DNA from: Tachypleus tridentatus | Lineage: Eukaryota > Arthropoda > Merostomata > Xiphosura > Limulidae | Assembly: GCF_004210375.1 (NCBI RefSeq) | Contig: NC_134833.1 | Location: 17,601,396-17,665,395 of the forward strand | Direction of reading: 5' to 3' | Length of the DNA stretch: 64,000 nucleotides | Shown: positions 1-64,000 of the stretch, in pieces | Layout: every line of letters begins with the position of its first letter | Position numbering within the stretch: position 1 is the first letter of the stretch | The notes under the pieces: model-generated | What the model was told of the DNA's origin: nothing | Seen by the model: the letters and a program-made list of their open reading frames with translations, nothing else | The model's database searches: none | Made by a program: the position numbers and the translations under genes

Positions 1-604
1 AACCCTACGTACATCATGACAGTACCAAAAACCCTACGTACATCATGACACAGTACTAAAACCTACGTACATCATGACAGTACCTAAAACCCTACATACA
101 TCATGACACGTCTCTAAAAAAAACCTACGTACATCATGACACAGTACCTACAAAACCTATGTACATCATGACATAGTCTCTAAAACCCTACGTACATCAT
201 GCACAGTCTCTAAAAAACCACGTACCCTGTACATCATGACCAGTCTCTAAAAAACCTACGTACATCATGACACATTCTCTAAAACTCTACGTACATCATG
301 ACAGTCTCTAAAAAAACCTTGCGTGTCATTACAGTCTCTAAAAAACCCTATGTACATCATAACATAGTCCCTAAAACCCTATGTACATCATAACATGGTC
401 CCTGAAAAAACTCTATGTACATCATAACATAGTCTCTAAAAAAACCTATGTACATCATGACATAGTCTCTAAAAAAACCCTGTACATCATAACATAGTCT
501 CTAAAAAAACCTATGTACATCATGACATAATCTCTGAAAGAACCCTATGTACATCATGACACAGTCTCTAAAACCCTACGTACATCATGACACAGTCTCC
601 AAAT
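1..604. repeat. ~31-bp tandem satellite, left edge
   Basis: About 19 head-to-tail copies of a 28-33 bp unit built around ACGTACATCATGAC followed by a CAGTCTCTAAAA-like spacer. Units differ mainly by ACGTAC versus ATGTAC (CpG decay) and by the number of A residues. The array begins before position 1, so its full length is unknown. The last clear unit ends near 604 and merges into non-repetitive DNA. Confidence 0.9.
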
Positions 605-1402
605 ACCATCCAAAATCACGGTATTTGAGTTAGCTAATTACGACTAATGAAAGCCAAAGTCTATAAGAGTGAGTGTGTGTTTTTCTTATAGCAAAACCAC
701 ATCAGGCTATCTGCTGAGTCCACCGAAGGGAATCGACCCTGATTTTAGCGTTGAAGTCTATAAGAAAGTCAAAACGTGCCATACTTATTGTGCTTTTAAT
801 CCCACATATCGTGCAAAACCATAAAACAAAACAGTCCATTGTAGATCGTCGGACAGTTTTCAGTTATTGAACACAAATTACAGTAATCGAACCAGCCAAC
901 TCTGGTGATGGATCTAAAGTGCACACATACATAACGGCTGTTATTTGTACAGAGATGTAGGAAACATTTATTCAACTGAAGAAGAACAGAATTCTTCGAA
1001 AGTGCTTGAAAACTGTTCTTTTAGTATTATATTTATTTTGTCTTATAAACTGTTTTGCACGTTCCAGTTATGTTTGTTTCTCTTGGAAACATCAAACTGT
1101 ATCAAATCCACATCCAAAACTACAATATATGTGAAATAAACAAGAACAAATTACTGTTGGTTAAGATCCATAAAGTATGCCAACTGATACGTAGAATTAT
1201 ATACGGGCTTGTTTTTGCGTTAATATACTTTCATCTGGGATATGGTGCACAAAATACGACAAACATGTAATACAAATTATTGAAGAATGGATGTAGATAT
1301 TAAAACAGAAATTATCTTGTATCTCCATCAGGAGGTTCCTGTGATAACTTTTTATCAACTTTTAGGTTATGAATTTAGAGAAAAAAATTATTAACCATAT
1401 TT
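605..1402. other. Non-coding, one tRNA-like SINE-B relic
   Basis: At 687-762 there is a minus-oriented fragment of the second SINE family (CCACATCAGGCTATCTG, then a GGAATCGACCCTGATTTTAG box-B-like part). The rest shows no exon signature, only short AT-rich open frames. Confidence 0.5.
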
Positions 1403-1522
1403 GTTTGTTATTAAGCTCAAAAATGCACAATGGGATATCAGGGTTATCCCCACTATGGGTATCGAAACCCGACTTTTAACATTATAAGTCAGCAAACTTA
1501 CCGCTGAGCTACTAGGGGGTTT
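1403..1522 (-). repeat. SINE family B copy
   Basis: Diverged tRNA-derived element read on the minus strand: a CCCACTATGGGTATCGAAACC box-B region followed by TAAGTCAGCAAACTTACCGCTGAGCTAC. It lacks the long conserved body of family A. Confidence 0.65.
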
Positions 1523-1738
1523 TAAGCTTATCAAAAAAAAAAACCTAATACAACTGAATCTCACCAGAAGACACTCAGTAACAAAAACAGTTGAGGTTCA
1601 TATTGGTGCAAGGAAAACAGTATATTATTTTCCATAAACAGGATGAGGATATATATATGTGCTGTCTTTTATCTTAATACTTCCATTACCGTCCTATGTT
1701 TCATTCGATCTAACCCAAAGCTACTAATATGGAAGGTT

Positions 1739-2040
1739 TTGCATGGTGTTGTGGATACGATGATCGACTCACAACCTACGGGATCAAAACCTATCACCGA
1801 ACAAGTTTGCCCTTTCAACCGTAGGGGCATTATAATACAATTATCAATTCTACTACGAGATGGTAAAAAAGTAGCCCAACAGTTATACTGGAAATGTCAG
1901 GCACCACTTTTACTACTAATCTTTATATTAATTGGCCTTGGTTTGGCAAGAAAGCCCTACGGTTGAAAGGACAAGCTTGTTGGGTGATAGGTTTCGATCC
2001 TGTAGGTTGTGAGTCGAGGACCTTACCAACAACGCCATAC
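1739..2040. repeat. Inverted pair of old SINE-related fragments
   Basis: Arms at about 1765-1835 and 1950-2020 are reverse complements with scattered mismatches: CGACTCACAACCTACGGGAT on the left matches ATCCTGTAGGTTGTGAGTCG on the right, and CCCTTTCAACCGTAGGG matches CCCTACGGTTGAAAGG. The left arm carries the family A order (tRNA-like head, CTTTCAACCGTAGGGG, GTAGCCCAACAG). Confidence 0.65.
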
Positions 2041-2221
2041 TATTATAGATTAGTCATGGTCCTAAAGTACAGAAAGCATTTTTTCGGCAATCATGAACCC
2101 TCTGGTCCACAATTTGCGCCCCATTGTAGAAACAACAACAAAAAAAAAGTTCTATTCATTAGGACCATGACTGATATATAACAATGATAGTCAAATCTGA
2201 CCATTCATTCATAAAAGATTA

Positions 2222-2290
2222 TCTGAAGAACTGGTAGGTGGTGCTGTTGACTAGCCGCCTTCCCTCTAGTCTGACGCTTGAAATATTAAG
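2222..2290 (+). repeat. SINE family A fragment
   Basis: Only the central body is left (GGTGGTGCTGTTGACTAG, CCGCCTTCCCTCTAGTCTGA). Both ends are missing. Confidence 0.55.
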
Positions 2291-3496
2291 AACAGCTATG
2301 TATGCATAATCCCTCAGTAGTTTTGAGCAAAGGTCCTGAGAGAAAGTTCGTAAACTCTACGAATATAATTTTTCCTTACGCAAATCAAATATTCTTAAAT
2401 ATCGACTTTCAAGAAAACTCTATTAAACACTTGGCAAACAGCGTACACACATTAGACGCGTCGTCAGAGCAGAACGAAACATATAATAAAGCGTTCTATG
2501 TCGTTTCCCAAACCCTACTATTACCTAACGTATTAGCAAAATATTATTTTAAGTTGAATACCAGACGTACCTGTGGCATAAGAGGGAAGACCAAAAAACC
2601 CAAGATTCTGGCGATCGATTAGTCTTGCAGGAAACATAGTAGCTGCGAAATTAATAGCTGGTCAAGTGTCCAGTGAGTAGTACAACTATTATTACCAGAA
2701 TGTTCTTTAGTACACAGAGCAATCGCCTTCTGCCTCCCCTGTTCGTCTGGATACGGGAATGTTCACTATTAAACTTTGGCGTTGACGCACCATACGTTTC
2801 GAGGCGCTTTACGTGCTGAACTATCTGTGAAAAACAGGCTACTGAACATAAACGCTAAATTCGAGGATGCTTAGACTAACAGAAGCGCGTTGCGCACTCT
2901 TAAAATCAGCCCACTGGGAGGTTCTGATGGAGAAATCCAACACCTAAAGAGAGCAAGCGTAAAAGACACTCACGAGGAGAAACCACGTAGTTAAGTTTTA
3001 AAAGTACATCTCTCTCTCGTACCTAAACAGATATTCAAAATATCTAACATGCAACTCGCACAATGTAGCCAATAGTTGATGAGAAATGCCATTAGAAACA
3101 ATGGTGGAAACAAGAAAGAACACTTGAATAACTGGAGTGAAAAAAACAGCTTGAGACAAAACAAACTCGCAGAGTAACCGAAATAGAACGGAAACGCGCC
3201 AACGCTAGATACCTAGACCAATATCGAAATAGATTCACGCGGAATAACATAGCCTAGTCTTATCAATAAAGAGAAACTGTTTTCATTGGAAACAAACAGC
3301 GTTCACGTTTCTTTTTATTTGCAAAAGATACACTGTTTTCACTTTGTTCTCCATAAATTTAGTGTTTTAACTTATATATATAACAAAACAAAACATTTAT
3401 GTATATAACAGAACGGAGTAGCAAAGTCTTTGTTGTTTCACGGTCTGATGAATATTCCCCAGGTTTAGAACACCAAAAGCGTGTGGAAAGATTTGA
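2291..3496. other. Non-coding, no recognisable feature
   Basis: There is an open frame of 106 codons at 2302-2622 on the plus strand. It has no domain, no good start context and no repeat similarity that I can see. I find no convincing exon or RNA in this stretch. Confidence 0.4.
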
Positions 3497-3753
3497 TTTT
3501 GAATTTCACACAAAGCCACACAAGGACTCTTTGCGCTATCCGTCCCTAATTTAGCAGTGTAAGACTAGAGAGAGGCAGCTAGTCATCACCACCCACCGCC
3601 GACTCTTGGGCTACTATTTTACCAACGAATAGTGGGATTGCCCGTCACATTATAAGCGCACACGGCTGAAAAGGCAAGCATGTTTGGTACGACGGGGATG
3701 CGAACCCGCGACCCTCAGATTACGCCTTAACCCACCTGGCCATGCCGGGGCCC
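3497..3753 (-). repeat. SINE family A copy
   Basis: Nearly full-length tRNA-derived SINE. On the plus strand the order is tail (TTTGAATTTCACACAAAGCC), body (CTAGTCATCACCACCCACCG, ACCAACGAATAGTGGGATTG) and tRNA-like head ending GGCCATGCCGGGGCC. Part of the anticodon region is deleted. Confidence 0.9.
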
Positions 3754-4515
3754 GTGTGGAAAGAAGTGAATTCCACGTTGAAAATTGTTCATAGTGATGT
3801 GGTTCTGAACAGGTAGTAAGAACCCCACCCCAGAGTCTTCCATCACGTTTTGTAACTTTATTCATAAAAAATCACCTACAATTCGGTGACTTCAACCATA
3901 AAGGTCTAGTAGTATATTGTATGGTCTTTCTATGAGTGAAATAAAACAAATGTTTATGCTTGTCAAGATACCCTTCTGTATGTACAGAAACTAAACTACA
4001 CAAGGAATATTTATGAAGAGATAATTATTAGTTCAGTAAATATAAAAACCTTCTAACGCCACCTGGAGTCTAACTATACAGAGAATGCAGGAAATTATGT
4101 GAAAAATAAGTATTCTTTATAGCTAAACGTAAAACCAATACTTAAAAATTTACTTCAAAGCGTGGAAAGAAAACGTATTTCCTCCACATGGAAACTTCGA
4201 GCATTTATTTTATCTACCGAACATTTCCTGGAGAAATGTTTAACCAAGACGACAAGGCTACGAACAAATTAAATATATGCGAAATACACAAGCAGTATGT
4301 TTACGTGTTTCTCGGAATATATCTATAGAATATACATCTATAGAATATTCTCAAAAATTTTAACTATAACAATTTACGGTCTACGCGTCTACACTACCAG
4401 AAAGGTTTCTTTCATTTTCTTATGTAAAAAAGACATATATAAAAACATCTTGACTGTTTGGATTAAATTTTCACAAATGATCTCACATTACGCAATTTCT
4501 TTAATTAATAAACAG

Positions 4516-4770
4516 CGTGTTAAGGCGTGCGACTCGTAATCCGAGGGTCGCGGGTTCGCATCCCCGTCGCGCCAAACATGCTCGCCCTTTCAGCTGTGGG
4601 GCGTTATAATGTGACGGTCAATCCCACTATTCGTTGGTAAAAGAGTAGCCCAAGAGTTGGCGGTGGGTGGTGATGATTAGCTGCCTTCCTCTAGTCTTAC
4701 ACTACTAAATTAGGGCGGCTAGCACAGATAGCCCAGTAGCTTTGTGCGAAATTCAAAAACAAACAAACAC
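4516..4770 (+). repeat. SINE family A copy
   Basis: 5'-truncated inside the A-box region. The box-B segment CGCGGGTTCGCATCCCCG, the full body and an AAACAAACAAAC tail are present. It is head-to-head with the minus copy at 3497. Confidence 0.9.
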
Positions 4771-4798
4771 ACAAATTTATAACTGTGTTTAAGCCAAG

Positions 4799-5066
4799 GT
4801 CTGGCGTGGTCAGTAGTTAGGGCGCTCAACTCGCATTTTAATTATTCGCGATTTCGATTCCAGTCTTCGAACACACTTATTATTTCAGCTGTGGGGGCGT
4901 TATAATATAACGGTCAATTCGTTGGTAGAAAAGAGTAGCCCAAGAATAAACGGTTGGCAGTGTTAACTAGCTGCCTTTCCACTAGTCTATCACATCTAAA
5001 TGAAGATCGACTTGGGAAGACAGCCCTGCGGCAGGTTTTCGCGAAATTCCAAAAATAAACGAAAAT
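4799..5066 (+). repeat. SINE family A copy, diverged
   Basis: It starts GTCTGGCGTGGTCAGTAGTTAG and retains GTGGGGGCGTTATAATATAACGG and GAGTAGCCCAAG, but it is much more diverged than the copy just upstream, so the two are independent insertions. Confidence 0.8.
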
Positions 5067-6051
5067 ACAAGCATGTGAAAGAAATCAGTACAGTTGTGTC
5101 TGTGTAATCAATCGAACACAAAAACAACCATTCAAACATGTTACGTATACGTTGTTTGGAATTACTTAGTCGTAAACTCTCTTAAAGAGAAAAGTTGTGT
5201 GAAAATTGAAAATTATATTTATTTATTTCAATATTTTAAATAAAATACATTAAAAATTTATACTCGTGACGTTTATAGGACTTGATTTTGCTTCTCGTGA
5301 AATGCTTGTTTTTGTGGAACGTGAATAGAACTACAAGGAAAACAATAATACACGTTTCTCACAAAGTCGAATCATCGGATGGAAAATAACTTTGTGGTCT
5401 CGAAAAACGTAACGAAGCCAACGTATGAAACGCTCGAATGACATTCAACACAAAAAAAACGGAGAACAGACAAGTCTGAACATGTAATAACACGAGACGA
5501 TTTTCGAAAAAGTTGTAAATTGAATATTTTCAGTAATTCCAAGTGCGAATCCGTTTTTATGTTTCGCCAATGTATTTACGACTATTAGTGTTATTTTATT
5601 AAGAACCAAAAGAACTTTTTACAATCAAAAGCGTGGACTAAAAGCTGCAGCTAAGCAAGTTGAAAACACTGTAGAAGTGAATACAATCAATATATTTGAA
5701 GAGACATATGGCTGATTATTCAGAGTTCTCTACCATTGGCAAACATTTAATTATACTTTATTTAGACCAAACAGTTTTGTTCTCTGAGCACATTTCTGTC
5801 TAATTAATTTTTTTTTTTTTAATGTTTGAAACTTCATCAAACTTTTATGTGATGTATTAAACACACTAATCTGAATGTCCTTAGGCTTATATTGTATGCA
5901 GAAATCCGAACACGGTTACCTCTTTCTTCCAAGCTCGCCATATTAATACATTTAATTTTTTCAAACACACAAAAATCTTACAGAAGAAAGATGCACGTGC
6001 TCGTTAGAAAATCAAATTACGTCTTCACTTCGATTGCTAAGAAACACAACC
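5067..6051. other. AT-rich, nothing recognised
   Basis: Unique-looking AT-rich sequence with homopolymer T at 5810-5820. I see no exon, RNA gene or repeat. Confidence 0.4.
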
Positions 6052-6332
6052 TTTGTTTGTTTGTTTGTTTTGGAATTTCGCAAAAGCTACTCGAGGGCTA
6101 TCTGTGCTAGCCGTCCCTAATTTAGCAGTGTAAGACTAGAGGAAAGGCAGCTAGTCATCACCACCCACCGCCAACTCTTGGGCTACTCTTTTACCAACGA
6201 ATAGTGGGATTGACCGTCACATTATAACGCTCCCACGGCTGGGAGGGCGAGCATGTTTGGCGCGACTCGGGCGCGAACCCGCGACCCTCAGATTAAAGCG
6301 CACGCCTTAACGCGCTAGGCCATGCAGGGCCC
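6052..6332 (-). repeat. SINE family A copy, full length
   Basis: The tail is (TTTG)n at 6052-6072, followed by the complete body and a tRNA-like head ending at GGCCATGCAGGGCCC. One of the least diverged copies. Confidence 0.93.
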
Positions 6333-6775
6333 AAAACACAACCTACTGTAATTTATATGAAAAAAAAAACATACAAACGTAATAATTACGAAATCATCAA
6401 AAAGAGGAAAAACCTAATGCTAAGATAAAGTATATAAAATATTAGTACTGGTTTAAAATTTAAAAAATACAAATTTAGCCTTAAAATCGAAAATCTAGTT
6501 CTATTATTTTTTATTACTATACATTTATTATAGATATTATTTTGTATTGTTACCTTCGTATATGTATTTCAGACAAATCTAAATACTTTAAGCTGGACAA
6601 ACTTCATGAAATATCATTGGTTTTACGACCGAAAATGTCGTTAACAGAGAGGATAACTTATGAAACAATGCATTGTAATCTTTATAAACTAGAACAATAT
6701 ATTTAATTAGCTACACTCATTGACGAGTCGAATTGTGATGCGATCAGGAGTTCCTGGTAATTTATACTTCTGATT

Positions 6776-7002
6776 TTGTTTAATTTTGAATTTCGTGCAA
6801 AGCTACACGAGGGCTATCTGCTCTAGCCGTACCTAATTTACCAGTGTAAGGGACTACTCTTTTAGCAACGAGTAGTGGATTGACCGTCACAAAATAACGC
6901 CCCAATAGCTGAAGGTGCGAGCATGTTTGGTGTAACGGGGATTCGAACCCGTGACCCTCAGATTACGAGTCGAGTACCTTAACCACCTGGCCATGCCGGG
7001 CC
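6776..7002 (-). repeat. SINE family A copy with internal deletion
   Basis: Head and tail are intact (GGGGATTCGAACCCGTGACC, CTGGCCATGCCGGGCC). About 50 bp of the body containing the TCATCACCACCCACCG segment are missing after CAGTGTAAG. Confidence 0.9.
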
Positions 7003-7797
7003 TATACTACTAATAGGATATTATTTTTTAAGTTAAAGCACATTAAAATGCGAATAATGGGTTCAAATATGAATAAAAAGTGACCAGAATAGAGTTAGAG
7101 AGAGAACACTGGAACATACAAAGAAGACGAAACGTTAACTTAAAATCAAGAAGAAAATATATAATTATATGTAACAGTAGGTCGTATCTCGGAGGAAAAG
7201 GATGGAGAACTAATAAAAATAAATGATGCTAAGCATTAGAAAAATGAAACTTATTAGTCCAGATAAGTAAAATGTATTAGCTCATGAGTAATCACTGACC
7301 ATTAGCTCTCGCCTTTGAAACTTTTCTCCTAAAAATAACGTTAACAACAGCCTCGAAGAGAAACGGTGGCTTTCCCTGTATGCACGAAAAACTGAAACTT
7401 TACAAAACTTGCTTCACAAAATAAACTGAGTAATTATCTAGTGCTCGACATTATTAGCAGTTGGGCTTGCGTTTCAACGGCAACGCTTAAAGTGTTACAA
7501 AGTAGTCCGTAGTTGCTTCTCGTATATAGAAGCCTTGTGAGTTATTAGATGGACTAAACAGTGGATAACCGCGCTCCTGAAAACGTAAGGTTTGTTTTCA
7601 AATGTTACGGAACAAATTAGAACGTTCGAGAAAAAAACAAACAAACGAATAATTACTACATACGTATGTGCGAAATATAAGCTTAAAATGTAATAAGACC
7701 TAGTAATGTAAACAAATGGAACAACATTAAATAACAGGTAATTGAAAGAAAGAAAGAAAACGGAATAATTTTATCTAATTCTTTCTGCTACCATGGG
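7003..7797. other. AT-rich, nothing recognised
   Basis: Only a short GAAA run near 7745-7760 stands out. I see no coding or structured element. Confidence 0.4.
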
Positions 7798-8026
7798 GCT
7801 CTGGCACGGCCAGGTGGTGAGGGCGCTTGACTCATAATCTGAGTTTCGAATCCCCGCCCCAACAAACATGCTCGCCCTTTCTATCTGGGAAGCGTTATAA
7901 TATGATGATCAATACGACTATTTGTTGGGGACAAAGTAACCCAAGATTTGGGGGTGGCCCAACTAGTCTTTTACTGCTAGCGTAGATAACCCTCTTGTAA
8001 CTTTGCGCGAAATTGAAAATAAACCA
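7798..8026 (+). repeat. SINE family A copy, diverged
   Basis: The head is GGCACGGCCAGGTGGTGAGG. The body is shortened and substituted (GATTTGGGGGTGGCCCAACT), and the end is GCGCGAAATTGAAAATAAACC. Confidence 0.8.
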
Positions 8027-8037
8027 AATCAACTTTG

Positions 8038-8155
8038 TTTTTAGCAGCAGAGCAGAATGTCTGAGACTTATAACGTTAGAAATCGGGTTTCCATGCCCGT
8101 AGTGAGCAGATCACAGATAGCCCATCGTGTTGATCTGTGCTTAACTTCAAACAAA
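8038..8155 (+). repeat. SINE family B copy
   Basis: Plus-oriented: GCAGAGCAGAATGTCTGAGA, TAACGTTAGAAATCGGGTTT, CACAGATAGCCCATCGTGTT, then CTTCAAACAAAC as the tail. It lies 12 bp after a family A copy. Confidence 0.75.
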
Positions 8156-8736
8156 CACCTGCCAGGAAAACAGTTAATCAATGTGTGTTTCCAGTCCAGG
8201 TGATTTACTCAGCAGTCCTATGTGCTAACTTTTACGTAAGTAAACATACCATTTCTAGCATCCCAATATAGTAACTGCGTTTGTATGTTAGCTATTTCTA
8301 TGCAGGTGTTATGATGATGAAATGTTAAACAGTGAAACACCTAATATCACCGAAATGACGTGTAAAAGCCATCGTCTTTAAATGAAATTTTGCCGTATTT
8401 TCTACGGCATGTACTTCATACCTCTAAACCAGTCTAAACGTCAAAAATTCTTTACTTAATATATATTGAATATGGTTTCATATTTAGTTCTTAATCGTAT
8501 TTGAATAAGAAAACTAGATTATTATAAAGTTAAGCATCATTAAAATGATCTTCAATGCTGTTTGTAGTTCAGTCTAGTCATGGCAGAGGGAGCTTTAAAC
8601 GGGTGATAATACAATAACTGAATTTATACCCCACGAACTGTCGACATTTGGCAGAGCGCTAAAGTATTTCAAACACAATCATTTCTCAACAATGAATCCC
8701 GTTTCTGTTCATAAGTCCGAATCACAACTGATAAGG
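8156..8736. other. Non-coding, nothing recognised
   Basis: AT-rich sequence without exon-like or repetitive structure. Confidence 0.4.
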
Positions 8737-8872
8737 AATACGCTAACTTATTTAAGATTTTGTTCTAATACAATGGAAACATCTTGCACAGTAACTACAA
8801 TACGCTAACTTATTTAAGATTTTGTTCTGCTACAATGAAAACATCTTGCACAGGAACTACAATACGCCAACT
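8737..8872. repeat. 62-bp direct tandem duplication
   Basis: Units start at 8737, 8799 and a partial one at 8861, each beginning AATACGCTAACTT (GCCAACTT in the third). The first two are about 92% identical by eye, so this is a recent local duplication. Confidence 0.85.
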
Positions 8873-9324
8873 TACTTGTAACGAAGGGAAGGAAGGATAT
8901 AAGATGGAACCCCGATCTAACAACACACAGACGCGATTCATTATAGAAATCAAACTACTGGTAGATGGACTATATGACAGATTAATCAGCTCCACCACCT
9001 GCTGTTGAGCCTAGAGTCCAGCTGAATGAAAGTACGGTGAAGTTACACAACGTCACATGGCATGTTCCCCACCTTCCCGCTGGTTATATTGATGTGTATT
9101 AGCTGCAATTTTGATATACTATGCGATCGTATTGCCACCTAGTGGGTAAAGAAGTAAACTTATTCAAATTCAAACTTACTTATTTTTAGAATTATTAACT
9201 TTTCGGTTTAATATGGTAAATAGTTTGAACGTAAAGCGAAATGGATTTTAATGTAGTCGGACGGCAATTAATCCAGTTGTGTCTACTAAACTGGCATGTC
9301 TACAGATTTTGGTAAATTGTTTGA
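8873..9324. other. Non-coding, nothing recognised
   Basis: No exon, RNA or repeat signature beyond the neighbouring duplication. Confidence 0.35.
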
Positions 9325-9672
9325 AGTTACGCACAAAGCCAAACGATGGACTATGTATGTATGCTCTGGCCATCACGGGTGTCGGATGGTTGGTTGTTTG
9401 CTTGTTTTGAATTTTACGCAAACCTACACAAGGGCTGTCTGCGCTAGCCGTCCCTAATTTAGTAGAGTAGGACTAGAAGAAAGGCAGCTAGTCATCACCA
9501 CCCACCGCCAACTCTTGGGCTACTCTTTTACCAATGAATAGTGGGATTGAGTGTAACATTATAACGACCACGTTGCTGAGAGGACGAGCATATTTGGTGT
9601 ATTTGTGGTGTGACGGGTATTGAAACCCGCTTTCTATCATCGTAAGTCTGCAGACATACGGCTTTGCTACTA
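9325..9672 (-). repeat. SINE A nested in, or fused to, SINE B
   Basis: From left to right: family B tail and box-B part (9325-9388, ends ATCACGGGTGTCGG), family A tail and body (9390-9600, ends GAGCATATTTGGTGT), then again ACGGGTATTGAAACCC and a family B head (TAAGTCTGCAGACATACGGC). The repeated ACGGGTxTxG on both sides looks like a target duplication around an inserted, headless family A copy. Confidence 0.7.
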
Positions 9673-10314
9673 ATAAAGTTAGGTAAATATAGATATCAAT
9701 ATAAAGTTAAACAAAAGAAATTGGTGAGAAGGTACTTGGTAATCTTTATTTATTGGGGAATGTTTCTAACTTAACTGATTTGGAAAGTTGAAGATATATA
9801 TTTCTGGATTATTAATATTTTAAATATCCTGGTGTACCGAGTTGAGAAATGCGTTCACTAAAATTAATACAATCAAGGAAAATCACGATCGATAATTTAA
9901 TAAATTATTTTTAAAAATCGACTCTTCTTACGAAAGAACAACAACCTGAAAGTAACAAGGCTAAGACGTAGCTATTACATTGCTATACAACAAAATATTT
10001 TTATGTACCCAGCTGCACAAGTAACACTAGATGGCGCAAGACTGACAGACTCAGGTCGAGACTGGAGTCTTGTATACAGAAGTTACAACAGCTTACGTGC
10101 TCACAGCCTAATCGTTTAAAAATACTTTTGAATAGTTCGTGTAAAACTAAAATGAAAATTACAGTTCGAAGTCGTTAGTTGTGCATTTATCGCGTGAATT
10201 TTCCCGTGGCAATGAGAAATTGAAACATATAATGGTTCACTTTGTTTATATTTCCTAAATATATTTTCTGTATGGTAAAATATCATTAGTCGGAAACAAT
10301 AATTATAAATTCTT
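9673..10314. other. AT-rich, nothing recognised
   Basis: No supported feature. Confidence 0.35.
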
Positions 10315-10436
10315 TGTTTCTACCAAAGCACAAGGCTACACGACGGGTTAACTGTTCTCTGTCCACCATGAGTGTCATAATTTGGTTTCTAGTGTTGTTA
10401 ATACACATATATTCCGCTGTGCTACGAGGGTGGAGG
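10315..10436 (-). repeat. SINE family B copy, diverged
   Basis: Contains CACAAGGCTACACGACGGG, CTGTTCTCTGTCCACCATGA and CCGCTGTGCTACGAGGG in minus order. Confidence 0.6.
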
Positions 10437-10487
10437 GCAATAATTGCAATCCTTAGACAGGTGAGGACTCCATTTTGAAATTGTCGT

Positions 10488-10500
10488 GTTGCTAGGCAAC
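10488..10500. promoter_or_regulatory. X-box-like RFX palindrome
   Basis: GTTGCTAGGCAAC is a perfect inverted repeat with a 3-bp centre. It fits the established X-box bound by RFX factors (GTTGCC-AT-GGCAAC type). No gene start is recognised nearby, so function is an inference only. Confidence 0.35.
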
Positions 10501-11013
10501 TGGAGACTGCTTCCAGTGGTGTGGTTGTTAAAGGATCTCAGGTATACGACATAGGAGGCGATGTGTGGCTGGAACTTCGGAACGTCAAATTAGTACTAAA
10601 AATTTGTACAATTAAATGGAAGTCATACAAGTAGATACAAAAATATTAATTTCCGATCAGAGCAAGCTAATTAGTACAGTTAATTAAGTGTATATTTCTT
10701 ACGTACTTTAAACATGAAAATACATTGTTTCATCAGTTGGTTACCCTTGTTATTAACGGTGTTTTCGGTCGTAAACCCAATAACATCTAAAGCGACTGTT
10801 TGCACAATGTGTCGTATGCAACTAAAAATCTCAATTTCTATAAAACCAGCTACGAATTTCTGATTTAGTTAGATATCACCTAATGTTATTTTTAACTGGA
10901 GATAGGAATTGTACCTCGTGCACAGACTAATATGAAATGTGTTTTTTATTACTATAATACCCCAGACGTCCTTAAGTACACATATATTGAAACTATTTTT
11001 CAATTACATCTTA
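10501..11013. other. Non-coding, nothing recognised
   Basis: No supported feature. Confidence 0.35.
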
Positions 11014-11125
11014 GTTGTTTTGTTTGAAATTAAGCACAAATCTACACCACGACCTTCTGTGCTCTGCTTACCACGGTATCAAAACCTAGTCTTAAGCGTT
11101 GTAGGTCCGCAGACTGAGGGGGAAG
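11014..11125 (-). repeat. SINE family B copy
   Basis: TTTGAAATTAAGCACAAATC tail, TTCTGTGCTCTGCTTACCAC and GCGTTGTAGGTCCGCAGAC identify it. The end of the head is lost. Confidence 0.65.
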
Positions 11126-11618
11126 GGCAAAACTTGGTTAGCTCTACGTAGTTATCAAGTAGCTTCGCGCTCAAAGGCCACTGCTGGGCTCCACCTCATA
11201 TCCCATTCCCAGAGATTTCGATACACCATCTTAACAATTCCAAATCTGTGTACAAAATCGTTATTAAATATATTCAAATTAAGTTTCTGTATTGGTAACC
11301 AGTAACTTAATCAAAGTAACAGCAGAAATTTGATAAAAGTCGCCCCAATTATCCTTATTTGTATTATAATTATCATTAACCCATCACTAATAAAAAAAAA
11401 ATGTTTTTTTTTTACTTTGCCCCTTTCAAAAAAATTCGGCTGCATGACGTCATTGAACTAAAAAAACTACCGAACAAAGCAAAACAGAACTACATCTACT
11501 ACTAAATAAATTAGATTAACTGTCAGTTAATCTTAGCACAGGTTTTACAAGTTATTTTCTGTGTAGAAATTCGGTTGAATGGTTGATAGTATCGTGTACT
11601 TAATCATCCAGTATTTTG
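11126..11618. other. Non-coding, nothing recognised
   Basis: A/T homopolymers at 11391-11412. No supported gene or repeat. Confidence 0.35.
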
Positions 11619-11720
11619 TCTATTTGTAACTAAACATAAAACCACACATTGGGCTATCTGTTCTCTGCTAGTATCGAAACCCGGTTGTAAGTACACAGAT
11701 ATACAGCTGTGCCACTGGGA
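11619..11720 (-). repeat. SINE family B copy
   Basis: Contains TTGGGCTATCTGTTCTCTGC, TATCGAAACCCGG and ACAGCTGTGCCACTGGGA. First of a same-orientation tandem pair. Confidence 0.7.
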
Positions 11721-11727
11721 ACTTCTT

Positions 11728-11834
11728 TTGTTTGTAGACAAGTACAAAGCCACACAATGGTCTCTCCACCACGGGTATCGAAACTCGGTTTCTAGCGTTT
11801 TAAGTACGCAGACACACCGCTTTGCCACTTAAGG
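11728..11834 (-). repeat. SINE family B copy
   Basis: Second of the pair: ACAAAGCCACACAATGGTCT, CCACCACGGGTATCGAAACT, CCGCTTTGCCACTTAAGGG. It is separated from the first by about 8 bp. Confidence 0.75.
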
Positions 11835-13111
11835 GCGTCAACCAGGAGATACATTTTTTTTTTTTTTTCCAACATCAAACTATGTAAGGCATCCTTGGAA
11901 GGAAAATCATGGTTAAAGTTAGTCACGCTAGGGTTAGAAAAGAGTAAAACAATGTATTATTTCACGCATATCTGTACAGAGACACACACAACAAATATGT
12001 ACAGAAACACACACAAAACATCTGTATTCAGATAAACAACGAGTATTCATTTTTCAAGATTATTTTATCCTTCGTTTCTTTTCGAAATAATCGGAAAATA
12101 ACCGATATTTCCGAAGGTAACTTTAATCATAATTGTAAACATGTTCTGAAAACAAAATTCTTTATTTTACTTAAGATTAAAAAAAAACTTTGTTAAGTTT
12201 ATTGGAATAAAAATAACAAGTTATCTTAAATGTTCTTGAAGTACGAACTCAGTCCTAGAGGTGTAATGTGAAAGACACGATCAAAATAAACTCCATGAAA
12301 ATTTTCTATGCCACTGGGGGGCTACCATGAACACCCTAAATATTCCTGGCAACATTCAAAGTTCTGAGTCTACGTGTGATATATATTTATTTCCATATAT
12401 AGTATTATATAATTTATATTATATACATATATAATATATAATATTCTAATATATAAAATAATATTTTATATTGTATATATTCATTAAGCCTAATTAAACT
12501 CGATTCCGTTCTTATTGATACAAAATAAATTACTATAAAATTAAACCAATTTTTACGTTCTGGAGTTTATATGCATAGGTCCTGGTTAATTAAATTAACT
12601 GCGTCTAATTAGAAAGATTTGCTCACCATAATTTAAATAGTACGGCTAATACCGTATCATCAAATAATTTTTCCGAAATAATCACCATAAAGAGTAAATT
12701 GGTTTGCTTCAAGTTCAAAAAGTGGTCTTAGATATATAACAGCAATTAGACAAAGAAAATGATCGTAACGATAAGACACGAAATGACGTTAAAAGTTCCC
12801 TACAGTGAACAGAACCTTGGATATTTGCCAATCCGTGATGCACATCTATTCGGATGATCTTTCCTGGGTTTGGACAACTTAGTCATTCCTGGCCAACAGC
12901 TGTTAAAGCTTTCGAATAATTTTAGAAACCTACAAGACTACTTCAATATGGGTGGTCCCCTGTCTATCAGTTTCTTTTCGTAATGAATTTTAATAATATT
13001 TATTCAGTTATAATTGGAATATACGGATATACACACAATACGAAACACACGAACTGTGTCATAAGTTTTATGGCTCGTTACTTAAGGATAGCATACACAT
13101 ACGTTACTTAC
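11835..13111. other. Non-coding with AT-palindromic stretch
   Basis: Positions 12375-12480 are nearly pure A/T with alternating TATA/ATAT blocks able to fold back. The rest is AT-rich with no supported gene. Confidence 0.5.
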
Positions 13112-13238
13112 TTGTTTCTTTGTTTATTGTTAAGCTGAAAAATATACAATGGTCTATTTGTGTCTTATCCACAGCGAATATCGAAACACGATTTTTATCA
13201 TTATAAGCCTTCGCACTCACCGCTGCGCCAACTAGCGG
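13112..13238 (-). repeat. SINE family B copy
   Basis: TTGTTAAGCTGAAAAATATA tail, ATCGAAACACGATTTTTATC and CACCGCTGCGCCAACTAG in minus order. Confidence 0.65.
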
Positions 13239-13507
13239 ATTAAAACTTAATTATTTTGAGCTTTCAATATATACAATAAAAGTAACTTCAACACCAAAGC
13301 ATCCTCGTGCTTTCTTGCCTTCTTTCTCTTTTTTTAAAGAAAACAACAACAACTTATTAATAATTGGTATATTTATAACAACAACCTGCTTAATGTTTAG
13401 TTCCACATGAAACATGAAAATTGCGGAAACAGGACCTGCATATCCACTCGCAAATCGTAATTAGTTTGAAGAGTGCGGATCTAAAGTTAAGCTGCGTTAG
13501 ATGACCT

Positions 13508-13610
13508 TTTTGTAAAACACAAAGTTACTCTATGGACTCTTTGTACTGTGTCCATCACGAGTATCGAAACCTGATTTTTAGCATCGTTAGTCCAGAAACT
13601 TGACAGAAGG
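13508..13610 (-). repeat. SINE family B copy, diverged
   Basis: AAAACACAAAGTTACTCTAT, CCATCACGAGTATCGAAACC and AGCATCGTTAGTCCAG. The head end is missing. Confidence 0.6.
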
Positions 13611-13869
13611 CAGCGCTTTTCGAACAGAACAGCGAACAACCTGAAGATGCCATAGCTGACTACTGGAATGTGACCGTTAATATAATTTTCTGCAAAATGG
13701 TGACTAGTCACATCGTTTCCGCTTTGCGAACCAACCGAAGTAAAGTTTTTCAGAGGTCATCATCCTGAGATTATACTTGAAGTAGTTCAAAGGCCTATAT
13801 AAAAGTGTCATTCATGATGTTACAAAAAAACAACAACAAAATAACATGGCCAGGTGTGTGTTTTCTTGT

Positions 13870-14152
13870 AGCTTGTTTGTTTGTTTTAGAATTTCGCACA
13901 AAGCTACTCGAGGGCTATCTGTGCTAGCTGTCCTTAATTTAGCATGGTAAGACTAGAGGGAAGGCAGCTAGTCATCACCACCCACCGACAACTCTTGGGC
14001 TACTCTTTTACCAACGAATAGTGGGATTGACCGAACATTATAACGCCCCCCACGGCTGAAAGGGCGAGCATGTTTGGCGCGACGGGGATGCAAACCCGCG
14101 ACCCTCAAATTACGAGTCGCACGCCTTAACACGCTTGGCCATGCCGGGCCTT
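13870..14152 (-). repeat. SINE family A copy, full length
   Basis: (TTTG)n tail, complete body and head ending TTGGCCATGCCGGGCC. Low divergence. It abuts a family B copy. Confidence 0.93.
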
Positions 14153-14262
14153 TCTTGTAGCAAAGCCACATCAAGTTATCCGCTGAGTCCACCAAGGGGA
14201 ATCGAACCCCTGATTTTAGCGTTGTAAATTCATAGACTTACTTCTGTATCAGCAGGGGACTT
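14153..14262 (-). repeat. SINE family B copy
   Basis: Minus-strand reading has a perfect box B, GGTTCGATTCC, inside AGGGGTTCGATTCCCCTT. The CACATCAAGTTATCCGCTG tail side resembles the relic at 687. Confidence 0.7.
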
Positions 14263-14600
14263 CGCTCAAACTTTTGAATATTGTTAGTTATGTATGTTTT
14301 ATTTCACCGATGTCATTAACATGGCTAAAAGAAGTTCCTGTGGATGACAAAAGGCTAGAGTTATTCAACTTGTAGCTCAGACTTCTGAAATATTGTTTGT
14401 TATTTCTATACTCGGGTAATGAAAGTACTTCGTAGACTTCTGTGTAATTAAATCACGGTGGACCGACTAAGAATATCTGCCACGGTGGTTCCTCACTTTT
14501 GACTTTATTAACCAGAGGCAAAACAGACAGTTCAGCAGCACCCTATGCTTTAGCCTACTCTTGTCACACACCTACAACTGAAAGTGCGGAGAATCTTTTA

Positions 14601-14663
14601 CGTCACCGGATGGATTGAAACCTGGCTTCAAAATCCAGAGCTCTATCAATGAGTCTCTCTGAC
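14601..14663 (-). pseudogene. Degenerate tRNA-like sequence (Gln-type)
   Basis: On the minus strand a D-arm-like CTCATTGATAGAGC is followed by CTGGATTTTGAAGCCAG, which could form an anticodon stem with TTG (Gln) at the anticodon position, and then by a T-arm-like AGGTTTCAATCC. The acceptor stem does not pair well and a C10 run replaces the 5' flank. I take it as a tRNA pseudogene or the head of another SINE, not as a working tRNA. Confidence 0.35.
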
Positions 14664-14686
14664 CCCCCCCCCTTCAATAGATCAAA

Positions 14687-14772
14687 AGTAAGTCTGGAGG
14701 TGTATAACGCTAAAAATCGGGTTTCCAAAGTGGGCACAACATGAGTACCCCATTGTTCAGCTTTACCCTTAA
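14687..14772 (+). repeat. SINE family B fragment
   Basis: GTATAACGCTAAAAATCGGG followed by AGTGGGCACAACATGAGTAC and a CTTAACAAAC tail. The tail runs straight into the 56-bp tandem repeat. Confidence 0.6.
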
Positions 14773-14774
14773 CA

Positions 14775-15064
14775 AACAGTTTGTAAAACAATTATGGACT
14801 GCTTATGTTCATATTACAACTGTTTGTACAAACAGTTTGTAAAACAATTATGGACTGCTTATGTTCATATTACAACTGTTTGTACAAACAGTTTGTAAAA
14901 CAAAAACAATTATGGACTGCTTATGTTCATATTACAACTGTTTGTACAAACAGTTTGTAAAACAATTATGGACTGCTTATGTTCATATTACAACTGTTTG
15001 TACAAACAGTTTGTAAAACAATTATGGACTGCTTATGTTCATATTACAACTGTTTGTACAAACA
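14775..15064. repeat. 56-bp tandem repeat with palindromic junctions
   Basis: Five units start at 14775, 14831, 14887, 14949 and 15005. The third carries a 6-bp insertion of CAAAAA. Consecutive units join through AACTGTTTGTACAAACAGTT, a perfect 20-bp palindrome. Units are otherwise nearly identical. Any reading frame through it is incidental. Confidence 0.95.
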
Positions 15065-15137
15065 TGTCAGAAAACATATATTACCAGTTATTATTTCTAG
15101 TTTGTTGTTTTTGCCATAATGAGTAAACTGAACACAT

Positions 15138-15161
15138 ATATATATATATATATATATATAT
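15138..15161. repeat. (TA)n microsatellite
   Basis: Uninterrupted TA dinucleotides between the 56-bp array and the next SINE. Confidence 0.9.
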
Positions 15162-15181
15162 GGCGTTTTTCTTCTTATATG

Positions 15182-15466
15182 GGGGCCTGGCATGGCCTAG
15201 CGCGTTAAGGCGTGCGCTTCGTAATCTGAGGGTCGCGGGTTCGCCCCCGAGTCGCGCCAAACATGCTCGCCCTCCCAGCCGTGGGGGCGTTATAATGTGA
15301 CGGTCAATCCCACTTTTCGTTGGTAAAAGAGTATCCCAAGAGTTGGCGGTGGGTGGTGATGACTAGCTGCCTTCCCTCTAGTCTTACACTGCTAAATTAG
15401 GGACGGCTAGCGCAGATAGCCCTCGAATAGCTTTGTGCGAAATTCAAAAAACAAACAAACAAAACA
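15182..15466 (+). repeat. SINE family A copy, full length
   Basis: Begins GGGCCTGGCATGGCCTAGCG and ends with AAACAAACAAACAAAAC. The body is intact, with GAGTATCCCAAG in place of GAGTAGCCCAAG. Confidence 0.94.
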
Positions 15467-16450
15467 ATCTTCTTATATGTATAAACACTTATTAAAATTC
15501 AGCCCTCCATAACACTCAATACAGTTCCTTTGCTTAAAAGCGCAAATATAAATAAAACCTTTGAAAAATATTTAACAGAGTGAAACACTTGAACAAAACA
15601 CTGACAGTGTCTAGACACTGAACGCGAGTTCCACTGTCACATGGAAAACAAAACTAAAACCTCTGCCTCTGCTTTTCAACAGGTGTTCAAGATACATATA
15701 TATATATATACACCTTTACTTTGTTTCATGATCGCTTGGAGCAGCTGCAACAACCAGTGAGAGCAAAAAAATAGTCCTAGTCTCCTCAGTAGCCTCCTGT
15801 TTATAATTCACACACCCAGAAACCTAACGTCCTTTAGGAACCGTTTTAAATGTCTTCGTTCTCACAACAAAAACATTGAAACGAGTTACCAAGTCAGTGT
15901 GACGTCGGTAATAAATTCATTTCCTACGTTATGCGATGGCAGAGGCATTAGGACTCATACAGCATCTGCAAATTATATCATTAATTTTATGGGGGAGCAC
16001 ACCCCAGACCCCTTAGACTGAACTAAAATCTACCTTTCTAACCAAGCACTCCTCGCTATGTAACTCCTTCCTACATCAGTGATTGGTCAATAATTTATAA
16101 GAAGTGTAAAGTCGTCAAGCTGTTGTCTCATGATTGGCTTAACGAACCGCGTTTATAGAATAAAAAAAACCCTTATTTGAGTTTTTTGTAAACAATGCAT
16201 TTATTCTAACGGCAGCAATTTGCTAATAATTTTTGAGTCACAAATAAATCAATCAGTCCTGTAGTTTTTAAACAAACAAGAAATATTAGCTACCTATAAG
16301 TCGCCATGAGCGCTAAAATTCAAATATAAAAAAAACTCGTGCACTTATGGACTGAATTATTGTTCTACATTTTTCTTATCTGAGTGTAATAATAAAAACT
16401 GCCGTAGTCGACCAAAGTTAACAAGTCACTAGAGTGTGACAGTAACATAA
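15467..16450. other. Non-coding, nothing recognised
   Basis: Contains a short TA run near 15697-15710. No supported gene or repeat. Confidence 0.4.
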
Positions 16451-16720
16451 GGCCCGGCATGGCCAAGTGGTTAAGGTATTTGATTCGTAATTTGAAGGTC
16501 GCGGGTTCGAATCCCCCTCGCACCATACATGCTCGCCCTTTCAGCCGTGGGGGCGTTATAATGTTACGGTCAATCCCACTATTCGTTGGTAAAAGAGTAG
16601 TCCAAGAGTTGGCGGTGGGTGGTGATGACTAGCTGCCTTCCCTCTGGTCTCACACTGCTAAATTAGGGACGGCTAGCGCAGATTGCTTTCGTGTAGCTTT
16701 GCGTAAAATTCAAAATACGG
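16451..16720 (+). repeat. SINE family A reference copy with Pol III boxes
   Basis: The best-preserved tRNA head: GGCCCGGCATGGCCAAGTGG contains a consensus A box (TGGCCAAGTGG) and GGTTCGAATCC a perfect B box, about 45 bp apart. TTCGTAA sits where the anticodon loop would be, giving CGT (Thr) if the fold is right. The conserved body follows (GTTATAATGTTACGGTCAAT, GGCGGTGGGTGGTGATGACT). The short degenerate tail suggests an older insertion. Confidence 0.95.
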
Positions 16721-16990
16721 CAAACGAATCCTATAAAAATATCGTATAAATTGGTTTATTGTTTTTCGTGATACGAGATCGGATTTGTACATTCGCAGAT
16801 ACGGACCCAAATCTGGGTGAGAGGGTATTTAATATAACATGTTTTTCAACTCTTAACTGAAACAATGAAATAAAAAAGGTATATCAAAACTGGATGAGAA
16901 GTAATTACAAGCTCTAGTTATTATTAATAAAAATAGATTTTATGAACGTTGCCATGGCATCTCAAGAATAGAACGCTGCAATTGTTTAAA

Positions 16991-17268
16991 GTTTGTTTGT
17001 TTTTTTAATTTCGCACAAAGCTACTCGAGGGCTAATTGTGCTAGCCGTCCCTATTTTATCAGTGTAAGACTAGAGGGGAAGGCAGCTCGTCATCACCACC
17101 CACCGCCAACTCTTGGGCTACTCTTTTACCAACGAATAGTGGGATTGACCGTCACATTATAACGCCCCCACGGCTGAAAGGGCGAGCATGTTTTGCGCGA
17201 TGGGGATGCGAACCCGCGACCCTCAGATTACGAGTCGCACGCCTTAACACGCTTGGCCATACGGGCCT
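16991..17268 (-). repeat. SINE family A copy, full length
   Basis: (GTTT)n tail at the left, head ending TTGGCCATACGGGCC at the right. It forms a tail-to-tail inverted pair with the 16451 copy, with a spacer of about 270 bp. Confidence 0.93.
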
Positions 17269-18752
17269 TTGTTTAAAGTTATTCCAGAAATTCATTAATG
17301 CACGTTTTGAACTTGAGTCTATAAATCAAATTGTGGCTATCCAACAGTTTCGGTTTATGATTCCAACCAGGTATAAGGCTCAACGTCTGTGAAACAAAAA
17401 GTCACGTTATCGAATACAATCTTACGTGAGTTGCTTAACAAAACAAGTAGAATAAATGTACATAGATTAAATTGTTCTCCGTGATAAGAACTCCATATAT
17501 ATGGAGCTTCTTCCCCACAACACACAGCGTAGTAAGATTTTAAACAGCCATGTTTTATTGGTCCCTGGTTCAAGGGTTCATTTTCGTGTTATACTACATA
17601 CCGTGTGATTCACAAAGACCATTAACAAACAAATGATTAAGAAGTGGAGAGTTGTATAAAAATGACTGTTAGTAGCATGAAACAAGGAATTGTGACATAC
17701 TGTATGAAAATGTCATTGAGGTCATTCAAGGTCATGTCCTTTGGAATTTCTTCAATACGCATCATACACCAAACGTGTCAATTAAAAAGGTGTAAAGAAC
17801 AACAAAGAAAGTATTTAACCCAAAACTACCAGCTTTGCTCCATAACAATAATAGTTCGATGCAATAAATCCAGGTGGGGTAAACATCCAAACAGTTTCAT
17901 ATTGTTATATAATCTTGTTTGCTTTCACCCGTTTAAAAGTATTATACAGAGGCAAACAGTTGGTAGGTGTGTTCAAAGTGCCGCCCACGTGTTACAAATA
18001 CCAATATAGTGGAATCGTTGTCAGTATTAGTTAATGCACTTCATGTGCCAGTAATAATGTCTGTAGGTAAATGAGCCTGTAGTACGCAGCTGCTGACATA
18101 TATTTCCTATAAGCTTATGTAAAGTAGGGCGATCTACTTGGAGCTGTTCAGTAGGTAATTTATCAACAGCCAACATTCCAAGAAACTCGTCATACAGTAA
18201 CCGTGTCAAACTGTACCATCATTTGGCTGATTTAGGAGTAAGTGAAATATAAAGCTTATTCAGTTATGTTGGAAGCTTTTACTTTACTAATTTTAACCTT
18301 TTTGACTCTTTAAACGGTCGTATATGAACCTAACCTATATAAAAATAAAAGCTAGTGTGCGTCACATCACGCTTGATTTCTTGAAATGGGAGAAGTTATT
18401 AAAGCCAAAATGCACTTATACAAACAAAATAGTTCGATTAGTGTCTGTCCACTACTATTTTAGTAGTCTATAGTATTATCTATACATTTCATTTTATACT
18501 TTCAGTGCATAGACTAACAACAATATTACGTTGTACTTCTGTTGCTAAGCAACATGACATAAAAACCGTTGTTGGAACGTGGTATTACCAAAACGCAGTA
18601 GCTTTTCTATTTATTAGAAGTTGTTAATCTAACTGATTTTTACAAATAATTAGTCTATGAATACGCCACGATTCGTTTCATGAATTACCATAATTTTGAT
18701 TGGCTCACAAAGGAAGTTACCGATGTTTGACTGATTCGACTACGCTTTTATG
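17269..18752. other. Non-coding, no supported gene
   Basis: A 121-codon open frame at 17644-18009 (plus) and a 60-codon frame at 18027-18209 (minus) show no domain or splice context. An X-box-like GTTGCTAAGCAAC lies at 18541-18553. Confidence 0.35.
18541..18553. promoter_or_regulatory. X-box-like RFX palindrome
   Basis: GTTGCTAAGCAAC keeps GTTGC/GCAAC half-sites with the same 3-bp spacing as the motif at 10488, with A replacing G in the centre. Assignment to RFX binding rests on motif resemblance only. Confidence 0.3.
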
Positions 18753-18880
18753 CCCCCCCCCCCCCCACGTAGAACAGCAGTATGGCAGCAGACTTACAAC
18801 ACTAGAAACCGGGTTTCGATAACCGTGGTGAGAAAAGCACAGACAGCCCATTGTGTAGCTTTGTGCTTAATTTAAAAAAA
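18753..18880 (+). repeat. C14 run followed by SINE family B copy
   Basis: A 14-nt poly-C at 18753-18766 precedes a family B copy: AGAACAGCAGTATGGCAGCA, ACCGGGTTTCGATAACCG, GCCCATTGTGTAGCTTTGTG, then an A-rich tail. Confidence 0.8.
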
Positions 18881-20591
18881 AAAACAAAAAAAAACGTTTC
18901 TGCCTCTTTGTTGGTCATGCTTGATTTCACAAAATTTATTTATTTCGGTTACCTACGAAAAGTGAAATTAGGGTATAATATAGGGTGGGGAGTGGTAAGA
19001 CTTGTCCCGTCGTTTTTTTAAGCTAGTATAAAATAAATAGCACTTAATCTTCTATATCTAAAAGTATGATGTATCATTCGGTTTGTTGGTAACCATACTT
19101 CTGAGTACTTATTTTCTTTCTCGAAACATGACTTGTGTTCTCAGCTGTGACGGTCAAGGTTATGTACTAACAAGTAAAATATGCTGAAATATAAACATGT
19201 CCGGGAGCAAATGGTAATCACAGATAACACAACACACAAATGATTCATACATATACTTCTTACGAAACTGTTTTCTTTCTGTCTCACTCTGTGTACGTTT
19301 TGTTTGTTTGTTTTTTTGCTGACCACTAATCAAACGAAAATAACTCACGATGTAAACAGTCATCCAGTTTCTTGTAACAAATAATAGAAATTATTTATTT
19401 TAATTTATTAGGAAACACTCCATAAACCCTCTCAAAATGGCATTCAAAGTTTGTTTTGTTGTTGATTGTTTTATTTGTTTTTTAATATAAAAGAATACTT
19501 CAGACGTTTAAAATTTCAAAAATAAATTCAATCACTTTTAATTATTGGATAATAACTTAAGATGTTTATGGTGTGAATTGAAACAATGAGTAATTGTCTA
19601 TTTTAAAAAGGGAGGGCTTATAGTTAGAATACAGGAAATGAAATATGTTTTCATTAGCTCAAAGCTTTTTCACAACTTTATAAACTTTTATAATAGCAGC
19701 GCCACACATGCTAAACAAATCACTGAAAAAAAAACACAACAATAACGAATACATGTGATCACCTAAAAATATCAGTTAACCAACTATTTATTATATACTA
19801 TTAACTGCATTGCTAATCAGTTCTATTCACGCCTTTGTAGACTTACACAACTAAATATTCGTGCAGTGTTAACTGATGGGTATTTTCAATACACTGTATA
19901 CATATATATACTGTATTTTTCATTTTGTGAGACTTTAGTTTATCACACGTACACCACAGAATCAACGAAGTACAAGTTTGAGGGAACAACAGAATACAAC
20001 TTACATCAACTGTGATTAGGTACACATGCAAAGAGTTTTCTTAAAATCAATACTTATGAAATGTTTGTTTCTTAACCACATTGACTTAAAAATAATGTTT
20101 GTTAATAAAAATAATACAATTTTCATATCGAAATGGATAGTAGCGTTATTAATGCAATTTCATCACGTGTATTTGTTAAATAAATATTTATAAATATATA
20201 TATATATGTACACTCAATTTTTTGTGCACTTCATTTAAAATAGTTTAGACCTAACCATGAGCTAATAAGCGTTTTAAATGTTATTTCACTAACAAATCAA
20301 AATTAAATCTGATTTTGACATGCATATTGCGCCAAAATCATAAAAAACATTACAAATAACTGAAACTTATCAAAATATACGCCTGATTGACACATTAAGC
20401 CTAACGTTAGTGTATTTATGGAAACACATTCATATTTTTAAATATATCGTATGATTAAATGTCCATGGACTAATATTATAATAAGACGGTCTCCTATTAT
20501 ACAACACGGAAAAGCTAGAGCGATGTACAGTTTTTTAGTTAATACCACGGTCACAAATACACGTACGAATTTGCACACGCACCGTACTAGC
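18881..20591. other. AT-rich, nothing recognised
   Basis: A TA run lies at 20195-20208. Open frames here are short and overlapping on both strands, without coding signature. Confidence 0.4.
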
Positions 20592-20675
20592 TTAGTGCTC
20601 TGGCGCGTAGATTAATCCGAGCTTGTAACACAACACTCTATCATCATCACAACTACTAACGCCTAAGCCTCTTAC

Positions 20676-20837
20676 CTTGTCATCAATGATAGGCTGAGTT
20701 GACGTATCAGTTGTAGTACCATTTGGTGCGTTTTCATTCTCGCTAACGATGCCTTTTGCTGTAGAATTCGTTTCATCTTCTGATTTGTCTTTGAATTCAT
20801 TTTGTTCGATTCCGCCATTAACCAAGCGAGTTGCCAT
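20676..20837 (-). CDS. Candidate first coding exon, unknown protein
   Basis: The product is not recognised. On the minus strand an ATG at 20837 opens 54 codons starting MATRLVNGGIEQNEFKDK and ending STQPIIDDK. The last codon AAG is followed directly by GTAAGA, so AAG|GTAAGA is a near-consensus 5' splice site and leaves phase 0. The peptide is polar, rich in Ser, Thr, Asn, Asp and Glu, and probably disordered, which is common for N-termini. The surrounding 20.57-20.90 kb has more C, G and CpG than its AT-rich neighbours, consistent with a 5' end. No downstream exon (below 20.6 kb) can be identified by eye, and a chance open frame remains possible. Confidence 0.45.
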
Positions 20838-22057
20838 GACGAAGAGCGTGACGGCTGACGGCAGCTTCTGACAAAATTGCTCACAGGCCGATGTTTTATG
20901 CTCTGTACGACATTGTACGCATAACTAGTTAGAATATGTTATGGATTCTCCATAAACTCTTACAAAGATGTGTTATTCATTTTGTACACTTTCACGTAAA
21001 ATACGAACTAGTATGTAAAACTAATGTTGCATTTAGAAGAAATCTAGAAAGAGGTACACATAGATTTAGATTTTTTCAAAGTAAAAATAGTCTGTTACTT
21101 AAAATTCACGATTTTAATCCCAGATTATCTGTATGAGCTTATCAAACAAGAAAGAACCTGTGTTGTTTGAAGAATAATTAATATTTTATTTGGGCAAGTA
21201 AAATATTCACTAAAAGACTGTATAGTCCATTGAGATATTAATATTTGGGTACAAATAAAGAAAGTATACACCAGCTGGTATTCCAATTAGTATTTTACAA
21301 ATAACGTACGTAACTATATTTTTTATATTAATAACTTATTTGTTTTTAAAACTGGGACTTAAAAAAAAAACACTAGCCATGTCAGGTTACAAACTGAATG
21401 AATACCACTAAAGAAATGTTTGCAAGTAAACACTTCCTACTAGTAAGTACGATGCACACGGAATTTCAAACTGGTTTTTAAAATAAAATCTAAATTTAAT
21501 AAATAAAAAGAAATATTTAAAATACAATTCACCAGAATAAAAAGTGTTACAATATTTTTCTTGGGTGTAAAGTTCAATAACTTTATTTTCTCTGTAAAAA
21601 AAAAAAAAGGAAGAAGTTAACGTTGAGGAAAGACTTTCAAAAGGATAAAATTCAAAATAAAGCCTAATATCATTAATGCTGACCTTCTCGTTTCTATCTT
21701 CATCTTCAGTGATAAAAAAAAGAAAGTTTAATTTTTATCAATTTGCATATTAAACTATATACATGCTACAATTATGATAAATCCTGCCTATAGGCGGCGA
21801 AAATAGCAGAAAATTGTTGTTGTTTTTTTTCTTCTAACTAATTTATTAACAAACTGAATAGATTCTGAAATAGTAATCTTATTGTAACAGGTAATTGGAA
21901 CATATTACACAGATTGATGTATTTCATAAAACCTCTTTGCATATCTGTTCATCAGAAATTACTATTCTAAACATAATCTTAGATAATAACTTACAGACAA
22001 AATTGTCAAACCTTGTGATAAACCGTCGGTGAAACTTTTGTATCTAGATATGTATCG
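20838..22057. other. Non-coding, nothing recognised
   Basis: Its right-hand start could include the promoter and 5' UTR of the candidate minus-strand exon at 20676-20837, but I see no TATA or initiator I would defend. The rest is AT-rich. Confidence 0.35.
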
Positions 22058-22322
22058 CGTTTGTTTTGAAGTTCGAGCAAAGCTACACAAGGGTTAACTA
22101 CACTAGCCGTCCTTAATTTAGCAGTGGAAGACTACAGAGAAGGCAGCTAGTCATCACCACCCACCGTCAACTATTGGGCTACTATTTTCCCAACGAATAT
22201 GAGGATTGACCGTCACATTATAACGCCCCCCACAGCTGAAAGGGCGAGCATGTTTAGTGCAACGGGGATTCAAACTTGTGATTCAAATTAGGAGTCGAGC
22301 ACCTTAATCACCTGGGGGCCGA
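22058..22322 (-). repeat. SINE family A copy
   Basis: The body is conserved (GGCAGCTAGTCATCACCACC). The head is diverged and ends CACCTGGGGGCC. Confidence 0.9.
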
Positions 22323-23160
22323 TACCTAGTTTATATGGTGTGTCGAAGGTTGTTGATTGAATTAAATTTAAAACTAGAACAGTCTTTATTTAGTGAATAT
22401 AACAGGACAACGTAACTAAAAAAATCATTTCCAAATTATTATATAATTTGTTCATAGAATTATCCATATAATTACCATGATGTTTAATAGTGTTCTTTAT
22501 GGTCGATGAAAGTACCATTTCAACACTTCCATCAAATAAAAATCATATATGGAAATGAAAATTCATCGTGAAAAAACTAAATTATTTTTCCAAAAACGTA
22601 CACCACAATCATAAAATGTTGTTATTATTCTGCTTGTATAATGGTTGAGAACAGATTCATAAAACCACATGCGACTATACTGACATTAAAAAACAAGTTA
22701 GGAGACTGCATTTAATATTTTAATAATTTTAGTCTTTTCAGTTGTAAGGAAAAGTCCTTAATGAAGCATTAGATGCAACCAAAGTTACGTATCGACAACG
22801 ATTGTTGCGATAAATTTTATGTTTATTGTTAAAATAGTTTCTACTAAATTAATGTACGAAATTAAGTACTCCAGACTTCAATTATTCCTTTGAAGATTCA
22901 ATACTTTAATTTTCTGACGAATTAATAATTTGTGGCCTTTCTTAAAACACTTTTCTGCAGGTACTACCATTTTTAATAGATTTGTTAACATACGATCAAA
23001 TATTTGTTTTCAAAGGCTTTTACCATAAAATTGTGTTTACGTGCTGTTGATGAAAGAGCACAAATGTAAAATTTATGGCTTTTCCTCACCTCAGTCATGA
23101 ATTTTAAAGTTTCACAAAGGGACCAAGAAATGTTAAAAGTTATATAACTCTTTATTTTAT
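22323..23160. other. AT-rich, nothing recognised
   Basis: No supported feature. Confidence 0.4.
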
Positions 23161-23446
23161 TTGGCCAAGTGTGGCTCAGTGATTAATGTGCCAGACATTG
23201 GACATACTGGTCCAATTTTCAAGTGCTGTTACCAAAAATAAAAGTTAAAAAAATCATGCCATCCTTTAAGGCCACGGGTGCATTGTAAAGGTGATAGATA
23301 AATTTCACTAATCAGTGAAATAAAATGAAGGGTAGGTGCTGTTGACTTGTCTTCCTTCTGGTTTATCAGTTCATGTATTACAGATTATGGATGGCTCGTG
23401 TATGTAGCCCTTTAGTGGCTTTGCATAAATATCCAAGAACACACTA
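23161..23446 (+). repeat. Diverged SINE, family A relative
   Basis: The head TTGGCCAAGTGTGGCTCAG resembles the A box. GGTAGGTGCTGTTGACTTG, CTTCCTTCTGG and TGTAGCCCTTTAGTGGCTTT follow the family A body order, but the central part differs. It is the last SINE-like sequence before a long SINE-poor stretch. Confidence 0.6.
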
Positions 23447-24787
23447 TTTTATTGCAAAAATTAATATACACGATCCAAATTCACTTTTTTAATTAAACTA
23501 ATACTCTTTTGGTGAACAAAACAAAATTGATCCCACTAATAAAAAATACGAAACAACAATTAAATGCAATAACTAAGTGTCAAGGCAGATCTCAGAGACA
23601 AGACATCAAGACAAGGGTTAGGTAAGGCTAAAAATATTAAGTTTAACAGCTGTTTAAAATTTATTATCTGAATTTTAAAATGAAAATTATGCAATGTTAT
23701 AATCTCATGCAACATCTGCAAGTTGTTTTGTCTCTCTTTTTTTTTATATTACGCGTATTTCTTTAACTCTCTAAGTTACTACTGCAGCATTCAGTGTATG
23801 ATAATGTTAAATAGTTAACACGTCGACTTCACAATAAAGCGAATTATTACGATTTATTAAGCTTACCAATACACACAACAAACCCAAATTCACAAAGTTT
23901 TCTTGACGAAAATATGGGCAAAACAGTACTGGCGTAACCAAAGAAAGATGCTGGCTAAATACTATACCACTAGTACGTGTGATGTTTATTGTACACATGG
24001 AAATCTCACTGAAAGTACGCTTTCATATACATGTCATAAATTAAACATTCCATTAATAAATAAAATAATGTTAACATTCAAATGGAATTACTGGGAACAC
24101 GTGGAAATTTTCCGAACATAAACTACTACACAAAACTTCATATATCCATATTTCAGCTATTAGGCAGTATGCCATTTTGTTTTCTTCTTTTTACAAGAAT
24201 AAGCATTCTGTCACTTGTGTTAAATCTGTATATAATGCAAAACAGAATGACACCTTGAAACATGTGGCATCTTTAAACAGAAGTATAGAAGTGTGTCACC
24301 TAAATCTGAAGGTCTTGTACTTGACACATTTTTGAAACAACATTTTATCAAATTTACAGGTAAAAACTTGTGCCAATAAAGATAAGAAACACCAACTTGC
24401 AATGAAATATAAATCTTACAAAGTTTTAAATTTTTAATATTAAAATGAATTATAAATGGTACTCATATCTGAAATATTACAATTTCCCTTGTTGTATCTG
24501 TATTCATGCTGTCTGCAATCATGTGACCTCAAGTTCTGAATGTCCTTGACACAATGCAGAGCACATGTCTACTTACCCATAGTTCTCTATTCACCAATCT
24601 TCCACATGATTTATTATGCATTTGTCAAGAGAACATATGTGATCCATATTTCATTGGTAATACAGTAATACATTTTATAAGACAATGTATTTCAGATTTC
24701 AAGGTTCATATTAACAATAACAATTTTAATTTTAAATGAGATAGACTTATCTCTGGAAAACTAATTCAATGCCAGAATACCTATGTT
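23447..24787. other. AT-rich, nothing recognised
   Basis: Open frames of 60-72 codons occur on both strands without domain or splice support. Confidence 0.4.
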
Positions 24788-24889
24788 GACCTAGAGGAGG
24801 AAACCAAAAATAGTCACAAGGAACCATGGTTTATCAATGACCTAGAGGAGGAAACCAAAGATAGTCACAAAGAACCATGGTTTATCAAA
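24788..24889. repeat. 51-bp tandem duplication
   Basis: Two units, at 24788 and 24839, each GACCTAGAGGAGGAAACCAA through CATGGTTTATCAA. They differ at only about two positions. Confidence 0.9.
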
Positions 24890-25610
24890 ATTAGTTGTAA
24901 TTTTATGTTGGAAGCTAACAAGTCAAGCCACTAAAATTTAAAGAAATGATCAAACACAGATTGAACATAACTTGTAACCACAGTAAAAGAAATGGAATCG
25001 TGAGAGAATCACGCAAAGCAAAGTCTTATAAATAATTAACTGAACCAAAAAAGAATACACTCAGAAAATTCTTCTCAGCAAGGTACCTTATCATAGTTGA
25101 TACCCTTTATTTACACATACCAAGGGATTATTCAGTATATTACTTTATGACTGAATCATAAACATTCTCAGGTACGAACATATGTACACGCAGATTTAGA
25201 GTAGAAATCTTTGTTCTCTTCCTGTAGTGGACCACTAAATTAATGAATAAACATGTCCCATGGCTAAAGGTTCCTTTAGTCACTGGCTTCAGTGGGCATT
25301 CAGGGAGAATCAGAAACACCTAAGCAGATACAAAGATGGGCTTGAGAACTGTATGAAAGTGCAAGAGGAACACCAAGATAAAATGTGATCCCTAGTGTGG
25401 TTGGAACTAAGAAACTTATCATGTGGTAGACAGGCATCTTGCATCTGACATTTTGGATGCTACACAGAGGTAGAAAAGATACACATTCAGGGATCAACAC
25501 CTACAGAATGGCATCCTTTGTCCACTTCCAGGCAGCATTACTCTCTCATGGGGCTTTAGTTTAGAGGGTTGAATTCGGTGATGACGAGAGACCCTCATGA
25601 AGTAAAAATG
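24890..25610. other. Non-coding, nothing recognised
   Basis: Somewhat less AT-rich at 25250-25560, but I see no exon that can be supported on either strand. Confidence 0.35.
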
Positions 25611-25737
25611 TGTCTCAGGACTGCTGGTATGGGTATTAACACTTTTACTAATAAAGCAGAGAATAATGTTTAAACCTTTATTGTTCTCTGCTTTATTAGT
25701 AAAAGTGTTAATATCCATACCATCTGTCCTGAGATAC
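25611..25737. repeat. Long near-perfect inverted repeat (hairpin)
   Basis: Two arms of about 58 bp face each other around a short centre containing GTTTAAAC. The inner ~40 bp (TATTAACACTTTTACTAATA, AAGCAGAGAA) match with one or two differences. The outer parts (TCTCAGGAC versus GTCCTGAGA) match with a few. RNA from either strand would form a hairpin of about 127 nt. It could be a palindromic MITE or a small-RNA precursor, and the sequence alone does not decide. Confidence 0.9.
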
Positions 25738-25887
25738 AGAGGGTAAAATGTCGTCTAAAACAACTGCAGAGGTGTATGTAATATACAAGACTTCAAACCG
25801 GACGAATCAATACTTGGCGTCTCATATCATAAGGAGATTTGTTTTATATAAATTAAATTACTTCTTGACCTCGGGGAGTGATAACAA

Positions 25888-26000
25888 GTAAACAGATATC
25901 TGGACAGCCATATACAACACAGGAATAGGCCCTAAGAGGTAAACTGATATCTGGACAGCCATATACAACACAGGAATAGGCACTAAGAGGTAAACAGATA
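25888..26000. repeat. 51-bp tandem duplication
   Basis: Units at 25888 and 25939, with a third starting at 25990, each beginning GTAAAC(A/T)GATA and containing CTGGACAGCCATATACAACA. Nearly identical. Confidence 0.9.
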
Positions 26001-28899
26001 GTTCAATTACCTTGGATAAGGATTAGAAAATCAGAAAGTTAGTAGATGGTGTGATCTTTTTAAATGTGTAAACTAGCAGTCACATGATCACAGGTTTCTG
26101 TATGTACAAGTTGCACACCATTTGTTTTTCACAATCCTAAAGAGGATGCCACAAAAGCTGAAATATGCAGAGTGTCTTTCAGGGCCGTTGAATGGTTTAT
26201 TAAATTAAACTTTAATTGCATATTATACAATATTGAAAATTTAAGTATTTTAATATATCAAACTTTACTTGCTATAAAACAACCTGCTTTAAGTAAAAAA
26301 TTTCAACGTGCTAAAAATCTGCTTACTAACAATGGCATGCCATCATTTTATCTCTTTATTTAGTCTCAAAAATTTGTGAAATAATAAATAATTATAAGTA
26401 AAATAATAAAACCTTTTCTTTCCAAACACCAGAATAAAAAAACTGATAAAATAGCCATTCCTGGATTTAAACATTTGCCATATATATGGCCGATGTACGG
26501 CCATATACACTTGAAGAGTGTGTTGTGACAAGTACGTGGGTACATGAAATGAGGCATAAGATATATGGATGGGTAGGGACTTACGGGCCACCCTGTAGAT
26601 GTATATACAAAACCAAGGGGCCTGATAACAAATATCAATCATTGAAAAAAGTTTTGCTTTAAGAATATTAGTTAACTTCTAGTTTGGTTTTAAATCCTGG
26701 TTACCCACCATAAGTCGTTAATATACTTTAAAAGCTTATTTTTAAAGCTGTTATTATATTTCTGCATTGAAAAGATAAACTCTTGGAACATACGTTTAAA
26801 GTGTACACAGAAAAGTGTATTACAAAAAAAAGAATATTTTCTTTTTCTACATGAAAATCATGTGGCCTTTTCGTAGTATAAATCGACTGTTTTAGAAAAT
26901 ACTTTATATCAGACATTTTTTATAGTATTAAGTCACAAAAATAGATGGCAAATCTGCTTCTACACCATTCTCAAGAAGTTTTTTTAAAATAAGACAGAAT
27001 TATAAAATAAATTCTTGACAATTTTTATAAACTGGCCATATATAAGTAGGGTTTTTCATAAGTATAGAAATCCATACGTTATGTTTAAACATAAGAAGAA
27101 AAATGATTATATTTAAAATGTAAGCATTTAAATATCTGGTATCTAAAAATTTAATATAATATGTCAAGAAAAACTGAAAAAGAATTTTCACACCAAAATG
27201 GTAAGGATTACACAAAGTTTTAATTTCAATAACTTTGAAACTATTCCACTATATAATTACATATCAAATTAAAAAATTTGGATACACATTGAAACAACAT
27301 GTATATATATATATATATATATATATCCCTTTTTCCATTGTTATAAAAATAATCTTTATATAAATTAAAAAGTGTTCAATCACTGCCCAACATGAAACAA
27401 TAAGTACAAAACAATGTTCTGATACGTGTAGTTTTTTTCACAGTTATTTATTTTCTTTTTGGCTCCTTTGTGTTGTGATTTTAAATTACAGATAATTTGT
27501 TAACTGAATAGACTGATGAACAATCTTTAGAATAATAAACAATACTCCAGAAAGATTTATTACATACACTTATGTTTTTTAATACAATAGTTAAAACATT
27601 TCTTTATATCTACACACATATCTACGTTACCCACACACCTGTGTACAAGGAGTGGAATATCAAATAAAACTTTTGGCTAATTTGAGCACTAGCCCATAAA
27701 AGAAAACAACACATGTGGTCTCTGTGGTATTAGATATTAAAATTATTTACTGATAAGTTTTGGTCACTTTAATTCACCCTCAATGATCAACATTATGGAC
27801 CAGTTGAGATACAAGTTGACAATACATAAACAAATAAGTTTCCACTAGGACACATTACTGACAAACCATTCACAAACTGAATTTTTTAAACATATTGAAT
27901 ATTAAGTATGTTGATACATGAATCTCTGCCCCTCCTACTATAGACATTTTTTCAATTCTAAATTAAACTGATGTACAACCATTCTTTCAATAAGGATTTG
28001 GGCAAATAATAAGACATGATAATGTAACAGCAAATAATATATTAGATCTCTGATCAACTGAGGCTCCATCTAAATGGCTTCATACACAAAATTTGTGTCT
28101 GATGAAAGAAAAATGTATATTCTATGTATTTATAATTAAATGGATGAAAAGTCCAAACCAATATTGTGGATAGTGAGAGGTTTAAAGCATACCTCCATGC
28201 TAAATTCTTTGTTGGACTGTCTATCATTTCACTTTAAGAAGATTTTGCATTTCAGAGGAGTTTTAATAGCTTTAGCAAAGAAAAAAATTTCTTGCAATGG
28301 TTGGTTGTCTATCAATCAGACAATGAAAACAAGCATCCCATATCCATTTTGGTTAAGCACATTAACTAAGCAGATTATGCAAATTCAGACCAAGCCCACC
28401 ACTAGTAGTATTTCTGTCTCTGGTTCCATCATCTCTGTAGCATTCTTTAATCAGATTTGAAGTAACTGGGATAATGTGCCAGCTTGAACAACAGAAGCAG
28501 CAAAAAACCTACCTGTGGCAGCAAATATCATCCATGCATACAATTGTGTGTGTGGATATATACAAATACACACAGGCGTGTAATTTCCTTACATAAACAA
28601 ATGTGTCCTTGAGAGATAAAAACAGCACTGGTACACTAACTTTACGTATAACTGTATTTATGAAGGAATCTTCAAAAGCCTTGTATGGCTGTAAATAAAT
28701 ATTCTGCTGTGTCATTACTATGACATCAAGAGCAAATTCAACTAGACAAATTCACAATCAGTGGTGAATGTTACTGTCCTCTAAGTAAAATGCATTTACA
28801 TAAACAAATATGGTTGCTTAAAATATAAAACAAGAACCCTGCCCTACTATCTCATCACCCAATCAGTTTTCTGGATACTCTTATTTTCTTCACAAAATA
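26001..28899. other. AT-rich, one possible transposon end
   Basis: At about 26455-26605 the minus strand reads ACAGGGTGGCCCGTAAGTCC and continues into a GC-richer block. I recall this type of sequence as an interspersed DNA-element end but cannot confirm it. A (TA)n run lies at 27301-27326. The 106-codon open frame at 28140-28460 has no domain or splice context. Confidence 0.3.
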
Positions 28900-29570
28900 A
28901 GGTTTCAGTATCCTTTGATAGATTGTTTAGGCAGAGTATTCACGATGAAACTTTGTAGAAGAATGGCATCTGTCTGTTGTGGAGACACAAATGTAGAGGA
29001 CAACATTTCAAAAGTCTGAAGACCAAACTCTTAACAAGACTTTCCTAGGGTGGAAGTCCATTCTGAGCTGTGCTTTAGCCAGTCTACTTGCACTGACCCA
29101 TTATCTACAGCACTTAATATTTTTATAATATATCCATTTTTCATCTCCAGTCACTAACCTGTCCAAAAAGATGAGTTACATTCACGAGAGCACAGAGAAG
29201 TGCAAATGTCCATTCTTGCTCTAAGGTTGGCTTCTGTCAAATCATGGGGAACCCATTTTTCAAGTTTTGACACCTTTCCAAGTTGTTGCAGATGACAGTG
29301 AACTGTTGAATTGGTTGAATTAAGCTTCTGTGCTAGTTCTTCAAATGCTACAGCACAGTCTTCATCAACTGCAGCCAGCAGCAAGTCATCATTAAACTTA
29401 AGCTGTAGTCACCTGATATAAACTTCTGAAACTACATTTGACATTTTCTTTCATTGAGAGACTCCGCACCATAAACACTTTGAATGTTTCATGTAGTTTC
29501 TGCTGCACTATTGCCTTTTTTAAACTCATAAAGCATCATATGCCTACCGTAATCCTCAGACACATCCATC
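28900..29570 (-). pseudogene. mariner-family transposase relic
   Basis: Tc1/mariner transposases excise and insert the element by a DD(34)D active site. Reading the minus strand, broken frames give the two helix-turn-helix parts: LYEFKKGNSAAET, SVYGAESLNERKCQM and SGDYSL, then VDEDCAVAFEELAQKLN, STVHCHLQQLGKV, KLEKWVPHDLTEANLRARMD and ICTSL. After a stop at 29154 the catalytic part starts with DEKWIYY, the first conserved Asp in the usual T-C-DEKW context. The longest open piece is only 76 codons (29154-29384). Stops and frameshifts occur throughout, and the region after DEKW decays quickly. WVPHxLTE and DEKW point to the mariner rather than the Tc1 branch. The element is clearly dead, and its terminal repeats are not defined. 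Confidence 0.85.
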
Positions 29571-31030
29571 TTCATAAGGGTTTATTTGATTAATGATCTG
29601 CAAAAGTGTAGTTGGGTCAGTTTCTTTTATTTGTATGAACATTTTTATACATGTCCTACTACATATTTTAGTCATTAAAACCTTATATAAAGACAGAAAT
29701 GATGATGCACTTCCTGTATTAAATTTTTGGACATCACTTATGGGATGACCTGATAGTTACAAACTGAATCCCACCAACTGATCCTGTAGTAAGAGGGTTC
29801 ATCCATACATCTATGCATTACTTTGTCCCTTTTTTGCCTCCCTTCTACTTGATATATTAAGGGGAGAAAAAACCCCATAGTTTCTCTACCCATTCTCTTG
29901 CTGCTATAAATACTTATCTTCTTATTGCACATTTCCCTTCTGACAAGCTTACAGTCATGAATTAGACTGTTTGTGAAAAGTGGGAAAAACTTGTGCAACT
30001 CAACACGTCACACTTTGTGTCATTGCTGTTTTGTCATGGACTTTGCCATCAGTAATGGTGCAAAACAGAGAAGAAGTAAAGACTAATATGTTTACCATAG
30101 CACTAAGACACTGTAAAAATACCACAGTGGTTTCAAGTCTTTTAAAAGGTATCAAAATGGTTTCAGTCCCTTCTGAAATGAGCACTAAATGTACATTAAA
30201 ATTATCCTGTATATTTAATAATAAATTAACTGAATGAAAGTATAACTACAAACTTTACTTTTTAACTGGATTAATAATTGAGAAATTTCATTGATACAAA
30301 TTTTCTGTTATATTTTGTACTCAAAACAAAAGCATAACAATTGGGTATTTTTCAACTTTTTAACTTTCAGTGTAAATTGGAAGAACCAAGTTTGCAAGTT
30401 CTTTCATACAAATATGCCTCCAATTGATCAGACCGTGGTTTTTAAAGTGTATAAATGGCTTTACAATTGCTACAGTTGGAGACACAACCAAGCCAATAAG
30501 TCACTTATAAAATGGAAACTACTCTCTTAAAATACTTCAACTAAATATTAAACCCTGAATCTGAATATATCTTAGGTGTCACTAGTAGTCCTGAAACAGT
30601 TACTGTTTTAGGAACTGACATCACACTAGTAATTGATTTTCCCGTTTAATCTTGAATCTGACACAAAATGACATCAAGTAACATGGAAGTTGAAATGCAC
30701 AGTAGACACGTCTAATGGCTGAGTAAAATTCTGTAATCACATCTAGGCTTCACAACTATTTAAGTTTACAAGACCCAAAGTTCTAACCTCACCATAACAT
30801 TAAACAAAACATTCTTAATTCCTCATTAGGTTATGAATTTTAAAAAGTGTTCTCACTGCACCCTTCTTCATTTAAAGCAAAATACATGCAGAACATCATT
30901 CTGTGCTGTTTATAGTTTTACAGCAGTTATTTCTAAATATAAGTGTCAAAAAACACTTAAAATTACTTAGAATGTTAAACATATAATAATGTTTTGGGGC
31001 AACAAGGAACCTGTTGATCCACCTGGACTT
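29571..31030. other. AT-rich, nothing recognised
   Basis: Outer parts of the mariner element may extend to about 29640. Otherwise no supported feature. Confidence 0.35.
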
Positions 31031-31500
31031 CCCATCATCTAATCCAGGAGTCTCCAAACCTTTTGTACAAGAGTTGGACTGCTCCATCATCTAATCCAGG
31101 AGTCTCCAAACCATTTTGTACAAAAGCTGGACTGTCCCATCATCTAATCCAGGAGTCTCCAAACCTTTTTGTATAAGAGCTGGACTGTCCCATCATCTAA
31201 TCCAGGAGTCTTCAAACCTTTTGTACAAGAGCTGGACTGTCCCATCATCTAATCCAGAAGTCTCCAAACCTTTTTGTACAAGAGCTGGACTGTCCCATCA
31301 AGTAATCCAGGAGTCTCCAAACCTTTTTGTACAAGAGTTGGACTGCTCCATCATCTAATTCAGGAGTCTCCAAACCTTTTTGTACAAGAGCTGGACTGTC
31401 CTATCATCTAATCCAGGAGTCTCCAAACCTTTTTGTACAAGAGCTGGACTGTCCCATCATCTAATTCAGGAGTCTCCAAACCTTTTTGTACAAGAGCTGG
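31031..31500. repeat. 53-bp tandem array, nine units
   Basis: Nine units of about 53 bp, each CCATCATCTAATCCAGGAGT, CTCCAAACCTTTTTGTACAA, GAGCTGGACTGTC. Differences are single substitutions and a T-run length change. The last unit continues into GGAGGTAGATCTTTTTAGGC, which may be what the array amplified. AGGAGTCTCCAAACCTTTTT resembles ends of hAT elements, an inference from motif memory. Confidence 0.92.
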
Positions 31501-32733
31501 GAGGTAGATCTTTTTAGGCTTTGCAGGCCAGAAAGGTTGTGTTAAAATTAAGTAGGGATGGATACATGATCAAAATGCATCATCACTAATTTATTTCTTA
31601 TAAGAGCACATATTGAAAATATTTATGATGCACAATTGTAATTTTTTAGCATGAGTGAGAAGCATGAAAGTGGTGTTTTTCTAACAAAATTACCCTTAAC
31701 AGAGGTTCAAAGTGAGTACTCCCTATCATTAAAAGTGATTACAAATGTTCATCAGATAACGCTGATCTGTAACTAGATTTCATGTACTTCATCTTTGAAA
31801 ATGTCTTCACAAGAAAGAGGTCATGCAAAAAACTGAAATGAATCCACGAATAAAGTTTTTTTAATGAAATATTGATCACTTGGAAGGCATTTGTAGAACT
31901 TTATCAGTTTCCCTTCTTTGTGTTTGTCCTTCAACATGTCGTTGTATTACAGATCAATCACTTCCATTTGAACTTCAGGTGGCAGTTCATCAATAACATA
32001 ATCAAATGGGTTTTGGAAGATCCTTATTTCTGTTGCACTCAAATCAGGACCAGAAAAACCTGATTTGTAGTTTCAGGTCAGAAAAAATATCTTGTGTAAA
32101 CCTGGGTAGGAATGGGGATCCTGCTTATTGTTTGTACTTTTTACAGCATGAAAAGCCAAACTAAAACTATTAAATATAAAAAAAGATATCCCTCACTACA
32201 GATAAAAGTAAAATCAAGAACTTATTTTGTAGTTAGGATGTTCTTTTGGATGGCAAAAACATATTACCACTGTTTTGTTTTTTAAAAAAATATCTCGCAC
32301 AGAAACAAAGACATTTTTATTCAGTGAAAAAGACAAATAACTTGAACATTTTTGACCTAAATCACCTAAATATTTTCTAACACTATATGATATTATTTTG
32401 GCAGTGCTAATGATAACAAATTATTAAGAATTAAAGGAATCACGTAAATAAAAGGTTTAACACCAACGTTGAACTTGTATGTCTTGACTGATATTTGTAT
32501 TAAAATAGTAGATCAACTTTTTAAAACCAAAAATGCATTTGAAAATCACTCAACAACAAAATAAACATGATCTCACAAGAAGAATTAGTTACATCAAGTA
32601 AAACACTTTATATTGTTACTACAATTGATGCAACTGTACTGACACAAAGTAAAGATAAAGTAACAGCAACATTTGCAAATAAGCCAAAACCACAGCTGTG
32701 TGGTAAGACAACAAACTGGGCGAGAGACTGAAA
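31501..32733. other. AT-rich, nothing recognised
   Basis: 31501-31560 may be the remnant of the element whose end forms the 53-bp array. No gene supported. Confidence 0.35.
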
Positions 32734-32749
32734 ATGGCGACTGCAGATG
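32734..32749 (+). CDS. Possible tiny first coding exon
   Basis: GAAAATGGCGACTGCAGATG is followed by GTAAGT: a good start context, MATAD, then a consensus 5' splice site in phase 1. Sixteen coding bases are few, so chance is a real alternative. No downstream plus-strand exon is recognised. Confidence 0.22.
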
Positions 32750-33594
32750 GTAAGTCAGTAGATGGACATTTGTTGCTAAGTTGTGGTCTAATTTTCTGAA
32801 ATATATTTGTTTATACAAATAAGAAAAGTCAGTAAAGGAAACCATTAGCCACACAAACCAACTGTTGGACTGAAATAAAACTCACAAACAAATATATATT
32901 AACACAAGATTGCATAGAAGCCTTCAGCACTAACCTCAAAACATTCTACAATCATAATTTCATTCACAATTCAGATTTAACAAAATAATCAGAAAAAGGC
33001 ATTTCACTGTCTGAAAAAAAAATTACTGTTTATTACAAATAATTACTTGGCAGATCCTTATTCATTCATTACAAATTTTGGTAGAATATATAAAACCATT
33101 AACAAGAATGCAAAAAACAATTTGTACATCTTGAAGAAATAAACCAATTCTTTTTTACATTTACTGTGCGATTTAAAACAGAAAGAAATGTTAAAAATAT
33201 CCAACAAACTAAGACTCAAAAGTTAACTGTTTGGTTTCTAAAAAATTTTAATCTGAGGTCATAAGGAAAATCTTAAGTTTTATGATCCTGACTAATCTGA
33301 AACAAACAATCTGATAAAGTTATAACCCTGCAACAAGCTCTTTTTTATCAGTTCGTTATTCCACAACTGTAATTATAATGAGTACTGCTTTAAAAAACAC
33401 ACATAAGGCTATATATTTAAAAATTTCATAAAGGTCTTATAACCTTAATGAATCAGTACACAATTACCTTATCAAGTTGTTAAAATTATTTATGAGTTTA
33501 ACTGTCCACCTGAAGTTGTGGTCAAATCTTTTCAATCTATATAAAGTACCAGAGACTGCTGTACTAATACCAGAAGTTCCATTTGAAGCTCTAA

Positions 33595-33680
33595 TCATAA
33601 TCTAAGAAGCGTGTTTGCTCCAGCATGAAATTTGACTTTGTAGCAAGCTGCTGAAGACAAAGTTACAGCTGCTGCTGTTT
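33595..33680 (-). CDS. Possible terminal coding exon
   Basis: The product is not recognised. On the minus strand a strong 3' splice site (TTTTTCTTTTTCAAG) precedes an 86-nt segment. In one frame it reads TAAAVTLSSAACYKVK, then FHAGANTLLRL and a TGA stop at 33595-33597. The other two frames stop early or are less protein-like. The local base composition is richer in G and C than the neighbourhood. If real, upstream exons lie above 33.7 kb on the minus strand and the AT-rich DNA below would be 3' UTR. I see neither, so this stays a candidate. Confidence 0.28.
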
Positions 33681-36098
33681 CTTGAAAAAGAAAAACATTT
33701 TCTGTATGATTAATAATACATGGTCTAGTAATCATAGACTAAACTTCTCAAGCTAATAAAAATTTCACAGGAGTGAATGTTTGCATACCATAAACATTCT
33801 GTGTATTCTGACATAAATGTTAATACCTGTGTATTAGTATTTTTAAGATAAAATTAATATAAAAGCATACTAAAATCTAACATTACATTATTATCACCTT
33901 GGTAGCTTCTACAAACACACCCAATGACTGATCAAGTGTTATTCATAACGGTAGCTTTTTAGTGCCTCTGAATGATTTTTCAACAGGTACAAGACAGAAT
34001 CAAGCCAATTAGCCAGTCTAAGTCGATGTAAGTTGTTGCATTAGAAAATTTCATCAAAAAACTCAATTAGCAAGATGTGCTCATCCAGTCATCTGTGAAC
34101 AAGTCAAAATAATATCTGTTACATTTTTTACACCCACATCTTACTGAATATTTTACCAGAAAAGTGTAACATACAGATCTAAAAGTATTGTGCACAAATA
34201 TACGTAGCAAGCCAAAGAATCTGCAAACCTACAAGTATTAAAAATGTATTATTTTACTTTGTGCAAATCAGATTTAAAAAAGTGTGAATTAGGAACATTT
34301 AATAGTTCTGTTTAATGACAAAAATGCTAAAGTATACAAGAATGTGATTAGAACAAATGTTATGTTCTCCAACAAAAGACTAAATTATTTTATAATTATA
34401 ATTTAATCATTTGAACACATTAATAAACTAGTTTGGTTTTTTTGCATAAAAGGTTTCTACAGATCTCCATTAGCTAAAAAATCATGTAATTTCACAATAT
34501 AGTTACCTCGACTCTTTGATAGATGACAATAGTTTTAAAATATAACTATTATTATTACTAAATAGTGCATCATCAAACTTAAGCAATCATAATGTTAAGA
34601 TGATATTTTGTATTGCCACTTGTAAAAGGAAAAAATCTCTAAAATTATTTTTCTTGAAACATAATTCAACTATCTGACCACGGGGATCAATTCCAACACA
34701 TATTTTATACCTAACCCAAATATATTTTTCTCCAGGCTGAATTCCATCCTAGTGGCAACTTTTAGCACTGTTTTAAAAATAACACAATTTCCAAGTAAGG
34801 TCTGGCAAGTGTGGATTACATTATAATGTTATAATTTAAAATGGGCAAATAGAAAAGTGTAATATATATATACAGAATGTGTACTGTCATTATCAGGAGA
34901 AACTGGATTACAAAATGGTAAAAAAATTGTAGAGATCTATTTTGTATTTAGCAGCTAGAGAAAAAACAAACTTTGATACTGTAAGTTATTCAATAAAGCC
35001 CTCAAATTATAAACTCTCTTAAATTATAGAAAATTTATAAAAGAAGTTCCAGCTATATAACAGTAGTGAACTGAATGAATTTCTGAAGTGTTGTTTTGTA
35101 ATCCTATATCACATATTTTCTAATAGTTAATAAACAATAAAGTTACTCCAACAGAACCTAGTTCAGTGGTTGTCAGTGTTTTATCGTCAGGGTGAACTAA
35201 AATGCAAGTGATAATAAAAGTGACAACCTTCCCATCAATTCTAATGAGATTTATTTTGCAGTGATAAGTGAAAGTTGGTGATGTAGGGCTGGCAGGTGAT
35301 CCATGGAATCTCTTGCCACACCATAGTGGTTTGCAGACGACAAAGTTTGAAAATGATCAACTTAGGGCTAAGACAACTGTGAGAGATTGATTCAAAAAAT
35401 AAAAATATTTTGTTGAGGTTGTAATGATGGATTTCTCTTTTAGATCTTTTTGAATATTCTCTTACAAATATTTATGTGAGGTTAACTTCAAATTATTCAT
35501 ATATCTACTTCAAAAGCAAATTATACAGAATTCCATCACAATACCACAGTGACATACATTTGTTAGAATGATGTCGGATGAGATGCAAAACTAGTAGCAC
35601 TCTCTTGTTTTTTATTGGATCAGCATTACTCTTTCAAGTTTGACAAATTATAAAATTACTCAAGAGGTTATAGCATTTAGGGTTAGAAGTAGAGCCAGAC
35701 AATTATTGGAAGTTGCTTATCGACTGTTCTCCTGTGAAACTCAGACAGTTGGAATAATAAAAAATAGTAATAATTAGACATACTATTTTTAATTAGTTAT
35801 ATTTATAAGACATGACATTAATTGATTACTTAAGCTGAATAACCTTTAATTAACTGAAAATACAAGGTGAAATTATAATGACAATATTTTGATTATTTAA
35901 ACAACACAGACCTGCAAATTTAGACTTCATAGAAATTGGTTCGGTTTTAATAATAGATTTTGTGTAATTCAGCTATGCAGATTTTGGAAATAATATGCAT
36001 TTTTTTCTATCACATAAGAATTTTTTCACAAATTGGGAGGAAACAAAACTCTTACTTATATCAGCTTTACCACAAATATAACAGAAACTGTTTCGGTC
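33681..36098. other. AT-rich, nothing recognised
   Basis: No exon, RNA gene or repeat family that I can support. There are only short AT runs, for example at 34861-34872. Confidence 0.35.
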
Positions 36099-36958
36099 AT
36101 TTACACAGCTTCTGGTAGTCATAGCAATGAATAATACACAGCCTCTGGTAGTCATAGCAATGAATAATACACAGCCTCTGGTAGTCATAGCAATGAATAA
36201 TACACAGCTTCTGGTAGTCATAGCAATGAATAATACACAGCTTCTGGTAGTCATAGCAATGAATAATACACAGCCTCTGGTAGTCATAGCAATGAATAAT
36301 ACACAGCTTCTGGTAGTCATAGCAATGAATAATACACAGCCTCTGGTAGTCATAGCAATGAATAATACACAGCCTCTGGTAGTCATAGCAATGAATAATA
36401 CACAGCCTCTGGTAGTCATAGCAATGAATAATACACAGCCTCTGGTAGTCATAGCAATGAATAATACACAGCCTCTGGTAGTCATAGCAATGAATAATAC
36501 ACAGCCTCTGGTAGTCATAGCAATGAATAATACACAGCTTCTGGTAGTCATAGCAATGAATAATACACAGCCTCTGGTAGTCATAGCAATGAATAATACA
36601 CAGCCTCTGGTAGTCATAGCAATGAATAATACACAGCTTCTGGTAGACATAGCAATGAATAATACACAGCTTCTGGTAGTCATAGCAATGAATAATACAC
36701 AGCTTCTGGTAGTCATAGCAATGAATAATACACAGCTTCTGGTAGTCATAGCAATGAATAATACACAGCTTCTGGTAGTCATAGCAATGAATAATACACA
36801 GCCTCTGGTAGTCATAGCAATGAATAATACACAGCCTCTGGTAGTCATAGCAATGAATAATACACAGCCTCTGGTAGTCATAGCAATGAATATTACACAG
36901 CTTCTGGTAGTCATAGCAATGAATAATACACAGCCTCTGGTAGTCATAGCAATGAATA
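36099..36958. repeat. 33-bp satellite, ~26 units, open in several frames
   Basis: About 26 almost perfect copies of a 33-bp unit (GTCATAGCAATGAATAATAC then ACAGCCTCTGGTA). 33 is a multiple of three and the unit contains few stop trinucleotides, so three frames are open end to end: plus MNNTQPLVVIA, minus MTTRGCVLFIA and minus HCYDYQRLCII. Nearly all variation is a single C/T (CCTCTGG or CTTCTGG). Single exceptions are GTAGACATA near 36640 and AATATTACA near 36890. There is no promoter or homologous domain around it, so I regard it as non-coding satellite. Confidence 0.95.
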
Positions 36959-37647
36959 AATAATGTTTTGAGAAAAGATAACATCAAAGTGCACCTACAA
37001 ACAATAACTATCCAGAAATGACATGTCAGGTGGCCTGTTAACTGTTTATATTCTAGTAATGTGTTTTTCATGGTTCCTACCACTGATAAGAATCTCACAT
37101 CATGATGAGTCTAGAGAAATCTACAGGCAGTGGTTATAAACATTTTAAGCATAACAGAGTGACCAAATTTCAATGAAAATGATTTAATTATGTTAAAGTA
37201 CATATGCTGATTTGTGAAAAAACTTGTATGTGATGGCAAAAAATGGATATCATTTTTGGATCCAGTATATAGGAACTACAGAGTGTGTAAAAAGTTTAAG
37301 ATGATAAAATCAACACAGGTCTATGTAATTTTTATGATTAAAAACCAACCTAACTTTGATTAGATGATTATTTATATCACATTAAAGTGATCTAATCAAT
37401 TTTGATTAGATGATTTTACCACATAACAAAATTTTTACTTTTTCTTGTTCCTGGGCAGAAAGTGTTATTCCCAATTGCTTATGCTTAAAGCAAATGAAAA
37501 AGACCTATTTTTCTCTTCAAACTTTGCTTTTGTGAGCTCGGTATGAAGTCTTAAAATTTACCCATTTTCCACAACATTCCAGGTAGATTCAGTGCTGAGT
37601 AGCTAATAGAGAATTTTCTTAAACTTACAAGAACTTTCCAGAATATT
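36959..37647. other. Non-coding; upstream half of a heat-shock element cluster at right end
   Basis: At 37631-37648 GAActTTCcaGAAtaTTg carries four heat-shock-factor pentamers in 5-bp register, directly against the start of the transposon at 37648. It repeats, with one change, the sequence at 40089-40106 on the other side of the element. Confidence 0.55.
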
Positions 37648-40071
37648 GGGTCATTCCATGTCAAATCATCCAGATTTTGGAAAATTTTCCAGGTGATTCC
37701 CTCAGAATGACTTGAAAAAATTCACTTGTGCTCATCTACCCATATAATGAAACATTGCCAAATATTACATCAATATCTCTAATAGTTTCTGATTTACAGC
37801 CCTGTAAAATGTTTTTTTTTTTTCTTGGCAAATTCATTTTTGGGCAACTTTGGCTGCTTAAAGCTACAAGAGTAATGGTGGTAGAAGGCTGAAATTTGCT
37901 ACACTGACTGAATTAATCTCACAGGATTCAAAAATGGTCTCAAACCAAGTTTATCTCTCTTAGAATTTGCATAGTGAGGCTGTAAAATCACCTAAAACCC
38001 AAAATTGTAAAAAACATTGGTTTATTTAAGAAGCCATAGCTCTAAGGCTTAATATGATACAAAGCTGAATTGTGTTTTCTAATTTCCCATAACATATCAG
38101 TAGATAAATTAGCATCTCCTGTACACAGATCTGTCTATTAGATCTCCTGTAAAAAAATGAAGTTGCATGCAACTTTATGATATAGCTAAAAATAGTCCTA
38201 CTTCAGGCCACAGTTTGATCATGTCACCAGTTATTCAGCCTTTTCAGATTTTTACCATATATTCTTACATCTCTGAATATGATCTTCAAAAAAATCAAGG
38301 TTGTGAAAAATAATAAATTATCAAATTTTAAGTGTCTGATATGTACCATTGGGTAAAGGACCACATTCAGGGCATTCAGTTTTTTCTTGTCAATCAGGAA
38401 TCAGTCCTGCAGAATTGTGTAAAGTTTGATCTACTTGAGTGCTATGAAAAACACAAAACTGTGGCAGGTATTAGGTCACATCATAACTTTATTCTACCAA
38501 CACATTCTATATGAGAAGGTTATCAGATGATGATGTGTACACAGTTGTAACTGTTGGTAGTAACAGTGAAAGTGATGCTACAGCAGCTCAAATAGGGTCT
38601 AATGATAGCAATGACAATTATCAGCCAGGGAAATATGTGGCATGCTTATATGATCATGAATGGTATGTGGGAAACATATAAGATAGATCACATGAACAGT
38701 CGATGTGTTGGTGTCATTTATCAAGACATCAAGAAACGGATCATTCTCATGGCCTGTAAGGTCACGTAAAGATGAAAGCTGGATTCCTTTCCAACATATT
38801 CTTTGTCTGATAAGTGCACCTACCTTGCAAGGCAGTAGTGCTCGCCACTATGTTCTAAGTTAAAGTGATCTCAACATAATCAAACTCAAATTTCAGGAAT
38901 CTATTTAAGCTGTCTGAACAGAGTAATCTTTATTTGATGTTGTTAAGGCTATGTTATCGCCAAAGCAGTTTTTGAAACATTTCATTGTCACAATTATTGC
39001 AGTTTGGTGTGACTATAATCTTTCTCAGTTGTCCCCTGTTGTAGCACTGTGCTTTTTGTGTCTGAGTTACCTTTGTATTTATTATATTATGAATCTTAAA
39101 CTCAGCCATATCTGCATAACTGTAATGCACACACAATATATTTGCATTGTCATGTGATCTAACTAGTTATACCAATAAACTTGTTCAGAAATGAATTAAT
39201 TCTTTCTTGTTTCTTACAACTTCATTATTTAATATTGTGAAAGGCTGGTTGGAATATTTCAGTGGGATTCATAATATTCTGACAGGTATTTTTCAAAATT
39301 GTATGGATATATTTGCACACAGTAACACACCTGAACTGAATTGTTTTTTCAATAAAAAAACGTATGGTCAGAGGATACTCTAAAAAATTATAACTCAAAA
39401 AGTAGGTTGAACACCATCCTGATTTTTTTTGTAGATCATATTCAGAGATGTAAGAATATATGGTAAAAATCTGAAAAGGCTGAATAACTGGTTACATGAT
39501 CAAACTGTGGCCTGATGTAGGGCTATTTTTAGCTACATCATAAAAAGTTGCATGCAGCTAAATTTTTTTTACAGGGGATATAATAGACTTTTAATTACAA
39601 CAATTGCTGATTTATCAACTGATATGTTATAGGAAATTAGAAAACAAAAGTCAGCTTTGTATCACATTAAGTGTTAGAGCTATGGCTTCTTAAATAAGTC
39701 AATGTTTTTTACGATTTTGGGATTTTAGGTGATTTTACAGCCTCACTATGCAAATCCTAAGAGAGATAAACTTGGTTTGAGACCATTTTTGAATTCTGTG
39801 AGATTAATTCAATCCGTGTAGCAAATTTCAGCCTTCTACCACTATTACTCTTGCAGCTTTAAGCAGCCAAAGTTGCCCAAAAATGAATTCGCCAAAAATA
39901 AAGAAAATATTATCTACATTTTACAGAGCTGTAAGTCAGAAACTATTAGAGATATTGATCTAATCTTTGACAATTTTTCATTATATAGGTAGATGAGCAC
40001 ATGTGAATTTTTTCAAGGCATTCTGTGGGGGTCACCTGTAGCCCCCTGGATGATTTGACATGGAATGACCC
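37648..40071. mobile_element. 2.4-kb DNA transposon with ~660-bp TIRs
   Basis: The outer ends are GGGTCATTCCATGTCAAATC and its reverse complement at 40052-40071. The inverted repeats run inward to about 38300 and 39410. For example GATTTTTACCATATATTCTT (left) pairs with AAGAATATATGGTAAAAATC (right), and TGAAGTTGCATGC with the matching block near 39545. The arms differ by scattered substitutions and small indels. Between them lies about 1.1 kb with a broken protein-coding remnant. I cannot assign a superfamily. No clean target-site duplication is visible, although the flanks share a 26-bp heat-shock-element sequence. Confidence 0.9.
38332..38863 (+). pseudogene. Transposon-encoded protein remnant (C-terminal part)
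   Basis: Three consecutive frames form one protein-like segment. First comes MSDMYHWVKDHIQG to KTVAGIRSHHNF, broken near 38500. Then a frame with MRRLSDDDVYTVV and YQPGKYVACLYDHEWYVGNI ends in a stop at about 38680. Then DVLVSFIKTSRNGSFSWP, DESWIPFQHILCLISAPT and GSSARHYVLS reach the TAA at 38861-38863. I recall C-termini with a VACxYDxxWYVGN and FSWP...CWIP..xILC pattern from transposon-encoded proteins of several invertebrates, but I cannot name the family. At least one frameshift on each side of the internal stop makes this copy non-functional. It lies between the long TIRs, so it is probably what is left of the transposase. Confidence 0.6.
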
Positions 40072-40080
40072 GATTGTAGA

Positions 40081-40173
40081 ACTTACAAGAACTTTCTAGA
40101 ATATTGTAGAATTTTCTAGAACTTTCCTTCCATAGTAATATAAATACAGAGGCTCACCACTCATCACTTCAGT
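40081..40173 (+). promoter_or_regulatory. Heat-shock promoter: HSE array, TATA box, initiator
   Basis: From 40089 to 40126 eight pentamers alternate in exact 5-bp steps: GAA, TTC, GAA, TTG, GAA, TTC, GAA, TTC. This is the established binding array for trimeric heat-shock factor. TATAAATA follows at 40139-40146. An arthropod-type initiator TCAGT at 40169-40173 places its A (40171) 32 bp downstream of the TATA start, the expected spacing. All three parts point to transcription on the plus strand under stress. No HSP open reading frame follows: the first ATG after the initiator opens only a few codons. A transposon sits immediately upstream, ten bases from the array. Confidence 0.85.
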
Positions 40174-42654
40174 TTAGTTCTAGCTGCCTGAGTGAACACA
40201 TAAACCTTTGGCACAGCCAAGACACCGCTGTTAGTAAATAAAATAACAACACGAAACATACCTACTATTTTGTACACCTTTCATTTAAACCTTGTTACAT
40301 ATACCTTGCAAAGCCCAACAACTGTATCCTTTCACAACACGTGGTTTTATGTCTGTGTAGAAACTTGACATTTTTCTCTTATTTCTTCTGAACATTTTTC
40401 AATCAAATATCATTTCTTCATTTCTAGATGAATTAACTTAAAACTTGGTAGTTACACCTCGGTGCAATACGCCTAATGCTTTTTTCACTTTGTTTGACTT
40501 CGGCATTTTAAGAATTTTATAAAGCCAAAGGTAAAACAACCCAAACATGTATATTGTTTTCTCCCATATAGCCATGTTTGTAGGATATATGATAAATATT
40601 GGAACAAACACACATTTTCGTGCACCAATCACAAAAAAAGTTGGGTTTGGCCATCTTGATTCTTTTTAAGAGGGTCACAGCTCATGAAATTCATATTTGT
40701 AATCAGTTACTTGGCTATATATTTACTAATTTACAAGGAATTTGGTATGTGTATGGGTCCCACACACTGCCAAACAAAAATGATGGATTGGTCTATTTTA
40801 AGCATGGTTTTTAGGAATTTTTTAAAATGAATTACTCCACTATATTTAGGGCAATTTACTCAATACTATTTTAGAGGTGCCATAAATATGCACACAAAAA
40901 TGTGGGTTATGCCCAGTTTTGGTCATTTTATAGGGGTCAAAAGGTTCGATCAACCCATGGTTTTAGGGATTTTGGTCAACTAATTATCCTTGTTTTGACC
41001 AATGTGCAAGATATTTGGTATAAATCTACTTTGCTATGAGCCAAACATATTCACAAACACAAATTTCAGGTTTGTCCATTTTTAGTAACTATAGAAGTGA
41101 TCAAGGTGCTACAAAAAACATAATTCTTGGAGTTTTTTGACAATTACTACACTGCCAATCACCCTAATTACATGGGATTTGGTACAACAATACCATCCTT
41201 CAGGTGCCAAGTAAAGGACATACAGTTTTTAATTTTTCTAGAGTCAAAATTGGCCACGTTGGGATCTTATGGCCGAAAAATGTTACATTTACCTGGAAAT
41301 GTTCACCTGTTTAATGTTTCAATTTCACAAACAAACTGACTATTACCATAAAAATTAATGTTATTTTTATCATGATTTCCGAGCCATCTTCAAACTCTAC
41401 AAATGACACAAATACTTTATTTACAATGTACTTTTGTTTGCAAATTACTTCTACAAATGCATGACTATTTATATACATTCTTTTGTTTCCAGTTACAGCT
41501 AGCTCAACAGTTAAAAACAGAGGCAATCGATATTACTTAAAATGTGTATGTTTATCCAATCAGGGTACTTTCCAGTTATGAGAAGTTAAATGTATACTCA
41601 TTTACAGACCTTTGCATTAAAATGTTTTCAAACACCCAGCTATAGAATAGGTGTATGTTTGAGGAAATTTGTAATTCAAATATTCTCAACTCTGAAACAT
41701 TTGTAGTCATTCAGAACATTTCCAATACTGACAAACACCAGATCTAGAAATATACACTTAGTAATACGCACAGTTAATTATATACTTGTATAACAACATT
41801 TGATTAGCTATGTTCATTACTAGGTATATATATTTTTGTTCTGACATATGAAGGTATCTTAGTTTAACTAGAAGTTTGTATTATTTACATTTAAATCCAA
41901 GAAATGTTATATATTATTCAATAACATCATATGAAAATTAAATATAAACAAGTAACCTTAACACACAACAAAATTATTGTCTTTCAAGACTGTTCCCAAT
42001 TACCAAGGGGTAGGAAAATAGTCTTACCAAAAAAGGAAAAATAACTGGTTCTCAGAAATAACAGATGATATTTATAGAAAAAATCGTTCTTTTCAATTCA
42101 GTTTTTTAACACCTGGTTAATGACACCTGCCCTCTTAATCACATTTTAATTTCCTGATTTATTTATGAACAAAATCCTATATTACCTACACAACATCACT
42201 CCCATCTTAAATTTTAAGCCTCTTAGAATTACTGCATGTATCTTTGATGTTCTTGTTTATGTCTTTAGTGAAGTGATTAGGTTTGGACTTTCTTGTTATT
42301 CTGTTCATCGACATTATGAAACTTTAGGGTCTCTAACGAATTTCTTATATTTCTTCAAATATATTCTTGCTTAAGAAGAGTATATCGCTTTTCTAACGTA
42401 CAATTTCCCCTTACTCTGAAAACCTTTCCATCCATTCCTGAACAGCCTAAACCTATCCTTGATAATTACTCATTTAAGCTTTGTATTTTAAGTAATTTAT
42501 TCAAGTATCTCTCCCAAGGAATCACTCCCAACGGTACCACACATCTATAATTATCCCTAAACCTCTGGAGTTCTTTATATTTTTAAGAAGTTACTCAACG
42601 ACATCCAACATAATTTACACTAAAGAAACAGAATGCTCTTTAAGTACTAATAAG
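40174..42654 (+). other. Downstream of heat-shock promoter; decayed repeats, no CDS
   Basis: Between about 40580 and 41240 similar segments recur: ATTTGGTATxxxx...GCCAAACA blocks near 40740, 41010 and 41175, and GGGTTTGGCCATCTTG-like blocks near 40645, 40790, 40905 and 41070. The spacing is irregular, about 120-165 bp, as in an old decayed tandem repeat. Open frames are at most 71 codons and have no domain. 41340-42654 is plain AT-rich DNA. Any transcript from 40171 would look non-coding. Confidence 0.4.
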
Positions 42655-42890
42655 ACCAGGTGGTTATTCGAGTCGTAATCTGAGGGTCTCGGGTTCGAAT
42701 TCCCGTTACACCAAACCTTTCAGTCGTTATAACGTGCTTGTCAGTCACAATATTTGGTAAAATGAGTAGCCCAAGAGTTGACGATAAGTGGTTATGACTA
42801 ACTGCTTACCCTCTTGTCTTACACTGCTAAATTAAGGACGGCTAGTGCAGATAACCCTCGTGTAGTTCTTTGCGTGAAATAAAAACAAAT
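42655..42890 (+). repeat. SINE family A copy
   Basis: The head is truncated to ACCAGGTGGTTATTCGAGTC. The box-B part GGGTTCGAATTCCCG and the body are kept. It is the first family A copy after a gap of about 19 kb. Confidence 0.87.
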
Positions 42891-43484
42891 ACAGAGAAAC
42901 AGTACAAGTTTATAATTTGGAAGAGTCGGGCGATATACTATTAAATAATTCTATTTTTATCCATGACCTGTTTTTTATCTCTCTCAAAGCCATATTTTTA
43001 CTTTGAAACATACAATAACAAATTATACCAATTTTAATTTTAAAGTCTTACTTCCCGAGATTACCCTTGACAACTAATTAGTTCAAAAAATATTTATGTT
43101 CAATTGTTATTGTTAAGAACCCGCCATTGCCAGAAAATCAGGTCAAAAATTAAATCAGATAACAATTACGTTAAAATTATTATAAACCTTGTTTTTTTTT
43201 CATTTGTTATGTAAGCTGTTTACTGAGGTGCTTATAACAACATTTGAAAATAATTCCTAATTTTTCAGTAATTACGTTAGTGATAAAATATTTATAAGTC
43301 CACTGTTCTGTAACATCAAGTGATACGCTTAATAGCGTTAAAATCATTACATTTTAAGTTCAATATTGTTCACAAAGTAGGACAACTATCACCGCTATTT
43401 AGGTTCGGCAGATCCTGTTTACGATTACTCGCTTTTTGCTTCCATAAATGTTTCGATTTTATTAATTTTTAGAAAAAAAGATTT
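42891..43484. other. AT-rich, nothing recognised
   Basis: No supported feature. Confidence 0.4.
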
Positions 43485-43717
43485 GGTTTGTTTTGAATTT
43501 CGCGCAAAGCTACACGAGGGTTATCTGCGCTAGCCGTTCCTAATTCAGCAGTATAAGACTAGAGAGAAGGCAGCTAGTCATCACCACCCACCGCCAACTC
43601 TTGGGCTACTCTTTTACCAACGAATAGTGGGATGGAATGTCACTTATAACGCCCCCACGGCTGTAAGGGCGAGCATGTTTGGTGTAATGAGGATTCGAAC
43701 TCGTGACTCTCAGATTA
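43485..43717 (-). repeat. SINE family A copy, head truncated
   Basis: Tail and body are complete. The tRNA head stops after GTGACTCTCAGATTA. Confidence 0.9.
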
Positions 43718-43865
43718 GAAAAAAATAAAATTACTACCTAAAGTCCACTGCTACGTCTACGATGATAACAGATGAATCAGTAACTATAAATGGTATTTTA
43801 GTAATGGAGAGCAGAATTCATAGTTTTATCACCAAAGAAAACTGTTGAGAATTTCAAAAAGATCC

Positions 43866-43985
43866 CACAGTGGCCCAGCAATAAATCTTAGGTCTTATAA
43901 CTAAAATTTTGGTTTGGATATCGGTATCGGGCAGAGTACGGATTGCCCAATTATGTAGCTTCATGCTATCAAAACAATCAGTCAA
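43866..43985 (+). repeat. SINE family B copy
   Basis: CACAGTGGCCCAGCAATAAA, CTTATAACTAAAATTTTGGT and GCCCAATTATGTAGCTTCAT, tail CAGTCAAAC. Confidence 0.65.
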
Positions 43986-45448
43986 ACAAAAATCTGGAGG
44001 AAAGTTTAACAAAAAAACAACATTATATCACGTGACAATCAACAATCCAAGTCATGCAATTGATGCCGAACAAGTAAACTTGTTGAATGGCGTATTTAGT
44101 TAGTGAATAGAGGGAGTTCATCTTCCAAGGCCCATTGATAATTTTATTCTATGTAAAATTGCATGGGGTGTAGGGCCCACAAAAAATTGTTAGTCCCTGG
44201 GTTCATACAAACCTTAAATTCGCCATTGCTGTTAATAAGAAGCATTCACTTAAGCTCTGGATATGCTTATCCATTTTTGTTTTTACTCAAAGTCTAAATA
44301 TTGATAAACGTTTTTAAATTTAAATATAAGCTGAAACCAGAAATGTTTCAGAAGAATACTTTTTTTCTTTTTTACTCGCAATATTTTACCATTTCTATTT
44401 GTTTGTGCCTTTTATGTTATTCAATAATAATTTATTTTTTACGAGTTTTGTTCGCAATTTTCAATACCCAACGACTTAGACTAGCCTCGTGGTTAGCAAG
44501 CCACTTTACAGAACATAAAAGTACAAAGTTTATAACATCATATAATGTAACGGATTTACTGTTATACATTTATTTTAATATCTATGTTTGTTTCAGTTTA
44601 ATAAGTATTTACATATGCATGTAACGTATTGTGTTAAATGTATATTGCGCAAGTCCCATCTGTCATCTGAATTTGTAGAAGATTTTTTGAGTGTAAGAAT
44701 CATCAAGGTACATATCTATATATATAAATTCCAGTATTATTGCCAGCTGAATTTTCGAGAATCTCATCTAATGAGTATAAACGATAACTATCTCAACACG
44801 TGAGGAGACTGTTTAATAATATTGTTGCGTCGCTACAGTCAGTATACAATAAATTTAAGAAACTGTAATTGTGATAAAAACTTGTTAATCGGAAAACTAT
44901 GGATATCTGACCACGTAGATTTCGAAAGCTGCGAACCGTTCAACTTCAGAGGATTAACTTCGGACGTTAGTACTTCAACAAAGACATTGTATAACTTTAA
45001 CTGTGAGAAACTTAGGTGAGACTAGACAAGAAGAGAGATAGTTAGCATTCCCGCTAAGTGAAATGACCTGTGTATGATCGTAGAATTAATTCGCTCTCCA
45101 TGAAACGTCAACAAAAGATTTAATCCCAGACTAGATATAAAATTTAGTATTGTTTTTAACTTTCCAACACTGTTGTACATAAGTCATCATTTGTAATAAC
45201 CATTATTATAAACTGTGTTGTTGTTTGTATATTAACATATATTTATGTTAAGAAATAAAATAGTGTGTATCAATCTTGTTGGCAAATATTAGAAATTTGA
45301 TATATATCGACTTTCAACCAACTTTTTTAATTAAAAATAAAATTACCTGATATCTGAAGTCATACTACGTTAACATGCGTAACATAATAAATCACAGACT
45401 CGTACTGGTTTAAAACAATTTGAAACTATTAACACGTTATATCATGCG
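43986..45448. other. AT-rich, nothing recognised
   Basis: A 107-codon open frame at 44301-44624 is hydrophobic and AT-codon driven. It has no domain, and I do not consider it a gene. Confidence 0.4.
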
Positions 45449-45702
45449 CTGGGCCTGGCATGGTCAGGTGGTTAGGGCGCTCAACTCGCAATCTGAAGGT
45501 TCAACTCCTTTTCACGACAAATATGCCAGTCCTTCCACATGTGGGAAAGTATAATGTGACGGTCACTAAAGAGTAGCCCAAGATTTAATGATAGATAGAT
45601 GGTGATGACTAGCTGTCTTCCCTCTAACCTTACATTGGTAAATTAGGAACAGTTAGCGCAAATCGCCCTCGTGTAAATTTGCGCGAAATTAAAAATAAAA
45701 CA
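45449..45702 (+). repeat. SINE family A copy
   Basis: GGGCCTGGCATGGTCAGGTG at the head and GCGCGAAATTAAAAATAAAAC at the tail. Moderately diverged, with the CGAATAGTGGG segment deleted. Confidence 0.88.
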
Positions 45703-48159
45703 TCACGTGCTATCAACTTTGTAAGAGTTAATTAATCAATATTAACCCCTCATCCAAGCAAATTACCGGCATGTATCAGAATTAGAAATTTATCCAAGTA
45801 ATGAAATAACTAACTATACTGTCCACAGTTGTGATGATTAGAATGTATTATTTCATCAACTAACTGTTAAGCTGTTGAAGGTATTCTTGGCTGTAATTCC
45901 AAAAACATTTAACGAGGTACAACTAGCTTAACAGATTTTGATTAGTCCTAAGTCAATATACTAAGATAACAATATAAAGAAATGTTCTTATAATAAGAAA
46001 TTAACAGCAATAATATATATACTAAATATTCTAACCAATACTTCTGATAAATCTAACTTACAGAAAGAATATAATCCATCAGAGCACATAAACACTTTGG
46101 TGGCTGCTTTTTGAACTATCGCTGATAGAATGAACGAAATGGACGAAAGTCCACTGAAAAGAGAATTTCACCAGGGAATATTAATTTTAATAGCAAACTG
46201 AATTTCATGTTTTGTATTTACGGGTACATTAATTTCAAAACAATTAACGCCCCCTTTCTTAATAATTTATCAAAAAAGTCGGTCTTATTTCTAAATAGAC
46301 GCGTTTGTATAAATATATACACACATTCACTTGCGATTCGTTCTGGTTATGTTGACTGAGCAAAGGACATCGTTCAACCAATGTCTAAAAAGAGACACCA
46401 CAGTATCATCTTAAAACACACTTTATTAGCAGTTTCTGTTGTTTACAAAACTCAGTTCGTTTGGTAAACTAGAAGATAAGTGTAATATCTACGTTATTCT
46501 ACCTCATTATTTTAAAACCTTAGGAAAAACACACACATCGAAAAACTTTAGCGCTTCTTATAACTTCTTTAAATAAATTACTTCAGCAGAAAGTTTCTTC
46601 TGAGTAGATTTATACAATAATAATAATAAGTAAAATGTGAAATCATTAACGATAGTATCGTTGGTTTATAGAAAGGCAAAACTTTCTTGTTTTAGGTTTA
46701 AAAAATTTATAGTTCAGTCTACGGTGATTTTATGGCATCACAGATTTATTTTTCTTTCCTGAAACGTTCTAGTTTCAAAGAAATTTGTTGTTGTTTTTTT
46801 GGTATTTCACTCGTTCCAAATAAAACCTTCATTTTATAAACATATATAGCTACGGATGATCCATCTTTGATTGGTGCAAAACATGTATCTAAATCTACGC
46901 TATCACTAAAAGGAGAAATAACTACAACAAACCAATATGTTACAATGAACGAAACGGCGTACTGTTCAGGACTTATCCTTTCATATGCCATTCATTTTAA
47001 GTTTTTTGTAAGACATGAAAATTGAAGATAATATAATATTTTCAAAGGTATTAACATAAAAACATAAGTACAATACTCAGGCTCACACACAGATCTTTCT
47101 TCGCTGGATGAGAATAAACCGATTGATTTGTTAAAATCTCTCAACAGATGGCACTAGTAACTCTGGCAAATAATTGGGAAACTAGGGTATATAACATATT
47201 AAAGTGGTAGTTCACGTGATGAATATTTTGGCATTTTATCAGATAAATATTAATGCTTTGTAAGAAAGTAATTTAACAGCTCTGCATAAGTCTAATAAAA
47301 TAATGTTCTTTGTTTCATAACATAATTTCATGTGATGATTAAATACGAATGGGAAACAAAAATGAATTCACAAATAAAACTAACTAACACTCGAACATTG
47401 ATTGTTTTATTGAATAATACGACTACACTTTAGTTGCAATGCAACTAGACAAATTTATTAACGTTTCAAGATCTTAAGTTATCTCGGATACCAAATGAAT
47501 AAACAAATTTCTAAAGACTTTATAACAACCCAATTCTTCAAGACTATCAAGAAGTTAAACATGAATACTGTGTCCCCTACAATAAACTGTCCCTTTTGAT
47601 TGTTTTTTTCAATATTTAATACTTAGCGATTTAAATTTATTCTTGTTAAGCGCCTACTCGACTGTTTATTTACAACATGGTTCATTCCTTCTAAAAAGCA
47701 AAGTTTAATACCTTTATTAAACGAAGTTTTGTTCAAACTCTAAAATTGCTTAGTAAAAATTTTGAATGTGAAATGCTTGCAAAACTGCGATCTTTTTTTT
47801 TTTGTAGAATAGTTTAGGATTTGCAAACGAAAATTCTCAGTTTCATAGAAAAAATATTTATTTGATTTTTCAGATTTCATAAAAAAGAAAATCAGAAAAC
47901 TTCCTAATTACAATATAAAGATACTTAAGGTGCTTTAAAATTTTCCACGACTAAAATTCATAAAAAAGAAGGAAAAAACACTTTAAGTTTAATGAATTAT
48001 TTTTCATAAAAATAATTAACCTTTCTGCCTAGTATTTTCCCTTAGTTTTATCAGTTTTTATTATTTCGATAGAAAAAAATAACGAAACATTTGATTTTAC
48101 ACTCTTTTGATTACTTTAGATAAAGCAAGCTTTATCTGCACTTATGATTACATATTGAC
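45703..48159. other. AT-rich, nothing recognised
   Basis: An 81-codon minus-strand frame at 46746-46991 has no recognisable domain or splice signals. No other feature. Confidence 0.4.
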
Positions 48160-48275
48160 GCCCCAGGTGGCGCAGTGATAAATCTAAAGCCTTATAGCAC
48201 TAAAACTTAGGTTTTGATACCCGCGAAGAGAGTAAAATAGCCCATTATGTTGCTTTGTGTTAAACAAAAAAGAAC
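48160..48275 (+). repeat. SINE family B copy
   Basis: GCCCCAGGTGGCGCAGTGAT head, CACTAAAACTTAGGTTTTGA and GCCCATTATGTTGCTTTGTG, tail AAACAAAAAAGAAC. It sits downstream of the SoxE 3' end. Confidence 0.75.
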
Positions 48276-48794
48276 AACAAACAAAACGTATAGTAACTGA
48301 AATATTCTTTGTAACATATTTCTCGTTTTTGTGTGTGTTCTTTTCAATTTTACGTAAATTTAGCATTTCTATCTATATGACTGTTGGTAAAATATAAATC
48401 AACTAATGTTACTTTACTAGGTTTCTTTCTGGTGTGAATTACCAAAGCGAACATGAAATGCCTCAGGCACATAGGAAGAAAATACTTTTGTGTTTCCCTT
48501 TGCACATGAATGCTTGAAACGTGTTCGAACGCAGTTTGGCAAGTGTTAACTAATCATTTTTTTTCTTCAAAAAAAAAAAGAAATCAATTATCACCATAGG
48601 ACATAACTTCACGTACTATTTTAATACCGCGGAGTAATATCTAACTTACGTGTTTGTTCGAAGGTTATTTAAAGGCTGCAGAATACTCTTTTATTTCCTC
48701 GTAACAACTACATCATGCAAATTAAATCGACACCACGAAATATTCCAGTATAATGTTACCATAAGACGTTTAGTTTAAGGCTCTGTATTAACAG

Positions 48795-48800
48795 TTTATT
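48795..48800 (-). terminator. Candidate SoxE polyadenylation signal
   Basis: AATAAA on the minus strand, 173 bases after the SoxE stop codon. Other AATAAA-like hexamers occur further on in this AT-rich DNA, so this is only the first plausible site. Confidence 0.35.
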
Positions 48801-48972
48801 AATTTAAAAGCATATAAATGATTTAAACCAACACCATTGGTTAAAGTTCAAGCTAAAACACTGTGTAATCTATGTATACCTATACAGAGATGTATTTATA
48901 TCTAACGAAAGAGGCGTATGTATATCTATATATATATAAAAAATTTCTACACACATATACTAAGTAAACTTG

Positions 48973-49673
48973 TTATCTGGGCTGGAGAAAATGACCGAGC
49001 GCATGACCTGAGCTGTAAACACACGAGTTCGTGGCTTCAAGCTGTGGTCTGCTGTCTGGCACAAACAGTGGTGGCTCCCCCTGGGAACCAGGAACTACAT
49101 GACTAAACATAGGGCAGCTCTGTACTCCCAGCAACGCTGATGGAGCTGTGAAGGCTTTACTACAGTGAGAAAAGCTGTCTGATTCCATGAAGCCTGTAGA
49201 ACCTGACCGTCGAATGGAATAGTCCGTGCTATAATTGGGGGTCCGATACAGTTCCAGGGGCGGGTTGACAACTCCTCGATCCCCCGCTAGACTTTCTTCT
49301 TTGCAGCTTGGGGTCACGATTAAGCCCTCGCTCACCACGTGATGGTCGTCACGAGATACATGCGCACTAGATAAGCAGCTCACCCGAAGACGATCCTGGG
49401 AGAATTGATCGGAAGTAAACCGACCCCACGGCGGAGTAGGTGACGCTCCAGCCCCGTGCATAGTCAGGTTTCCATGTGGGATATGGGGATACTGAGGGGT
49501 TCCAGCTAAGCCCAGGTGAACGTAAGGGTCAACTGCTCCGTGAGGTCCTACTGTCGGAATTTGGTTTGATGGAGATTCCTCTATCCTTGCGTACTTGCAC
49601 TGAGATTCCCTCGGTGCTATTCCTAACGGATTACCTGTGCCTGAGTGGAAGCTAACCGCTTCGTGCGTGGAAC
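48973..49673 (-). CDS. SoxE: SoxE last coding exon (transactivation region)
   Basis: This is the 3' coding exon of the SoxE-type transcription factor whose HMG exon lies at 52266-52675. The acceptor TTTTCCCAAG|GTTCC leaves GT, which joins the single G left by the previous exon to make a Gly codon, so phase is conserved. The frame then stays open for 232 codons plus TAA at 48973. It reads STHEAVSFHSGTGNPLG near the start, has MHGAGASPTPPWGRF in the middle and ends SSGHALGHFLQPR. There is no folded domain. It is rich in Ser, Pro, Gly and His, as expected for a SoxE C-terminal activation region, and it is clearly richer in G and C than its surroundings, as a coding exon should be. The internal ATG at 49461 is not a start. 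The terminal residues do not match the vertebrate VYTQLTRP ending, so C-terminal conservation is weak. Confidence as an exon is high; homology of this part rests on linkage and phase. Confidence 0.85.
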
Positions 49674-50107
49674 CTTGGGAAAATATAAAGCAATATTAGA
49701 CATCTGTATATTTTAAAATAAGTTACAGTTCGGATACTTTGTTTTTTAGCGTTTTGTAGATTGTTTATATTGCGAAAATTATACGCTTATTGTCTCGTGT
49801 CTTTTTGTTTTCATAATGATTCGATCTGTAAGGATACTGATGATGAAAATATATATTATGATTACACAGGTACACAAGTGAATTTTAGTCGCGGCATAAC
49901 GGCTCTTAGTTGTTTTGTTTTTTTTCAGGTACAAACGTTTAGCTCATAGCTCAATCTTTATATTGATTCGAAATCCAATTACAGGCGTGGCTATTGATGA
50001 TTCTCTCTCGATAGAGGAACAGCAATACATGCTGAGCCCTAGATACTTTTAGAACTGGTTAACGACAGTATGTTTAGTACAGTTTCACACACAAACACCA
50101 GTAGTTT

Positions 50108-50185
50108 CTTTGTTTTAAAGCAAAGCCACACTGAGGGTATGCTGTGTCCACCACGGGGAATAGAACACCTAGGGACTTTAACCGA
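50108..50185 (-). repeat. SINE family B relic
   Basis: AAAGCAAAGCCACACTGAGG followed by GTCCACCACGGGGAATAGAA. It is short and diverged, and lies inside the SoxE intron. Confidence 0.55.
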
Positions 50186-51257
50186 TGGTTAATGAAAGTA
50201 TTGGAGGTAGTACTTATTGCGCTTATCGAAAACTAGGATGGATTGAAAAACACTGACAATACATGAACTGCAAATCCTGCTAACTAATCTGAGTAATTTT
50301 GTAATTTAAGTCTTTCGTGGCTTAAGTTTCGATTTACTCGAGTGGTATACAAGCGTAAAGAGTCTATAGATTTTGGACTTAAAGTAAAGCAGAAATTACT
50401 GCCGGAATTTATAATCCAATATTGGAAAGTGTTGATAGACAATGGGCCTAAAACGAGGCAGAAATTCATGTCGAAGCTTATAATTTAACGTTTGGTTCTT
50501 TCGGGTTTAGAAATTTCATAAAAGTTTCACTTTATTATGTATATGGCGAGCAAAAAAAACAAACAATAAAACATGAACTGTTTTAAAACCTCTGCTTTTC
50601 TTCAGCGACAAAAACGAGCCCTAAGAACCCGCATCATTATGCAAAATAACTTTCTTCTGTGTCGTTAGGCTTAGATCACAACTCACGAGATGTCAGTGCA
50701 GCTTTCTTCACGTTGTCACATTAGAGTTTTAGGGGTCAGAATAATAAATTGAAAGCTGTAAGAGATTTACCACATGCGTGGCAATATCCTTTTCGCGATA
50801 AAAAATAATAATTTTTCTTTTCCTTTTTTTTTAATTAGGGGAACCACAAAAAAGGAAAACAATTAGAAGTAGGAATTCTGAAATCCTTAAAGTAAAATTC
50901 CCTATAGGAGATACATATGTATGTTTACAAGGCTTGAACCGTATTACATATCTTATCTTTGTAATGAAGTGCATACATATATCTTTACTGGTTCTCTGGG
51001 TTTTTTTAAATGATTATTTTAGTATAAATTACAAGAACAAGAAAAAATATCGTAAACCAATATTTAACGAACAAGCGATCGTTGAGTTTGGTGTTCAGAT
51101 CATAGTGAAAAACACTTACGTCTGTTTTATTCGTAAAATAATAATTTACATTTTTTTTTGTACAAATGTTTAAATAACATCGAAGATTAAAACAGACGTG
51201 TAGAGTGTACATCACACAAAAGTTTGTAGAAAAGTTCTCATATGCCAGTGCTGCTCA

Positions 51258-51900
51258 TCCCGGATTTAGGTCTAGCTCAGTCAGGGATAAAAATTATAAA
51301 CTCAGTCGTGTTTTGTAGTTACCAAGTTCGAATTCAGGACCAGCTCCATCGTCTATATGGTTTCTAAGTCCGAATTTAGGTTTACTTCTATCGTATTTTA
51401 CGGCTGCTCAGGCCAGATTTAGGACTATTTCAAGAGTGTTTTAAAGTTAGTCAGTCCGGATTTAGGACTATTTCAACAGCGTTTTAAAGTGAGTCAGTCC
51501 AGATTTAGGGCTAGTTCAATAGTGTTTATTAGTCAGTCCGGATTCAGGGCTATTTCAACAGTGTTTTAAAGTGAGTCTGAATTTAGGACTATTTCAACAG
51601 TATTCTAAAATTAATCAGTCCAGATTTAGGACTATTTCAACAGCGTTTTAAAGTGAGTCAGTCCGGATTTAGGGCTAGTTCAATAGTGTTTATTAGTCAG
51701 TCCGGATTCACGGCTATTTCAACAGTGTTTTAAAGTGAGTCTGGATTTAGGGCTATTTCAACAGTATTCTAAAGTTAATTAGTCCAGATTTAGGACTATT
51801 TCAACAGTGTTTTAAAGCGAGTCAGTCAGTATTTAGGGCCAGATTAATTGAATTTTTTAAGTCGCTTAGTTCAAATTTAGGTCTAATACAACGGCACTTT
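51258..51900. repeat. ~43-bp minisatellite with four-unit higher order
   Basis: Units of 39-43 bp run from about 51258 (diverged) to 51900. Each has TTTAGGACTATTTCAACAG then GTTTTAAAGTGAGTCAGTCC. A block of four distinguishable units (about 164 bp, including a short GGGCTAGTTCAATAGTGTTT unit) occurs twice in succession between about 51460 and 51790. Confidence 0.88.
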
Positions 51901-52265
51901 AAACAAAATTAAATCGGAATCACCTAACGTATACTCCCATCAGTGTGAATCTGTATAATCAGGTCCGTTGAAATGTGGATAAAATGATAAATTTGTTAAC
52001 AGTTTCAGCAGCCTCCATATTCAGCCCACGCCGATATTTTTGTCCTGTTCACTGAGTCTGCTACATGGTCATTGAGAGTTGATACTGTATGCCCTTTAGA
52101 CAGTTACAGAATGTGTGGTCGTTAGTGCACAATTACGTCTGTTCTACGTCATCTTTACACGTCACAAAGTAAACGAAATCAAAATGTTGTATTGTAGAAC
52201 AACAAAATTGGTTCTAATAATTCTGTCATGAGCTTTAGATAAACAAAACGTACATATTTCAGTAC

Positions 52266-52675
52266 CTCTGTTTGATTGGAGTATGATCCCATCCGTGGTT
52301 AGTGGGTTTATGTCTTCTCTAGTTCTATGGTGAAGGATTCTGGCGCCATGATAGGGTGTCGTAGGAGGTGTTGGTGGGCTTTGGTGTGTAGGATAAGCGG
52401 CACTGCGACTGGAGTAGAGGGCGCTGTATGACCTATTGTCACTTTCTGAAGTGTCTGATCCAATGTTACTCCGATGATTAACAGAAGAGGTTATAGCTTT
52501 TATGGGTAAATGGGGTGGTTCTGAAACAGATGTTGAAGAGGTGGCGAATGTTGAACATTTTGGAGGTTTCCTTCGTCTTGGTTGGTATTTATAGTCGGGA
52601 TGGTCTTTTTTATGTTTACATCGAAGTCTTTCAGCTTCATCGATAAAGGGTTTCTTTTCATCGTCACCCAGAACC
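52266..52675 (-). CDS. SoxE: SoxE exon with second half of the HMG box
   Basis: SoxE proteins (vertebrate Sox8/9/10, Drosophila Sox100B) are HMG-box transcription factors that bend DNA at ATTGTT-like sites and act in gonad, neural and skeletal development. On the minus strand an acceptor TTACTACTTTCAG opens an exon reading (R)[18 protein letters not shown], then [16 protein letters not shown]. This is helix 3 and the basic tail of a SoxE HMG box, and [15 protein letters not shown] separates it from SoxB and SoxF. The exon starts one base into the Arg codon, the same phase and place as the conserved vertebrate Sox9 intron after GKLW. Downstream, SPPTPPTTP matches the PPTPPTTP segment of Sox9. 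The exon ends NRG with donor GAG|GTACTG after 136 full codons. Upstream, the acceptor is embedded in a huge tandem array of its own near-copies. Exon 1 (start, dimerisation region, first HMG helices) is outside the window. Confidence 0.93.
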
Positions 52676-53211
52676 CTGAAAGTAGTAATATATATATATA
52701 TATATATAAAGTAAAGTAATGGTAGTGTCTTTCGTTACAAGGTTTCTTGACATCGTCACCCAGAACCCTGAAAGTAGTAATATATATATATATAAAGTAA
52801 AGTAATGGTAATGTCTTTCGTTACAAGGTTTCTTGACATCGTCACCCAGAACCCTGAAAGTAGTAATATATATATATATATAAAGTAATGGTAGTGTCTT
52901 TCGTTACAAGGTTTCTTGACATCGTCACCCAGAACCCTGAAAGTAGTAATATATATATATATATATATAAAGTAAATTAATGGTAGTGTCTTTCGTTACA
53001 AGGTTTCTTGACATCGTCACCCAGAACCCTGAAAGTAGTAATATATATATATATATATATAAAGTAATGGTAGTGTCTTTCGTTACAAGGTTTCTTGACA
53101 TCGTCACCCAGAACCCTGAAAGTAGTAATATATATATATATAAAGTAAAGTAATGGTAGTGTCTTTTGTTACAAGGTTTCTTGACATCGTCACCCAGAAC
53201 CCTGAAAGTAG

Positions 53212-53250
<39 letters not shown>

Positions 53251-54987
53251 AAAGTAATGGTAGTGTCTTTTGTTACAAGGTTTCTTGACATCGTCACCCA
53301 GAACCCTGAAAGTAGTAATATATATATATATATATATAAAGTAAAGTAATGGTAATGTCTTTCGTTACAAGGTTTCTTGACATCGTCACCCAGAACCCTG
53401 AAAGTAGTAATATATATATATATATAAAGTAATGGTAGTGTCTTTCGTTACAAGGTTTCTTGACATCGTCACCCAGAACCCTGAAAGTAGTAATATATAT
53501 ATATATATATAAAGTAAATTAATGGTAGTGTCTTTCGTTACAAGGTTTCTTGACATCGTCACCCAGAACCCTGAAAGTAGTAATATATATATATATATAT
53601 AAAGTAAAGTAATGGTAGTGTCTTTTGTTACAAGGTTTCTTGACATCGTCACCCAGAACCCTGAAAGTAGTAATATATATATATATATAAAGTAAATTAA
53701 TGGTAATGTCTTTCGTTACAAGGTTTCTTGACATCGTCACCCAGAACCCTGAAAGTAGTAATATATATATATATAAAGTAAATTAATGGTAGTGTCTTTC
53801 GTTACAAGGTTTCTTGACATCGTCACCCAGAACCCTGAAAGTAGTAATATATATATATATATAAAGTAATGGTAGTGTCTTTTGTTACAAGGTTTCTTGA
53901 CATCGTCACCCATAACCCTGAAAGTAGTAATATATATATATATATAAAGTAAAGTAATGGTAGTGTCTTTTGTTACAAGGTTTCTTGACATCGTCACCCA
54001 TAACCCTGAAAGTAGTAATATATATATATATAAAGTAAAGTAATGGTAGTGTCTTTCGTTACAAGGTTTCTTGACATCGTCACCCAGAACCCTGAAAGTA
54101 GTAATATATATATATATATAAAGTAAAGTAATGGTAGTGTCTTTTGTTACAAGGTTTCTTGACATCGTCACCCAGAACCCTGAAAGTAGTAATATATATA
54201 TATATATAAAGTAAAGTAATGGTAGTGTCTTTCGTTACAAGGTTTCTTGACATCGTCACCCAGAACCCTGAAAGTAGTAATATATATATATATATAAAGT
54301 AAAGTAATGGTAGTGTCTTTTGTTACAAGGTTTCTTGACATCGTCACCCAGAACCCTGAAAGTAGTAATATATATATATATATAAAGTAAAGTAATGGTA
54401 GTGTCTTTTGTTACAAGGTTTCTTGACATCGTCACCCAGAACCCTGAAAGTAGTAATATATATATATATAAAGTAAAGTAATGGTAGTGTCTTTCGTTAC
54501 AAGGTTTCTTGACATCGTCACCCAGAACCCTGAAAGTAGTAATATATATATATATATATAAAGTAAAGTAATGGTAGTGTCTTTCGTTACAAGGTTTCTT
54601 GACATCGTCACCCAGAACCCTGAAAGTAGTAATATATATATATATATAAAGTAAAGTAATGGTAGTGTCTTTTGTTACAAGGTTTCTTGACATCGTCACC
54701 CAGAACCCTGAAAGTAGTAATATATATATATATATAAAGTAAAGTAATGGTAGTGTCTTTTGTTACAAGGTTTCTTGACATCGTCACCCAGAACCCTGAA
54801 AGTAGTAATATATATATATATATAAAGTAAAGTAATGGTAGTGTCTTTTGTTACAAGGTTTCTTGACATCGTCACCCAGAACCCTGAAAGTAGTAATATA
54901 TATATATATATATATATAAAGTAAAGTAATGGTAGTGTCTTTTGTTACAAGGTTTCTTGACATCGTCACCCAGAACCCTGAAAGTAG

Positions 54988-55030
<43 letters not shown>

Positions 55031-57841
55031 AAATTAATGGTAATGTCTTTTGTTACAAGTTTTCTTGACATCGTCACCCAGAACCCTGAAAGTAGTAATA
55101 TATATATATATATATAAAGTAAAGTAATGGTAGTGTCTTTTGTTACAAGTTTTCTTGACATCGTCACCCAGAACCCTGAAAGTAGTAATATATATATATA
55201 TATATAAAGTAAATTAATGGTAATGTCTTTTGTTACAAGTTTTCTTGACATCGTCACCCAGAACCCTGAAAGTAGTAATATATATATATATATAAAGTAA
55301 AGTAATGGTAGTGTCTTTTGTTACAAGGTTTCTTGACATCGTCACCCAGAACCCTGAAAGTAGTAATATATATATATATATAAAGTAAAGTAATGGTAGT
55401 GTCTTTTGTTACAAGGTTTCTTGACATCGTCACCCATAACCCTAAAAGTAGTAATATATATATATATAAAGTAATGGTAGTGTCTTTTGTTACAAGGTTT
55501 CTTGACATCGTCACCCAGAACCCTGAAAGTAGTAATATATATATATATAAAGTAAATTAATGGTAGTGTCTTTTGTTACAAGGTTTCTTGACATCGTCAC
55601 CCAGAACCCTGAAAGTAGTAATATATATATATATATATATAAAGTAAAGTAATGGTAGTGTCTTTCGTTACAAGGTTTCTTGACATCGTCACCCAGAACC
55701 CTGAAAGTAGTAATATATATATATATATAAAGTAAAGTAATGGTAGTGTCTTTTGTTACAAGGTTTCTTGACATCGTCACCCATAACCCTAAAAGTAGTA
55801 ATATATATATATATAAAGTAATGGTAGTGTCTTTTGTTACAAGGTTTCTTGACATCGTCACCCAGAACCCTGAAAGTAGTAATATATATATATATAAAGT
55901 AAATTAATGGTAGTGTCTTTTGTTACAAGGTTTCTTGACATCGTCACCCAGAACCCTGAAAGTAGTAATATATATATATATATATATAAAGTAAAGTAAT
56001 GGTAGTGTCTTTCGTTACAAGGTTTCTTGACATCGTCACCCAGAACCCTGAAAGTAGTAATATATATATATATATAAAGTAAAGTAATGGTAGTGTCTTT
56101 TGTTACAAGGTTTCTTGACATCGTCACCCAGAACCCTGAAAGTAGTAATATATATATATATAAAGTAAAGTAATGGTAGTGTCTTTTGTTACAAGGTTTC
56201 TTGACATCGTCACCCAGAACCCTGAAAGTAGTAATATATATATATATATATAAAGTAAAGTAATGGTAGTGTCTTTTGTTACAAGGTTTCTTGACATCGT
56301 CACCCAGAACCCTGAAAGTAGTAATATATATATATATATATAAAGTAAAGTAATGGTAGTGTCTTTTGTTACAAGGTTTCTTGACATCGTCACCCAGAAC
56401 CCTGAAAGTAGTAATATATATATATATAAAGTAAAGTAATGGTAGTGTCTTTTGTTACAAGGTTTCTTGACATCGTCACCCAGAACCCTGAAAGTAGTAA
56501 TATATATATATATATAAAGTAAAGTAATGGTAGTGTCTTTTGTTACAATGTTTCTTGACATCGTCACCCAGAACCCTGAAAGTAGTAATATATATATATA
56601 TATATATATATAAAGTAAATTAATGGTAATGTCTTTTGTTACAAGTTTTCTTGACATCGTCACCCAGAACCCTGAAAGTAGTAATATATATATATATATA
56701 TAAAGTAAAGTAATGGTAGTGTCTTTTGTTACAAGTTTTCTTGACATCGTCACCCAGAACCCTGAAAGTAGTAATATATATATATATATATAAAGTAAAT
56801 TAATGGTAATGTCTTTTGTTACAAGTTTTCTTGACATCGTCACCCAGAACCCTGAAAGTAGTAATATATATATATATATATAAAGTAAAGTAATGGTAGT
56901 GTCTTTTGTTACAAGTTTTCTTGACATCGTCACCCAGAACCCTGAAAGTAGTAATATATATATATATATATAAAGTAAAGTAATGGTAGTGTCTTTTGTT
57001 ACAAGGTTTCTTGACATCGTCACCCATAACCCTAAAAGTAGTAGTATATATATATATATAAAGTAATGGTAGTGTCTTTTTGTTACAAGGTTTCTTGACA
57101 TCGTCACCCAGAACCCTGAAAGTAGTAATATATATATATATAAAGTAAATTAATGGTAGTGTCTTTTGTTACAAGGTTTCTTGACATCGTCACCCAGAAC
57201 CCTGAAAGTAGTAATATATATATATATATAAAGTAAAGTAATGGTAATGTCTTTCGTTACAAGGTTTCTTGACATCGTCACCCAGAACCCTGAAAGTAGT
57301 AATATATATATATATATATATAAAGTAAATTAATGGTAGTGTCTTTCGTTACAAGGTTTCTTGACATCGTCACCCAGAACCCTGAAAGTAGTAATATATA
57401 TATATATATATATAAAGTAAATTAATGGTAGTGTCTTTCGTTACAAGGTTTCTTGACATCGTCACCCAGAACCCTGAAAGTAGTAATATATATATATATA
57501 TATATAAAGTAAATTAATGGTAGTGTCTTTCGTTACAAGGTTTCTTGACATCGTCACCCAGAACCCTGAAAGTAGTAATATATATATATATATACAAAGT
57601 AAAGTAATGGTAGTGTCTTTCGTTACAAGGTTTCTTGACATCGTCACCCAGAACCCTGAAAGTAGTAATATATATATATATATAAAGTAAAGTAATGGTA
57701 GTGTCTTTTGTTACAAGGTTTCTTGACATCGTCACCCAGAACCCTGAAAGTAGTAATATATATATATATAAAGTAAAGTAATGGTAGTGTCTTTTGTTAC
57801 AAGGTTTCTTGACATCGTCACCCAGAACCCTGAAAGTAGTA

Positions 57842-57872
<31 letters not shown>

Positions 57873-59637
57873 AAAGTAATGGTAGTGTCTTTTGTTACAA
57901 GGTTTCTTGACATCGTCACCCAGAACCCTGAAAGTAGTAATATATATATATATATATATATAAAGTAAAGTAATGGTAGTGTCTTTTGTTACAAGGTTTC
58001 TTGACATCGTCACCCAGAACCCTGAAAGTAGTAATATATATATATATAAAGTAAAGTAATGGTAGTGTCTTTTGTTACAAGGTTTCTTGACATCGTCACC
58101 CAGAACCCTGAAAGTAGTAATATATATATATATATATATATAAAGTAAATTAATGGTAGTGTCTTTCGTTACAAGGTTTCTTGACATCGTCACCCAGAAC
58201 CCTGAAAGTAGTAATATATATATATATATATATAAAGTAAATTAATGGTAGTGTCTTTCGTTACAAGGTTTCTTGACATCGTCACCCAGAACCCTGAAAG
58301 TAGTATATATATATATATATATATAAAGTAAAGTAATGGTAGTGTCTTTTGTTACAAGGTTTCTTGACATCGTCACCCAGAACCCTGAAAGTAGTAATAT
58401 ATATATATATAAAGTAAATTAATGGTAATGTCTTTTGTTACAAGTTTTCTTGACATCGTCACCCAGAACCCTGAAAGTAGTAATATATATATATATATAT
58501 AAAGTAAAGTAATGGTAGTGTCTTTTTTGTTACAAGTTTTCTTGACATCGTCACCCAGAACCCTGAAAGTAGTAATATATATATATATATATAAAGTAAA
58601 TTAATGGTAATGTCTTTTGTTACAAGTTTTCTTGACATCGTCACCCAGAACCCTGAAAGTAGTAATATATATATATATATAAAGTAAAGTAATGGTAGTG
58701 TCTTTTGTTACAAGTTTTCTTGACATCGTCACCCAGAACCCTGAAAGTAGTAATATATATATATATATATAAAGTAAAGTAATGGTAGTGTCTTTGTTAC
58801 AAGGTTTCTTGACATCGTCACCCATAACCCTAAAAGTAGTAATATATATATATATAAAGTAATGGTAGTGTCTTTTGTTACAAGGTTTCTTGACATCGTC
58901 ACCCAGAACCCTGAAAGTAGTAATATATATATATATAAAGTAAATTAATGGTAGTGTCTTTTTTGTTACAAGGTTTCTTGACATCGTCACCCAGAACCCT
59001 GAAAGTAGTAATATATATATATATATAAAGTAAAGTAATGGTAATGTCTTTCGTTACAAGGTTTCTTGACATCGTCACCCAGAACCCTGAAAGTAGTAAT
59101 ATATATATATATATAAATAAAGTAAATTAATGGTAGTGTCTTTCGTTACAAGGTTTCTTGACATCGTCACCCAGAACCCTGAAAGTAGTAATATATATAT
59201 ATATATATATAAAGTAAATTAATGGTAGTGTCTTTCGTTACAAGGTTTCTTGACATCGTCACCCAGAACCCTGAAAGTAGTAATATATATATATATATAT
59301 ATAAAGTAAATTAATGGTAGTGTCTTTCGTTACAAGGTTTCTTGACATCGTCACCCAGAACCCTGAAAGTAGTAATATATATATATATATACAAAGTAAA
59401 GTAATGGTAGTGTCTTTCGTTACAAGGTTTCTTGACATCGTCACCCAGAACCCTGAAAGTAGTAATATATATATATATATAAAGTAAAGTAATGGTAGTG
59501 TCTTTTGTTACAAGGTTTCTTGACATCGTCACCCAGAACCCTGAAAGTAGTAATATATATATATATAAAGTAAAGTAATGGTAGTGTCTTTGTTACAAGG
59601 TTTCTTGACATCGTCACCCAGAACCCTGAAAGTAGTA

Positions 59638-59668
<31 letters not shown>

Positions 59669-61059
59669 AAAGTAATGGTAGTGTCTTTTGTTACAAGGTT
59701 TCTTGACATCGTCACCCAGAACCCTGAAAGTAGTAATATATATATATATATATATATAAAGTAAAGTAATGGTAGTGTCTTTTGTTACAAGGTTTCTTGA
59801 CATCGTCACCCAGAACCCTGAAAGTAGTAATATATATATATATAAAGTAAAGTAATGGTAGTGTCTTTTGTTACAAGGTTTCTTGACATCGTCACCCAGA
59901 ACCCTGAAAGTAGTAATATATATATATATATATAAAGTAAATTAATGGTAGTGTCTTTCGTTACAAGGTTTCTTGACATCGTCACCCAGAACCCTGAAAG
60001 TAGTAATATATATATATATATATAAAGTAAATTAATGGTAGTGTCTTTCGTTACAAGGTTTCTTGACATCGTCACCCAGAACCCTGAAAGTAGTAATATA
60101 TATATATATATATAAAGTAAAGTAATGGTAGTGTCTTTTGTTACAAGGTTTCTTGACATCGTCACCCAGAACCCTGAAAGTAGTAATATATATATATATA
60201 AAGTAAATTAATGGTAATGTCTTTTGTTACAAGTTTTCTTGACATCGTCACCCAGAACCCTGAAAGTAGTAATATATATATATATATATAAAGTAAAGTA
60301 ATGGTAGTGTCTTTTGTTACAAGTTTTCTTGACATCGTCACCCAGAACCCTGAAAGTAGTAATATATATATATATATATAAAGTAAATTAATGGTAATGT
60401 CTTTTGTTACAAGTTTTCTTGACATCGTCACCCAGAACCCTGAAAGTAGTAATATATATATATATATAAAGTAAAGTAATGGTAGTGTCTTTTGTTACAA
60501 GGTTTCTTGACATCGTCACCCAGAACCCTGAAAGTAGTAATATATATATATATATAAAGTAAAGTAATGGTAGTGTCTTTTGTTACAAGGTTTCTTGACA
60601 TCGTCACCCATAACCCTAAAAGTAGTAATATATATATATATAAAGTAATGGTAGTGTCTTTTGTTACAAGGTTTCTTGACATCGTCACCCAGAACCCTGA
60701 AAGTAGTAATATATATATATATAAAGTAAATTAATGGTAGTGTCTTTTGTTACAAGGTTTCTTGACATCGTCACCCAGAACCCTGAAAGTAGTAATATAT
60801 ATATATATATATATAAAGTAAAGTAATGGTAGTGTCTTTCGTTACAAGGTTTCTTGACATCGTCACCCAGAACCCTGAAAGTAGTAATATATATATATAT
60901 ATATAAAGTAAAGTAATGGTAGTGTCTTTTGTTACAAGGTTTCTTGACATCGTCACCCAGAACCCTGAAAGTAGTAATATATATATATATAAAGTAAAGT
61001 AATGGTAGTGTCTTTTGTTACAAGGTTTCTTGACATCGTCACCCAGAACCCTGAAGTAG

Positions 61060-61091
<32 letters not shown>

Positions 61092-61334
61092 AAAGTAATG
61101 GTAGTGTCTTTTGTTACAAGGTTTCTTGACATCGTCACCCAGAACCCTGAAAGTAGTAACATATATATATATATATAAAGTAAAGTAATGGTAGTGTCTT
61201 TTGTTACAAGGTTTCTTGACATCGTCACCCAGAACCCTGAAAGTAGTAATATATTTATATATAAAGTAAAGTAATGGTAGTGTCTTTTGTTACAAGGTTT
61301 CTTGACATCGTCACCCAGAACCCTGAAAGTAGTA

Positions 61335-61365
<31 letters not shown>

Positions 61366-61432
61366 AAAGTAATGGTAGTGTCTTTTGTTACAAGGTTTCT
61401 TGACATCGTCACCCAGAACCCTGAAAGTAGTA

Positions 61433-61463
<31 letters not shown>

Positions 61464-62876
61464 AAATTAATGGTAATGTCTTTTGTTACAAGTTTTCTTG
61501 ACATCGTCACCCAGAACCCTGAAAGTAGTAATATATATATATATATATAAAGTAAAGTAATGGTAGTGTCTTTTGTTACAAGTTTTCTTGACATCGTCAC
61601 CCAGAACCCTGAAAGTAGTAATATATATATATATATATAAAGTAAATTAATGGTAATGTCTTTTGTTACAAGTTTTCTTGACATCGTCACCCAGAACCCT
61701 GAAAGTAGTAATATATATATATATATAAAGTAAAGTAATGGTAGTGTCTTTTGTTACAAGTTTTCTTGACATCGTCACCCAGAACCCTGAAAGTAGTAAT
61801 ATATATATATATATATAAAGTAAAGTAATGGTAGTGTCTTTTGTTACAAGGTTTCTTGACATCGTCACCCATAACCCTAAAAGTAGTAATATATATATAT
61901 ATAAAGTAATGGTAGTGTCTTTTGTTACAAGGTTTCTTGACATCGTCACCCAGAACCCTGAAAGTAGTAATATATATATATATAAAGTAAATTAATGGTA
62001 GTGTCTTTTGTTACAAGGTTTCTTGACATCGTCACCCAGAACCCTGAAAGTAGTAATATATATATATATATATAAAGTAAAGTAATGGTAATGTCTTTCG
62101 TTACAAGGTTTCTTGACATCGTCACCCAGAACCCTGAAAGTAGTAATATATATATATATATATATAAAGTAAATTAATGGTAGTGTCTTTCGTTACAAGG
62201 TTTCTTGACATCGTCACCCAGAACCCTGAAAGTAGTAATATATATATATATATATATAAAGTAAATTAATGGTAGTGTCTTTCGTTACAAGGTTTCTTGA
62301 CATCGTCACCCAGAACCCTGAAAGTAGTAATATATATATATATATATATAAAGTAAATTAATGGTAGTGTCTTTCGTTACAAGGTTTCTTGACATCGTCA
62401 CCCAGAACCCTGAAAGTAGTAATATATATATATATATATATATAAAGTAATGGTAGTGTCTTTTGTTACAAGGTTTCTTGACATCGTCACCCAGAACCCT
62501 GAAAGTAGTAATATATATATATATATATATATATAAAGTAAAGTAATGGTAGTGTCTTTTGTTACAAGGTTTCTTGACATCGTCACCCAGAACCCTGAAA
62601 GTAGTAATATATATATATATATATATAAAGTAAAGTAATGGTAGTGTCTTTTGTTACAAGGTTTCTTGACATCGTCACCCAGAACCCTGAAAGTAGTAAT
62701 ATATATATATATATATAAAGTAAAGTAATGGTAGTGTCTTTTGTTACAAGGTTTCTTGACATCGTCACCCAGAACCCTGAAAGTAGTAATATATATATAT
62801 ATATATAAAGTAAAGTAATGGTAGTGTCTTTTGTTACAAGGTTTCTTGACATCGTCACCCAGAACCCTGAAAGTAG

Positions 62877-62911
<35 letters not shown>

Positions 62912-63354
62912 AATGGTAGTGTCTTTTGTTACAAGGTTTCTTGACATCGTCACCCAGAACCCTGAAAGTAGTAATATATATATATATATAAAGTAAAGTA
63001 ATGGTAGTGTCTTTTGTTACAAGGTTTCTTGACATCGTCACCCATAACCCTAAAAGTAGTAATATATATACATATAAAGTAAATTAATGGTAGTGTCTTT
63101 TGTTACAAGGTTTCTTGACATCGTCACCCAGAACCCTGAAAGTAGTAATATATATATATATAAAGTAAATTAATGGTAGTGTCTTTCGTTACAAGGTTTC
63201 TTGACATCGTCACCCAGAACCCTGAAAGTAGTAATATATATATATATAAAGTAAAGGAATGGTAATGTCTTTTGTTACAAGGTTTCTTGACATCGTCACC
63301 CAGAACCCTGAAAGTAGTAATATATATGTAACGTAAAGTAATGGTAGTGACTTT
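52676..63354 (-). repeat. ~10.7-kb array of duplicated SoxE splice-acceptor units
   Basis: About 120 tandem units (estimated from an average spacing of 85-90 bp). In minus-strand order each unit contains GGTTCTGGGTGACGATG, TCAAGAAACC, about 33 nt of intronic sequence (TGTAACGAAAGACACTACCA), a (TA)n tract of variable length, and ATTACTACTTTCAG. The first ~28 nt equal the 5' end of the SoxE HMG exon except that GAA is GTC, so a unit would read [12 protein letters not shown] instead of [12 protein letters not shown]. The CAG or TAG acceptor dinucleotide is retained in every unit I read. Unit length varies mostly by TA count. Variant positions include GGTTTC/GTTTTC, AAAGTAATGG/AAATTAATGG, TTCG/TTTG and CATAACCCTAAAAG. 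Long minus-strand open frames through the array are by-products. Confidence 0.97.
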
Positions 63355-63472
63355 AGTAGTTGTTGTTAACTACAAAGTTACACAATAAGCTATCTGTGAT
63401 ATACCTACCCCAGGTATCGAAACCATATTTTTTGCCGTCATGAGCCTGCAGATTTACCACTGAACTTTCTTC
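63355..63472 (-). repeat. SINE family B copy at array edge
   Basis: TTAACTACAAAGTTACACAA, CCCCAGGTATCGAAACCATA and GAGCCTGCAGATTTACCACT in minus order. It marks the upstream end of the array within the SoxE intron. Confidence 0.65.
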
Positions 63473-64000
63473 TCTCTTGTCTGCACCAACCGTCTCTAAT
63501 TTAGAAGTGATAGCTGCTAAAATTAGAGGGGGCATGTGCAGACGCCCATCGAGTAGCTTTGACCAAAATTCAGCAGAGGCAGCAGAGTCCTCTATGGGTA
63601 CTGGATGTAGTTATAAGAACACTTTGAATGTATGCATTAATCAATGTTTATATAATTAAAACTATTACGGTAAAACTAATAACAAAAAGGCCTGTGTCTT
63701 TGTAATTCATCTGAAACATATCGAAATAACAAGTAAGTTTAGACCTGACACAGAACTCAAAAACATGGAATTTGATTTGGAGAAGTTCTGTATTTAAACT
63801 TACGACAACAATAAATAGCTTATTCAACAGTGAAAAATGGCTGTGTTTTGATCTATTTATTACAAAACCAAAACATTAATTCTGGTAATGGTTTCTGTCA
63901 CGCACAAAATCGATATTACCCTTGCTATATACTGAACGGTATGACCGTGAAAGATCATATTAACAAATCTGTTTTTTGTTTGTTTTCTTTTGAAGTTGTT
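63473..64000 (-). other. SoxE: SoxE intron 1, continuing past right edge
   Basis: I searched the minus strand for the first half of the HMG box (RPMNAFMVW-type residues) and found none, so intron 1 is at least 11.3 kb long. Part of a SINE-like body may be present at 63478-63560 (CTGCACCAACCGTCTCTAAT). Confidence 0.5.

Follow-up and report, generated by a model that had tools for sequence, protein, structure and literature searches.

The locus described here raises the question of how an exon start is recognized when the intron in front of it ends in a long series of copies of that same start, and of whether such an arrangement matters for the gene that carries it. The window, i.e., the complete 64,000-nucleotide stretch of Tachypleus tridentatus DNA that was analyzed (NC_134833.1, positions 17,601,396 to 17,665,395), contains exons 2 and 3 of a SoxE gene, with exon 1 absent from it, and a tandem array directly abutting exon 2. 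We favor, with a probability of roughly two in three, the reading that the array is a giant mirage, i.e., a tandem repeat built across an intron-exon boundary, that it is probably neutral, that the true exon is chosen by exon definition, and that the window represents a displaced duplicate contig. The features of the window are as follows.

1 to 607, strand not given: 31-bp tandem array continuing from before the window; the contig starts inside this array, after the 500-N gap C9:17599320-17599819
48973 to 49673, minus strand: coding part of SoxE exon 3, open, ending in ...GHALGHFLQPR and a stop; acceptor set by phase and sequence
51408 to 51839, strand not given: minisatellite with a 43/82-bp unit in intron 2, spanning no junction and also present in A and C (see below)
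52266 to 52675, minus strand: SoxE exon 2, 410 nt, phase 2 to phase 1, from the second HMG-box part to ...ILQSNRG
52676 to 52688, minus strand: authentic acceptor of intron 1, reading TTACTACTTTCAG as do the array units at this place
52676 to 63327, minus strand: decoy array of 119 units
63328 to 64000, minus strand: part of intron 1 upstream of the array, with a 95% match between 63248-63974 and the exon-1 locus

Three versions of the locus have to be told apart: B is the contig of the window, A an inverted sister contig, and C a third locus on C9, which holds exon 1. TRF placed the array of the window at 52649-63327, with a period of 90, 119.5 copies, and 92% matches, and the minus strand of B contains 120 acceptor/exon-start units, i.e., 119 decoys plus the true exon at 52675, in agreement with the approximately 120 copies claimed by the initial annotation. 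The array of A comprises 46 acceptors (45 decoys plus the true one). Measured from AG to AG, the B units are 81-108 nt long, and on the minus strand each consists of a spacer, (TA)n, TTACTACTTTCAG, and the start of exon 2 (~27-29 nt); disregarding the TA runs, which vary in length, 27 distinct cores are found in B. The first base after the decoy AG ranges from 52767, nearest to the exon, through 63307, and the series ends with the true acceptor, 52675, as unit 120 of 120. The authentic junction is hence the terminal member of the cluster, just as initially claimed, and the proposal that the array duplicates an acceptor plus exon start in front of the exon completing the HMG box is likewise supported. 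The tandem unit spans the intron-exon boundary of SoxE, which is the property that defines a mirage.

At the local scale, the copies are equivalent to the original, and the claimed ladder of decoy acceptors is real. The AG is retained in all 120 units of B, and 108/119 decoys in B and 44/45 in A are letter-identical to the true site from -20 to +3. Among the 24-base anchors (n = 120), 110 read CTTTCAGGGTTCTGGGTGACGATG, 7 have TAG and TTA, 2 have TTA only, and 1 is shorter by one T. Compared with the first 17 exon bases, 110/119 decoys show zero mismatches and 9/119 show one; over the first 29 exon bases, three mismatches are present in 91/119 and four in 28/119. With uniform bases, ~5e-8 matches of this quality (at most three mismatches in 29) would be expected by chance in 128 kb. 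The differences common to the decoys are AA>TC (GAA>GTC) plus C>T at position 28, so that the two differing bases stated earlier for about 28 nt are correct up to nt 27 but not for position 28. Since the acceptors are locally equal, the choice between them must come from position or downstream context. A candidate yUnAy branch point in the last unit is TTTAC, its A lying 36 nt before the AG. RNA folding yielded TA hairpins in the units, from which no clear prediction emerged, and the array-free site of a paralogue on C7 folds more stably (-36.8 versus -21.7 kcal/mol per 150 nt).

The gene is assigned to SoxE on the basis of Sox_N, a SOX-9-like HMG box, and the HMG-box intron. Its model was built on sequence and phase: exon 1 is a first-half HMG exon at C9:18463435 (383 nt, ATG to AG|GTAAGT), its phase fits that of exon 2 (AG|GTAAGT into CAG|G), and the intron, of phase 2, lies after ...KLWR inside the HMG box. 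Vertebrate SOX9 carries an intron at the same HMG-box position. The joined protein of 497 aa, composed of exon 1 of C and exons 2-3 of the window, matches Sox_N with 25.1 bits (cut-off 23.1) and HMG_box with 89 bits, and its best match in the PDB set is SOX-9, with 160.8 bits versus 111.8 for the best other Sox; SOX-9 is also the best match for exons 1-2. These results concur with the identity originally claimed. Exon 2 alone covers positions 42-69 of the HMG_box profile with 25.1 bits, just below the cut-off of 25.4, and its product contains PPTPPTTP. The frame of exon 3 is broken in A and C. Elsewhere in this genome, two coagulogen exons agree with PDB 1aoc at 48/48 and 48/51 aligned residues, which identifies a horseshoe crab and is indicative of Tachypleus tridentatus.

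What would follow from the use of a decoy can be predicted from the reading frames. The initial annotation expected YIYIY and a stop. Stops do occur, after 17 codons in 34/119 decoys of B, but (TA)n by itself encodes none, and the frames extend over 17-181 codons. The true acceptor is reached without a stop from 2/119 decoys in B and 1/45 in A (in frame: 0 and 1). In B, these are the two exon-nearest decoys, which reach the exon open but out of frame; the nearest would add 92 nt and is predicted to cause a frameshift with a stop after 89 codons. The nearest decoy in A would add 90 nt, in frame and open, equivalent to a predicted 30 aa inside the HMG box. The additional idea of a microexon was correct in that a donor-like GTAAC site lies 29 nt past the acceptor in 119/119 decoys of B (GTAACA in 83, GTAACG in 36) and in 44/45 of A, but this site is weak and 29 nt shifts the frame, and a 29-nt microexon was therefore judged unlikely. 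All donor scores stem from an approximate PWM: 1.4-1.8 for the decoy GTAAC site, 11.6 for the exon 1 donor, and 2.95 for the weak exon 2 donor (GAG|GTACTG). A recursive splice site (ratchet point), in which a good donor directly follows the acceptor (AG|GTRAGT), was also rejected; the junction reads CAG|GGTTCT, and the best of four candidate donors in or near the unit scores 3.27 versus 11.57 for exon 1 under the same PWM.

The upstream exon 1 that the gene presupposes exists and matches in phase, but in the assembly it is sited 0.8 Mb away, because the contig of the window looks like a misplaced duplicate. B (C9:17599820-17685088, ~85 kb), scanned in full, has no internal N and is bounded by 500-N gaps at both ends; A (C9:17527951-17599319) is bounded in the same way, with no N found in the approximately half of it that was read or sampled, and carries an inverted copy of exon 2 and of the array ~100 kb from the one in the window. 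B matches C at every sampled place, from C9:18371759 to 18442731, and A matches B at six sampled places and additionally one stretch of C (L025). C extends 20.7 kb further to exon 1, which was found beside C only and not beside A or B; it has a 500-N gap exactly where exon 2 and the array belong, and the intron-side edge of the array is present there, too. Between A and B, exon 2 differs at 1/410 bases and is open in both, the flanks differ at 23/4585 and 42/3010 aligned columns, and a longer pairwise stretch has 75 mismatches in 6061. Private substitutions in the three-way comparison number 8 in B, 15 in A, and 54 in C on the exon 3 side (4585 columns) and 10, 32, and 46, respectively, on the intron side (3010 columns). 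C is rich in indels near its gap, with the most deletion runs on the exon 3 side (46 versus 12 and 11) and the most insertion runs on the intron side (17 versus 2 and 3), and may be either poorly polished or a third haplotype. Taken together, the window appears to be a displaced, haplotig-like duplicate of the SoxE locus proper (C9:18.42-18.46 Mb), with A and B as presumed alleles, and the 45 and 119 decoys are probably length alleles. A, B, and C amount to one version more than two alleles, which counts against a two-allele view.

The same data bear on two other accounts of the contigs. If A and B were real partial segmental duplications lacking exon 1, i.e., SoxE pseudogenes, one would understand why 0/83 matches of the HMG-box search lie at C9:17.5-17.75 Mb, where the short exon 2 is not listed either, though first-half HMG exons were found elsewhere in the genome (55-57 bits), why scaffolding set the two contigs as an inverted pair 0.8 Mb from exon 1, and why there are three versions, one too many for a diploid. 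Such an origin is nevertheless unlikely: both contigs are gap-bounded and agree with C in every comparison made, the gap in C falls where they carry the array and exon 2, and this exon is open and nearly unchanged in both. Another near-identical pair (L041/L031, 98%) is present on C9, and a published T. tridentatus assembly, which may not be the present one, is termed redundant and misassembled, with 4855/34,966 proteins duplicated (PMC7210998). The divergence of A and B is moreover similar to the heterozygosity of 0.8% given there for the related mangrove species (PMC7210998). The array length as such could be a product of assembly, with B falsely expanded or A collapsed, given that the assembly of C broke at the array, that blocks of up to 7 identical units recur inside B, and that the sequence of the locus contains indel errors, above all in C. 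However, two contigs contain the array and a third contains its intron-side edge, and 27 distinct cores with varied TA lengths are unlike one unit copied by software, which makes an artificial length distinctly improbable. The locus is also a warning that arrays of this kind interrupt assemblies and can give rise to false paralogues.

With respect to the origin of the array, a genome query with the array alone, a lower-bound search in which very common words were skipped, returned at least 23 matches besides the window, of which 22 fall in A and one at the edge of C. A dispersed satellite or transposable element was rejected, as this lower-bound query found no copies outside A, B, and C. With a 401-base query, the TA/acceptor part additionally matched C13 at two places over 30-35 bases. 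A single acceptor without an array is present in the C7 paralogue (76% identity across exon 2), and a repeated junction within ~1.5-kb flanks was found in 0/5 of the Sox exon-2 loci examined out of 37 matches (C7 included; L031 and L041 are near-identical copies, which have a 33-bp array >1 kb from the junction). Over its first 17 bases, the B exon is identical to the decoy consensus at 17/17, whereas the C7 exon differs at 4/17, which argues either for an array younger than the C7 duplication or for exchange between array and exon. Identical units shared by A and B run to no more than 2 in succession (3 ignoring TA length), and only 5 cores are common to both arrays, out of 27 in B and 17 in A; near-identical exons and flanks combined with divergent unit maps indicate a rapid turnover of the array. 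The core of the intron-edge unit occurs once per array in A and B, and several interior cores are likewise single. Unit diversity amounts to 0.013 in the acceptor, 0.026 in the exon-derived stretch, and 0.081 in the spacer of B, and to 0.004, 0.003, and 0.063 in A. The lower values of the acceptor and exon parts could hint at constraint or at exchange with the real exon, with few independent sites and indel misregister underlying them; an argument from unit diversity for selection on the decoy acceptors was dropped on these grounds. The contig as a whole contains 13 tandem arrays (period >=15, >=4 copies), which occupy 20.4 of 83.6 kb (24%).

The giant mirage would have arisen by tandem duplication of the last ~60 nt of the intron, which comprise the branch-point region, the TA run, and TTACTACTTTCAG, together with the first ~28 nt of exon 2. 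Unequal exchange or slippage would then have raised the number of decoys to 45 in one version and to 119 in the other; every unit brings a 3' splice site that is locally equivalent, and the last unit is the real exon. Splicing is most likely normal, with exon definition picking the last acceptor because only this one leads into the full 410-nt exon with its own donor, and the occasional use of a decoy would yield transcripts with a frameshift or a disrupted HMG box, which would be rare or degraded. Neutral spread and normal splicing are what we infer from the sequence. The exon 2 donor that exon definition needs is itself weak, and TGG|GTGACG, which is present in decoys and exon alike, scores slightly above it (3.27 versus 2.95, same PWM); this observation counts against exon definition.

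The decoy ladder might instead draw the exon 1 donor or splicing factors away from the true site, such that full-length SoxE would decrease or alternative product increase with longer alleles. The decoys, locally equal to the true site in the proportions given above, are transcribed before it, and the nearest one adds 90 open in-frame nt in A and 92 frameshifting nt in B. As a splice-site-containing VNTR of ABCA7 grows longer, expression falls and the following exon is skipped more often (PMC5954066), and neutrality should therefore not be taken for granted here. On the other hand, the decoys are devoid of a good donor of their own, the amphioxus mirages appear to keep regular splicing (PMC3087553), and the ABCA7 donor one unit on is used in ~2%, unchanged with length (PMC5954066). 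Competition by the ladder is unlikely. It is very doubtful that SoxE dose or isoform would depend on array length, with decoys delaying or diverting intron 1 splicing and by-products of +90 nt from the 45-decoy and +92 nt from the 119-decoy version.

Repeats that multiply splice sites have previously been reported in human genes. The VNTR in intron 18 of ABCA7 has a 25-bp unit and about 12-427 units and starts at the donor; retention of one unit was seen, and the effect of length on splicing was measured (PMC5954066). It resembles the SoxE array as a long VNTR with a large length range that includes the real splice site, but it is located on the donor side, whereas the ~90-bp unit of SoxE lies on the acceptor side. 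A minisatellite of IFI6 / 6-16 that gives multiple splice donors was reportedly described in Turri 1995. Some of these donors are used (PMC4526556). The IFI6 units, like those of SoxE, offer extra splice sites beside the real one, although on the donor side of an interferon-induced human gene rather than on the acceptor side.

The closest relatives of the array are the mirages of amphioxus (PMC3087553, whose references include Canestro 2002). The assertion of the initial annotation that no such case had been described cannot be upheld, as junction-spanning minisatellites, one of them with the present architecture, have been published (PMC3087553). The mirages of BflGb6, BflGb9, and Adh3 are minisatellite-like tandem duplications across an intron-exon boundary; many units keep their splice signals, two haplotypes have 6 and 3 units, and RT-PCR suggests regular splicing (PMC3087553). 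In the literature searched, where most subscription journals are absent, these mirages, ABCA7, and IFI6 were judged the close parallels, PMC4039745 and PMC2812944 were set aside as too distant, and a similar array in a horseshoe crab was not found. The SoxE array can be classed as a very large case of this already described repeat type. It provides, within a developmental regulator, a natural test of 3' splice-site choice between acceptors of the same local sequence that differ in position and downstream context. In BflGb6, the 3' end of the intron and the 5' part of exon 2 are repeated in 150-160-bp units (PMC3087553), and the SoxE array likewise repeats an acceptor plus exon start, but with ~90-bp units, 45-119 decoys instead of a few copies, and an HMG-box exon of a horseshoe crab as its setting. 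With it, mirages occur in a chelicerate as well as in amphioxus, and their size rises to 119 units, compared with no more than 6 in the globin case.

The interval G000:C9:17527951-17685088, which includes window positions 1-64000, represents the same locus in two contigs that were scaffolded in inverted orientation with a 500-N gap between them, and gene duplicates called within this interval are suspect. The third exon of SoxE (48973-49673, minus strand) has an open reading frame in the window, whereas its counterparts in the mirror-image sister contig A (L022) and in locus C, 0.8 Mb away (L025), are out of frame. Compared with the window, exon 3 of A shows two 1-base gaps, and the gaps of C begin at those same two columns.

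C9, the sequence holding the window, also carries two copies of a further Sox exon-2 locus, L041 (C9:18588913) and L031 (C9:19412531), which are ~98% alike. In this L041/L031 pair, the frame is broken by a base difference in one copy, and a 33-bp array comprises 8.2 versus 5.2 copies. The window and the adjoining intron 1 sequence (L023, numbering continued from the window start) contain the following further tandem arrays:

36102-36959, 33-bp tandem array, 26 copies
66759-71542 (L023), large array farther up intron 1, 45-bp unit, ~108 copies

Three frames of 293 to 337 codons are open in the 36102-36959 array because the length of its unit is a multiple of 3.

First-half HMG exons occur as divergent neighbors on C9, at 18463435(-) and 18556399(+), and on C7, a sequence carrying a Sox paralogue, at 14857928(-) and 14925286(+). 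With the sequence read for only the two minus-strand members of the four exons (C9:18463435 and C7:14857928), the divergent pairs on C9 and C7 are arranged as would be expected for a duplicated two-gene Sox cluster.
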